NCBI GenBank assembly: GCA_913057155.1
Contig: CAJXNV010000003.1
Coordinates: 1 to 49,167 of the forward strand
Origin: an uncultured Actinomycetes bacterium
GTDB lineage: Bacteria > Actinomycetota > Actinomycetes > S36-B12
Direction of reading: 5' to 3'
Length of the DNA stretch: 49,167 nt
Both the position numbers and the translations under genes were made by a program. The notes under the pieces are model-generated. The model ran no database searches. It was not told the origin of the DNA and saw only the letters and a list, made by a program, of their open reading frames with translations. The number at the start of each line of letters is the position of its first letter. The stretch's first letter is position 1. This document shows positions 1-49,167 of this stretch, one piece after another.

Positions 1-70
1 GGCTCCCGAGCGGACCGCCGAGCTGCGTCGCGAGGTCGACTCGTGGGTCGAAAGGCTCCTAGTCGCCTGA
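1..70 (+). CDS. C-terminal end of an unknown protein, cut by the window edge
   Basis: Frame 2 is open from the window edge to a TGA at 68-70 and encodes about 22 residues ending in ELRREVDSWVERLLVA. The alternating charged and hydrophobic pattern looks like a real C-terminal amphipathic helix, whereas frame 3 gives a Ser/Arg-rich string. Its last 12 bases overlap the stop of the converging small membrane protein gene. Too little remains to assign a family. That it is coding at all is an inference from composition. Confidence 0.4.
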   Translation, partial: APERTAELRREVDSWVERLLVA

Positions 71-325
71 AGGGGACTTCTGCTCCGCCTCGAAGTCCCG
101 GAAGTTGAAGTACCAGATGTAGAAGCCAGCCACCAACGGACCGGCGATGATCAAGAAGAACGGGATGGCGCCCCCGACCCCTTGCCCGATGTACTGGAAT
201 GCCTGCCACACCAAGGCCACCGCGAGTGCGATGAAAGCCAGGCTGATGAACAGGCTTTGCGGCTTGCGCGCGCCCCAGGGTCGTCCCGGGTTGTAGTCGT
301 CTTGGATCGGTGCTCCGTCGCTCAC
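59..325 (-). CDS. Small two-helix membrane protein
   Basis: An 88-residue protein of unknown function. It has a polar N-terminus of about 22 residues, two hydrophobic segments (about 24-45 and 52-72, the second ending in a Trp/Tyr/Phe-rich stretch) and a short charged tail, so it should be an inner-membrane hairpin. The start is GTG, with GGGAG about 9 nt upstream. It lies 45 bp downstream of the acyl-ACP desaturase on the same strand and is probably cotranscribed with it. I do not recognise a named family. A role near lipid metabolism is only a guess from the neighbour. Confidence 0.7.
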   Translation of the reverse strand: MSDGAPIQDDYNPGRPWGARKPQSLFISLAFIALAVALVWQAFQYIGQGVGGAIPFFLIIAGPLVAGFYIWYFNFRDFEAEQKSPSGD

Positions 326-370
326 GGCGTCATGCTCCCACGGAGATGCTCGTGTCGTCGCGCGGATCCA

Positions 371-1342
371 TCACGTTCCGCTGGAGAAGACCCGGGCACG
401 CAGGGCCTCGCGTCGGTTCTCGAAGCGGTCGACCTGTTGATCCATCTCCGCTAGGTAGGCCGCGAGTTCCTCCCGCGCTTGTTCTCCGGCGGGCCCGAGG
501 TCGGTTCGCTCGAACACCTTCCATTTGCGCAATACCGGCCACAGAACCTCATCTCGGTGCTGCTTGAGGTCGTAGATCCCCGCGACCGCGATCTGTACGG
601 CCTTGCGGGTGAAGCCGTCGATGCCATGGCCCGGCATCGCGAAGTCTCGGACGCTGTCCCACACGGCCTGCATGGTCGCATCGGGTGCGATGTCGAAGGC
701 GGCGGCGAGCACGTTGCGGTAGAAGACCATGTGCAGGTTCTCATCGAGCGCTATGCGCTGCAGGAGCCGCTCGGCGTCCTCATCCCCTGTCGCGGTGCCG
801 GTGTTGCGATGGCTCACCCGCGTTGCCAGTTCCTGGAAGGACACATACGCCAGGCCGGCGAGTATCCCCGGATGGATCGGTTGGAAGCCCGCCGTCATGT
901 GCACCATCCGGGCCCGCTCCAATTCGATCGGATCCACGGCCCGGGTGACGACCAGGTAATCGCGGATCGCGGTGCCGTGTCGATCCTCCTCGGCGGTCCA
1001 TCGCCCGACCCACTCGCCCCACGGCCCTTCGGATCCGAAGATGTCGGCGATCGCATGGTGGTAGCTCGGCAGGTTGTCCTCGGTGAGCAGGTTGATGATC
1101 AGGCTCGTCCTCGCCGCCTCGGAGAACTTCAACTCCTCCTCGGTCCATTCCCGACCACCGAGCGGGCCGGAGAAGTCCTCCCCCTGGCTCCACGGCACGT
1201 ACTCGTGCGGGAACCATTCCTTGGCCTGGCGCAGATGCCGGTCGAGTTCCCCGGCTACCACCGGCTCGAGTTCCCACAGCAAGCCCATGGTCTCGCCGCT
1301 GACGATCCCATCGGATGTCTGCCGTTCGTGAGTGCTGGTCAT
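371..1342 (-). CDS. desA: Acyl-ACP desaturase (soluble diiron, DesA type)
   Basis: This enzyme introduces a cis double bond into acyl chains on acyl carrier protein, using O2 and electrons from ferredoxin. Both diiron signatures are visible: EEDRHG at about 118-123 and DENLHM at about 200-205, with the upstream helix TEDNLPSYHH and the FQELAT helix that are typical of the family. Length is about 323 residues, near that of mycobacterial DesA proteins. I chose the ATG at 1342 because the family alignment begins around MGLLWELEPVV. The track's GTG at 1360 adds six residues, and the ATG at 1288 would also be possible. The gene is divergent from the acidic protein gene and is followed by the small membrane protein. 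Confidence 0.9.
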   Translation of the reverse strand: MTSTHERQTSDGIVSGETMGLLWELEPVVAGELDRHLRQAKEWFPHEYVPWSQGEDFSGPLGGREWTEEELKFSEAARTSLIINLLTEDNLPSYHHAIADIFGSEGPWGEWVGRWTAEEDRHGTAIRDYLVVTRAVDPIELERARMVHMTAGFQPIHPGILAGLAYVSFQELATRVSHRNTGTATGDEDAERLLQRIALDENLHMVFYRNVLAAAFDIAPDATMQAVWDSVRDFAMPGHGIDGFTRKAVQIAVAGIYDLKQHRDEVLWPVLRKWKVFERTDLGPAGEQAREELAAYLAEMDQQVDRFENRREALRARVFSSGT

Positions 1343-1345
1343 GAG

Positions 1346-1356
1346 GCAACTGTTGC
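1346..1356. promoter_or_regulatory. Short palindrome in front of the desaturase
   Basis: GCAAC-T-GTTGC is a perfect 11-bp inverted repeat ending 4 bp from the chosen desA ATG and inside the track's longer ORF. Its position in the 121-bp divergent intergenic region suits an operator, but the arms are only 5 bp and chance is possible. Confidence 0.25.
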
Positions 1357-1463
1357 ACACCCGCGCGGGACTTTGGCCCCTGCTCGTCGCGTACCGGAGG
1401 GTCTAGCCTGGTTGCGGTGCCAGCGGCACCCGGGTGGATCGACAGGAAGGCCGGTGAGCAGCG

Positions 1464-1916
1464 ATGACCGTTCATGGTGACTCTCCCGAAGAGGTGTCCA
1501 AGGCGACCGAATACGAGGGCGGTCCGGCCGGTGATAGCGCCGACCAGGCCGAGCACTTGAGCATGGTCATGGAGGCCGAGGCGATCCACAACGCCTTGAA
1601 CGGTGGCGGCGGCGAGGGTTCGCTCGACGGCATGGACTATCCGCTCGATGACACCGAGTCCACCTTGGCCATGGAGGACGCCGAGGACTCCAGCGACGAT
1701 CCGATGCACGCCGGCGGTCTCACGCCGCGTCCGTGGGTGGGTGCCGAGGAGGCGGCCATGCACGTCGAGGACGACTTCGACCCTTCCGCGGACACCTACC
1801 TCGATGCCGAGACCGACGCCGAGCGCGCGGATCCGAACTTCGATCAGTTCGATGAGCCCGAGGAGCATCTAACCCCCGAGGACGAGACGCTCTTGGGTGT
1901 CGATCCCTACGAGTAG
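1464..1916 (+). CDS. Acidic DUF5709-like protein
   Basis: A 150-residue, very acidic and probably largely disordered protein with no membrane segment or Cys. The stretch AEEAAMHVEDD at about 94-104 resembles the conserved part of actinobacterial DUF5709 proteins, and the C-terminus LLGVDPYE resembles the GVDPY signature of that group. The family assignment is moderate and no function is known. The start is an ATG with AGGAAGG about 13 nt upstream, which is rather far. A TAGCCT box at 1404-1409 could be its -10 element with a leader of about 50 nt. Confidence 0.7.
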   Translation: MTVHGDSPEEVSKATEYEGGPAGDSADQAEHLSMVMEAEAIHNALNGGGGEGSLDGMDYPLDDTESTLAMEDAEDSSDDPMHAGGLTPRPWVGAEEAAMHVEDDFDPSADTYLDAETDAERADPNFDQFDEPEEHLTPEDETLLGVDPYE

Positions 1917-1972
1917 TCGGGCACCGATAGTCGGGACCCGACCGCTTACCGGGACTCGGGCTGGGATGAGGG

Positions 1973-2242
1973 CTACGAATTGGGCTTGGGCTTGCGCAGT
2001 TTGCGTGCCCCGGACTTCACGACGCCACCGAGCACCATGCCCAAGGCGAAGGATCCGACCACCAGGGCCCACACCCAGATCTGCACGTCGGCGCCGAGGA
2101 ACTTCACATCGGCCAGTTGCAGGTTCTGCACCGCGAAGACGAGCAGCACCACCGCGATGATGATCAGCACGATCCCCCGCCAGGTGATCGTGATGCCCTT
2201 CTTGGCGGGCGGGCCGGCGAGTTGTCCGGATTCCTCGGCCAT
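1973..2242 (-). CDS. LapA/DUF1049-type membrane protein
   Basis: An 89-residue protein with two membrane helices (about 22-40 and 56-77) separated by the family's typical VFAVQNLQLADVKFLG segment, followed by a basic cytoplasmic tail (KSGARKLRKPKP). LapA-like proteins are small inner-membrane proteins implicated in envelope assembly in proteobacteria; in actinobacteria the role is unknown. The ATG start has GGGAG 5 nt upstream. It is divergent from the enoyl-CoA hydratase gene. Confidence 0.85.
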   Translation of the reverse strand: MAEESGQLAGPPAKKGITITWRGIVLIIIAVVLLVFAVQNLQLADVKFLGADVQIWVWALVVGSFALGMVLGGVVKSGARKLRKPKPNS

Positions 2243-2271
2243 GCGTACTCCCGGTGTGCTTGGGTGATGGT

Positions 2272-3105
2272 GTGAGTCCCCAGCCTAGTGACGCGGGTGC
2301 GTCGCCAACGCAGACTTTGCTCGTCGAGGTGCGCGACTTCATCGCCGAAGTACGCCTGAACCGACCCGAGACCTTGAACGCCCTCACCCCGGATATGGGT
2401 CCGGCCTACGCCGCATTGCTGCGCGAACTCGATTCCGATCCGGCCGTTCGCGGGATCCTGGTGACCGGTTCCGGACGCGGCTTCTGCTCCGGAGCCGACC
2501 TCACGACGCTCAGCGGCTCGGTCGATGACCTGCGAAGTTACGTATCCGACCAATCGCTTTCCACGCTGCCGGCCGTAGCGCTGAGTCTGGGAACTCCCGT
2601 GGCCACGGCGATCAACGGCCCGTGCGCCGGTATCGGCTTCGTGCTCGCGGTCAGCGCCGATGCACGCTTCGTGCATCCGGAAGCGACCCTGAGTACGACC
2701 TTCGCCCGGTTGGGCCTCGTGGCCGAGTACGGCATCGCCTGGCTGCTTCCCCGGCTGATCGGCCAAGCGGCGGCCACCGACCTGCTGCTCACCGGACGCA
2801 CCATCACCGGCGTCCAAGCCGAGGAGTTACGCCTCGCCCATTGCGCTGCCGATCCGGTGGCTGCCGCGCGCGAGTGGCTGACGACGATCACCCAGAACGC
2901 CTCACCGGCGTCGGTAGCGACGATGAAGCGTCAACTGCTGCAAGCCGATGCGCAGACACTCGAGCAATCCATCGATTCATCCTTGGTCGAGATGGCGGCC
3001 GCGTTCGACTCCCCCGACCTCGTGGAGGCGCTGACAGCGCGGGCGCAGAAGCGTCCGGCGAACTTCGCCGGATACCCGCCGGTTGAGTCGATAGACCAGG
3101 CTTAG
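2272..3105 (+). CDS. Enoyl-CoA hydratase/isomerase family protein
   Basis: A crotonase-fold enzyme of about 277 residues acting on acyl-CoA thioesters. The oxyanion-hole segments GRGFCSGADL and NGPCAGIGF are present. The active-site segment LGLVAEYGIAWLLPRLIG keeps a Glu where hydratases carry one. The substrate cannot be read from the sequence; the VAEYG type is seen in actinobacterial enoyl-CoA hydratases of uncertain specificity. I chose GTG 2272 because residues upstream of it are not family-like; the track's GTG at 2254 adds six residues. Its stop overlaps the converging NUDIX gene by 4 bp. Confidence 0.88.
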   Translation: MSPQPSDAGASPTQTLLVEVRDFIAEVRLNRPETLNALTPDMGPAYAALLRELDSDPAVRGILVTGSGRGFCSGADLTTLSGSVDDLRSYVSDQSLSTLPAVALSLGTPVATAINGPCAGIGFVLAVSADARFVHPEATLSTTFARLGLVAEYGIAWLLPRLIGQAAATDLLLTGRTITGVQAEELRLAHCAADPVAAAREWLTTITQNASPASVATMKRQLLQADAQTLEQSIDSSLVEMAAAFDSPDLVEALTARAQKRPANFAGYPPVESIDQA

Positions 3106-3638
3106 GTCAACAGGCCGCAGTGCGCGAGCGCCATGCGCACCAACCGGCCCTGGCCCCCGCTCATCTGCTCCTGGAATCGCTGGCTAGCCGCTTCCTGCGG
3201 GCTGACCCACACCAAGTCCAAGGACTCCTGACTGGGCTCGCAATCGCCCTCGATGACGACGACGAAGGCCAGTGAGACGGCGTGCTGCCGCGGGTCGTGG
3301 AATCCGGTCACGAACTCATCGGGGAAGTACTCCACGACCGTGAACGGCTGCGGCGATGCAGGGACTTGGGGCAGGGCCATCGGGCCGAGGTCCTTCTCCA
3401 GATGCCGCAGGAGGGCGTCGCGTACGAGTTCGCCGTAGAGGACGCGACCGGAGACGATGGCGCGGGAGATCGAACCGTCGGGCATGCCACGCAGCAGCAG
3501 TCCGATGCTCGTGACCTCACCGCGGCCGTCGGTGCGCACCGGCACGGCGTCCACGTAGACCATCGGTACCCGCTCGCGAGCGGAGTCGAGTTCGTCTTGG
3601 CTCAGCCACGAGCCGCGCACGTCCAGCATGTCGCTCAT
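3102..3638 (-). CDS. NUDIX-like protein of the DUF4916 family
   Basis: A 178-residue protein matching the actinobacterial DUF4916 group in nearly all its characteristic blocks: RVPMVYVDAVPVR at the start, SGRVLYGELVRDALLRHLEKDLGPMALP in the middle, DPRQHAVSLAFVV and DLVWVSPQEA near the end. The fold is related to NUDIX hydrolases, but I do not see a full GX5EX7REUXEEXGU box, so hydrolase activity is uncertain. The ATG at 3638 has no clear Shine-Dalgarno; CACAAT lies 7 nt upstream and may be a leaderless -10. It is divergent from msrB. Confidence 0.85.
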   Translation of the reverse strand: MSDMLDVRGSWLSQDELDSARERVPMVYVDAVPVRTDGRGEVTSIGLLLRGMPDGSISRAIVSGRVLYGELVRDALLRHLEKDLGPMALPQVPASPQPFTVVEYFPDEFVTGFHDPRQHAVSLAFVVVIEGDCEPSQESLDLVWVSPQEAASQRFQEQMSGGQGRLVRMALAHCGLLT

Positions 3639-3702
3639 GCGGCCGATTGTGGCAGGTGGTCACCTAGGGTGGTGCTCTGTCGTGCTCAAGGCACTTTCCG
3701 CC

Positions 3703-3708
3703 TAGCAT
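3703..3708 (+). promoter_or_regulatory. Candidate -10 box for msrB
   Basis: TAGCAT ends 6 nt before the msrB ATG and no Shine-Dalgarno is present, so transcription probably starts at the start codon. Confidence 0.5.
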
Positions 3709-3714
3709 CGCGGT

Positions 3715-4173
3715 ATGTCCGCATCGACACCGGCAAGCGACGGCACCACCCGCCCCGACGGCACCACCTACCCGGTGGCCTTGACCGAGCAGGAGTGGCG
3801 CGAACGACTCACCGACCAGGAGTACTACGTCCTGCGTGAAGCCGGGACCGAACCTCCGTGGGTCGGCGAGTACACCGACGCCAAGGCCACCGGGGTGTAC
3901 ACCTGTCGAGCTTGCGGCTACGAACTGTTCCGCAGTGACACCAAGTTCGATTCGCATTGTGGTTGGCCGAGTTTCTTCGCTCCGCTAGCCGGTGATCGGG
4001 TGCTGTACCTCGAGGATCGATCCTTGGGCCAGATCCGTACCGAGGTGCGGTGTGCGGCCTGCGGCGGGCATCTCGGCCACGTCTTCGAAGGCGAGGGCTT
4101 TCCCACCCCGACCGATCAGCGCTACTGCATCAATTCGCTATCGGTGCGGTTGGTCGAAGACTCCGGCGCCTAG
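3715..4173 (+). CDS. msrB: Peptide-methionine (R)-S-oxide reductase
   Basis: Repairs the R form of methionine sulfoxide in proteins in the cytoplasm, using thioredoxin as reductant. Two CxxC pairs (C64/C67 and C113/C116) form the structural zinc site, and the catalytic Cys is C138 in RYCINS. The HCGWPSF and GGHLGHVF blocks are also typical. Length is 152 residues, normal for a single-domain MsrB. An N-terminal tail of about 18 residues rich in Ser/Thr/Asp is not part of the domain. The gene stands alone, with no msrA nearby. Confidence 0.95.
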   Translation: MSASTPASDGTTRPDGTTYPVALTEQEWRERLTDQEYYVLREAGTEPPWVGEYTDAKATGVYTCRACGYELFRSDTKFDSHCGWPSFFAPLAGDRVLYLEDRSLGQIRTEVRCAACGGHLGHVFEGEGFPTPTDQRYCINSLSVRLVEDSGA

Positions 4174-4211
4174 TGCGGCGTGGCCAACCTTCGCTGCGGC
4201 GCTCCTCGCCG

Positions 4212-4217
4212 TAGCCT
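4212..4217 (+). promoter_or_regulatory. Candidate -10 box for the DUF3000-rnd operon
   Basis: TAGCCT ends 6 nt before the GTG start of the DUF3000 gene, with no Shine-Dalgarno between them. Confidence 0.5.
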
Positions 4218-4223
4218 GCTCGG

Positions 4224-4886
4224 GTGCATACGGTTTCCGGTCCCGACACTCGCTTCGCCGAGGTAGCCGACCGGGCCGCCGCTACCGAGATCCGACCGGA
4301 GTTCGAGATCTCCGTTGCGCCGTCGCCGTCCAGGCTGGCCCCGCACGCGTGCACGTTGACGGCCTCGTCCGTCGCCGCCGACGACCAGCCCGGCTGGGAA
4401 TCGGCGTCCGGTCGCTTCGTTCTGTTGCACGATCCCGACGGGGTAGACGAATGGCACGGCTGCTACCGAGCGGTGATCTTCGCCCGCTGCGAGGTGGAGG
4501 CCGAGATGCTCGCCGACCCGCTCGTCCACGAAGTCGCGTGGAGTTGGACCCTCGAGGCGCTGGCACCGCTGCGGGCCACCCAGGCCGGCGGCACCGTCAC
4601 GGTCTCCACCGGCAATTCGTTCGGCATGATGGCCGATCGGCGCCCGGATGGACTCATCGAGGTCCGTGCCTCCTGGACGCCAGGACTCGACGATGATCCG
4701 GTGTTCAGTGCGAGCACCCCCGCCGAGACCGCGACCGGAGACGGCACCGACACCGGGTCGCAGCGAGGCGACGCCATCGATGATCACGTCCGCGCGTGGA
4801 TCGACGTCCTGGCCCGACTCTCCGGTCTGCCCCCGCTGCCACCGGGGGTACCCACGGTGACCGCCCGACGAGCCCGCGGCTCGTGA
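4224..4886 (+). CDS. DUF3000 family protein
   Basis: A 220-residue actinobacterial protein of unknown function. Family blocks seen are RPEFEISVAPSPSRLAPHAC, GRFVLLHDPDGVDEWHG, ADPLVHEVAWSWTLEAL and the C-terminal DHVRAWIDVLARLSGLPP. It has no signal peptide or membrane segment. The start is GTG behind a leaderless-type -10 box. Its stop overlaps the ribonuclease D start as GTGA, so the two are translationally coupled. This pairing is common in actinobacteria and hints at an RNA-related role, which remains inference. Confidence 0.88.
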   Translation: MHTVSGPDTRFAEVADRAAATEIRPEFEISVAPSPSRLAPHACTLTASSVAADDQPGWESASGRFVLLHDPDGVDEWHGCYRAVIFARCEVEAEMLADPLVHEVAWSWTLEALAPLRATQAGGTVTVSTGNSFGMMADRRPDGLIEVRASWTPGLDDDPVFSASTPAETATGDGTDTGSQRGDAIDDHVRAWIDVLARLSGLPPLPPGVPTVTARRARGS

Positions 4887-6196
4887 GCGGAGCACCGGCT
4901 CAGCCGGCTCAGCCGGCTGGACACGCGGGGCCTGATAAGCACGCTGAGCCCGATAAGCACGCCGAGTCAACCGAGCCGCTTCCGGCGCTGGAGCTGTCCG
5001 ATGGTCCCTCGGAGGTCATCAGCGAACCGGCGGATCTCGATCGGTACGCCCGGGCGCTGGCTGCCGGCAGCGGACCGGTCGGGTTGGACGCCGAACGCGC
5101 CTCGGGCTACCGCTACTCCCAACGCGCGTACCTGGTCCAGATCCGCCGCGAAGGTGCCGGGACCGCGCTCATCGATCCGATCGCCTTGCCCGACCTTTCC
5201 GTCGTCAGCGCCGCCATCGGCGATGCCGAATGGATCCTGCACGCCGCCACGCAGGATCTGCCCTGTCTTGCCGAAGTGGGCATGGTGCCCACGAATCTCT
5301 TCGACACCGAACTGGCCGGCCGCCTGCTGGGCCGCGAACGGGTGAGCCTCGCAGCGCTCGTGGCAAGCGAGCTCGGCAGGCACCTTGCCAAGGGACACGG
5401 CGCGACCGATTGGTCGGTGCGCCCACTGTCACCCGAACAACTGCGTTACGCGGCGCTGGATGTGGAACCGCTCGTCGAATTGCGCGACGCCCTCGCCGCC
5501 GACCTGCAGGCCGCGGGGCGTTGGGAAGCGGCCCGGCAGGAGTTCGACCACCTGCGCGGATTCCGTCCGCGCGACAAGGGTCCGGACGAATGGCGCCGGC
5601 TGTCGGGCATGCACAAGCTCCGCAGTCCCCGGCAGTGGGGCATCGCCCGGGAGATGTGGCTGGAAAGGGACGAGATCGCGCGCGGGAAGGACATCGCTCC
5701 AGGCCGGATACTCCCGGACTCGGCCATCGTCGCCGTGGTGCGCGCACTGCCCGAATCCAAGGACGCCATGCTGTCCACCGACGGATTCCACGGCCGCGGG
5801 GCGGGCCGCTATGCCCGTTCGTGGTGGACGGCGTTCCAGCGCGGACGCGACATGCCCGAATCACAGTTGCCGGAGCGCACTGTCCGCGGAGACGGACCGC
5901 CGCCGCCTCGATCCTGGGCCGAGCGGAACCCACCCGCACACGAGCGACTCACCCGCGCGCGGGAGGCGATCGCGCAGGTCGCCGAGCGCTGGCAGGTGGC
6001 ACCGGAGATCCTGCTATCCCCCGAAATCCTCCGCCGCTTGTGCTGGGATCCCCCGGACGGATTCGAACGCGCAAGTGCAACCGACGACGACGCCATCCGC
6101 GGATTCCTGGCCGGTTCCGGCGCGCGCCCCTGGCAGATCGATACCTGCCTACCGGTCTTGCTCCAGGCCTTGGCTAAGGAAGTTACTAGCGAGTAA
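4883..6196 (+). CDS. rnd: Ribonuclease D-like 3'-5' exonuclease with HRDC domain
   Basis: A 437-residue DEDD-family exoribonuclease expected to trim structured RNAs in the cytoplasm. The exonuclease domain (about 40-215) shows the DxE pair in GLDAERASGYRYSQ (D69/E71), the Asp in HAATQDLPCL (D125) and the YAALDVEPL segment (Y189/D193). An HRDC-type helical region follows (about 240-320), then a further C-terminal helical region. I placed the start at GTG 4883, inside the GTGA overlap with DUF3000; the track's 29 extra N-terminal residues are read-through of that gene's frame shadow. The first 30 residues are low complexity (AQPAQPA and DKHAEPDKHAE repeats) and probably disordered. Confidence 0.9.
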   Translation: MSGAPAQPAQPAGHAGPDKHAEPDKHAESTEPLPALELSDGPSEVISEPADLDRYARALAAGSGPVGLDAERASGYRYSQRAYLVQIRREGAGTALIDPIALPDLSVVSAAIGDAEWILHAATQDLPCLAEVGMVPTNLFDTELAGRLLGRERVSLAALVASELGRHLAKGHGATDWSVRPLSPEQLRYAALDVEPLVELRDALAADLQAAGRWEAARQEFDHLRGFRPRDKGPDEWRRLSGMHKLRSPRQWGIAREMWLERDEIARGKDIAPGRILPDSAIVAVVRALPESKDAMLSTDGFHGRGAGRYARSWWTAFQRGRDMPESQLPERTVRGDGPPPPRSWAERNPPAHERLTRAREAIAQVAERWQVAPEILLSPEILRRLCWDPPDGFERASATDDDAIRGFLAGSGARPWQIDTCLPVLLQALAKEVTSE

Positions 6197-6197
6197 C
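6182..6197. promoter_or_regulatory. Palindromic operator candidate upstream of fadA-fadB
   Basis: GTTACT-AGCG-AGTAAC has two perfect 6-bp arms around a 4-bp centre. It covers the rnd stop codon and overlaps a plausible -10 box, TAACAT (6194-6199), which lies 18 bp after TTGGCT (6170-6175). A repressor bound here would block the fad promoter. TetR-type acyl-CoA-responsive repressors commonly bind palindromes of this size; the actual regulator is not in the window. Confidence 0.5.
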
Positions 6198-6225
6198 ATA
6201 ACCGGGGCCAAGGTTAGGAGCCCTC

Positions 6226-7422
6226 ATGCGCACGATCGAACCCGTCGTCTTCGTCGACGGCGCCCGTACCCCCTTCGCGCGAGCCGGAAGCCTGTATTCC
6301 GATACGCGTGCCGACGACCTCATGGTCAAGGTCATCCGAGAACTACTGCGCCGCAATCCGAACGTGCCCGCCGAACGTATCGACGACGTCGCGGTAGCCG
6401 CGGCCACCCAGACCGGTGATCAGGGCATGAACATCGGTCGTTCGGTCGCGCTCCTGGCCGGGTTGCCGGCGACAGTGCCGGGGTATTCCATCGATCGCTG
6501 GTGCGCCGGCGCGATGACGGCTGTCACGACCCTGTCGGGCGCCATCATGTCCGGTGCCTACGACCTCGCCATCGCCGGCGGGGTCGAGCACATGACCCAC
6601 CATCCGATGGGCGAGGGCATCGACCCGAATCCCCGCTACCTGGCCGAGAAGCTCGTCGACCCCGAAGCCCTGTTGATGGGTAAGACGGCCGAGAACCTGC
6701 ACGACCGCTTCCCGCACCTGACCAAGGAGCGCGCCGATGCGTTCGCGGTCGGTAGCCAGGAGAAGACCGCCAAGGCCTACGCCAACGGTCTGCTGCAGCC
6801 CGATCTCGTTCCGGTCGCGGTGCGTGACACCGAGAACGGCTGGGGCTACGTGACCGTGGACGAAGGTCCGCGCCCGGGCACATCCATGGAGGGCCTAGCC
6901 GGATTGAAGACCCCGTTCCGTCCGCACGGACGGGTGACCGCGGGCAATGCCTCCGCCCTGACCGACGGTGCCACCGGAGCGATCCTGGCCTCGGAGTCGA
7001 TCGCCCGCGAACTCGGACTCGCCCCCGCGATGCGCATGGTCGGTTTCGCCTTCGCCGGGGTCGAGCCGGAGGTGATGGGTGTCGGCCCGGTGCCGGCCAC
7101 CGAGAAGGCGCTGCGCAAAGCCGGATTGACCATCGATGACATCGACCTGTTCGAGATCAACGAGGCATTCGCGGTCCAGGTGTTGGCGTTCTTGGATCAC
7201 TTCGGCATCGACGACGCCGATCCACGGGTGAATCCGATGGGTGGCGCGATCGCCGTCGGGCATCCGCTGGCCTCGAGCGGCATCCGGCTCATGACCAACC
7301 TGGCGCGGGACTTCCAGGCCAACCCCGATGCCCGCTACGGCATCACGACCATGTGTATCGGACTGGGCATGGGCGGAACCGTGATCTGGGAGCGCGTGGA
7401 TAGCGAGGAGAGCAACCGATGA
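6226..7422 (+). CDS. fadA: Acetyl-CoA C-acyltransferase (thiolase)
   Basis: Catalyses the last beta-oxidation step, cleaving 3-ketoacyl-CoA with CoA. The acyl-accepting Cys is C93 in DRWCAGAMTAV, the active-site His is H346 in GHPLASSG, and the second Cys is C377 in CIGLGMGG; NEAFA is also present. Length 398 is normal. AGGAG lies 8 nt before the ATG, so unlike many neighbours this gene has a true leader. The stop overlaps the fadB start as ATGA, so the two subunits of the trifunctional-type complex should be made together. Confidence 0.95.
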   Translation: MRTIEPVVFVDGARTPFARAGSLYSDTRADDLMVKVIRELLRRNPNVPAERIDDVAVAAATQTGDQGMNIGRSVALLAGLPATVPGYSIDRWCAGAMTAVTTLSGAIMSGAYDLAIAGGVEHMTHHPMGEGIDPNPRYLAEKLVDPEALLMGKTAENLHDRFPHLTKERADAFAVGSQEKTAKAYANGLLQPDLVPVAVRDTENGWGYVTVDEGPRPGTSMEGLAGLKTPFRPHGRVTAGNASALTDGATGAILASESIARELGLAPAMRMVGFAFAGVEPEVMGVGPVPATEKALRKAGLTIDDIDLFEINEAFAVQVLAFLDHFGIDDADPRVNPMGGAIAVGHPLASSGIRLMTNLARDFQANPDARYGITTMCIGLGMGGTVIWERVDSEESNR

Positions 7423-9509
7423 CCGACGCCACGACCACCTTCCCCGACGAAGTCGTCACCGAGGCGCGGCTGCGCCTGGTCGAGATCCCCTCGGGGACCT
7501 TCGGGTTGATCACGGTGGACAACGGTCGAGATCACACCCGGCCGTCCACCTTCGGCCCCCGTGGCCTGGAGTCCTTGGGCAAGGCGATCGACGAGGCGAT
7601 CGCTACTCCGGGCATCGTCGGGATCGGGGTCACCGGTAAGCCGTTCATCTTCGCGGTCGGCGCCGACCTCTCCGCGATCGGTGTCGTAAGCGATCCGAGC
7701 ATCATCGATTCCTTCGCCCGACTCGGTCACGATGTGTTCCGCAAGCTCGGTGAATGCGCGGTGCCCACCTTCGCGTTCGTCAACGGTGCCGCGATGGGCG
7801 GTGGTCTGGAACTGGCGTTGCATTGTCGCTACCGCACCTTGGATTCCACCGCCGCCGGCCTGTCGCTGCCCGAGGTGTTCCTCGGCCTGGTGCCCGGGTG
7901 GGGCGGGGCCTGGTTGCTGCCGAATCTGATCGGTCCGCAACGCGCCCTCGACGTCATCATCAACAACTCGATGAACCAGAACAAGCAACTGCGACCAGCG
8001 CAGGCCCTCGACCTGGGCATCGTCGATGTGCTGTTCGAAGCGCAGGATTTCCTCGAACGATCGCTCGCCTGGGCCGACGACGTCATCGCCGGTCGCGTGC
8101 AGGTGCCCCGCGCCGAGGTCGATCGCGCTAGTTGGGATCAGATCGTCGACGGTTATCGCGCGGGAGTCGAAGCCCGGATCCACGGCGCCACCCCGGCGCC
8201 CTACCGGGCCTTGGACCTGGTCCAAGCGGCCAAGACCCGCACCCGGGACGAGGGCTTCGCAGCCGAGGACGCCGCCTTGAGCGAACTCGTGATGGGCGAT
8301 GACCTCCGAGCATCGCTGTACGCCTTCGATCTCGTGCAAAAGCGCGCGAAGCGACCGGTGGGCGTGCCGGATAAGGAGCTCGCCCGACCGGTCACCAAGG
8401 TGGGGATCGTCGGCGCGGGCCTCATGGCAAGCCAGTTGGCCATGCTGTTCATCCGCAGGCTGCAGGTTCCGGTCGTCATGAGCGACCTCGACCAAGAACG
8501 GGTGGACGCGGGTATCGCCCGGGTACACGCGGATATCGACGCGCTCGCCGCGAAGGGCCGTATCAACGCCGATAAGGCGGGGCGATTCAAAGGACTCATC
8601 CGCGGCTGCGTGGGTACGGCGGACTTCGCCGACGCGGATTTCGTCCTCGAGGCGGTGTTCGAGGATCTCGATGTCAAGAAGAAGGTGTTCGGCCAACTCG
8701 AGGAGGTGGTACGGCCCGATTGCGTCCTCGCGACCAATACGTCGTCGTTGTCGGTCAGTGCCATGGCCGCCGACCTCGCCCACCCCGAAAGGGTCGTCGG
8801 CTTCCATTTCTTCAACCCCGTAGCCGTCATGCCGCTACTGGAGATCGCGCGAGCGGATAAGACCGATGATCCCTCGCTGGCGACCGCCTTCGCGGTGGCC
8901 AAGGAGTTGAAGAAGTCCGCGGTTCTCGTCGCAGATGCACCTGCATTCGTGGTCAACCGACTGCTGATCCGGTACCTGGCGGAGATCACCAAAGCGGTCG
9001 ACGAGGGCGCGGACTTCGAGGTGGCCGACCGTGCCATGGACCCACTCGGACTTCCGATGAGCCCGTTCGCGCTACTGCAACTGGTCGGGATGGGCGTGGC
9101 CGCGCACGTCTCGGAGTCCATGCATCGCGCGTTCCCGGATCGCTACTACCTCTCCCCCAACCTGCAGCGCATGCTGGAGGCCGGAATCGACGGCGTGTGG
9201 GTGTGGAACGAAGACGGTTCGCGCAACCTCGACCCCCGACTGGCCGATGTCTACGAGCGCGGCAGCACGGCACTCGATGAGCACGAGATCCGTTCGCGGG
9301 CCCTATCGGCGCTGGCGGACGAAGCGCGGCGCATGCTCGACGAGGGTGTCGTGGCGCAGGCCCAGGACATCGACCTGTGCATGATCCTGGGCGCGGGCTG
9401 GCCCTTCTGGCTGGGCGGCTTGACGCCTTACTTGGATCGGACCGGGGTGTCCGAGGAGGTTACGAATCGACGTTTCCTGGAACCGGGGGTTGCTTCACTG
9501 CCTGCGTGA
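7419..9509 (+). CDS. fadB: 3-hydroxyacyl-CoA dehydrogenase/enoyl-CoA hydratase
   Basis: A bifunctional beta-oxidation enzyme of 696 residues. The N-terminal crotonase domain (about 1-290) has [13 protein letters not shown] and [14 protein letters not shown], placing the catalytic Glu pair at E131 and E152. The NAD-binding domain starts around 327 with [14 protein letters not shown], and [16 protein letters not shown] contains the catalytic His (H463). The C-terminal 3HCDH domain follows from about 505. It is coupled to fadA by an ATGA overlap. Its last 50 bp are antisense to the end of dxs, so the two convergent mRNAs must overlap. Together with FadA it should form a long-chain fatty-acid oxidation complex. 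Confidence 0.95.
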
Positions 9510-11421
9510 TCGGTGATGAGTCGCGCGCGGTGCGTTGCGCTGCAACCCACTCGACGATGTCGCGGGAGATGTGCTGCCCGGTGAGCCCGGCCTGTTGCAG
9601 GACGTCGGCGCGCTTGGCGTGATCGAGGAAACGGCGCGGGATGCCGAACGTGCGCACCGGGGTGTCCAGGCCCGCGTCCTGCAAGGCCAGTTGCACCGCT
9701 GAGCCGATGCCACCGGCACGTACTCCGTCCTCCACCACGACCACATGGCTCGCGTCGGCGGCCAACTCGATGACGGCCGCCGGGACCGGCAACACCCACC
9801 GTGGATCCAGCACGGTGGTGGCGATGCCTTGATCCCCCAGCCGCTCGGCGACCTCGAGGGCCATGCCGGCGAAGGATCCCACCGCGACGATCAGGACGTC
9901 GGGGGTCGGTCCGGCGTCCTTCAAGATGTCGACGCCACCGACCGACCGTTGCGCGGGGATGTCGACACCGAGGGCACCCTTGGGAAACCGCACGACGGTG
10001 GGCGCATCGTCCACGCAGACCGCCTCCTGCAATTCCTCGCGCAACGTCGTCTCATCCCGCGGGGCGGCCAGGCGAAGGCCGGGGACGACCCCGAGCATGG
10101 CCATGTCCCACATGCCGTTGTGGCTCGCACCGTCGTCTCCGGTCACACCGGCGCGATCGAGCACGAAGGTGACTCCGGCGCGGTGCAGTGCGCAGTCCAT
10201 CAGTACCTGATCGAAAGCCCGGTTCAAGAAGGTGGCGTAGACCGCGACCACCGGATGCATTCCGCCGTAGGCGAGTCCGGCCGCACTGGTCGCCGCGTGC
10301 TGCTCGGCGATACCGACATCGAAGGTGCGATCGGGGTAGCTGGCGGCGAAGCGTTCCAAGCCGGTGGGACCGAGCATGGCGGCGGTGATGGCGACGACGT
10401 CCTTGCGATCGTGGCCGATGCGAACCATCTCATCGGCGAACACCGAGGTCCAGGTGGGCCCGGACTTCGTCAAGGGCTTGCCCGTATCCGGGTCGATGAC
10501 CCCGACGCCGTGGAAACGGTCCGCTTCATCGGCTTCCGCAGGTGCATAGCCCTGCCCCTTGCGGGTGATGGTGTGCACGATGACCGGGTGATCGAAGTCG
10601 CGCGCCAACCGCAGTGCGAATTCCAGCTCCTGCTCATCGTGTCCATCCACCGGACCGATGTACTTCAGGCCCAGGTCCTCGAACATCCCCTGCGGCGCAA
10701 CGACATCCTTCAGGCCCTTCTTTACGCCATGCAGGGCGTCGTAGATCGGGGGACCAACGACGGGCGTGCGCTTCAAGACGCTCTTACCCCACGCCATGAA
10801 CCGCTCGTAGCCGCGGGTGGTGCGCAAGGTCGCGAGGTGATGGGCGACGCCACCGATGGTCGGTGAATAGGAACGCTCGTTGTCGTTGACGACGATCACT
10901 ACCGGTCGATCGCTTGCTGCGATGTTGTTCAGTGCCTCCCACGCCATACCGCCGGTGAGCGCGCCGTCGCCGATGACCGCGACGACATGCTGGCTGCCGA
11001 GCAGGCCGCGCTGCTCCCACGCCTTGGCTATTCCATCGGCGTAGGACAAGGCCGTGGAGGCGTGGGAGTTCTCCACGATGTCGTGGACGCTCTCGGCCCT
11101 GCTGGGGTATCCGGACAAGCCATCGCGTTGGCGGAGGGAATCGAAGTCCTCGACGCGGCCGGTCAGCATCTTGTGCACGTACGCCTGGTGCCCGGTGTCC
11201 CAGATGATCGCATCGCTTGGCGAGTCGAACACCCGGTGCAAGGCGATGGTGAGTTCGACGACCCCGAGGTTCGGGCCGAGGTGGCCACCGGTCGCCGAGA
11301 CCTTCTCCACGAGGAAGGCGCGGACCTCGGCGGCGAGTTCGTCGATGCGATCCGCCGGTAGCGCTTGCAGGTCACGCGGGGTGCTGATCGTGCCCAGCAC
11401 GGGGTAGTCGGAGGCGCTCAT
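9460..11421 (-). CDS. dxs: 1-Deoxy-D-xylulose-5-phosphate synthase
   Basis: First step of the MEP isoprenoid pathway: condenses pyruvate and glyceraldehyde 3-phosphate with thiamine diphosphate. The ThDP/Mg motif [16 protein letters not shown] is at 151-166, the N-terminal active-site His lies in GGHLGPNLG (about 47), and the transketolase-type Pyr domain shows VGIAEQHA and [15 protein letters not shown]. Length 653 is typical. The ATG has no Shine-Dalgarno but TAGACT 9 nt upstream, so it has its own near-leaderless promoter although aconitase lies just upstream on the same strand. Confidence 0.95.
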
Positions 11422-11430
11422 GGGGTGCCT

Positions 11431-11436
11431 AGTCTA
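11431..11436 (-). promoter_or_regulatory. Candidate -10 box for dxs
   Basis: TAGACT on the minus strand, 9 nt before the dxs ATG, in the 43-bp gap after aconitase. Confidence 0.45.
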
Positions 11437-11464
11437 GGGCGGGTGCGCGTTCTGGGCGCGCCAA

Positions 11465-14146
11465 CTACAGCAGCGAACGCAGCACGTAGGGCAGGATGCC
11501 GCCGTTGCGGTAGTAGTCCGCCTCTCCCGGCGTGTCGATCCGTACGGTCGCGGTGAATTCCACGATCCGGCCTCCCGGGCCGGCGGCCTCCACGGACACC
11601 TGGCGCGGCACGGCGCCCTCGTTCAGCGCCTCGATCCCCCGGATCGTGAACACCTCATCCCCCTCCAGCCCCAGGCTCGAAGCGCTGGCTCCGTCCGGGA
11701 ATTGCAGCGGAAGGACGCCCATACCGATCAAGTTGGAGCGGTGGATGCGCTCGTAGGACTCGGCGATGACGGCCCGCACTCCCAAAAGAGCGGTGCCCTT
11801 GGCAGCCCAGTCGCGACTCGAACCCGAGCCGTACTCCTTTCCGGCGATCACCACCAAGGGGATCCGGTGTTCGGCGTAGGACTCGGCGGCATCGAAGATC
11901 GAGACGACCCGATCCGCCCCGGAGTCGGGGTCCTTGGTGAAATCGACGGTGTACCCACCCTCGACGCCCTCGAGCATCAGGTTGCGCAACCTGATGTTGG
12001 CGAAGGTGCCGCGGATCATCACCTCGTGGTTGCCGCGGCGCGAACCGTATGAGTTGAAGTCCTTGCGGTCCACACCGTGCTCGGTCAGGTAGCGCCCCGC
12101 GGGGCTGTCGGCCTTGATGGATCCGGCCGGCGAGATGTGGTCGGTGGTGACGGAGTCGCCGAGCAGGGCGAGCACCCGGGCCCCGACGATGTCGCTGACC
12201 GGTTGCGGGTCTTGCTGCATTCCCTCGAAGTACGGAGGCTTGCGCACGTAGGTGCTGTGCGGATCCCACTCGAATACGTCGCCCTCGGGGGTGGCGAGCG
12301 CCTGCCAGCGCTCGTCCCCGGCGAATACGTCGGCGTAACGGCTGGTGAACATGTCGGTATCGATGGATGCGTCGATGACCTCCTGCACCTCATGCGCGCT
12401 CGGCCAGATGTCGGCCAGGAATACGGCCTCGCCGTTCGCGTCGGTTCCCAGCGGCTCCTCCAGCAAGTCGATGTCCATCGTCCCGGCGATGGCGTAGGCG
12501 ACTACGAGCGGCGGGGAGGCCAGGTAGTTCATCTTGACATCGGGGTTGATCCGACCTTCGAAGTTGCGGTTGCCGGACAGGACGGATGTGACGGCCAGGT
12601 CGTGTTCGTTCACAGCCGCGCTGACCTCGGGGATCAGCGGCCCGGAATTACCGATGCATGTCGTGCAGCCGTAGCCGACGATGTCGAAGCCCAACTTCTC
12701 CAAGTAGGGAAGCAGCCCGGATCTTTCGTAGTAATCGGTGACGACCCGCGATCCCGGAGCCAGGGTGGTCTTCACCCACGGCTTACGGGTCAGCCCGCGA
12801 TCCACGGCCTTCTTGGCGAGCAGTCCGGCACCGATCATGACCGATGGGTTCGAGGTGTTGGTGCACGAGGTGATGGCGGCGATCGTCACTGCCCCGTGTC
12901 CGATGCTCACCGGCTCACCGGCGATCTCGAAATCGGCCTGGGCACTGGGCGTAGCCGTGTAGTCGTTCAGCGCGGATTCGAAGGAAGCCCGCGCTTGCGA
13001 GACCAGGACCCGATCCTGCGGTCGCTTGGGGCCGGCCAGGCTCGGTTCGATCGTGGACAGGTCGAGCTCGAGCACCTCCGAGTAGCGCGGTTCACGTTCC
13101 GGGTCGTGCCACAAGCCCTGCTCTTTGGCATAGGTCTCGACGAGTGCGATCTGCTCGTCGCTGCGGCCGGTGAGGCGGAGGTAATCGCAGGTGGCCTCGT
13201 CGATCGGGAAGATGGCCACGGTGCTGCCGTACTCCGGGCTCATGTTCCCGATGGTGGCGCGGTTGGCCAACGGCACCGCGGAGACGCCGTCCCCGTAGAA
13301 CTCGACGAACTTGCCGACCACGCCGTGCCCTCGCAGCATCTCGGTGATCGTGAGCACCAAGTCGGTGGCCGTCGCAGCCTGTGGCAATTCGCCGGTCAAC
13401 TTGAAGCCGACCACCCGGGGGATCAGCATGGACACCGGCTGCCCGAGCATCGCGGCTTCCGCCTCGATGCCACCGACACCCCAGCCGAGGACGCCGAGGC
13501 CGTTGACCATGGTGGTGTGCGAGTCGGTACCGACCACGGTGTCCGGATACGCCTGGCCGCCGCGGGCCATGACCACGCGCGCGAGTGCCTCGATGTTCAC
13601 CTGGTGCACGATCCCGGTCCCCGGGGGCACCACCTTGAACTCGTCGAAGGCTCCTTGCCCCCAGCGCAGGAACTGGTACCGCTCGCGGTTTCGCTGGTAC
13701 TCGAGTTCGACGTTGCGCTCCTCGGCATCGGCCAAGCCGAAGAAGTCCGCGATGACCGAATGGTCGATGACCAACTCCGCGGGGGCCAGCGGCTCGATCT
13801 TCGCCGGATCGCCGCCGAGATCACGCACGGCTTCCCGCATGGTCGCTAGATCGACCACGACGGGTACACCGGTGAAGTCCTGCATGACCACGCGAGCGGG
13901 GGTGAACTGGATCTCGGTGGCGGGCTCGGCCTGCGCATCCCAGGCACCGAGGGCGGTTATGGCCTCCGCCGTGACGTTGGCACCGTCCTCGGTCCGCAGC
14001 AGGTTCTCCAGTAGCACCTTGTGGGTGAAGGGCAGGTCCTGCGCTCCCGGCACGGCGCCGATCCGGAATATCTCGTAGGTCCGCTCCCCCGCCGAACTGG
14101 TGACGGTCAGCTCTCCGCGCGCTCCGAAGCTGTCGTTACTACCCAC
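11465..14146 (-). CDS. acnA: Aconitate hydratase
   Basis: Interconverts citrate and isocitrate in the TCA cycle with a [4Fe-4S] cluster. Cluster ligands are in [13 protein letters not shown] and [12 protein letters not shown]. Aconitase signatures [20 protein letters not shown] and [25 protein letters not shown] are intact. The swivel domain (last about 200 residues) contains [17 protein letters not shown]. Length 893 fits the AcnA/IRP type. The GTG start has GGGAGGT about 5 nt upstream. A 22-bp palindrome sits 16-37 bp upstream, so expression is probably regulated by a dimeric protein. Confidence 0.96.
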
Positions 14147-14161
14147 GGGGACCTCCCACTC

Positions 14162-14183
14162 GATATCTTGACGTCAAGATATC
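14162..14183. promoter_or_regulatory. Perfect 22-bp palindrome upstream of aconitase
   Basis: GATATCTTGACGTCAAGATATC is self-complementary with no mismatch or spacer. It spans the stop codon of the upstream RNA methyltransferase gene and ends 16 bp before the acnA GTG. Size and position fit an operator for a dimeric regulator of acnA. As RNA it could also fold into a hairpin between the genes, but it lacks a U tract. Which protein binds is unknown. Confidence 0.6.
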
Positions 14184-15517
14184 CGATCTTGCCGCTCGAA
14201 GGCGGCGACGGTCTCGAAGTGGTGGCTTTGCGCGAAGGCATCCCATGCGCGCAACCGGGTCAGCCGATACCCGTGGCGCTCGAGTCGGGCGGCATCGCGG
14301 CCCAGCGCCACCGGATCGCAGGCCACGTACACGATCACGGGCGCCTGCGTAGCCACGATGGCGTCGACGACTTCGGCGCCCGCGCCGCTGCGCGGGGGGT
14401 CGAGCACCACGCCGGACAGCCCATCGGGATAGTCATCGGCGCGCCCATCGGCATCCCGATCGGCGCCCCGCACCGATGCCCGTGCGAGCCATTCGCGCAC
14501 ATCGGCTTCGTGCAAACGCACCCACGGCATCGCGTGCAGCGCCCGCTTCGCCGCGCTCACCGCCGACGCCACCCCTTCCACCGCCTGCACCGAGCCGCGT
14601 GAATCGGTGCCGTCCGCAGCATCGGTATAACCCACCCGGGCACCCAGCGCGGCCGCCAGCGGGCCGACCCCGGCGTACAAGTCCCACCAGTGCTGCCCGG
14701 GCCGCACTCCCCCGAACTCCACGACCGCATCCATCAAGGCCGGCACCAAGCGCGGTTCGGCCTGCCAGAAGCCCTCCAAGGGAACCTGGAAGTCGATCGC
14801 GTGTCCTTCGACGTCGAGTCGGTGCCGTACGCGTGCGCCCTCGAGCGAATCGCCCACTTGCGCGCGCGCACCGTCATCGCCCTTGGCCACCACGATCACG
14901 TCTTCTTCACCTGCATCCCTTGCGCACCGCAGGGCTTCGGTGAGGACATCGCTATCGGCGATAGTGCAGTGATCGGCTGCCACCCGTCGCGAGCTGCGAT
15001 GCGCCCGCAGCGCAGGGACCATCTGCCCGTCCCCGCCACGCACCACACCGAAACGCATCCGAGAACGCCATCGGGTCTGTGGGCCCAGGGGCAGTACGCC
15101 CTCGGCGGTCAGTTCATCGACACGATCCTCAGGTAGCCGACCGTGTCGGGAAAGCGCCTCTCGCAGGACCGCGGTCTTCATGCGCAACTGCAGTGGATAC
15201 GACGCGTGCTGGAAGTCGCAGCCGCCGCATCCGAAGGCATGGAACGCCGGACACGGCGCCACCCGGCGCTCGGGATGCGGTGCTAGCACCTCGATCGTCT
15301 CGGCGAATGCATGGCTGGTCTTCACATCGGTGACCTCGGCGACGACCCGCTCGTCGGGCAAGGCCCCGCGCACGAACACCACGAAGCCGTCCTGGCGCGC
15401 GACCACGTAGCCACCGTGCGCAACATTGACGGTGTCCAATTCCAGACGGTCGCCCACGGCGGGCTTCGGACTCCCAGGCTTCGGACTCCCGGGCTGGGGG
15501 CTCACCTTGCTCGGCAC
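14174..15517 (-). CDS. TRAM-domain 23S rRNA/tRNA uracil-5-methyltransferase family protein
   Basis: A 447-residue SAM-dependent RNA m5U methyltransferase of the TrmA/RlmC/RlmD family. After a Pro/Ser-rich N-terminus comes a TRAM domain (about 20-80). Then come four Cys suited to a [4Fe-4S] cluster (C89, C97, C100 and C184), the SAM site DLYAGVGPLAAAL (279-291), DPPRSG (373-378), the nucleophile C400 in YVACDP and the base E435 in HHFETVA. The Fe-S Cys set favours an rRNA-type (RlmC/D) enzyme, but the exact target cannot be told. The GTG start is preceded by TAGGGT at 6 nt. Confidence 0.88.
   Translation of the reverse strand: MPSKVSPQPGSPKPGSPKPAVGDRLELDTVNVAHGGYVVARQDGFVVFVRGALPDERVVAEVTDVKTSHAFAETIEVLAPHPERRVAPCPAFHAFGCGGCDFQHASYPLQLRMKTAVLREALSRHGRLPEDRVDELTAEGVLPLGPQTRWRSRMRFGVVRGGDGQMVPALRAHRSSRRVAADHCTIADSDVLTEALRCARDAGEEDVIVVAKGDDGARAQVGDSLEGARVRHRLDVEGHAIDFQVPLEGFWQAEPRLVPALMDAVVEFGGVRPGQHWWDLYAGVGPLAAALGARVGYTDAADGTDSRGSVQAVEGVASAVSAAKRALHAMPWVRLHEADVREWLARASVRGADRDADGRADDYPDGLSGVVLDPPRSGAGAEVVDAIVATQAPVIVYVACDPVALGRDAARLERHGYRLTRLRAWDAFAQSHHFETVAAFERQDRIS
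15462..15495. repeat. Tandem 15-bp repeat in the methyltransferase N-terminus
   Basis: GGCTTCGGACTCCCA and GGCTTCGGACTCCCG are adjacent copies with a partial third (GGCT). On the coding strand they give the in-frame peptide repeat GSPKPGSPKP before the TRAM domain, so copy-number change would only lengthen or shorten a linker. Confidence 0.7.
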
Positions 15518-15523
15518 CCCCGA

Positions 15524-15529
15524 ACCCTA
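15524..15529 (-). promoter_or_regulatory. Candidate -10 box for the RNA methyltransferase gene
   Basis: TAGGGT on the minus strand ends 6 nt before the GTG start at 15517. A similar box on the other strand serves the divergent trkA gene 15 bp away. Confidence 0.5.
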
Positions 15530-15543
15530 GGTGCCCGCGCGTG

Positions 15544-15549
15544 TAGCGT
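15544..15549 (+). promoter_or_regulatory. Candidate -10 box for the trkA pair
   Basis: TAGCGT ends 6 nt before the GTG start of the first TrkA gene; no Shine-Dalgarno is visible. Confidence 0.5.
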
Positions 15550-15555
15550 TGAGCC

Positions 15556-16218
15556 GTGCACGTTGTCATCCTCGGCTGTGGACGTGTCGGGTCGCTGTTG
15601 GCCGACGATCTCGATGCCCTCGGCCATTCGGTGGCGGTGGTCGACCAGGATGCCAAGTCCTTTCGCAAGCTCCGCCCCGATTTCAGCGGTATCACCGTCA
15701 AGGGCGTGGGCTTCGATCGCCAGACATTGGAGAACGCCGGCATCGAGCGGGCCCACGCTTTCACCGCGGTGAGCAGTGGTGACAACACCAACATCCTCGC
15801 CGCGCGCGTAGCTCGCGAGACCTACGGTGTCGAGAACGTGGTCGCGCGCATCTACGACCCGCGACGAGCCGAGGTCTATCAACGCCTCGGCATTCCCACC
15901 GTCGCGACCGTTTCATGGACCACGACCCAGATCATGCGGGCGCTACTGCCGCTGGGCGCCGATACCGAGTACACCGATCCGACCGGAACCATGGCGCTCG
16001 CCGAAGTGCATGTGGGTCCGCTCTGGCTCGGTAAGCGCAGCCGCGACCTCGCCGAGGCGACCGGCGCCCGTATCGCGTTCGTGACCCGTTACGGAGCCGC
16101 CTTCTTGCCGGACGAACGCACCGTGGTGCAAGACGGTGATCTGGTCCACTTGCTGTTCCCACCGGACCGACGCGATGAGATCGAGTTGATCTGCGAGAAG
16201 GGACCGGTTCGCTCATGA
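15556..16218 (+). CDS. TrkA/RCK-family potassium transport regulator, first copy
   Basis: A 220-residue cytosolic RCK protein that binds a dinucleotide and gates a K+ transporter. The Rossmann motif VVILGCGRVGSLLADDL is at residues 3-19 with an acidic residue at the end of the second strand (VVDQD). The TrkA-C domain covers about 135-215. It is the first of two coupled TrkA genes, similar to the mycobacterial CeoB/CeoC pair. No Trk/Ktr membrane subunit lies in the window. Confidence 0.88.
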   Translation: MHVVILGCGRVGSLLADDLDALGHSVAVVDQDAKSFRKLRPDFSGITVKGVGFDRQTLENAGIERAHAFTAVSSGDNTNILAARVARETYGVENVVARIYDPRRAEVYQRLGIPTVATVSWTTTQIMRALLPLGADTEYTDPTGTMALAEVHVGPLWLGKRSRDLAEATGARIAFVTRYGAAFLPDERTVVQDGDLVHLLFPPDRRDEIELICEKGPVRS

Positions 16219-16892
16219 TGCGGGTTGCCATCGCCGGGGCCGGCAAAGTCGGACGGGCCATCGCTCGCGAACTCGTCGGCAACGGCCACGAAGTCTTGAT
16301 CATCGACAAGGACGCCGAGTTGGCTCGACCCGGAGTCGTGACCGGCGCCCAAGTGCTGTTGGCCGATGCTTGCGAGGTCACCAGCCTCGATGAGGCACGC
16401 CTGGCCGAATGCCAGGTCGTCGTAGCCGCCACCGGTGACGACAAGGTCAACTTAGTCGTCTCGCTACTGGCCAAGACCGAGTTCGGCGTGCCCCGCGTCG
16501 TAGCTCGGGTGAACCATCCGAAGAACGAGTGGATGTTCGACGAATCCTGGGGGGTAGACGTGGCGGTCTCCACGCCGCGGATGCTGTCCGCGCTCGTGGA
16601 GGAGGCCGTGAGCGTCGGCGATCTCGTCCGACTGTTCACCTTCCGGCAGGGTGCTGCCGAACTCGTCGAGATGACCCTCGCCGCCGATTCCCCCGTGGTC
16701 GGCCGCGCGATCGCGGACATCCCGTGGCCGCAGGACACCGCTCCCGTCGCCGTGGTGCGCGGTGCGAACGTGTCGCTTCCGGCGAACGCGGAGACACTCG
16801 AGGCCGGCGATGAGTTGCTCTTCGTCGTCGCACCGGCGCAAGAGCCCGCGCTGCAAGCCTTGATGTGCAGCGAGCCGGTGGAGCAGGGCTAG
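16215..16892 (+). CDS. TrkA/RCK-family potassium transport regulator, second copy
   Basis: A 225-residue RCK protein with the nucleotide site VAIAGAGKVGRAIARELV near the N-terminus, VLIIDKD at the end of strand two, and a TrkA-C domain from about 140. It overlaps the first copy as ATGATG, so the start may be 16215 or 16218. It probably forms a hetero-oligomeric ring with its neighbour. Its stop overlaps the stop of the converging DUF3159 gene by 4 bp. Confidence 0.88.
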   Translation: MMRVAIAGAGKVGRAIARELVGNGHEVLIIDKDAELARPGVVTGAQVLLADACEVTSLDEARLAECQVVVAATGDDKVNLVVSLLAKTEFGVPRVVARVNHPKNEWMFDESWGVDVAVSTPRMLSALVEEAVSVGDLVRLFTFRQGAAELVEMTLAADSPVVGRAIADIPWPQDTAPVAVVRGANVSLPANAETLEAGDELLFVVAPAQEPALQALMCSEPVEQG

Positions 16893-17641
16893 TAGTCGGA
16901 GTCGGTGTCGGAACCGCCGGCTTCGTGGGCTGCGCGTCGTTCCCGGTAGACCGGTGCGAGCACCCGATAGGTGAAGTAGGCACCGGCGAGGAACAGCGGC
17001 CAACCCATGATGACCCGCGCGACCCCGAGTGCTTCGATCGCGCCGGCCAGGTACAGCGGAGCCTGCACGCTGAGTCGAAGGAAGAACACGCCCACCCAGA
17101 TCCACGACGCGGCCGCGTAGGTGCGGCGTAGACGCTGATCCTTGCGCCAAGCGGTTCCGTCTCCGGTCAGGTAGCCCATGGCGATGCCGAGGGCGGGCCA
17201 GCCGACGAGGATCGAGACGATGAAGGCGGTCCCGTACGCCACGTTCGTCAACAGGCCCGGTAGGAAGAAGTCCTCGGCGTTTCCGGTCCATGCGGAGAAA
17301 GCGGCGGCGATCGCCAACCCGAAGAAACCGGTGAATATCTGCTGCAGCGATTGGCGCCGGAAGAGTCGCCACACCACCAAGACGGCGCCCGTAGCCAGTG
17401 CCGCAACCAGCGCCGGCGTCAAGACGCGTCCACCCAACGCGAAGACGGTGATGAACACCACGGTCGGCGCGCCGGTGTCGATCATGCCCTTCCATCCACC
17501 GATGGCGCGCTCGAGGATCAGCCCTTCCGCGCGGATGTCCGCGACCGATTGACCGTCCGGCGGCGGATCGGCAGCCGGATCATCGACAGGACTCGGTTCG
17601 TCGTGTACGCCCGGCTCATCGCCGGAAGTGGTGTCCGCCAT
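16889..17641 (-). CDS. DUF3159 family membrane protein
   Basis: A 250-residue integral membrane protein of unknown function. An acidic, Pro-rich cytoplasmic N-terminus (1-35) precedes GGWKGMIDTGAPTVVF, the family's hallmark, and about six hydrophobic helices up to residue 230. The tail is acidic (GGSDTDSDY). I use the ATG at 17641; the track begins at TTG one codon earlier. It is the last gene of a minus-strand run DUF3710-OB fold-DUF3159, a widespread actinobacterial order. The constant proximity to TrkA genes suggests an ion-transport link, but that is inference. Confidence 0.85.
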   Translation of the reverse strand: MADTTSGDEPGVHDEPSPVDDPAADPPPDGQSVADIRAEGLILERAIGGWKGMIDTGAPTVVFITVFALGGRVLTPALVAALATGAVLVVWRLFRRQSLQQIFTGFFGLAIAAAFSAWTGNAEDFFLPGLLTNVAYGTAFIVSILVGWPALGIAMGYLTGDGTAWRKDQRLRRTYAAASWIWVGVFFLRLSVQAPLYLAGAIEALGVARVIMGWPLFLAGAYFTYRVLAPVYRERRAAHEAGGSDTDSDY

Positions 17642-17645
17642 CAAG

Positions 17646-18023
17646 TCATTCCGGCAGTAGTTCGTAGCGCGGGTTGTAGATGGTCGGATGGTCGGTTACG
17701 CAGTTCAAGCGACCGTGCACGACCAGGCGCCTACCTTCGTGGATTCCCGGGATCCGGCGTCGTCCCAACCACACGACGAACACGCGTCCGGAACCATCGT
17801 TGATGCTCACTTCGAGTGCCGGTGCGCTGCCTTCGGGGCGAACGACCACATGGGAGATGGTTCCGGCGATCGTGACCTGTTGACCGGGACAACACGCCTG
17901 GATGGGCGTCAGCGGTTCACCGGGATGCCGGCGCTCGTGGTCGATGCGCGATTCCCGCAGCGCTCGTTCCGATTCCGATTCCGTCAAGCGCCGCAGTGTG
18001 CGGGTGATCACCGATGCGTTCAT
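17646..18023 (-). CDS. OB-fold nucleic-acid-binding domain protein
   Basis: A 125-residue protein. The first 45 residues are charged and helical. An OB-fold domain follows (about 48-122): GQQVTIAGTISHVVVRPEG, LEVSINDGSGRVFVVWLGRRRIPGI, GRRLVVHGRLN. This resembles the domain of RecG or aminoacyl-tRNA synthetases that binds single-stranded nucleic acid. It starts 8 bp after the DUF3710 stop and ends 4 bp before DUF3159, so it is in an operon with both. Confidence 0.82.
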   Translation of the reverse strand: MNASVITRTLRRLTESESERALRESRIDHERRHPGEPLTPIQACCPGQQVTIAGTISHVVVRPEGSAPALEVSINDGSGRVFVVWLGRRRIPGIHEGRRLVVHGRLNCVTDHPTIYNPRYELLPE

Positions 18024-18031
18024 CGCCAGCC

Positions 18032-18850
18032 CTACCGCGTCTCGGTGATCTCCGGCCCGCGGACCGGCAAGGTGAGGCTCGGCCGCGCCGGGGCGCTGGA
18101 ATCGGATGCGTCCGCCGAGGCTGATTCGTCCACGGCGGACCCTGACTCCGACTCTGACTCTGACTCTGACTCTGACTCTGGATTCTGCGGTACCCGCAAA
18201 GCGATCGAGTTGCCCATGGGCATGGCTTCATCGCCACGGACCACCACCATGCCCCGAACGATGTCATCGAGCACGCCCGCCGCCTGCACGTCCCGAGCCG
18301 CTTTACCCAAGAAGACGAGTCGGACGAACCACCGGGGTCCGTCGATCCCGCAGAACCGCGCCGGCTGGGCCTTGCCCTCGGCTCCGGCAACCTGCGCGCG
18401 TACTTCGGTGCCGTAAGGGCCTTCGACCTGTTCGACGAGGCCACCGGAGGAGTTGATCGAGGACACGATCTGCTGGCGGATCTCATCCCACATACCGGCC
18501 TTGCGCGGTGCCGCATACGGCTGGATCTGCACCGCGGACCCTTCGGAGAGCACGGACAGTTGGCTCACCGCACCGCTGGACGGGTCGGCTTGCACCTGGA
18601 TGCGAACCTGCTGGCTTTGCGGCAGCAACAGACCACCGAGATCGACCCGTGGGACATCCGGGTAATCCTCGTCGGCGTCCCAGGGTCCGTTCGAACGATC
18701 CGATGAACCGTCGCTCGAACCCCCGATCGAACCTTCGCCCGAACCCTGCTCGTCGACTCGATCGGCCGCGTCATCCGCAACGGCGGCGTCGGCTGCATCT
18801 TCGGCCTCTTGCGAAGCGCGCTCGCCCTTCGACCGTCCGAACAAACCCAC
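18032..18850 (-). CDS. DUF3710 family protein
   Basis: A 272-residue actinobacterial protein of unknown function. The conserved core is about 63-215: YPDVPRVDLGGLLLP, GAVSQLSVLSEGSAVQIQPYAAPRKAGMWDEIR, GPRWFVRLVFLGKAA and DDIVRGMVVVRGDEAMPMGN. The N-terminus (10-60) is acidic and Ser/Gly rich, and the C-terminus carries an ESESESESESES repeat encoded by a hexanucleotide microsatellite. The GTG start has AAGGAG 8 nt upstream. It lies downstream of dut with a strong hairpin between them. Confidence 0.88.
   Translation of the reverse strand: MGLFGRSKGERASQEAEDAADAAVADDAADRVDEQGSGEGSIGGSSDGSSDRSNGPWDADEDYPDVPRVDLGGLLLPQSQQVRIQVQADPSSGAVSQLSVLSEGSAVQIQPYAAPRKAGMWDEIRQQIVSSINSSGGLVEQVEGPYGTEVRAQVAGAEGKAQPARFCGIDGPRWFVRLVFLGKAARDVQAAGVLDDIVRGMVVVRGDEAMPMGNSIALRVPQNPESESESESESESGSAVDESASADASDSSAPARPSLTLPVRGPEITETR
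18144..18179. repeat. Hexanucleotide microsatellite (GACTCT)6 inside the DUF3710 gene
   Basis: Six tandem hexamers, the first being GACTCC and the other five exact GACTCT. On the coding strand they encode alternating Glu-Ser. As the unit is 6 bp, slippage would change only the length of the acidic tail and not the frame. Confidence 0.9.
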
Positions 18851-18882
18851 GCTGGACTCCTTCTTCGCCCGTTCGACTTAGC

Positions 18883-18903
18883 CGGGTACCACCACGGTAC
18901 CCG
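18883..18903. terminator. Hairpin between dut and DUF3710
   Basis: CGGGTACC-ACCAC-GGTACCCG has perfect 8-bp arms around a 5-nt loop and lies in the 66-bp gap between the dut stop and the DUF3710 start (both minus strand). No U tract follows, so it may be a GC-type terminator, a processing or attenuation hairpin, or a protein-binding palindrome. Confidence 0.45.
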
Positions 18904-18916
18904 CCCGACCGAATGC

Positions 18917-19396
18917 TCAGTGCGTGCCGGTGGATCCGAACCCGCCGCCGCCTCGATCGGAACCGGGCAGCGTGTCGACCTCCACCAGATCCAAGGCACA
19001 CACCTCTTGTACGAGCAGTTGGGCGATCCGTTGACCACGACTGATCCGCACGACCGATTCGGTGTCGGTGTTGATACCGATGACCGCGATCTCCCCCCGA
19101 TAACCGGCATCGATAGTGCCGGGTGCATTGAGCAGGGTGAAACCCTCTCGGGCGGCGAGCCCGCTACGCGGGTGAACGAGGCCGACGTAGCCAGGTGGCA
19201 ATGCGATCGCGACCCCCGTAGCGATCAGCGCCCGCTGCCCCGGCTCGAGGTCCACGTCCGAACGTGACCGCAAGTCCCAGCCGGCATCGCCGGGGTGTTC
19301 GCGCTGCGGGGCAGGCAGGTCCGGGTCCAGTCGAGTCCACAGCACCTGCACGGGACGTCCGGCTCCCCCAGCCTGTCCGAGGCGACTCGATGTCAC
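18917..19396 (-). CDS. dut: dUTP diphosphatase
   Basis: Hydrolyses dUTP to dUMP and pyrophosphate, keeping uracil out of DNA and feeding dTMP synthesis. All five trimeric dUTPase motifs are present in the 159-residue product: DAGWDLRS (about 38-45), HPRSGLAA (75-82), [16 protein letters not shown] with the catalytic Asp (about D96), RGQRIAQLL (120-128) and the C-terminal [12 protein letters not shown] place the start at GTG 19396, which overlaps the upstream thioesterase stop as GTGA. The track ORF runs about 90 residues further, but that part is Arg-rich frame shadow. Confidence 0.93.
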
Positions 19397-19983
19397 GGAT
19401 TCACCTGGACGTCCGTCTGGGTGACCCCCGGTCCGCGCACACCACCGCGCTGGCCGCGTTCGCGTGCCGCCTGCTCGACCTGTTCGGCGTTCCCGTTGTC
19501 GAGGAAGTGTTCGAGCGGTACCTGCACGAAGACCGCACGCGCCGTAACGGCCGGCTTCGCGTCCAACGACGCGACAGCGGACATGAACACCCGACGTCCT
19601 TTCACACCGTCGACCATCGCCCGCATCTCCAGACGGGATCCAACGGGTACGGGCCGACGGAAATCGCATTCCAGGTGCGCGGTGACGGCTGGCTTCGCCA
19701 GTAGCCAGTTCAGCGAGCCCAGCACTTCGTCCATGGCCGTGGTCAGCAAACCACCATGGGCCAACCCCGGTGCTCCTTGGTGCAGGTCGGTGACGACGAA
19801 CGTGCCGTAGGTATCCATGCCCTCGCCTGCGAACAGTTGCATGTGCAATCCGCTGGGATGGTCATCACCGCATCCGTAGCACCAGCGGTAGTGACTGGGA
19901 ATCACTTCCCCGGGTGCCGGCGCGTGTGGCGCGCGGGCCGGCATGGTCGCGTCGTCGGGCACCTGCGGATCGTTGCTGGGCAT
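19393..19983 (-). CDS. PaaI-type hot-dog thioesterase
   Basis: A 196-residue hot-dog-fold protein, probably an acyl-CoA thioesterase. The family motif [14 protein letters not shown] is at about 76-89, preceded by [15 protein letters not shown], which is typical of the actinobacterial branch. A charged C-terminal tail of about 45 residues lies outside the fold. I chose ATG 19983 because TATCGT lies 7 nt upstream, giving a leaderless start; the track's GTG adds nine residues. It is coupled to dut by a GTGA overlap, an operon pairing with no obvious metabolic reason. Confidence 0.85.
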
Positions 19984-19990
19984 TGCGGGG

Positions 19991-19996
19991 ACGATA
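19991..19996 (-). promoter_or_regulatory. Candidate -10 box for the thioesterase-dut operon
   Basis: TATCGT on the minus strand ends 7 nt before the ATG at 19983. The divergent DUF3093 gene has CACAAT (20008-20013) 6 nt before its own ATG. Confidence 0.5.
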
Positions 19997-20019
19997 CCGC
20001 CACCGACCACAATGCCGGT

Positions 20020-20508
20020 ATGTCCAGCGATCGCGATGTGCGCTACCGGGAACGACTCCTGCCCGGACCCCTGTGGTGGCTGGTGGTCGCAGCGCTCGTG
20101 GCGATGGTGGCGATCGCCTACGGTGCCGCGCTGGGCACCGGCATCGGTGTCATCACCGCCGTCGCACTCGGTGCCATCGCCGTAGCCGGTCTGTGGTTCG
20201 GCTCACCGACGGTCACCGTCGATGATCGGGGTCTGCAATGCGGTCGCGCCCGGCTACCGAGATCGGCGATCGGCGATTCCTTCGCCCTCACCGGCGACGA
20301 ACTCCGCGCGGCCCGTCGCGGCCACCGTTCCGAACTACCGGCATCCACCTATCCGGTGTTGCCCGTGTGGTCACCGCAATCGGCACTCGCGATCGACGTC
20401 ACCGACCCGGTGGACCCGCACCCCGCCTGGCTCGTGGGCACCCGACGTCCCCGTGAATTCGATGCGGCGATCAGTGAGCTGCGGGATACATCGGCGGGGG
20501 CGGGCTGA
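20020..20508 (+). CDS. DUF3093 family membrane protein
   Basis: A 162-residue protein. After YRERLLPGPLWWLVVAAL, the family hallmark, come two membrane helices (about 16-34 and 37-57), then a soluble beta-rich domain with VDDRGLQCGRARLP, TYPVLPVWSPQSALAIDVTDPVDPHPAWLVGTRRP and a final helix. This fits DUF3093, whose function is unknown but which often lies beside dut in actinobacteria. The start is the ATG at 20020; the 88 extra N-terminal residues in the track are a shadow of the thioesterase. Confidence 0.88.
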   Translation: MSSDRDVRYRERLLPGPLWWLVVAALVAMVAIAYGAALGTGIGVITAVALGAIAVAGLWFGSPTVTVDDRGLQCGRARLPRSAIGDSFALTGDELRAARRGHRSELPASTYPVLPVWSPQSALAIDVTDPVDPHPAWLVGTRRPREFDAAISELRDTSAGAG

Positions 20509-20539
20509 CAGCCGCGGCCGAATGCGACAGAGTGTGACC

Positions 20540-20827
20540 ATGAGCGATCCCAGTGATGCAAACGAGGCAGCCGCACAGACCTCCGGTTCCGGTAAGGCGC
20601 CGATGGCGGCGCTGGTCGCCCCCGCTTTGGCGTTCGGAGCCAACATCGTGGCCGGCAAGGCGCTGGCATCGGCCCATCGCGCCATCGTGGGCAGGGATGC
20701 ACCTTCGACCAAGGACACCCAGGCGCCGCTCGGTTCGGTCATCGCCTGGGCGGCGGTGAGCGCGGCCGCCGCGGCCGTCATCCAGGTTGCGGTGTTCCGG
20801 GCGGTCGCCCGGGTACTCGACGAGTAA
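20540..20827 (+). CDS. DUF4235 family membrane protein
   Basis: A 95-residue protein with an N-terminal polar tail and two hydrophobic helices (about 23-41 and 67-88) joined by the ASAHRAIVGRDAPSTKDTQ segment typical of DUF4235. Function unknown. It starts 31 bp after DUF3093 with no strong ribosome site (GAGTGTGACC precedes the ATG) and is probably cotranscribed with it. Confidence 0.78.
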   Translation: MSDPSDANEAAAQTSGSGKAPMAALVAPALAFGANIVAGKALASAHRAIVGRDAPSTKDTQAPLGSVIAWAAVSAAAAAVIQVAVFRAVARVLDE

Positions 20828-20862
20828 CCCGCTCCACGCTAGGCGGAGGGCCAGGCGCAGGT

Positions 20863-21159
20863 CTAGGCGCAGTCCTTGCAGATCGGCCCGGACTTGCCCT
20901 CGTGGTCGAGTTGACTGCGGTGGTGCACCAGGAAGCAGGACATGCAGGTGAATTCGTCGGACTTCTTGGGCACGACCCGCACCGTGAGGTTCTCATCGGA
21001 AAGGTCGGCACCGGGTAGTTCCAGGTTCTCCGCCAGTTCGGCCTCGTCGACATCGACGGCCGAGGCGGTCTTCTCCGCGCGACGCGCTTTCAACTCCTCG
21101 AGGCTGTCCTCGGCGAGTTCCTCGTCCGTCTTGCGAGGCGCGTCGTAGTCGGTCGCCAT
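20863..21159 (-). CDS. DUF4193 zinc-ribbon protein
   Basis: A 98-residue protein that is nearly invariant across actinobacteria. The N-terminus is ATDYDAPRKTDEE, followed by an acidic helical region and a C-terminal zinc ribbon made by CMSCFLVHHRSQL and ICKDC. Function is unknown. GAGGGAGGG about 9 nt upstream serves as the ribosome site. It converges on DUF4235 and is divergent from the gamma-class carbonic-anhydrase-like gene, whose leader mirrors its own. Confidence 0.92.
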   Translation of the reverse strand: MATDYDAPRKTDEELAEDSLEELKARRAEKTASAVDVDEAELAENLELPGADLSDENLTVRVVPKKSDEFTCMSCFLVHHRSQLDHEGKSGPICKDCA

Positions 21160-21278
21160 GCCCCCAGCCCTCCCTCTTTGGGTCGTCTTGCGCGCAGATT
21201 GTGCCCCATGACCCAGCGATCCGCCCTTCGGGGTAGCCCGGCACCGCCGGCGCCCAGAGGGAGGGCGAGACTTGGACC

Positions 21279-21800
21279 ATGGCCCTCTATGCGCTCGGCG
21301 ACCTCACACCCGAAATCGACCCCTCCGCCTTCGTGCATCCCGACGCCGTAGTGATCGGCAACGTGCACATCGGTGCGCAGTCATCGATCTGGCCGACGGC
21401 GGTTCTGCGCGGCGATCACGGGATGATCCGCATCGGTGCACGCACCTCCATCCAGGACGGCACGGTCGTCCACTGCACCGCTGAATTGGACACGGTGGTC
21501 GGTGACAGGTGCGTCGTCGGGCATAACGCACATCTCGAGGGATGCACGGTGCACGACGATTCCCTGATCGGATCCGGATCGGTCTTGCTGCATCGGGTAG
21601 TCGTGGGTCCGGCGTCCCTCGTCGGAGCCGGAGCCGTCGTCTCGCCGGGCACGGAGGTTCCACCGCATGCGCGTGCGCTCGGGGTACCCGCTCGGGTCAC
21701 ATTGGACGTAGTGAACGCCGAGGATTTCCGGGACTCGATGGAGACCTACGTACGTAACGCGTCCTGGTACAACGCCGACCTGCGCCGACTCGACGGCTAG
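21279..21800 (+). CDS. Gamma-class carbonic anhydrase-like hexapeptide-repeat protein
   Basis: A 173-residue left-handed beta-helix protein with hexapeptide repeats from about 15 to 140 and a C-terminal helix (NAEDFRDSMETYVRNASWY). Zinc-ligand candidates are H65 in VVHC and H82 in GHNAHLEGC. The third His expected 5 residues after H82 is Glu87, although H85 is close. Related bacterial proteins bind metal at a trimer interface; carbonic anhydrase activity is often untested. GAGGGAGGG upstream acts as ribosome site. Confidence 0.85.
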   Translation: MALYALGDLTPEIDPSAFVHPDAVVIGNVHIGAQSSIWPTAVLRGDHGMIRIGARTSIQDGTVVHCTAELDTVVGDRCVVGHNAHLEGCTVHDDSLIGSGSVLLHRVVVGPASLVGAGAVVSPGTEVPPHARALGVPARVTLDVVNAEDFRDSMETYVRNASWYNADLRRLDG

Positions 21801-21835
21801 CCGCGAAGTCCTGCATCGTCAGTGCTGGCGCAGCT

Positions 21836-22684
21836 TCAGTGCGGGCGCTCCATCATCCCGGCACCTCGTAGGGCCTCGACGAGTTCGTCGGCGATATCGG
21901 GCACCGCGGCGACGAACGTCCCGGGATCCGAATCGTCCAGTTGACGCACGAGCGCACCCGCCTCGCGGGCGATCAGGGCGCCGGCGGCCACATCCCATGG
22001 ATTCAGACCGCGCTCGTAGTAGGCATCCGTGCGTCCGCGGGCGAGCCAGGTGAAGTCCACTACCGCGCATCCGGTTCGTCGAATGTCGCGAACTGCGGGA
22101 ATGACCTCACGCAGGACGTCGGCTTGCGAGGCACGCCTGCGGGGGGCGTAGCCGAAGCCGGTCGCGACCATCGCCTGGGACAACGACGAGCAGGTGCGCA
22201 CGCTCATGCGCTCACCGATGTCCCCGACGATGCGCCACGATCCGCGCCCACGGATGCCGATGAAGCCCTCGCCGGTCTCCGGGGTGATGATGACTCCGAC
22301 GACGGCCTCCCCGACATCGGCGTCCTCCGCAGCGACGCTCACGCCCCACAGCGGAATCCGGTACAGGTAATTGACCGTGCCATCGAGCGGATCCACCACC
22401 CAGCGGATCCCCGTCGATCCGGCTTGATCGGCACCTTCCTCCCCCAGGAGTCCGTCGCCCGGACGCTCCCCGAGCAGGCGCTCGTGCAGCAGGTGCTCGG
22501 CGGCCTTGTCCATCGACGTCACGACGTCGGTCGGGGTGCTCTTGGTCTCCACTTCCAAGTCGACCGGCCGTTGCGTGTGCAAGAAGGCGGCCGCTTCCCC
22601 CGCGGCTCGCCAGGCGAGGTCGATCAACGGGTGCCACGCCAGGATCTCGGCGAGCGTTCGAACCGAAGGTTCCTGCGCGACCAT
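21836..22684 (-). CDS. Inositol-1-monophosphatase family phosphatase
   Basis: A 282-residue Mg2+-dependent phosphatase of the IMPase/FIG superfamily. Metal ligands are visible in LLGEEGAD (E82/E83), WVVDPLDGTVNYLY (D98 and D101) and LNPWDVAAGALIAREAGA (D231). Likely substrates are inositol 1-phosphate or related sugar phosphates (SuhB-like); histidinol phosphatase-type members look similar, so specificity is open. The ATG start has GGGAG 4 nt upstream. Confidence 0.88.
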   Translation of the reverse strand: MVAQEPSVRTLAEILAWHPLIDLAWRAAGEAAAFLHTQRPVDLEVETKSTPTDVVTSMDKAAEHLLHERLLGERPGDGLLGEEGADQAGSTGIRWVVDPLDGTVNYLYRIPLWGVSVAAEDADVGEAVVGVIITPETGEGFIGIRGRGSWRIVGDIGERMSVRTCSSLSQAMVATGFGYAPRRRASQADVLREVIPAVRDIRRTGCAVVDFTWLARGRTDAYYERGLNPWDVAAGALIAREAGALVRQLDDSDPGTFVAAVPDIADELVEALRGAGMMERPH

Positions 22685-22779
22685 CTGACTCCCTCGTACC
22701 GCTCGTGCGGCTAGTGCTCGTGCCTCCCGTGCGGCCCGAGCGCCGCCGCTTGGACTGCGCTCCTAGCGGGGGCTCACGC

Positions 22780-22785
22780 TAGTCT
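22780..22785 (+). promoter_or_regulatory. Candidate -10 box for the MFS gene
   Basis: TAGTCT ends 8 nt before the ATG of the MFS transporter gene; no Shine-Dalgarno is present. Confidence 0.45.
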
Positions 22786-22793
22786 GCCGGCAG

Positions 22794-24092
22794 ATGCCCA
22801 CCGAACCTGAGCCATCACGTGCCCTCGGCTATCGCTTCGCGCTAACCCAACCCGGCGTGGTCGCCTTCACCGCCGCGGGCGCACTCGCGCGCCTGCCGGT
22901 TGCCATGGTCGCGCTCGCGCTCGTACTGCTGGTGAGCGAAACCACCGGTTCATACGCCTTCGCCGGAGCGCTCAGTGCCGCGTTCGCGGTGACCGCGGCC
23001 CTCGCCAGCATCCTGACCAGCCGATGGGCCGACCGCTCCGGACAAACCCAGGTCCTGCGCATCCTCGCGGTCTTGCACAGTGCGCTGTTGGTCGCGGTCA
23101 CCTACCTGATCGTCCAGGGAGCCCCCGCTGCTTTGCAGCTTCTCGTAGTGATCGCCGCAGGCGCGACTTCACCGGCCATCGGCTCCTACGTTCGGGCCCG
23201 CTGGACGCACGCGGCACACAGTGGGCAACAGCCGGCACTCCTTCGCGTCGGTTTCGCGTGGGAGAGCATCCTCGATGAGTTGATCTTCACCCTCGGTCCA
23301 TTGATCACTACCGCACTGGCGTTCGGGATCGGCTTCCCGGTGCCGCTCATCGTCGCTGCCGCCGCTGTGCTCATCGGTGCCGTGGGTCTGTCGATGTGTA
23401 CGCGCTCCACTCCGCCACCCGCACCGGCGAGCCCTGCACCATCGTCGATCTTCGCCGTCGTGCGAACGCCGGGACTGTGGGTACTGATCGTCTCGGCACT
23501 GGGGTTGGGCACGCTCTTCGGCGCCTTGGACGTCGGCGCCGTCGCTTTCACCGGCGCCCGCGGCGCCGGTTCGATGGCCGGGGTGCTCCTGGCCTGCTTC
23601 GCTGCCGCATCCATGGTCGGCGGGATCGTGTACGGGATCCGCGCCTGGCCCGGTCGGTTGCATCGGCATACGCAGTCCGCCGCGGCATTGCTCGCACTCA
23701 TCTGCGCGGGGTTCTGGTTCACCGACACCAACACCGGCGCGATCGTGGTGGCAACGGCAGCCGGTGCGCTGGTCGCCCCCACCTTGATCGGCATCTTCTC
23801 CCTAACCCAGCGCCTCGTGAGTCCGGCGAACCTGACCGAGGGGCTGACCTGGACCAACTCCGGCCTGGCCGCCGGCTTCGCATTCGGCTCGGCCCTGTCC
23901 GGCATCCTCATCGACGCCTTCGGCTCGAGGGCGGGACTGGCCCTGTGCTTCGCCGGAGCGGTGATCAGCGCTGGGGCGCTGGTGGCCGGGGATCGCAGCA
24001 TCCGCCGACACGACGACACCACCGCACAGGCGCGGGTCGTCCCACCGGCTCCCCCAAGCGATAGCCTTACTCACCGATCGATGAAGGAGTAA
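22794..24092 (+). CDS. MFS transporter
   Basis: A 432-residue integral membrane protein with about 12 hydrophobic segments in two halves. A loop after helix 2 contains SRWADRSGQTQVL, a version of the MFS loop-2 signature GxxxDRxGR. A charged C-terminal tail (about 400-432) is cytoplasmic. Substrate is unknown; Pro/Ala-rich half linkage and the absence of a nearby regulator give no clue. The last residues (SMKE) contain the AAGGAG that serves as ribosome site for sepH. Confidence 0.85.
   Translation: MPTEPEPSRALGYRFALTQPGVVAFTAAGALARLPVAMVALALVLLVSETTGSYAFAGALSAAFAVTAALASILTSRWADRSGQTQVLRILAVLHSALLVAVTYLIVQGAPAALQLLVVIAAGATSPAIGSYVRARWTHAAHSGQQPALLRVGFAWESILDELIFTLGPLITTALAFGIGFPVPLIVAAAAVLIGAVGLSMCTRSTPPPAPASPAPSSIFAVVRTPGLWVLIVSALGLGTLFGALDVGAVAFTGARGAGSMAGVLLACFAAASMVGGIVYGIRAWPGRLHRHTQSAAALLALICAGFWFTDTNTGAIVVATAAGALVAPTLIGIFSLTQRLVSPANLTEGLTWTNSGLAAGFAFGSALSGILIDAFGSRAGLALCFAGAVISAGALVAGDRSIRRHDDTTAQARVVPPAPPSDSLTHRSMKE
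24083..24089 (+). promoter_or_regulatory. Ribosome binding site that points to a CTG start for sepH
   Basis: GAAGGAG lies in the last codons of the MFS gene and is followed by 6 nt and then CTG at 24096. No ATG, GTG or TTG in the sepH frame lies between the in-frame stop TAA (24090-24092) and GTG 24159, so this site decides the start. Confidence 0.6.
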
Positions 24093-24095
24093 GCC

Positions 24096-24872
24096 CTGCA
24101 ACCGCTCAGCCCCCGTGAGATCCAAGCGCGCGTCCGTGCTGGCGCGTCGCCGGAGGTCGTGGCGGCCGAGACCGGGTGGCCGCTCGACAAGGTAACCCGC
24201 TACGCCGAGCCGCTCCTCGGCGAGCGCGCCTACGTCGCCGAACAAGCCTCGGCGGTGGAGATCTCACGGTCGCGTGGCGGCGCGACCTTGCACCAGTCGG
24301 TGTGCGTGAAGGTCGATGTCGACCCCGACACCGATTCGGTGAGTTGGGACTCCTACCGCAACCCCGAGGGCCGGTGGGTCGTCACCGCGTTCCACGACGG
24401 TGCCGCGATCGGCACCTGGTTGTACGAGGAAGCCGGCCGCACCGTCCATCCGCAGGACGAGAGCGCACGCGCGTTGATGGGTGGCGGCCCGGCCGTCGTA
24501 TCGGATTCCGCAACCGCCTCACGCCCCGACGCTTCGCCGGCCGACGTTCCCGACGAGGGCACAGCCGGCGACGACGAATCGGCGCCAGCACGCCCATCGG
24601 GCAAGAAGGATCGTCCTCGACTGGTCTCGGTGACTTCCGATCCGACCGTCGAGAAGACCGACGAGGCTTCGACACCGCAGCCGACGGTCGGCTCCGGCGA
24701 GTCCGGTGAGACGGCGCTGTTCGAGCCCACGGATACCCCACAGCCCGAGCAAGCGGAACCGGCGAATGCACCCGCTACCAAGCGAGCCAAGCGAGCCAAA
24801 GGCAAGCGTGGGCGCGCCAGCGTGCCGAGTTGGGATGAGATCTTGTTCGGGGCCAGCAAAGGCGACGAGTAG
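24096..24872 (+). CDS. sepH: SepH-like cell division protein with CTG start and short N-terminus
   Basis: SepH (DUF3071) promotes FtsZ assembly during septation in actinobacteria. The helix-turn-helix-like part LSPREIQARVRAGASPEVVAAETGWPLDKV is at about 4-33, followed by the conserved SVSWDSYRNPEGRWVVTAFHDG block (about 87-108), a long disordered acidic/Pro linker, and the characteristic basic C-terminus with RASVPSWDEILFG. The track begins at GTG 24159, which would delete most of the HTH; CTG 24096 has an ideal ribosome site. Even so, the beta-rich segment of about 50-60 residues usually found before the HTH is absent, and an in-frame TAA sits just upstream. Confidence 0.8.
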   Translation: MQPLSPREIQARVRAGASPEVVAAETGWPLDKVTRYAEPLLGERAYVAEQASAVEISRSRGGATLHQSVCVKVDVDPDTDSVSWDSYRNPEGRWVVTAFHDGAAIGTWLYEEAGRTVHPQDESARALMGGGPAVVSDSATASRPDASPADVPDEGTAGDDESAPARPSGKKDRPRLVSVTSDPTVEKTDEASTPQPTVGSGESGETALFEPTDTPQPEQAEPANAPATKRAKRAKGKRGRASVPSWDEILFGASKGDE

Positions 24873-24897
24873 CTAAGTAGACGACTAACGCCGCGAT

Positions 24898-25566
24898 TCA
24901 GGCTGGATCGAACGGCAACGGCTCCCGGGAGATGTGTTCGACGCCCGCGCGCTTGGCCGTCAGCCCGGCCCGATAGTGGCGTCGACACAGGACCTCGTAG
25001 GCCACCGGTGCCTGCTGCTCATCGGCTCCTTGCCTTCCGGAGACATCACCGACGAGAACCTGATCCCCCTCGGTGGTCATCTCACCGCCGACGGTGCGGG
25101 CATTGTGGATCGCCCGTGAACCGCACCAACACAACGCCTCGACCTGCAGCACCTGCACGCGGTCGGACAGTTCGACCAAACGCGCCGATCCCGGGAACAG
25201 CCGGGTTCGAAAGTCGGTCATGATCCCGAACGCGAAGACGTCGATCGCCAGCTCGTCGACGATGCGAGCCAATTGCTCGACCTGATCGGTCGTGTAGAAC
25301 TGCGCTTCGTCGCAAATGACGTAGTCCACCCTGTTGCCGGCACTGAGCGTGTCGACCACATGCCGACGGAAGTCGAAATCGTCACCGACTTCGATGGCCG
25401 GCACCGATAGGCCGAGTCGACTGGATAGAACCGACTGACCCGCACGATCGAGCCGCGTGAAAACGAGTCCCGCGCGACCGCGGGAACTGTGGTTGTGGTC
25501 GGTCTGCAGCGCCAGTGTGCTCTTGCCGCAGTCCATCGTCCCGGCGTAGAACACCAGCTCGGCCAC
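24898..25566 (-). CDS. tdk: Thymidine kinase
   Basis: Phosphorylates thymidine to dTMP in the salvage pathway. The P-loop GTMDCGKS is at residues 9-16, the Walker B-like DEAQF at about 86-90, and a zinc site is made by CWC (C146/C148) and the later CRRH (C194/H197), as in type II enzymes. At 222 residues it is normal length. I chose GTG 25566 because family members begin at AELVFYAGTMDCGKS and CACGAT lies 6 nt upstream as a leaderless -10. Confidence 0.93.
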   Translation of the reverse strand: MAELVFYAGTMDCGKSTLALQTDHNHSSRGRAGLVFTRLDRAGQSVLSSRLGLSVPAIEVGDDFDFRRHVVDTLSAGNRVDYVICDEAQFYTTDQVEQLARIVDELAIDVFAFGIMTDFRTRLFPGSARLVELSDRVQVLQVEALCWCGSRAIHNARTVGGEMTTEGDQVLVGDVSGRQGADEQQAPVAYEVLCRRHYRAGLTAKRAGVEHISREPLPFDPA

Positions 25567-25590
25567 GGCGGCATCGTGCCACACGGCTTG

Positions 25591-26712
25591 TCAAAGTACC
25601 GCTGCGTGACCATCGAGCATGAGCCCGGGAATGCGACGCTCCCGATCGCTAGTACCGCCGTGCTGGCCAGGTAGCGCCGAGACCCGCCCATCGACTCGGC
25701 GGCTCGCGACACAAGTCCCGGGCTCGAGTACGACGACGACGTCACCGATGCGATCGACCAACGCAGGGTCCACCGTGCCGAACAGTCCCGAAGCTACCGC
25801 CGCTGCGCGCGTGTGGACCGCGGCACGCTCCCCCAATGCGTCGCGCCAACGCATCGCTACGGCCTCGGGGTCGTCCTCGACGTAGACGTGTCTCATCCGG
25901 GGCTCACCGGCCAGTGAACGCACGCCCCAGTGCAGCGCCGGTTCGTCTTCCCACCAGATTCGCTGCCCGGCGTCGACCATGCCGTGATCGGCGGTGACCA
26001 CCATGCGGCCCGTACCAGGGAGCGCACCATGCAGCCCCCGGATCAGCGTGTTCACCTGCGAGGCGGCAGCGCGCCACGCTTCGCTGCCCACGCCGTGCTC
26101 ATGTCCGGCACGATCCAGGCTCGGCCAATAGACGTAGGCAACCAAGCGCTCGTTGTTCGTGGCGGCAGCGGCGACTTCGTGCTCCAGGCTCCCGATTCGT
26201 TCGTCGATGGATTCGGCGTGGATGTATCGCGCACCCCGAAGCACGGCCCGGGTGAGTCCCGATCCGGCGTAGGCGGCCGGGCCGATGGCGACCGCACTGG
26301 CTCCGGCGGCCTCGATCTGCTCGAAAACGGTCGGTTCGGGCTGCACCGCCACCGACGGCGGGTGCGAACCCCAATGCAACGGGTGCAGCGTGCGGCCGAA
26401 CTCCGGTAGCCAGAACGAGGCCCCCACGATGCCGTGTTGACCGCTCGGTAGTCCCGTGCCGAGGGAAGCCAACCCAGTGGCGGTGGTCGTGGGGAACGCC
26501 GCGGCGATGCTGCCACCCCGGGCATCGGTGAGTGCGTCGAATAGTTCCGGATACTCCTCCAGGTCGTGCGCACCGAGTCCGTCGACTAGGCACACCACCA
26601 CAACATCGCCATCTCCGATGCCCAGCCGATCCTCGGCGCCGGGAACCCCGACCGCAGCAGCGGCCGAGGGCAGGACATCGGTGAGGTTGAGCTCTGGACC
26701 TGCGGATTCCAT
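25591..26712 (-). CDS. Nucleotide pyrophosphatase/phosphodiesterase-like protein
   Basis: A 373-residue member of the alkaline phosphatase superfamily (type I phosphodiesterase). Metal and nucleophile motifs appear in order: VCLVDGLGAHDL (D44), FPTTTATG (nucleophile Thr about 75), DRAGHEHG (D200/H204), ADHGMVD (D242/H243) and a C-terminal QHGG. No signal peptide is evident, so it may act in the cytoplasm; the substrate is unknown. ATG 26712 overlaps the DUF5998 stop (TGATG), so the track's long N-terminal extension is a shadow. Confidence 0.87.
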   Translation of the reverse strand: MESAGPELNLTDVLPSAAAAVGVPGAEDRLGIGDGDVVVVCLVDGLGAHDLEEYPELFDALTDARGGSIAAAFPTTTATGLASLGTGLPSGQHGIVGASFWLPEFGRTLHPLHWGSHPPSVAVQPEPTVFEQIEAAGASAVAIGPAAYAGSGLTRAVLRGARYIHAESIDERIGSLEHEVAAAATNNERLVAYVYWPSLDRAGHEHGVGSEAWRAAASQVNTLIRGLHGALPGTGRMVVTADHGMVDAGQRIWWEDEPALHWGVRSLAGEPRMRHVYVEDDPEAVAMRWRDALGERAAVHTRAAAVASGLFGTVDPALVDRIGDVVVVLEPGTCVASRRVDGRVSALPGQHGGTSDRERRIPGLMLDGHAAVL

Positions 26713-27293
26713 CAGGTGCGGCGAGCGGCCGTGGCCTGCGAGAGCGCCCCGGCGAACTGCAGTACCTGCGCCACGACATCGGCCCCGTCGGCGGCTTCGG
26801 AGACGCGGACGGACAGATCGTCGTTGCTCGCGGTTCCGGTATAGCCGTGATCGGCATCGCAGGACGGATCCGTGCAGGCCGCAGGTTCGAGATCGATCCG
26901 ACTCACCGCACCCCAGCCGATCGTCAACACGACTTCGGCTGTCGGTCCGCCGGGCTGGTGGTGCGCAGGGTCGCTGACCACGCGGGTCACCACTACCGAA
27001 TCGACCCGTTCGAGGCGTACCGCCTCGGTGGAGGCACTGGCGAGCGGGGCGGGCGCGCCCTCCGGCGCGTGCTCGTCGACATGTCCGACGATGAGCCGGG
27101 TCGGCGTCAAGACCAGCACGGTCACGTGCCGACGCAATTCGTCCCGATCGAAAGTGGCTTCGTGGTGGACGACGTAACTGGCCGGCTGTTCCCCACCGAG
27201 GGCGGTGGTCAATGCCTCGGCGACGAGTTCCGGGTAGTAACCACTGCGCTGGATGTCTTCGCGCAGCGCCGTTCCGGCGCCGTGGTCGTCCAT
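26712..27293 (-). CDS. DUF5998 family protein
   Basis: A 193-residue actinobacterial protein of unknown function with the family blocks LREDIQRSGYYPELVAEAL, YVVHHEATFDRDELRRHVTVLVLTPTRLIVGHVDEH, TIGWGAVSRIDLEPAAC and CDADHGYTG. No membrane segment. CAGGAT 6 nt before the ATG may be its -10 box. It is translationally coupled to the downstream phosphodiesterase, suggesting a shared task, and is divergent from psuG. Confidence 0.87.
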   Translation of the reverse strand: MDDHGAGTALREDIQRSGYYPELVAEALTTALGGEQPASYVVHHEATFDRDELRRHVTVLVLTPTRLIVGHVDEHAPEGAPAPLASASTEAVRLERVDSVVVTRVVSDPAHHQPGGPTAEVVLTIGWGAVSRIDLEPAACTDPSCDADHGYTGTASNDDLSVRVSEAADGADVVAQVLQFAGALSQATAARRT

Positions 27294-27316
27294 GACCCCA
27301 TCCTGCCAGGTGCGGG

Positions 27317-27322
27317 TACTGT
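27317..27322 (+). promoter_or_regulatory. Candidate -10 box for psuG-psuK
   Basis: TACTGT ends 6 nt before the psuG GTG; there is no Shine-Dalgarno. Confidence 0.5.
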
Positions 27323-27328
27323 CCCGTT

Positions 27329-28249
27329 GTGCCCACAGCGATCACCGTCCACCCGGAGGTGGCGGCAGCGATATCGGCGGGCAAGCCGGTCGTCGCCCTC
27401 GAATCCACGATCATCAGCCACGGACTGCCGCGTCCGGAGAACCTGCGGGTTGCGCAGGAGGTCGAGGAAGTCGTCCGAGCACGAGGCGCCGTCCCCGCCA
27501 CGATCGCCGTGCTCGACGGCTCGGTTCTCGTCGGCCTCGATGACGACCAGCTCGCCGAGGTCGCCGCCCGCGACGACATCGTCAAGGCCGGCGTCCGTGA
27601 CCTTCCGGTGGTGATGTCCCGATCAGCGAGCGCGGCCACCACGGTCGCCGCGACGAGCATCATCGCGCGTGCGAGTGGGATCGATGTATTCGCCACCGGC
27701 GGACTCGGTGGCGTGCACCGTCAAGCCCGCGACAGTTGGGACGAGTCGGCGGACCTCACCACCTTGGCGTCCACTGCGGTCACCGTCGTGTGCTCGGGCG
27801 TCAAATCGATCCTGGATGTCGGTGCGACCCTCGAACGCATGGAGACCTTGAATATCGCCGTCGTGGGCTACCGGACGCCCCGGTTCCCCGGCTTCTACCT
27901 CGCGGACTCCGGTCACGCGGTCGGCTGGCAGGTCGACGATGCTTCCGAGGTCGCGGACATCATGCAGGCACGTTCGGCGCTGGGCCTTGGATCGGCGCTG
28001 ATCGTCGCCAATCCCATCCCCGCGAGCGATCAGCTCGACCCGGACCTGCACGACACCACGTTGGCGCAGGGCCTGGCGATCGCGCAGGACCGTGGCATCA
28101 CCGGCAAGGACGTCACGCCGTTCCTACTCGACCACTTCCATCGCGCTACCCATGGCGCGAGCCTCGCGGCGAACGCGGCGTTGATCGTGAACAACGCTGA
28201 CCTGGCCGCCCGGATCGCCAGCGCACGGGCACTGGCAGTCGATCGGTGA
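27329..28249 (+). CDS. psuG: Pseudouridine-5'-phosphate glycosidase
   Basis: Cleaves the C-C bond of pseudouridine 5'-phosphate to uracil and ribose 5-phosphate with Mn2+. Residues matching the studied E. coli enzyme are E25 in ALESTIISHG, D142 in ESADLTTL and K159 in CSGVKSILD. HGLPRPENL and FATGGLGGVHR are also diagnostic. At 306 residues it is full length. It is coupled by a GTGA overlap to the kinase, which supplies its substrate, so the two form a pseudouridine-degradation unit. Confidence 0.95.
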   Translation: MPTAITVHPEVAAAISAGKPVVALESTIISHGLPRPENLRVAQEVEEVVRARGAVPATIAVLDGSVLVGLDDDQLAEVAARDDIVKAGVRDLPVVMSRSASAATTVAATSIIARASGIDVFATGGLGGVHRQARDSWDESADLTTLASTAVTVVCSGVKSILDVGATLERMETLNIAVVGYRTPRFPGFYLADSGHAVGWQVDDASEVADIMQARSALGLGSALIVANPIPASDQLDPDLHDTTLAQGLAIAQDRGITGKDVTPFLLDHFHRATHGASLAANAALIVNNADLAARIASARALAVDR

Positions 28250-29184
28250 CACCCGCATCCGGCGTGGACGTCGTCGTCATCGGCGATGTCATGGCAGACA
28301 CCATCGCGCTGCTGGAAAGTGCGCTGGTCCCCGACGCCGACAATCCGGCCGAATTCGTGCAAGCCCTCGGCGGCCAGGCAGCGAACACGGCAGCCTGGCT
28401 CGCCGCCGCCGGTTCGCGGGTGCATCTCGTCGCTGCGGTCGGCGCCGATGGGATGGGAACGTGGGTCCGGGAACGGCTCCACGAGCGTGGACTCCCCCAC
28501 TCGCTAGCCACCGTCGATGCGCCGACGGGCCGCTGCATCGTCGTCACCGATCCCACGGGTGTGCGCACCATGCTGCCGAACTCCGGCGCCAACGCACTCA
28601 TCGGACGAAGCGACGCCGGGCAGATGGTCGCTGCACTACTCGAAGGCGGCGCACGTCACCTGCACCTGTCGGGCTACGTGCCGCTGCACGACGCGGATTT
28701 CGCTGCGCGGATGGTGCAGCTTGCGAAGGCAAGCGGTGCCAGCACCAGTATGGACACCCCCGCACTGTTCTTTGAATCCACTCGGTCTCCAACCACCGTG
28801 CCATCGGTCGACGTGCTGCTGGGTACGGCACGTGAGTTGGCGCACCTGCTGCGACTCGACGCCGCGACCCCGGCCGCACTCGCAGACCGCATCGCGGAGC
28901 GAATCGCCAGCGACGTCGATTCACCCGCCTGCGTATTACTCAAGGCGGGCGCCCAAGGCGCGTGGTTGATAGCCGAGCGGGTCACCAGCGTCCCGCCGGT
29001 CGCCGCGAGCGTGGTCGACACCACGGGCGCCGGAGATGCATTCACCGCAGGGTTCCTGGCAGCGTGGACGGCCGGTCAATCCGCCGAAACCGCCGCTGAC
29101 ACAGCTAGCGTGCTTGCCGCCCGCGCGCTTACCCAGCGTGGCGGGCAACCGAGCAGCGACGAAGGGCAGCATGGCAACCTCTAA
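28246..29184 (+). CDS. psuK: PfkB-family kinase, probable pseudouridine kinase
   Basis: A 312-residue ribokinase-like enzyme. Substrate-side [15 protein letters not shown] is at about 43-57, and the ATP/anion-hole motif [17 protein letters not shown] lies near the C-terminus with the catalytic Asp. PfkB specificity cannot be read reliably, but overlap with psuG argues for pseudouridine as substrate. The end overlaps the parC start by 14 bp, so parC may be read from the same transcript. Confidence 0.85.
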
Positions 29185-31654
29185 GGGAACCGAACGCATC
29201 ATCGATATCGACGTGTCCGAGGAGATGCGTGGTTCGTTCCTGGAGTACGCGTACTCGGTGATCTACTCGCGGGCACTGCCCGATGCCCGCGACGGTTTGA
29301 AGCCGGTTCAACGACGCATCCTGTTCCAGATGGCCCAGATGGGCCTGCGTCCCGACCGCGGTCATGTCAAGAGCGCTCGCGTGGTCGGTGAGGTCATGGG
29401 CCGTCTGCACCCGCATGGCGATTCCGCTATCTACGACGCCCTCGTTCGGCTCGCGCAACCTTTCACCATGCGTTTGCCACTAGTGGACGGCCACGGAAAC
29501 TTCGGCAGCCTGGACGACGGTCCCGCCGCGATGCGCTACACCGAGGCCCGATTGGCGGCGCCGGCGCTCGAACTCACCGCGGGACTGGACGAGGACGTCG
29601 TCGATTTCGTCGCCAACTACGACGGGCGCGAACGCGAGCCCAGCGTGCTTCCGGCGGCCTTCCCGAATCTGCTCGTGAACGGTGCCAGTGGCATCGCGGT
29701 CGGAATGGCCACCACACTCGTGCCGCACAACCTGGCGGAGGTGATCGCCGCAGCCCGCCATCTCATCGCGCACCCCACCGCGAGCGTCGAGGATCTGATG
29801 GCCTTCGTCCCCGGTCCGGACTTCCCCGGCGGGGGGCAGATCGCCGGACTCGACGGCATCCGCGATGCCTACGCAACGGGCCGTGGTTCCTTCCGGCTGC
29901 GCGCCACGACATCGGTGGAGGCGGTCACCGCCCGTCGCAAGGGCATCGTGGTGACCTCGCTTCCGGCATCCGTCGGACCGGAACGGGTCATCGAACGGAT
30001 CAAGGATCTCGTCCAAGCCAAGAAACTCCAGGGCATCTCCGATGTCGTCGATCTCAGCGATGGCGAGTCCGGCCTTCGCTTGATCATCGAGATGAAGAGC
30101 GGCATCGCGCCCGAACCACTGCTCGAGCAGCTTTACAAACTCACGCCGATGGAGGACTCCATCACGGTCAACGCAGTCGCCTTGGTGGATGGGCAGCCAC
30201 GCACGCTCAACCTGCGTGAACTGATCGAACAGTTCGTGGAGCATCGCTTCGATGTGGTGCGCCGCCGCAGCGCGTACCGTCGGGCGCGGGCTGCGGAGCG
30301 GGTGCACCTGGTCGAGGGCTTGCTGATCGCGATCGTCGATATCGACGAGGTCATCGAGTTGATCCGCGACAGCGACAACGCCTCGGTTGCGCGGGAGCGC
30401 TTGATGAGCGTGTTCGACTTGAGCGAGGAACAGGCCTCCTACATCCTCGATATGCCGCTGCGTCGCTTGACCAAGTTCTCCCGCATCGAATTGGAGACCG
30501 AAGCCGAGGAACTGCGGGCGCGGATCGCGGAATTGGACGAGATCCTCGGCGATGATTCCCGACTGCGACAGGTGGTCTCCGACGAATTGGCCGATGTGGC
30601 GGCTAACCACGGCACGCCACGTCGGACCACATTGCTCGAGGGTGCGGTCCCCGTCGTCTCCCGTTCGGCACCGGCCCTCGAGGTACCCGACGAACCGTGC
30701 GTGGTGATGATGTCCAGCACCGGATTGCTGGCCCGAAGCGCCTCGATTCAGGACACCATCGGCGTCGAGGCCGCTGAGGGTGCGCGCTCGGCCCACGACG
30801 TCATCACCGCGGTAAGCCCCGCCTCCACCCGCGCTCGGTGCGGGGCCATTACTTCGCAGGGCCGCATCGTCCCCTTCGAGGTGGTGGATCTCCCGGCGAT
30901 CCCGCCGGTCACCGGCAACCCGGGTCTCGGCGCGGGCGTACCCGTCGGTGCCTTCGTCGACCTCGAGGACGGTGAGCAGGTGGTGGGGCTGTCACCGTTG
31001 GACTCCGGCTTCACCGTCACCTTGGGCACCAGCCAGGGCGTGGTCAAACGGGTGCTGGTCCCCGAATCCCTTACCCGCGGTAAGCCGGTGTCCATCATGT
31101 CCCTGGCCGAAGGCGATCACGTGGTCGGTGCGCGATCGCTTCCCGAAGCAGCAGCGGAAACCGCCGTCGTCGTGTTCGTCACCTCGGAGGCCAACGTCCT
31201 GCGCTTCCCGGCGAGCAACGTCCGCGTACAAGGGGTCGGTGCCGGTGGGATGGCCGGCGTCAACCTTCCCCCCGACGCCCTCGCGGTGTTCTGCACGACC
31301 ATCCCCGAGCCGCTGCTCGACGCCTGCGTACTCGTCACCGTCGCCGGCGATTCACGTGCCCTGCCGGGTACCGAACTCGGTTCGGTCAAGGTCACCCCGC
31401 TGGCCGCCTACCCGGCGAAGGGCCGCGGCACGAAGGGAGTGCGTTGCCAACGATTCCGCTCCGGTGAGGACACCATCACCGTGGCCTGGGCCGGACCGGC
31501 ACCGGCGCGCGCGGCCAGTTCCGCCGGTGCACCCGTGGCACTGCCCGCCATCGACGAACGTCGAGACGCCGCGGGGTCACCTCCCAGCGCTCCCATAGCC
31601 CAGATCGCCGGAGCGTTAAGCCGCCTCGATACCGATGGGGGTCCGGCATCGTGA
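29171..31654 (+). CDS. parC: DNA topoisomerase IV subunit A
   Basis: The DNA breakage-reunion subunit of topoisomerase IV, which decatenates daughter chromosomes. The catalytic Tyr is Y123 in [10 protein letters not shown]. The quinolone region [15 protein letters not shown] carries Ser85 and Asp89. The C-terminal beta-pinwheel (from about 500) lacks a recognisable GyrA box (QRRGGRG type); only KGRGTKG is seen, which with the sigA/parE context favours ParC over GyrA. I use ATG 29171 (827 aa), within psuK; the extra 45 residues in the track are a shadow. Confidence 0.9.
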
Positions 31655-31667
31655 TGACCGGGCAGCG

Positions 31668-32582
31668 ATGAAGGCCGGGGACACGCTCACCGACGATGCT
31701 TGCTCGCGCCAGTCGCTAGCGGCGGTCGAACCGCTCGCCGGTAGTGCACCGCAGGCCAGCGCCTGGCTCGTGCTCGAGGAGCCCGGACCTTGGGGCAAGG
31801 ACGCGCTGCGTGGGTCGCCTATCCCCGATTCGGTCGCGGACTGGGCCGAGTCGCTGCGCGCCGATCACGGGGTACGCACGATCGCGGCCCGACACCCCAG
31901 TAGGCGACGCCTTCGCCCAGGCGAGCCGCGACACGTGTGGCTGGCCACGACCCATCCCGGGCGCCAGCAGTTGCGCCATGTGCTCGTCGATCGGCTCGAG
32001 GAGGTTCTCGAATGGGATCGCTCCCTACTCGCCGGCGCGAACATGCCGATGATCGGTGAGCCGGCGGACGGATCCATCGAGTTCATCTGTACGCACAGCG
32101 GCCGCGATGCGTGCTGCGCGGTCCTCGGCCGTCAGGAAGTCACCCGCACACCGGGCGCATGGGAGTGCAGCCACCTCGGTGGGCATCGTTTCGCAGCGAC
32201 GTCCCTGGTCCTGCCCGATGGCAACTGCTTCGGCCGCCTAGGGCCGAATTCGGCCCGGGACACCACCCACCTGCGTGGCGCGACCCATCTGCCCGCCGAC
32301 CTCCAGGTAGCCGAGATCGCCGTGCGCAAGCAGGAAGGCCTAGACCCGTCGGCGCCGTTATGGACTTCCCCCGCACCGATGGACGTGGTCGCCAGCCAAG
32401 ACACGGACGAACGGGTGTCCACCGCCGATGTCCATGACGGCCAGGCAGGTCACTGGCGCGTGCACTGTGCACAGCAGACCATCTCAGCCCCCGCGTCGTG
32501 TCATACCCTGCCCACCGAACGCAGCATCTGGCGAGCCGTCCGAGTACAGGCGGTACAGGAGGAATCCACGCATGGCCGTTGA
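31668..32582 (+). CDS. Sucrase/ferredoxin-like family protein
   Basis: A 304-residue protein of the Suc_Fer-like family, a thioredoxin-fold [2Fe-2S]-type domain. Blocks seen are CSRQSLAAVEPLAGSAPQASAWLVLEEP near the N-terminus, FICTHSGRDACCAVLGR and WECSHLGGHRFAATSLVLPDGNCFGRL, which supply the Cys/His set for a cluster. The exact redox role is unknown. I start at ATG 31668, 13 bp after the parC stop; the track's first 11 residues lie in parC. It overlaps the next gene by 11 bp. Confidence 0.82.
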   Translation: MKAGDTLTDDACSRQSLAAVEPLAGSAPQASAWLVLEEPGPWGKDALRGSPIPDSVADWAESLRADHGVRTIAARHPSRRRLRPGEPRHVWLATTHPGRQQLRHVLVDRLEEVLEWDRSLLAGANMPMIGEPADGSIEFICTHSGRDACCAVLGRQEVTRTPGAWECSHLGGHRFAATSLVLPDGNCFGRLGPNSARDTTHLRGATHLPADLQVAEIAVRKQEGLDPSAPLWTSPAPMDVVASQDTDERVSTADVHDGQAGHWRVHCAQQTISAPASCHTLPTERSIWRAVRVQAVQEESTHGR

Positions 32583-33120
32583 ATCCACACGCACACCGAT
32601 CTCGTCCCTGCCCAGCGTGCACCTGCCCGATCTCACCGGCGCGACCATCGACCTCGATGCATTGGCTTCGGGTCGACCGACCGTCGTCGTCTTCGCATGC
32701 AACCACTGCCCGTACGTGCGTTCGGTGGAACAGGCCCTCGGCGGCATCGCTGCACACAACTCCGACGTCACCTGGGTGGCTATCTGCAGCAACGACGCCG
32801 ATGCCTACCCCGACGACGACGTTGCCGGCCTACGCGAGCAGGTAGCGCGCGCTGGCTGGAACTTTCCCTACCTGGTCGATGCCGACCAATCGGTCGCCCG
32901 GGCCTTCGGAGCGGTGTGCACTCCGGACTTCTTCGTCTTCGACGCCACCGGGCAACTGGTCTACCGGGGCGCTATGGATGATGCTCGCCCCAAGCAACCC
33001 CAACCGGTCGATGGCGCCCACTTGGACGCTGCACTCAGCGCCGCACGGCAGGGGCGATCGTTCACGGGAGGCAAGCCGGCGATGGGCTGCGGCATCAAAT
33101 GGCGGGATGTCACTGCGTAG
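32572..33120 (+). CDS. Thioredoxin-fold redoxin family protein
   Basis: A 182-residue AhpC/TSA-Redoxin type protein with CNHCPYVRSVE at about 43-53 in place of the classic CxxC, AVCTPDFFVFD (about 117-127) and the C-terminal MGCGIKW, a combination typical of cytosolic bacterial redoxins of unclear substrate. No signal peptide. The start is fixed by AGGAGGA 8 nt upstream of ATG 32572, one of the strongest ribosome sites in the window. The 3' end overlaps the converging ferredoxin reductase by 11 bp. Confidence 0.86.
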   Translation: MAVESTRTPISSLPSVHLPDLTGATIDLDALASGRPTVVVFACNHCPYVRSVEQALGGIAAHNSDVTWVAICSNDADAYPDDDVAGLREQVARAGWNFPYLVDADQSVARAFGAVCTPDFFVFDATGQLVYRGAMDDARPKQPQPVDGAHLDAALSAARQGRSFTGGKPAMGCGIKWRDVTA

Positions 33121-34465
33121 TCGTAGCTACCCGCAGCAACTCCGCACGGTCGTGCACCGTCACGCGTTCCTTGCCCGAAGCAGCGCCGCGCTGTTGCTCG
33201 ACTAGATCGATAGCCCGCCAGCCCGGCACGCCCACGACGGCGATACCGCGTGCCCGCAGTTCGTCCACGAGATCGGTATCGGTGCCCGACCCGTTGCCCA
33301 CGCTGCCCGATTCGACGTCCTCCATGAGCGAACCGACGGTCTGCACAGCACACTTCTTGTTGGTGCCGATGATCCCCGAAGGCCCCCGCTTGATCCACCC
33401 GGCCACATACAGCCCCGCGATGGGTGCGTCATCGTCGCCGAGGACGCGACCATCTAGATTCGGGATGACGCCCCGGGATTCATCGAAGGGGACCCCCGGC
33501 AGCGCAAGCCCCCGATAGCCGACGCTGCGCACGATCAAATCGACGTCCAAGTGCTCGTGCTCTCCGGTGTCGACGAGGGATCCATCCGCATCGAAGGTGG
33601 TGCGCTGGAGTTCGAGACCGGTGACCTGGTCCTCGCCGATGATCTGCGTGGGTCGTGCGAAGAAGTGCACGGTGATCTGCACCGCCGCATCGGGGCGCGG
33701 TGCACGTTCGGCCCATTCGGCAAGCACCTTGACGTTCCGAGCGGCCACCTTGTTCTCGGCAACCGCGGCCTCGCTGATGCTGTCGAGTTCCACATCCGCG
33801 GGGGTAACGACGACATCGGCGTCGGCTAGCTCGCCGAGCTCCTTGAGTTCCTTGGTGGTGAACGACGCCTGTGCGGGGCCGCGCCTGCCGATCAAGTGCA
33901 CCTGCTCCACCGGAGCCGCAGCGAGTGTGGCGAGCACGTGATCGGGCATATCGGTGTGGGCGAGTTCCTCCGGGGACTTGCTCAGCACCCGAACGACATC
34001 TACCGCGACGTTCCCCACTCCGACGACGGCTACCGAACGTACCCGCCTGAGCAGGTCATCGAAGTCCGGTCCGCGGTAGTCCGGATGGCCGGTGTACCAG
34101 GCCACGAGATCGGTGGCAGCCACGCTGCCGGGCAGATCCTCCCCCGGAACCGCCAGCCTTCGATCCGAGGACGCACCGTAAGTGAGCACCACGGCGTCGT
34201 ATGCCGCGCGCAATTCGTCGATGGAGACATCCGAGCCGACCTCGACGTTCCCGACGAAGCGAACGCCTTCGCGATCCCACACCCGATCCAAGGTGTTGCG
34301 TACCGACCTGATGCTCAAGTGGTCGGGAGCAACGCCATAGCGCACGAGGCCGAACGGCACCGGGAGCTTGTCGTATACATCGACCGCCGCACCGCGATCG
34401 TTCAAGGCCTCCGCTGCATACAGGCCCGAAGGCCCGGAACCGACCACAGCGACACGGATACCCAC
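33110..34465 (-). CDS. fprA: Ferredoxin-NADP+ reductase (FprA type)
   Basis: A 451-residue FAD/NADP-binding reductase of the adrenodoxin-reductase type, moving electrons between NADPH and ferredoxin. The FAD site VAVVGSGPSGLYAAEAL is at 5-21, the NADP site VAVVGVGNVAVDVVRVL near 145-161, IGRRGPAQASFT at about 193-204 and the C-terminal AGWIKRGPSGIIGTNK are all hallmarks. The GTG start is leaderless-type behind TACTGT. A C-terminal extension of about 70 residues follows. It could serve the acyl-ACP desaturase or other ferredoxin users. Confidence 0.92.
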   Translation of the reverse strand: MGIRVAVVGSGPSGLYAAEALNDRGAAVDVYDKLPVPFGLVRYGVAPDHLSIRSVRNTLDRVWDREGVRFVGNVEVGSDVSIDELRAAYDAVVLTYGASSDRRLAVPGEDLPGSVAATDLVAWYTGHPDYRGPDFDDLLRRVRSVAVVGVGNVAVDVVRVLSKSPEELAHTDMPDHVLATLAAAPVEQVHLIGRRGPAQASFTTKELKELGELADADVVVTPADVELDSISEAAVAENKVAARNVKVLAEWAERAPRPDAAVQITVHFFARPTQIIGEDQVTGLELQRTTFDADGSLVDTGEHEHLDVDLIVRSVGYRGLALPGVPFDESRGVIPNLDGRVLGDDDAPIAGLYVAGWIKRGPSGIIGTNKKCAVQTVGSLMEDVESGSVGNGSGTDTDLVDELRARGIAVVGVPGWRAIDLVEQQRGAASGKERVTVHDRAELLRVATTTQ

Positions 34466-34471
34466 GCGTGC

Positions 34472-34477
34472 ACAGTA
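34472..34477 (-). promoter_or_regulatory. Candidate -10 box for fprA
   Basis: TACTGT on the minus strand ends 6 nt before the GTG start at 34465. Confidence 0.5.
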
Positions 34478-34564
34478 GTCGCTGCATTCGCTACCTCAAG
34501 CGGGGACAACCGAGAAGACTCACGAAAGCGCGGATTCGTCCCGCGGGTAGGAAAGCCCGAATGC

Positions 34565-36679
34565 TCAGGTGTCGATCCGCGCCCGATCCAACTCGCGTGC
34601 CCCGGCGATGATGAATTCCTTGCGAGGTGCCACGAGTTCACCCATGAGCAGATCGAACACTTCGCTGGAAGCGGCGCCATCGGCACTGGTGATACGCCGC
34701 AGCGTCCGCTTCGAGGGATCCATGGTCGTCTCGCGCAACTGACCGGCATCCATCTCACCGAGACCCTTGTACCGCTGCACTGGATCCTTGACCTTGCGAC
34801 CCTTGGCTTCGGCACGGGCGACGATGCTGTGCATCTCGGCATCGGTGTAGGCGTAGACCACTTCCGGGCCGCCCTTGCCCGATGTCTCGATCCGATGCAA
34901 GGGGGGCACCGCCGCGAACACCTTGCCCGCCTCGATGAGGCCGGGTAGGTATCGGTGGATCAAGGTCAACAGCAGACAGCGGATGTGCGCCCCATCGACG
35001 TCGGCGTCGGACATCAAGATGACCTTGTCGTAGCGCACCTGCTCGATATCGAAGCTCTTCCCGGAGCCGGCTCCGATCACCTGGATGATGGCCGCGCATT
35101 CGGCGTTCTTGAGCATGTCCGACAAGCTGGCCTTCTGGACGTTGAGGATCTTCCCGCGGATCGGCAGCAGCGCCTGGAAGTCGGCGTCTCGCGCCGTCTT
35201 GGCAGTACCCAGGGCGCTGTCGCCCTCCACGATGAACAGTTCCGTGCCCTCGGATCCGGCGCGACGGCAATCGACCAGCTTCGCCGGAAGCGAGGATGTC
35301 TCCAGTGCGCTCTTGCGCCGCTGGGTATCCCGGTGCGCACGGGCCGCCAACCGAGTACGCATGGCGGCGGCGACCTTCTCCAAGACCGCCTTGGCAGCGG
35401 CCTTCTCACCGCGCGGGGGTTTGGTGAAGTAGGCGGCCAATTCCTTGGACACCACGTTGCCGACGATGCGCGATACGGCGGGTGTGCCGAGGATCTCCTT
35501 GGTCTGCCCCTCGAACTGCGGTTCGGCCAAGCGCACGGTCACGACCGCCGTCAGGCCTTCGAGGGCGTCTTCCTTCGTGATCGCCGATTCAGATGCCTTC
35601 AGGATCCGCGCGGCCTTGAGTTGCTCGTTGATCACCTTCACCAGCGCCCGCTCGAAGCCGGCAACATGCGTCCCACCGAGCGGGGTTGCGATCACGTTGA
35701 CGAAGGAACGCAGTTGGGTCTCGTAGCCCTCGTCCCACTGCAATGCGATATCGACGCCGAGATCGCGCTCCACTTCCCGGGAGTCGAGGTGACCCTTGTC
35801 ATCGAGGACCGGCACGGTCTCGTGGAAGTGCCCACTGCCGCGCAGCTGGATGATCGAGCACACCGGGGTGCCCTGGCTGAGGTAACCCACGTACTCCTGC
35901 AGCCCGCCCTTGTGCTGCAGGACCTCCTCCCAGCGATCCTCCGGGTCGCGTTCGTCGCGCACCGTGATCGTCAGACCGGGAACGAGGAACGTGCTTTGCA
36001 CCGCCCTTTCGCGCAGCGACTGCCGGTCGTACTCGGCGTCCTTGGTGAAGACCTGCGGATCGGCCCACCAGCGCACCCGGGTACCCGTTCGGGTGCGAGG
36101 TGCCTTGCCGACTACTTCCAGCCCACTCTTGCGCGAGAACCCCGCATCGGGGCCCGGTGCCTCGAATACCCCCGGGACTCCGCGGCGAAAGGACATGCCG
36201 TAGGTCTTGCCGGCCCGATCGACCTCGATATCGAGCCGGGCGCTCAGCGCATTGACCACCGACGCCCCGACTCCGTGCAGGCCACCGGAGGCCGCATAGG
36301 AGCCGCCACCGAACTTGCCGCCGGCGTGCAATTTGGTCATGACGACCTCGACGCCGGTGAGCTTGGTCTTGGGCTCCTTGTCCACGGGTATGCCCCGACC
36401 GTTGTCGGCGACGCTGACGGCGCCGTCTGCCTCGAGGACGATCTCGATACGTGAACAGTGGCCGGCGAGTGCCTCGTCGACCGCGTTGTCGACGATCTCC
36501 CATAGACAGTGCATCAGGCCGCGGCTGTCGTTGCTGCCGATGTACATCCCCGGCCGCTTGCGAACCGCATCGAGGCCCTCGAGGACGGCGAGGTCGCGAG
36601 CCGAGTACGCCTCCCGCCCGGCCGTCTTGGCCGATGCCTTTCGGGTGTTCGCGCCGCCAGAACGCTTGCCGGTAGCCAT
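34565..36679 (-). CDS. parE: DNA topoisomerase IV subunit B
   Basis: ATPase subunit of topoisomerase IV, partner of ParC. GHKL motifs: EIVDNAVDEALAG (about 61-73), DNGRGIP and GGLHGVGASVVNAL. TOPRIM motifs: EGDSALGTAK and DADVDGAHI. The GyrB/ParE C-terminal segment PVQRYKGLGEMDAGQL is present. Length is 704. I start at ATG 36679, supported by TACTGT 7 nt upstream; the track adds nine residues. The basic N-terminal tail (1-28) is probably disordered. GyrB would look similar, but proximity to sigA and parC favours ParE. Confidence 0.9.
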   Translation of the reverse strand: MATGKRSGGANTRKASAKTAGREAYSARDLAVLEGLDAVRKRPGMYIGSNDSRGLMHCLWEIVDNAVDEALAGHCSRIEIVLEADGAVSVADNGRGIPVDKEPKTKLTGVEVVMTKLHAGGKFGGGSYAASGGLHGVGASVVNALSARLDIEVDRAGKTYGMSFRRGVPGVFEAPGPDAGFSRKSGLEVVGKAPRTRTGTRVRWWADPQVFTKDAEYDRQSLRERAVQSTFLVPGLTITVRDERDPEDRWEEVLQHKGGLQEYVGYLSQGTPVCSIIQLRGSGHFHETVPVLDDKGHLDSREVERDLGVDIALQWDEGYETQLRSFVNVIATPLGGTHVAGFERALVKVINEQLKAARILKASESAITKEDALEGLTAVVTVRLAEPQFEGQTKEILGTPAVSRIVGNVVSKELAAYFTKPPRGEKAAAKAVLEKVAAAMRTRLAARAHRDTQRRKSALETSSLPAKLVDCRRAGSEGTELFIVEGDSALGTAKTARDADFQALLPIRGKILNVQKASLSDMLKNAECAAIIQVIGAGSGKSFDIEQVRYDKVILMSDADVDGAHIRCLLLTLIHRYLPGLIEAGKVFAAVPPLHRIETSGKGGPEVVYAYTDAEMHSIVARAEAKGRKVKDPVQRYKGLGEMDAGQLRETTMDPSKRTLRRITSADGAASSEVFDLLMGELVAPRKEFIIAGARELDRARIDT

Positions 36680-36686
36680 CGGCCGA

Positions 36687-36692
36687 ACAGTA
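36687..36692 (-). promoter_or_regulatory. Candidate -10 box for parE
   Basis: TACTGT on the minus strand ends 7 nt before ATG 36679; the hexamer and spacing resemble those of fprA and psuG. Confidence 0.5.
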
Positions 36693-36860
36693 GTCGTGCC
36701 GGGCACGGGGAACCGGTTGCGCCTCGCGGGTCCGCCTATCGGGCGCGTGGGCCGATTTCGCCGCTGGCGAAGCGCACCGCGCCTACCGCGCCCGAGGCCC
36801 TGAGTCGTGTAAGACTAGCGATCCGACAGGGGCACCGGCCCCGACCAGCTAGGAGGTGCC

Positions 36861-37076
36861 ATGACCACGACGCTTACGGCTCCCGAACTCAGTTCCATGG
36901 ACCGCTGCGACCGCTGCGGAGCCCAGGCCTATGTACGCGTCGTCCTTACCGGTGGCACCGACTTGCAGTTCTGCGGACATCACTGGTCCCGTCACGAGGA
37001 AGCCCTGCGGCCGCAAGCCGAGCACATCGTCGACGAGACGCACCGTCTAGCCGAGGCGCCGGTCTCCGGCGAGTAG
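36861..37076 (+). CDS. DUF7455 small zinc-binding protein
   Basis: A 71-residue protein with MDRCDRCGAQAYVRVVL and LQFCGHHWSRHE; Cys16, Cys19, Cys38 and His41 or His42 could hold one zinc. Conserved next to the principal sigma gene in many actinobacteria, function unknown. A strong ribosome site (AGGAGGT) lies 4 nt before the ATG. It stands alone on the plus strand between parE and the minus-strand scpB-sigA block. Confidence 0.9.
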   Translation: MTTTLTAPELSSMDRCDRCGAQAYVRVVLTGGTDLQFCGHHWSRHEEALRPQAEHIVDETHRLAEAPVSGE

Positions 37077-37083
37077 CACCGGA

Positions 37084-37863
37084 TCACTCCCCGGTGAATT
37101 CCGGGCTGCGTCGTTCGTGGAAGGCAGCTAGTCCTTCGGCGTAATCACGCGATGTCCACGCTCGGGTGCGCAGCACGGCTAGCCGCTCGAAGGTATCGCT
37201 ACTCAAGGTCCGTGATTCGGTCAAGGCCGCCATTTCCGCCTTGATCGCGCGCACCGCCAACGGTGCCCGGGTGGCGATGCGCTCGGCCAACGCCATCGCA
37301 CTCGCCGCCATCTCGTCGCGGTCGCCGACCAGCCGATTCACGACCCCGTACAAGGCGGCCTGTTCGGCGGTGATGGGGTCGGCGGTGAAGAACATCTCCT
37401 TGGCCACATGCAAGGGCAGGGCACTGACGAAGTGGCTGACGCCGGCCGTGTTGTAGGGGATCCCGAGTCGTGTCGGGGTGATCGCGAAGCTGGCCGTTCG
37501 CACGGCGACGACGAGATCGCAGGTGAGCACGAGATCGCAGGCGCCACCCCATACGGACCCGTCCACCGCGGCAATGACCGGGAACGGGGCATCCCGGACC
37601 GCCCGCAGGGCCTCCTCCAGCGGGTTGTCCCAGGTCAGCGGGTCGCGGTCGCCGTGCGGTAGTTCGTCGATGTCATGACCGGCCGACCAGACCCCCGCGG
37701 CCGGACTCGCCTGCACGATCACCGCACGCATGCCCTCCTGCGCGGCTGCGGAGAGTTCGGCGACGAATTCACCGAGCAACGCGGCACTGAGCGCATTGCG
37801 GCGATCGGGCTCGTCCAGCGTGAGCGTTCGGACGTGCGCAGCGTCCTGCCGCACGATGGGCAT
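37084..37863 (-). CDS. scpB: Methylmalonyl-CoA decarboxylase-like crotonase
   Basis: A 259-residue crotonase-fold protein close to E. coli YgfG/ScpB. Diagnostic stretches are VWSAGHDIDELP (active-site His), DGSVWGGACDLVLTCDLV, ITPTRLGIPYNTAG (active-site Tyr) and the C-terminal DYAEGLAAFHERRSPEF. ScpB converts (R)-methylmalonyl-CoA to propionyl-CoA. No mutase (scpA) or CoA transferase (scpC) gene is in the window. The ATG is 4 bp after the sigA stop, so the gene is probably cotranscribed with sigA. Confidence 0.85.
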   Translation of the reverse strand: MPIVRQDAAHVRTLTLDEPDRRNALSAALLGEFVAELSAAAQEGMRAVIVQASPAAGVWSAGHDIDELPHGDRDPLTWDNPLEEALRAVRDAPFPVIAAVDGSVWGGACDLVLTCDLVVAVRTASFAITPTRLGIPYNTAGVSHFVSALPLHVAKEMFFTADPITAEQAALYGVVNRLVGDRDEMAASAMALAERIATRAPLAVRAIKAEMAALTESRTLSSDTFERLAVLRTRAWTSRDYAEGLAAFHERRSPEFTGE

Positions 37864-37867
37864 GCGC

Positions 37868-39379
37868 CTAGTCCAGGTAGTCGCGCAGCACCTGCGAACG
37901 CGATGGGTGCCGCAGCTTGGACATCGTCTTGGACTCTATTTGCCGAATTCGCTCGCGCGTGACGCCGTAGACCTTCCCTATCTCATCGAGGGTCTTGGGT
38001 TGCCCGTCGGTGAGTCCGAATCGCATCCGCACTACGCCGGCTTCCCGATCCGACAAGGTCTCCAACACCGACTCGAGCTGTTCTTGCAGCAGCGTGAAGG
38101 AGACGGCGTCGCTGGGCACGATCGCCTCGGAGTCCTCGATGAGGTCGCCGAATTCGCTGTCGCCCTCCTCACCCAACGGGGTGTGCAAGGAGATCGGCTC
38201 ACGTCCGTACTTTTGGACTTCGACGACCTTCTCGGGTGTCATGTCCAATTCGCGCGCTAATTCCTCCGGCGTCGGCTCGCGTCCGAGATCCTGCAGCATC
38301 TGGCGCTGTACGCGCGCTAGCTTGTTGATGACCTCGACCATGTGCACGGGAATGCGGATGGTGCGCGCCTGGTCGGCCATCGCACGGGTGATCGCTTGCC
38401 GGATCCACCAGGTGGCGTACGTGGAGAACTTGTAGCCCTTGGTGTAGTCGAACTTCTCGACAGCGCGGATCAGGCCGAGGTTGCCCTCTTGGATGAGGTC
38501 GAGGAACAACATCCCGCGACCGGTGTATCGCTTGGCGAGCGAGACCACCAGGCGCAGGTTCGCCTCGAGCAGGTGGTTCTTGGCGTTTCGACCATCGCGG
38601 GCGATCCACTCCAGATTGCGCTTGAGGGTCTTGTCCATCTTGCCGCCCTCGGCGAGCTTCTCCTCCGCGAACAGCCCGGCTTCGATCCGCTTGGCGAGCT
38701 CGACCTCCTGCTCGGCGTTCAGCAGCGCCACCTTGCCGATCTGCTTGAGGTAGTCCTTGACCGGATCGGCGGTCGCGCCGGCGACGGTGACCGTCTGGAC
38801 CGGCTCGTCGGTGTCGTCTACATCCGAGAGCACGAACTCGGCTCCGTCGGAGCTCTCTTCCTTCTCCTCGGTCGCGACTTCGGCGAGGTCGGCCTCGAGA
38901 TCGGCCTCTAGTTCGGCTTCGAGATCGGCCGCCTTCTTCAAGTCGACGTCCGCTCCTTCATCGACCTCGACCAATCCGGCTTCGGTTTCCACCACCTCGA
39001 CGACCTCGGCGGAACCGGCGGCTTGCTTCTTGGCGGGTGCGGTCTCCTTCGTTGCCTTCTTCGTCGTGCTCTTGGCAGGCGCGGCCTTCTTCACTGCCTT
39101 CTTAGCGGCCTTCTTAGCGGCAGCCTTCTTGACCGGAGCGCTCTTTTGGGTGGCCTTCTTCGTCGCCTTCTTGGCTGCAACCTTCTTGGCCGGAGCGCTC
39201 TTCTTGGCCACGCTCTTCTTAGCCACGGTCTTCTTCGCCGGTGCGCTCTTCTTGGTCGCGGTCTTCTTGGCAGTTGCCTTCTTGGCCGGAGCGCTCTTCT
39301 TGGCCGCGGCTTTCTTGGCCGGCGCGCTCTTCTTCGTTGCCGGCTTCTTGGCGGGCTTCTTGGTGGCGGCTGGCGACAT
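37868..39379 (-). CDS. sigA: Principal RNA polymerase sigma factor (SigA/HrdB/RpoD)
   Basis: Group 1 sigma70 factor of about 503 residues directing housekeeping transcription. Region 1.2 begins at about [16 protein letters not shown], region 2 contains [29 protein letters not shown], region 3 follows, and region 4.2 is [19 protein letters not shown]. The first about 115 residues are Lys/Ala/Pro repeats ([10 protein letters not shown] type) followed by an acidic stretch (about 125-190), as in other actinobacterial primary sigmas. I start at ATG 39379; the track's GTG adds five residues. The leader shows no clear -10 box near the start. Confidence 0.95.
39050..39365. repeat. Lys/Ala-rich coding repeats in the sigA 5' end
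   Basis: Imperfect direct repeats built from units such as GGCCGGAGCGCTCTTCTTGGCC (plus-strand reading) encode KKSAPAKK-type peptide repeats. Copies differ at several positions, so this is an old degenerate array rather than a microsatellite. Confidence 0.75.
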
Positions 39380-39479
39380 GATCGGGCGGGGCACCTTTCG
39401 CTGGTTCGGCCACGAATAGAGCCCGAGTCAAGCCATTCGGCTTGCCGGGCGAGACCCCTAGTGTGCCACGGCCATCCGA

Positions 39480-40367
39480 CTAGGGCCGGATGACCCCCAC
39501 GGCCGAGCCGATCGGCACCTCGAGTTGCGCCTGCTGGGTCACCTGCTCGGTGATCGGGAAGGGACCGAGTTCGTCGACCCAGAATTCACCGTCCCACGCC
39601 GCCTGCACGCTGACCCGACTCGGGCCCGCTACCGAGAAGGCGTGCTGCACGCCCGGTCGTGGGTAGGCGCCGCCGGGGTCACCCGTTCGCACCGTCACCG
39701 GTTCACCTCGCGCTGGGGCGAATTGCCAGCTCCACCGCGCCCTGGCTCGGGTCCGTACCGCGAAGCCCACCACCTGGTCGTTCCACTCCACCTGCGCAGA
39801 TGGCTGACCGCTGCGGCAATGCAGGGGGATACCGACGACGGCTCCCCGCGGCGGTTCGCATACCGGTCGCAAGGGCGCGAGTCGGTGCGTGAAACCAGCG
39901 CGCACCGTCGATGTCGCCTCGGCGACCGAGACCGCTTCCCCATCGCTCGGGCAGAACATCCCGACCGGCTCTAGGTCCCGTCCCGGGGTCGCGAGCCAGA
40001 CCCTACGGATCTCCCGACCCTGCGGACAGCCCAGGATCACCCCACGACACACGGCGTCCTGGTGCCCGTCATCGACCAGGCACGGCATCGTGACCTTCCA
40101 TCGGCAACCTGGACACGAAGCCGCCCGATGTCGGGTCCACGCCGATACCGACGTCGGCAAGATCACCGCCCCGCTGCCGCTGTAGAGGTCGCGTTCGTCG
40201 TCCCCGATCACCCCGACCCCGACCGCGGGTCCCGAGTGCGGGGAAAGCGGGGAAAGCGCCGTGACTGCCGTGAGCACCAGACTCGCCGCGAGGGAGATCA
40301 GTGCACCTGCCAGCAGGCGGGCGCCTCGGGCATTAGTGCTAGCGGTCCTGCATCGAAAACGCGTCAT
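39480..40367 (-). CDS. Secreted Cys-rich protein with PKD-like C-terminal domain
   Basis: A 295-residue exported protein. The signal peptide has a basic n-region (RFRCRTASTNARGAR) and a hydrophobic core at about 18-37. The mature part has eight Cys (85, 88, 96, 107, 114, 139, 170, 184), including a CPGC pair, all in the N-terminal half. The C-terminal part (about 190-290) resembles the PKD-like domain of actinobacterial secreted proteins: ARWSWQF, GDPGGAYPRPGVQHAFSVAG and VQAAWDGEFWVDELGPFPIT. Function unknown. The ATG is preceded by TAACGT at 6 nt. Confidence 0.7.
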   Translation of the reverse strand: MTRFRCRTASTNARGARLLAGALISLAASLVLTAVTALSPLSPHSGPAVGVGVIGDDERDLYSGSGAVILPTSVSAWTRHRAASCPGCRWKVTMPCLVDDGHQDAVCRGVILGCPQGREIRRVWLATPGRDLEPVGMFCPSDGEAVSVAEATSTVRAGFTHRLAPLRPVCEPPRGAVVGIPLHCRSGQPSAQVEWNDQVVGFAVRTRARARWSWQFAPARGEPVTVRTGDPGGAYPRPGVQHAFSVAGPSRVSVQAAWDGEFWVDELGPFPITEQVTQQAQLEVPIGSAVGVIRP

Positions 40368-40373
40368 CCCCCG

Positions 40374-40379
40374 ACGTTA
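40374..40379 (-). promoter_or_regulatory. Candidate -10 box for the secreted protein gene
   Basis: TAACGT on the minus strand ends 6 nt before ATG 40367. Confidence 0.5.
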
Positions 40380-40425
40380 GGAACGGCCGGGCGCAAGGCA
40401 CCAGCCCCGATTTCCTGCCTGTGGA

Positions 40426-41253
40426 TTACTGCAAGGCCTGTGAAGCCTGCGAAGAAGACTCCTGCGCTGAGCGCTCGGCGGCGACACTCGGCGGGATCGC
40501 CTCGGGCGGGACGTCCAGGCCCTGATCCAGCAGGGCCTTGGCCATGCGCTCGGTCACGGTCTGCAGCACCTTCACGCGCGCGAATCGCTTGTCCTCGGCT
40601 TCCACCACCGTCCAGGGTGCGAAGGAAGTGTCGGTGCGTTCGAGCATCTCGTTGACGGCGTCTTCGTACTCGGCCCACTTGTGGCGGTTGCGCCAGTCCT
40701 CGTCGGTGAGCTTCCAACGCTTGAGCAGGTTCTTCTCGCGGGCGTGGAAGCGACGCAACTGTTCCTCGGGACTGATGTGCATCCAGAACTTGATGAGCAC
40801 CATGCCCTCATCGGTGAGGGTGCGCTCGAAGGCCTTGATCTCGTCGTACGCGCGACGCCATTGCTCCTCGGTGGCGAAACCTTCTACCCGCTCGACTAGG
40901 ACCCGGCCGTACCAACTGCGGTCTAGCACCGCCATGCCTCCCCAACCGGGCAGCACCGGCCAGAATCTCGATAGGAAGTGGTGTCGCTTCTCGGCCTTCG
41001 TCGGTGCGGCGATCGATGCAACGCGCACGTGGCGCGGATCCATCGGCGAGACCAGTCGCCGAATCGCACCCCCCTTCCCGGAGGCGTCCCAGCCCTCGAA
41101 TATCGCGCAGATGGGCGGACCTAGCAGCCCTGATCCGTCGAAGATGCCTCCGTCGATCAGCCGCAGCATGACCAGGCGGCGTTGCTCGGCACTGAGCAGT
41201 TCGGCTTCCTGCGTCTTGGATATCCGTTGGGAGAGGTCGTAGTTGCTCAGCAC
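40426..41253 (-). CDS. ppk2: Polyphosphate kinase 2 family protein
   Basis: A single-domain 275-residue PPK2 enzyme that transfers phosphate between polyphosphate and nucleotides. Walker A is FEGWDASGKGG (52-62), the lid-like segment PTKAEKRHHFLSRFW follows (84-98), and the Walker B region is VLDRSWYGRVLVERVEG (109-125). This DRSWYGR form recalls polyphosphate:AMP phosphotransferase domains more than NDP kinase types, but the acceptor is uncertain. The tail is Ser/Gln rich. CACCAT 6 nt before the GTG may be a leaderless -10. Confidence 0.88.
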   Translation of the reverse strand: MLSNYDLSQRISKTQEAELLSAEQRRLVMLRLIDGGIFDGSGLLGPPICAIFEGWDASGKGGAIRRLVSPMDPRHVRVASIAAPTKAEKRHHFLSRFWPVLPGWGGMAVLDRSWYGRVLVERVEGFATEEQWRRAYDEIKAFERTLTDEGMVLIKFWMHISPEEQLRRFHAREKNLLKRWKLTDEDWRNRHKWAEYEDAVNEMLERTDTSFAPWTVVEAEDKRFARVKVLQTVTERMAKALLDQGLDVPPEAIPPSVAAERSAQESSSQASQALQ

Positions 41254-41297
41254 GCGACGATGGTGTCACACCGAACACCCGTGAAGCGCGCTCGCCG

Positions 41298-42539
41298 CTA
41301 AGCCGACCGGCGACCGCGGTACTGGGAACGCACCCGCTGGAGTCCGTGTGCGATGAACGCCCCGACTTGATCGTCCTCGACGAGGAAACCGTCGTGTCCG
41401 TACGGGGAGCGCAGGACGTGCAATTCGTCGGCACCGGGAGTCAACTCGGCGAGTTCGGATTGCAGTCGCAGCGGGAAGAGGCGATCGGAGTCGATACCGA
41501 CCACGGTGAGGGGCGCATGGATCGTGGCCAAGGCCGAGGCGACGCCCCCGCGCCCACGTCCGAGATCGAACAAGGTCATCGCCTCGGTGAGGGCGATGTA
41601 GGTGTTGGCATCGAAGCGTCGGGCGAGTTTGTCGGCGTGGTGATCGAGGTAGGACTCCACCGCGAAGCGTCCTCGTTCGAACGGCATGTCATCGGCGTGT
41701 GGCGGTTCCGTCTGTTCCGGCGGGTACGGGTCCTCGCCGGTTTGCGCCCCGCGCCCGAAGCGAAGGTCGAGTTCGGTCTCGCTGCGGTAGGTCAGATGCG
41801 CGATCCGACGTGCCAAGCCCATGCCGCGATGCGGACCATCGCCCGGCGCTGCGTCGTAGTAGTCGCCGCCGCGGAACTTCGGATCCATCCGGATCGCCTC
41901 GATCTGTGCAGTGTGCGTGCCGATTTGATCGGCGGTCACCGCAGCCGTCGAACCCAACACGAGCCCGCCCCGCACCCGCTCGGGGTAGCGGACCATCCAC
42001 TCCAGTACCCGCATTCCGCCCAGGGACGGCCCGAGCATCAGTGCCCATTCGTCGATGCCGAGTCGGTCGCTCAGCGCGCGCTCCACCTCGACCATGTCGC
42101 CGACGGTGACGGTGGGGAAACGCGAACCCCAGGGGCGTCCGTCGGGGGCCGCGCTGACCGGTCCCGTCGTGCCCTGGCACCCGCCCAGGACGTTGGCACA
42201 GACCACGAAGTAGCGATCGGTATCGATCGGGCGCCCCGGACCCACGAGACCGGACCACCATCCACCGGTCGCATGCCCCGGGCCGGCGTCGCCGGTCACG
42301 TGCGAATCACCGGTGAGGGCATGCGCCACGTAGACCGCATTGGACCCATCGGCGTCCAAGGTGCCCCACGTCTCGTAGGCGACGCGCACGGACGGGAACA
42401 CGAATCCCGATTCGGTACGCGTGGGCCCTAGGTCGAGGAAGCGTCGTTCACCGGGCGGATCCCCCTCCCGCCACGCGGCGGTGGCGGGAGGGGGCCCGGA
42501 GTACTCCAAGGGTCCGTAACCCGTGGGGGCTGATGGCAC
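41298..42539 (-). CDS. metX: Homoserine O-acetyltransferase
   Basis: Activates homoserine with acetyl-CoA for methionine synthesis. Alpha/beta-hydrolase fold of 413 residues: VAHALTGDSH and GGWWSGLVGPGRPIDTDRYFVVCANVLGGCQGTTGP are hallmarks. The nucleophile is S172 in LGPSLGGMRVLEW, the acid is D352 in GIDSDRLFP and the base is H382 in YGHDGFLVE. The GTG start lies 2 nt after the metY stop, so metY-metX form one operon under the upstream riboswitch. The N-terminal 25 residues are not conserved. Confidence 0.94.
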   Translation of the reverse strand: MPSAPTGYGPLEYSGPPPATAAWREGDPPGERRFLDLGPTRTESGFVFPSVRVAYETWGTLDADGSNAVYVAHALTGDSHVTGDAGPGHATGGWWSGLVGPGRPIDTDRYFVVCANVLGGCQGTTGPVSAAPDGRPWGSRFPTVTVGDMVEVERALSDRLGIDEWALMLGPSLGGMRVLEWMVRYPERVRGGLVLGSTAAVTADQIGTHTAQIEAIRMDPKFRGGDYYDAAPGDGPHRGMGLARRIAHLTYRSETELDLRFGRGAQTGEDPYPPEQTEPPHADDMPFERGRFAVESYLDHHADKLARRFDANTYIALTEAMTLFDLGRGRGGVASALATIHAPLTVVGIDSDRLFPLRLQSELAELTPGADELHVLRSPYGHDGFLVEDDQVGAFIAHGLQRVRSQYRGRRSA

Positions 42540-42541
42540 GT

Positions 42542-43858
<1,317 letters not shown>

Positions 43859-43948
43859 GGTCTTCTCCTTGTGTGCTCGAGAGTTGTCTCGGTGGCAACT
43901 GGATCAGGCCGGTGACCGTGCATAGGGCGCCGACCTCGCATCCAGTCG

Positions 43949-44074
43949 GGGCCTTGCCCTACGCAAGACCCGCGCTTGCCCACCAGGGGCCAGGTCTCCA
44001 CCGGGAGCACCCCACCGCGGTTGGAGGGTTGCCGTCCAGCAAGCCGGGGCTTGACGCTGGATCTCTTGACCTAG
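43949..44074 (-). ncRNA. SAM-IV-type riboswitch in the metYX leader
   Basis: The leader folds on the minus strand into a SAM-I/SAM-IV-like aptamer. P1 pairs CTAGGTC (44074-44068) with GACCTGG (43996-43990). P2 pairs CCAGC with GCTGG and is capped by the perfect hairpin CAAGCC-CC-GGCTTG. The conserved core CGGCAACCC follows, then ACCC/GGGT with CCGCGG, and P4 CTCC-CGGT-GGAG. Downstream, GGGTCTTGC-GTAGG-GCAAGGCCC forms another stem (43949-43971). The sequence CAAGCCCCGGCTTGCTGG..CGGCAACC is what I recall for SAM-IV in actinobacteria; class is from memory, not a covariance search. P1 contains the DUF4192 stop codon. Confidence 0.85.
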
Positions 44075-45072
44075 GACGGGACTATATCCAATACCGGCAC
44101 ATCCGCCAAGAAGGCCCGCACGGTCTGCGGTGGGACGCCGGTTCGGACGGTGTCCTCGAGTAGGGCTCCGAGCACGTTCCCCGGGTCGTCGAGCAGGCAC
44201 CTTTCCAGGGCCACGTTCGCCCGCACCCCATCCCCGCACAGCCACGCCACGACCCCCGCCGCCGCCGCGACGTTCCCAGCGTGCCCCGGTGGCGTAGCCC
44301 GAGTGCAGCGCAGGAGCGAGAGCAGCACGGGAGCGCATTCACTCGCCGGCAGGTTGGCGGCCGCCAACACCAGCAGGTCGCGCCCCACGGGATCGAGGCA
44401 GGCATCGCGCAGTTGGCGCTCCTCCGGCACCGGGACATGCGGACGCGTTCGGGCATCCCCCTGTCGGTCGTCGGTTGCTCGGGACATGACGTGATCGACG
44501 AAGGTACGCACGCCAGCGAGCGCGGCCGAGCGATCAGCAGGCAACTCCCCCATCTCCTCGTACGCGGCCTCGTCGGCGTCGCACTCGGTTTCGATGCGGG
44601 TCCGCGAAAGCGCCGGTGTCGAGTCCGGGAAGCGCTGTGCTGCCCATTGGCGCGATCTGGCGTCTATCCATGTCCACTCACCTTCTGGGTCGCGCAGATC
44701 GCGCACCTGCGACCCGTGCACCTGCAACATGCCGCGGCACACGACGGGTAGATGCCGCTCGATGGCTCCGCGCAAGCCCTCGATCATGCGTTCGTGGCGG
44801 GTGACGATCACACAGATCGCGGCATCGGCCGGTACATGTCGGGCGGTGGCGAAGAACGCTGCCGCGTAGTCGCCTGCCGCGTTCGCGCCGTGCGAGGGCA
44901 GGTCCGCTCGCTGGGATACGACGAGCCTGTCGGCGCGCAGCCAAAGGCACACCAGGGACTCCACGGGGTAGAAACCCAGTAGGTGCGGCAGGCCCGCCGC
45001 GAGCGCGCCGGGGTCGTGCAGCAGGACGGTTGCTGTCGGATCGATCGATGGTTCTAGGGCGTTGTTCGTCAT
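44071..45072 (-). CDS. DUF4192 family protein
   Basis: A 333-residue actinobacterial protein of unknown function. The N-terminal hallmark is LHDPGALAAGLPHLLGFYPVESLVCLWL, and the second half has LLVLAAANLPASECAPVLLSLLRCTR and CGDGVRANVALERCL, which resemble other DUF4192 members. No membrane segment. It ends inside the first helix of the metY riboswitch, so its mRNA would run into the aptamer. GAGTGT 6 nt before the ATG could be a weak -10. Confidence 0.85.
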   Translation of the reverse strand: MTNNALEPSIDPTATVLLHDPGALAAGLPHLLGFYPVESLVCLWLRADRLVVSQRADLPSHGANAAGDYAAAFFATARHVPADAAICVIVTRHERMIEGLRGAIERHLPVVCRGMLQVHGSQVRDLRDPEGEWTWIDARSRQWAAQRFPDSTPALSRTRIETECDADEAAYEEMGELPADRSAALAGVRTFVDHVMSRATDDRQGDARTRPHVPVPEERQLRDACLDPVGRDLLVLAAANLPASECAPVLLSLLRCTRATPPGHAGNVAAAAGVVAWLCGDGVRANVALERCLLDDPGNVLGALLEDTVRTGVPPQTVRAFLADVPVLDIVPS

Positions 45073-45116
45073 CCGAACACACTCGCGGCCAGCGAACGCC
45101 CCTCGAAAGCGGCGCC

Positions 45117-45935
45117 TTAATCCTGTGGAGACCGCGCACGCGGCTTGTGGATCACCCGCAGGACCGGATCCTTGGGCTGCACTCCTTCACCGGAGGACAC
45201 GCGCCGTATCCGGCGCCCCGCCCACGGCAGCGCATGCGCCCCCAGCCAGCGGATGTCATCACTGCGGCGCCCCAGCCACGACAGGCGGGGCGGATCCGGG
45301 TCCGGGCTGCGCCAATCCGCCCGCGCGCTCTCGGGATCGACCACCCCGGTCCCCTGCCAGATCGCCTCCAGCACGGCTTCGGCCGTGATCCGGTGCCCGA
45401 TGGGTGATAGGTGCAGTCGATCCGCCGACCACATGCGCTCGTCGTCGTAGTGGGCGACGCCCCAGAAGTCCACCAGCCAGCAGCCGTGGATACGGGCGAT
45501 CTCCCGGGTGGCCGAGCGCAGCCCGGCCAGCCGCCCGGCCACCGCACCCAGGGCCCGGGATCGGCGCGTTGGATCACCGAACGCGAACAGCAACACCTGC
45601 GCGCCACTGGCGCGTAGCCGTGTCACCCCCTGCTCGAGATCGGTGGCCACGGCATCGAGGTCGAAGCTGCGGCGCAGCGCGTCATTGACCCCCACGCCCA
45701 ACGTCGCCAGATCCGGGCGCATGTCCACCGCCACCGGGACCTGCTCCTCGATCACCTGCCGGGTCAGCCGACCCCGTATCGCGAGATTGGCGTACTCGAT
45801 CGAATCGACCGACTGATCCGTCGCCAACCGCAGCGCCACCCGATCGGCCCAACCGGTGTTGCGACCATCGGATCGAAGGACGTCATCGAGACCTTCGGTG
45901 AAGGAATCACCGAGTGCTACGAACCGATGGATCAT
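45117..45935 (-). CDS. SGNH/GDSL hydrolase
   Basis: A 272-residue serine esterase/lipase-like protein. Block I is ALGDSFTEG (nucleophile Ser at about 10), block II ANLAIRGR, block III LGVGVNDALR and block V DRLHLSPIGH with the catalytic Asp/His pair. There is no signal peptide, so it is probably cytoplasmic. A Pro/Arg-rich tail of about 60 residues follows the fold. I start at ATG 45935 (MIHRFVALGDS); the track starts 24 residues earlier in a repeat region. Substrate unknown. Confidence 0.85.
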   Translation of the reverse strand: MIHRFVALGDSFTEGLDDVLRSDGRNTGWADRVALRLATDQSVDSIEYANLAIRGRLTRQVIEEQVPVAVDMRPDLATLGVGVNDALRRSFDLDAVATDLEQGVTRLRASGAQVLLFAFGDPTRRSRALGAVAGRLAGLRSATREIARIHGCWLVDFWGVAHYDDERMWSADRLHLSPIGHRITAEAVLEAIWQGTGVVDPESARADWRSPDPDPPRLSWLGRRSDDIRWLGAHALPWAGRRIRRVSSGEGVQPKDPVLRVIHKPRARSPQD

Positions 45936-45956
45936 GATCGAAGGTCCACATCGCTT

Positions 45957-46001
45957 GGAATGCACTCGTTTCGAATGCGCTCGCGTCGAGTGCATCGATG
46001 G
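45957..46001. repeat. Three degenerate 15-bp repeats upstream of the SGNH hydrolase gene
   Basis: GGAATGCACTCGTTT, CGAATGCGCTCGCGT and CGAGTGCATCGATGG lie head to tail. The first and last also contain inverted arms ATGCACTCG (45960-45968) and CGAGTGCAT (45987-45995). If translated on the minus strand they would encode HSTRA-HSKRV-HSKRC. They lie in the 126-bp gap between the membrane protein gene and the hydrolase. Confidence 0.6.
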
Positions 46002-46061
46002 CAGCAAAGGACCCGGCCGCCGAAGGCTTCCCCTCCCGCGACGACCGGGTCGGGGAAAACA

Positions 46062-47171
46062 CTAGCCCGTCCCGTCCGCGTGCTGATCACCGACACTCCG
46101 TGTCGCGATCGCCTGCCCGGCACGCCGGTACCAGGTCACCAGGGCGATGAGTCCGACGAGGATCTGCGGGAAGTAGGAAGTGGCTCGCCACACCAGATCG
46201 GCGGCGGTCGCTGCACCCTTGTCGGTACCGCCGCTGACCAACAACTGGATCATCAGCGCGTCCATCGTCCCCAACCCGCCCGGCGTGATCGGGACCATCA
46301 ACATGATCTGGCTGACCGCGAACGCGCCGAAGGCGCTGAGGATGTCGGTGCCGGCCGACCCCCATCCTTCGACTCCCCGCAGCGCCGCGTACAAGATCAG
46401 GAATTGCGTCAGGGCTATCCCGATCTGGACGATCGTCAGCAGCTTCCATCGACGTCGCACCAGATCGGACATGTCGGCGCGGAAGCGCATGATCGGCCCA
46501 GCGAGATCGAGGTCCTTGAACCGCGCCACCCGTCGGGTGAGGGGACGAACGAGGGCGTTGGCCGCGTTGCCGACTCGCTCTGCCAGGTTCTGCGAGCGCA
46601 TCACGAGGGCGAAGAGCACGATGACCGTGACCAGGATCGCCAGCCCCAGGGGTCCGAGCCAGGCGACCGAGTCCCCCGTCCCGGTGATGGTCAAGGCCAG
46701 GACGCCGAGGATCGGGAAGCCCAGGCTCGTGAAGGTCGCCCACACGCTGACCGCGGTTATCGCCGCGGTGGCCGAACTTGCCGAGAGTCGATAACTCGTG
46801 AGCATGCCGAATTGCAGGGCTAGGCCGACAGCGCCACCGGCGGGCACCCCGTTACTGATCGTGAAGGCGGCCTGCTTGACCTGTTGCGATTGCCAGTAGG
46901 TCAGTGACTTCTCCGCTGCCTTGTAGATCAGGCCGTACACAGCGAGGTAGACGACGACCGCCACCGCGATGACACCGAGTGCGATCCACGTCATGGATTG
47001 CAGGGAATCGATCGCTTCGTTGTAACTGCCGATCTGCGGGATGACCCGCCAGAAGATCAACACGATGAGCGCCAACCCGATGACGCCCATGATCACGCTC
47101 TTGCGGACGTCGAGCTTGGCAGCAGGCGGCGCAACCGTCCCGGGATCGCCGTCGGGCGAACTTTGCGCCAT
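46062..47171 (-). CDS. YbhN/UPF0104-family membrane protein (LPG-synthase-like transmembrane domain)
   Basis: A 369-residue polytopic membrane protein with about eight hydrophobic helices. The motif VPAGGAVGLALQFGMLTSYRLS and the late VPITPGGLGTMDALMIQLLV are hallmarks of the lysylphosphatidylglycerol synthase transmembrane/UPF0104 family. No catalytic GNAT-like domain is attached, so it is not a full MprF; such proteins may move lipids or glycolipids. I chose ATG 47171, with CAGGCT 6 nt upstream; the track adds six residues. Confidence 0.82.
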   Translation of the reverse strand: MAQSSPDGDPGTVAPPAAKLDVRKSVIMGVIGLALIVLIFWRVIPQIGSYNEAIDSLQSMTWIALGVIAVAVVVYLAVYGLIYKAAEKSLTYWQSQQVKQAAFTISNGVPAGGAVGLALQFGMLTSYRLSASSATAAITAVSVWATFTSLGFPILGVLALTITGTGDSVAWLGPLGLAILVTVIVLFALVMRSQNLAERVGNAANALVRPLTRRVARFKDLDLAGPIMRFRADMSDLVRRRWKLLTIVQIGIALTQFLILYAALRGVEGWGSAGTDILSAFGAFAVSQIMLMVPITPGGLGTMDALMIQLLVSGGTDKGAATAADLVWRATSYFPQILVGLIALVTWYRRAGQAIATRSVGDQHADGTG

Positions 47172-47241
47172 GGCCGGAGCCTGCCACACCCAGCCCTACC
47201 CCCCGGAGGGAACGGCCGATCACGTTGGGCAGGATGCAGCC

Positions 47242-47877
47242 ATGCGGCTCGATCATCTGTCCTATGCATGCACCACCAACGAGATCGCCGACGTCGTCCA
47301 ACGCATCGGTTCCGACCTCGGTGGCACGTTCGTCGACGGTGGTCGGCACCCCTCGTTCGGCACCAGGAATTTCATCCTTCCGCTCGCCGATGGCGCGTAC
47401 GTCGAGGTCGTCAGCGCGTTGGATCACCCGGCCGCTTTGAAGGCACCTTTCGGCCAGGCCGTGCACCACCGGGCCGAGGATGGCGGCGGTTGGCTGAGCT
47501 GGGTACTCGCCGTCGACGACATCACACCGGTCGAGCAGCGCCTAGGTCGCCAAGCGGTACGCGGACACCGCATCCGTCCCGACGGTGTGGAACTGTGCTG
47601 GCAGCAGATCGGCATCCTGGACACCATGGAAAGCCCGCAGGTGCCATTCTTCGTCGCCTGGGACTGCGAGGACACCGAGCACCCGAGCGCCGGTGGAACG
47701 GGCAGCGGCATAAGGATCTCCGCCATCGAGATCTCCGGGGATCCCCAAGCCGTCCTGCCGATCCTGGACCCGGGATCGGTGCTCGAAGGCGTGGAACTGC
47801 AGTGGATCGACGACGACGAACCGGGAGTGTCCGCCGTCGTCTTCGACACACCTGCGGGTAGCGTTCGCATTGACTGA
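47242..47877 (+). CDS. VOC/glyoxalase-like domain protein
   Basis: A 211-residue protein of two beta-alpha-beta-beta-beta halves typical of the vicinal oxygen chelate fold. It starts RLDHLSYAC, with the first metal-type His at 4; YVEVVSALDHP around 52-62 and an ending VFDTPAGSVRID. The reaction cannot be told. ATG 47242 has CAGGAT 6 nt upstream, a leaderless-type arrangement; the track's N-terminal 67 residues are a shadow of the divergent membrane protein gene. The AI-2E gene follows 20 bp later. Confidence 0.8.
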   Translation: MRLDHLSYACTTNEIADVVQRIGSDLGGTFVDGGRHPSFGTRNFILPLADGAYVEVVSALDHPAALKAPFGQAVHHRAEDGGGWLSWVLAVDDITPVEQRLGRQAVRGHRIRPDGVELCWQQIGILDTMESPQVPFFVAWDCEDTEHPSAGGTGSGIRISAIEISGDPQAVLPILDPGSVLEGVELQWIDDDEPGVSAVVFDTPAGSVRID

Positions 47878-47897
47878 ACGATGATCAGGGAGTGAAT

Positions 47898-49013
47898 ATG
47901 GCCGACGACGACGAGTCGTCCGACGTTCCACCGACACTGATCAAGGCCGCCGGGATCACTTGGCGGGTGCTCGTCCTGCTGGCCGGATTGGTGGTCATCG
48001 GGTACGTCCTGAACATCATCTTCCCCGTAGTGCTGGCCTTCTTCCTGAGTTTGCTGGTGACGGCCCTCGCCTCGCCGTTGATGAACTTGTTGAACAAGTT
48101 CCTGCCCAAGGTCGTGGCGATGATCTTGTCCTTGGTCATCATCATCAGCCTGATCGTCACGATCTTGTTCATCGTCATCCGCTCGACCATCGCCGAGAGC
48201 TCGAACCTGATGTCGAGCCTGCAATCCGGGCTCACCGAGATCCGTTCGTGGTTGAAGGATGGCCCCTTCGGACTCACCGACCAGAGCATCAACAACTTGG
48301 TCACCCAAGCCGAGGGATGGGGCAAGACCGCAGCCGAAGGAGCGTTGAGCGCTGCCGCCGGCGAACTGAGCAACTTGGGCTCGGTGGTGATCGGTGGCTC
48401 GGTCTTCATCTTCGGCGTCATCTTCTTCCTGCTCACCCCCGACCGGATCTGGGGTTGGGTGGTCGGCTGGCTGCCGAGTTCGACCCGGGCCACCGTCGAT
48501 ACCTCCGGGCGCATCGCCTGGCATTCCATCTCCGGCTACACCAAGGGCATCGTCGTGATCGCCTTGGCGGACGCCACCTTGGTTTTCATCGGCCTGACCA
48601 TCCTTCAGGTGCCACTCGCCCCGGCGCTGGCTGCCGTGGTCTTCCTCGGCGCCTTCATCCCGGTGATCGGTGCTCCGATCGCGACCTTCTTCGCCGCCAT
48701 CGTGGCGCTTGCAGAACGCGGCCCGATCGTTGCCTTGTTGGTCATCCTCTTGACGTTCGTCGTGGGCGAGATCGACGGCCACATCCTGCAACCGCTCGTG
48801 ATGGGCAAGGCGGTCAACTTGCATCCGCTGGCCATCATCTTCGTCATCGCGGCCGGCAGCTTGGCGCTGGGCATCGTCGGCGCACTGGTAGCGGTGCCGA
48901 TCGCCGCGGCCATCTACGGGGTGGCGAAGTTCGTCACCGGTCGCGACCCCGATCATCCATATCCGCCGCCGCCCTATCAGGCCCCCGAGGCCGCGCAGAC
49001 GGCATCCGAATAG
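47898..49013 (+). CDS. AI-2E family transporter
   Basis: A 371-residue polytopic membrane protein of the AI-2E/PerM family, members of which export autoinducers or act as Na+(Li+)/H+ antiporters; the substrate here is unknown. Helices lie at about 21-60 and 68-98, followed by an amphipathic soluble loop (100-160), then a helical bundle with the family's ADATLVFIGLTILQVPLAPALA, FLGAFIPVIGAPIA and GEIDGHILQPLVMGKAVNLHPLAIIFVIAAG. The tail is Pro rich (YPPPPYQ). ATG 47898 has AGGGAG 5 nt upstream; the track's GTG adds two residues. Confidence 0.92.
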   Translation: MADDDESSDVPPTLIKAAGITWRVLVLLAGLVVIGYVLNIIFPVVLAFFLSLLVTALASPLMNLLNKFLPKVVAMILSLVIIISLIVTILFIVIRSTIAESSNLMSSLQSGLTEIRSWLKDGPFGLTDQSINNLVTQAEGWGKTAAEGALSAAAGELSNLGSVVIGGSVFIFGVIFFLLTPDRIWGWVVGWLPSSTRATVDTSGRIAWHSISGYTKGIVVIALADATLVFIGLTILQVPLAPALAAVVFLGAFIPVIGAPIATFFAAIVALAERGPIVALLVILLTFVVGEIDGHILQPLVMGKAVNLHPLAIIFVIAAGSLALGIVGALVAVPIAAAIYGVAKFVTGRDPDHPYPPPPYQAPEAAQTASE

Positions 49014-49019
49014 TCGCGA

Positions 49020-49167
49020 CTACGGGCAGCATCCCTCGGCGTTGAGCAGGTCCAAGCCATCGGGCGATTCGTCCGTCACGGCGTAGGTCTCCCACTCCAG
49101 GCCATCAGGATCCACCACGTAGACCTTGTCCTGCTCGGCGTGGCAGCACACCACGGCATCCTCCCGG
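49020..49167 (-). CDS. C-terminal part of an ArsI/CadI-type VOC protein, cut by the window edge
   Basis: The minus strand is open from the window edge to a TAG at 49020-49022, encoding 48 residues. The segment VVCCHAEQDKVYVVDPDGLEWETYAV matches the end of the ArsI/CadI family: a vicinal Cys pair, then QDKVxVxDPDGxxWExY with the metal-ligand Glu. A second Cys pair ends the protein (EGCCP). In ArsI the Cys pair binds trivalent organoarsenicals and Fe2+ chemistry breaks the C-As bond; CadI is cadmium-induced. The start and any ArsR/SmtB regulator lie outside the window. It is too short for the ORF track. Confidence 0.8.
   Translation of the reverse strand, partial: REDAVVCCHAEQDKVYVVDPDGLEWETYAVTDESPDGLDLLNAEGCCP

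Follow-up and report, generated by a model that had tools for sequence, protein, structure and literature searches.

How does a SAM riboswitch with no intrinsic terminator act on the genes behind it, and does it matter that its aptamer begins at the stop codon of the gene in front? These questions are raised by the leader of metY-metX in an uncultured Actinomycetes bacterium of the S36-B12 lineage (contig CAJXNV010000003.1 of assembly GCA_913057155.1), of which we analysed a stretch of 49,167 nucleotides, hereafter the window. The original prediction, made from the sequence, had placed a SAM-IV-type riboswitch upstream of metY-metX, with a P1 helix that shares the stop codon of the upstream DUF4192 gene. 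The genes and the parts of the aptamer are the following.

41298..42539, minus strand: metX, homoserine O-acetyltransferase, 2 nt after metY (NF047917, 515.9 bits, cut-off 475)
42542..43858, minus strand: metY, bifunctional O-acetylhomoserine/O-acetylserine sulfhydrylase (NF005872, 764.9 bits, cut-off 703)
43865..43870, minus strand: AAGGAG, the Shine-Dalgarno (SD) of metY, read from the sequence
43967..44071, minus strand: SAM-IV aptamer (RF00634, 100.4 bits, and pair counts)
44068-44071 with 43993-43996, minus strand: P1, consensus 4 bp
44056-44061 with 44035-44040, minus strand: P2a, intact
44026-44033 with 44006-44012, minus strand: P3, intact
43987-43990 with 43978-43981, minus strand: P5, intact
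43970..44020, minus strand: pseudoknot PK-2, CCGCG at 44016-44020 with CGCGG at 43970-43974, from complementarity
44071..45072, minus strand: DUF4192 gene, an ORF (PF13830, E 2.7e-27) whose TAG stop at 44071-44073 ends at the first aptamer base

The window element is an ordinary member of the known SAM-IV class and, judged by its sequence, a predicted SAM sensor. A search with Rfam covariance models, the check proposed along with the original prediction, matched RF00634 untruncated (model positions 1-116) at 43967-44071 of the minus strand with E 2.4e-17 and 100.4 bits, well above the gathering score of 38 bits, and this is the sole SAM-IV match in the 1.8-Mb assembly. The element leads methionine/sulfur genes of an actinobacterium, and the profile matches bear out the named neighbours DUF4192, metY and metX. 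SAM-IV was found in 76 of the 85 family genomes. In most genera of the family the gene in front of SAM-IV-metY is DUF4192, despite its poor sequence conservation. Elsewhere in the window, 921-988 of the plus strand matches ASdes, an antisense sRNA of M. tuberculosis (RF01781, 69.7 bits), and lies opposite, in antisense orientation, a gene for a fatty acid desaturase (371-1360 of the minus strand, PF03405); this match may be a mere echo of conserved coding sequence.

Helices P1, P2a, P2b, P3 and P5 are all there in the window, and the CGGCAACC core of a SAM-sensing RNA is present at 44027-44034, as had been claimed. The fold first proposed, P1 to P4, stands for the P1 and P2 helices; SAM-IV consists of P1, P2a, P2b, P3, P5 and two pseudoknots and has no P4 of the SAM-I kind (PMC6890682), so the hairpin at 43978-43990 that had been called P4 is most likely P5, and both pseudoknots had been left out. 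In a 38-sequence alignment the SAM-IV helices are paired in 98.6% of cells, with six pairs in P2a and P5 changed on both sides, against at most 50% for control versions in which the structure was slid along the alignment. The four tested pairs of PK-2 form in all 38 sequences without variation, and the two counted pairs of PK-1 in 86.8% of cells; what backs the two pseudoknots is the complementarity of their strands. P1 and PK-2 hardly vary and are thus compatible with the structure but not independently tested by covariation. The minimum-energy fold of the entire leader was discarded as evidence (z = -0.86; 39 of 200 shuffles equally stable; aptamer not recovered).

What, then, of the stop codon? 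The overlap with P1 is real but smaller than described, with TAG contributing only G 44071 to the consensus helix of 4 bp. The 7-bp P1 originally drawn is possible in the window; of 105 loci, just 31 allow the first of the added pairs, and we rejected the longer helix as a conserved trait. The stop falls exactly at the aptamer start in seven of eight loci from the window's genus; this is seen in none of the other genera sampled, where it mostly lies 10 to 90 nt upstream of the aptamer (+3 to +5 in one genus). What does stay in place is a candidate promoter. Each of the 69 family loci has a TANNNT -10 box whose end lies 6-10 nt ahead of the aptamer, usually at -8 or -9 (background, 0.04 matches per position elsewhere), and its distance is constant wherever the DUF4192 stop falls. 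The window carries the following site.

44081..44109, minus strand: promoter-like TTGGCG-N17-TATAGT within the end of DUF4192 (one found, 0.0 expected in shuffles)

A start point would be expected near 44072-44075. In C. glutamicum the measured start of a SAM-IV transcript, 1,374,005, lies 2 nt upstream of the model start at 1,374,007 (PMC3890552). The fixed -10 distance, with this analogy, argues that transcription of the leader probably begins separately, at the aptamer itself, and a leader probably starting at P1 makes the idea of ribosomes arriving from the upstream gene unnecessary. The overlap is an incidental oddity, best read as lineage-specific compaction with a promoter inside the upstream gene, and the regulatory role once suggested for the shared stop codon is not upheld.

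Downstream of the aptamer, the search for a G+C-rich hairpin followed by a U tract returned none at 43800-44400, in agreement with the original prediction, and a Rho gene is present. The features of this part of the leader are these.

43949..43971, minus strand: stem A, 9 bp, with a 5' arm that overlaps the 3' strand of PK-2 by two bases
43934..43937, minus strand: GAGG, the short-ORF SD in relatives, which can pair with the 3' arm of stem A
43855..43923, minus strand: predicted short ORF at the position of the cysteine ORF of relatives, MHGHRPDPVATETTLEHTRRRP and a stop that overlaps the metY start (ATGA); no cysteine

Stem A is exactly the extra stem of the original prediction, and it covaries in relatives: in 23 distinct sequences every cell is paired and two pairs are altered on both sides. 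It was rejected as an intrinsic terminator, having no U tract. Alignment and folding of relatives show its CC-rich 3' arm to be complementary to the G-rich SD of the first downstream ORF. An anti-P1 helix, formed by the downstream GAGGTC with GACC of P1, was also rejected: genus g12 and locus L078 carry AGGGC while P1 stays GGTC/GACC, so the motif tracks the stem A arm and not P1. In folds of the nascent segment of 41 leaders, the first-ORF SD has a mean probability of 0.58 of being unpaired, which drops to 0.35 on PK-2 engagement; it is 0.26 with the 5' arm of stem A removed and 0.43 in shuffles, and single loci, including L029, L036 and L037 of the window's genus, go from 0.66 to 0.20. The nascent segment of the window does not switch (0.26 to 0.25), and its GAGG is paired in all states tested. 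In equilibrium folding of whole leaders the effect of PK-2 vanishes in the window and largely so in the five genus relatives tested. An SD switch would thus depend on co-transcriptional folding, and it is in the window that such a switch has the weakest case.

In the 41 leaders longer than 100 nt, the window's included, the first ORF after the aptamer encodes a short peptide of about nine codons, has an SD and starts about 36-43 nt behind the aptamer. Cysteine makes up 99 of the 414 residues of these ORFs, 34 of the 41 have at least two cysteines, and adjacent cysteine codons occur in 28 of the 41, where dinucleotide-shuffled versions of these stretches would yield 1.7, in loci that are related by descent and so do not count as independent events. 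Peptides such as MCCCRMTSR (L047), MSCCRMPLS, MCCLPCCC and MKICCCTRTVS illustrate the pattern, and ORFs with at least two cysteines come from nine genera of two families. The conserved Cys-codon ORF with its own SD is found in SAM-IV-metY leaders L002-L008, L018-L031, L042-L050, L057, L066-L069 and L078, and a cysteine ORF also occurs in some leaders of other orders (L083, L087, L095). Six genera have only short leaders, without cysteine ORF, and in some short-leader genera the stem A arm can face the SD of metY itself. The cysteine ORF is missing in 14 further SAM-IV leaders from this family, mostly ones ahead of metK (a MetK-like protein), and in the SAM-IV leaders of Arthrobacter and several named genera; at six further sites no such ORF lies ahead of another sulfur gene. 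A genome-wide set of cysteine ORFs was given up, the short patterns being too unspecific.

Other leaders add observations of their own. Second SAM-IV copies before the MetK-like protein (L014, L017, L028, L030, L040, L041, L051, L052, L063, L064) have short leaders, often with a GTG start codon located 38-71 nt past the CAAG at the end of the aptamer. At the level of the class, five loci of one genus with genomes of 7-10 Mb (L093, L097, L100, L101, L106) have a short ORF GTGAGCAAGCGAATGCGCTAG behind SAM-IV, with close variants (VSKRMR and stop) at similar position. An R-M motif is common to these ORFs, to the cysteine ORFs (CCCRM) and to the metL leader peptide of S. lividans (CRRMC, PMC8079986).

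The window departs from this pattern. Its aptamer lies 108 nt from metY, against 201-267 nt in its genus, and MHGHRPDPVATETTLEHTRRRP has no cysteine and hence no run of cysteine codons; those of its genus relatives encode either one cysteine or two (MRCTRFML, MRCTRFMC, MRCTCPI). Comparison of these leaders suggests a likely stepwise loss of the cysteine part, and it is possible that the shortened leader, which stems from an assembly in fragments, is an assembly error. The noteworthy part of the locus thus appears to be the leader of the relatives, SAM-IV plus cysteine ORF, which seems to have been partly lost in the window genome.

SAM repression of biosynthetic genes such as metY-metX is the direction expected for SAM riboswitches. 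In the reading that we prefer, to which we give a probability of roughly 60%, a promoter within the end of DUF4192 would serve the SAM-IV riboswitch alone, independently of the gene in front, and plentiful SAM would lower metY-metX expression as follows: 1) SAM would stabilise P1 and the pseudoknots; 2) engagement of the PK-2 strand would weaken stem A; 3) its freed CC-rich arm would cover the SD of the first ORF after the aptamer; and 4) with this ORF untranslated, metY would be off, through Rho termination of the leader or translational coupling. The cysteine-rich first ORF of most relatives suggests that cysteine supply would act on their metY as well; in the window genome, with its shorter leader and no cysteine codons, only the SAM input would be expected to remain. 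The aptamer, the gene pair, the promoter-like site, the covarying stem A and the lack of an intrinsic terminator are supported by the sequence; how the first ORF bears on metY we infer. No intrinsic terminator and a Rho gene together point to control of first-ORF translation, with Rho or coupling passing the effect to metY, as the best-supported route.

The overlap at P1 offers another way of linking metY to its surroundings: on transcripts that read through, ribosomes ending DUF4192 could perturb P1 and thereby tie metY to translation of the gene in front. The stop does contact P1 in most loci of the genus, and no intrinsic terminator separates DUF4192 from metY; the contact is nevertheless missing in other genera, where the -10 box still holds its distance from P1, and P1 past 4 bp is not conserved, which makes this coupling highly improbable. 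The cysteine codons of the relatives might be a side effect of conservation at the RNA level, in the motif TGYTGTYGTCGAATG, and not a coding signal. The nucleotide sequence itself is partly conserved (e.g., TGTCGAATG), but after in-frame TG the next base is T or C 99 times out of 101, and the runs, far above the number expected from shuffles, survive altered flanks and whole-codon changes of length (MCCC, MCCCC, MHSCCC, MCCLPCCC); we regard a by-product as very unlikely.

In two further readings the short ORF is not involved. The original prediction had suggested control at translation initiation, which is plausible, although probably not on the SD of metY alone, because it is the short-ORF SD that faces the element in relatives. 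A riboswitch acting straight on the SD of metY would suit some relatives with short leaders, where the 3' arm of stem A can pair with it and where, in L003, its unpaired probability drops from 0.71 to 0.18 on PK-2 formation; yet the 11 short leaders as a group merely go from 0.55 to 0.40, and the folded window keeps this SD at a nearly equal accessibility of 0.56-0.61 in all states tested, which counts against it as the sole target. We rejected PK-2 control of the window's metY SD on this last ground and consider the direct reading unlikely in general. Control by transcription only, in which SAM would expose a Rho-loading or pausing site and translation of the short ORF would be irrelevant, agrees with the Rho gene, with the lack of a U-tract terminator at 43800-44400 and with M. 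tuberculosis, whose riboswitches commonly have Rho-dependent leaders (PMC12810186). It may apply to the window, whose ORF has no cysteine, but leaves unexplained the relatives' cysteine codons and the fixed place of their SD, and appears improbable to us.

If control of first-ORF translation does operate, its consequences are of wider interest. The metY leaders of about nine related genera combine a SAM aptamer and a Cys-codon ORF at a nearly fixed distance, with the covarying stem A between them adjoining PK-2. Such leaders may read two inputs, with SAM-IV controlling the Cys-codon ORF and translation of that ORF setting the bifunctional sulfhydrylase, so that both SAM and cysteine would be read and the window genome would be a derivative that retains the response to SAM but no longer the one to cysteine; this is a tentative proposal, to which we give slightly less than an even chance. 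If true, it would amount to compact two-signal control at the methionine/cysteine branch point and would point to a way for SAM-IV to work where no terminator exists.

Several parts of this scheme have known counterparts. Poly-cysteine short ORFs of actinobacteria were reportedly described by Canestrari et al. in 2020. Cysteine-codon leader ORFs known in actinobacteria (PMC1262725, PMC4633059) resemble those of the relatives in their adjacent cysteine codons before sulfur genes and in having no obvious terminator; the mycobacterial ones are described as leaderless, in the available part of the source, whereas the ORF of the relatives follows a SAM-IV aptamer and is preceded by an SD, and that of the window differs in having no cysteine codon. 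The aptamer shows no essential difference from known SAM-IV: it has the architecture of the Mycobacterium sp. structure (RF00634, PMC6890682), and the SAM-IV leader of M. avium MAV_4315 has the same target enzyme, O-acetylhomoserine sulfhydrylase (PMC3774663). These two papers give no description of stem A or an upstream cysteine ORF, and a literature search with incomplete coverage of directly relevant work returned no description of a SAM-IV plus cysteine-ORF leader. The SAM-II riboswitch of S. meliloti metA, as given in the available part of PMC9373788, also controls an SD well upstream of the used start codon; it belongs to another aptamer class and has an intrinsic terminator and, in that text, no cysteine ORF. 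The Mbox and B12 riboswitches of M. tuberculosis have other ligands and aptamers, and the accessible portions of PMC12810186 and PMC11260477 claim no codon-specific sensing of amino acids for them; there, a riboswitch governs a small upstream ORF and Rho or coupling relays the effect, which is a precedent for the leader control that we propose.
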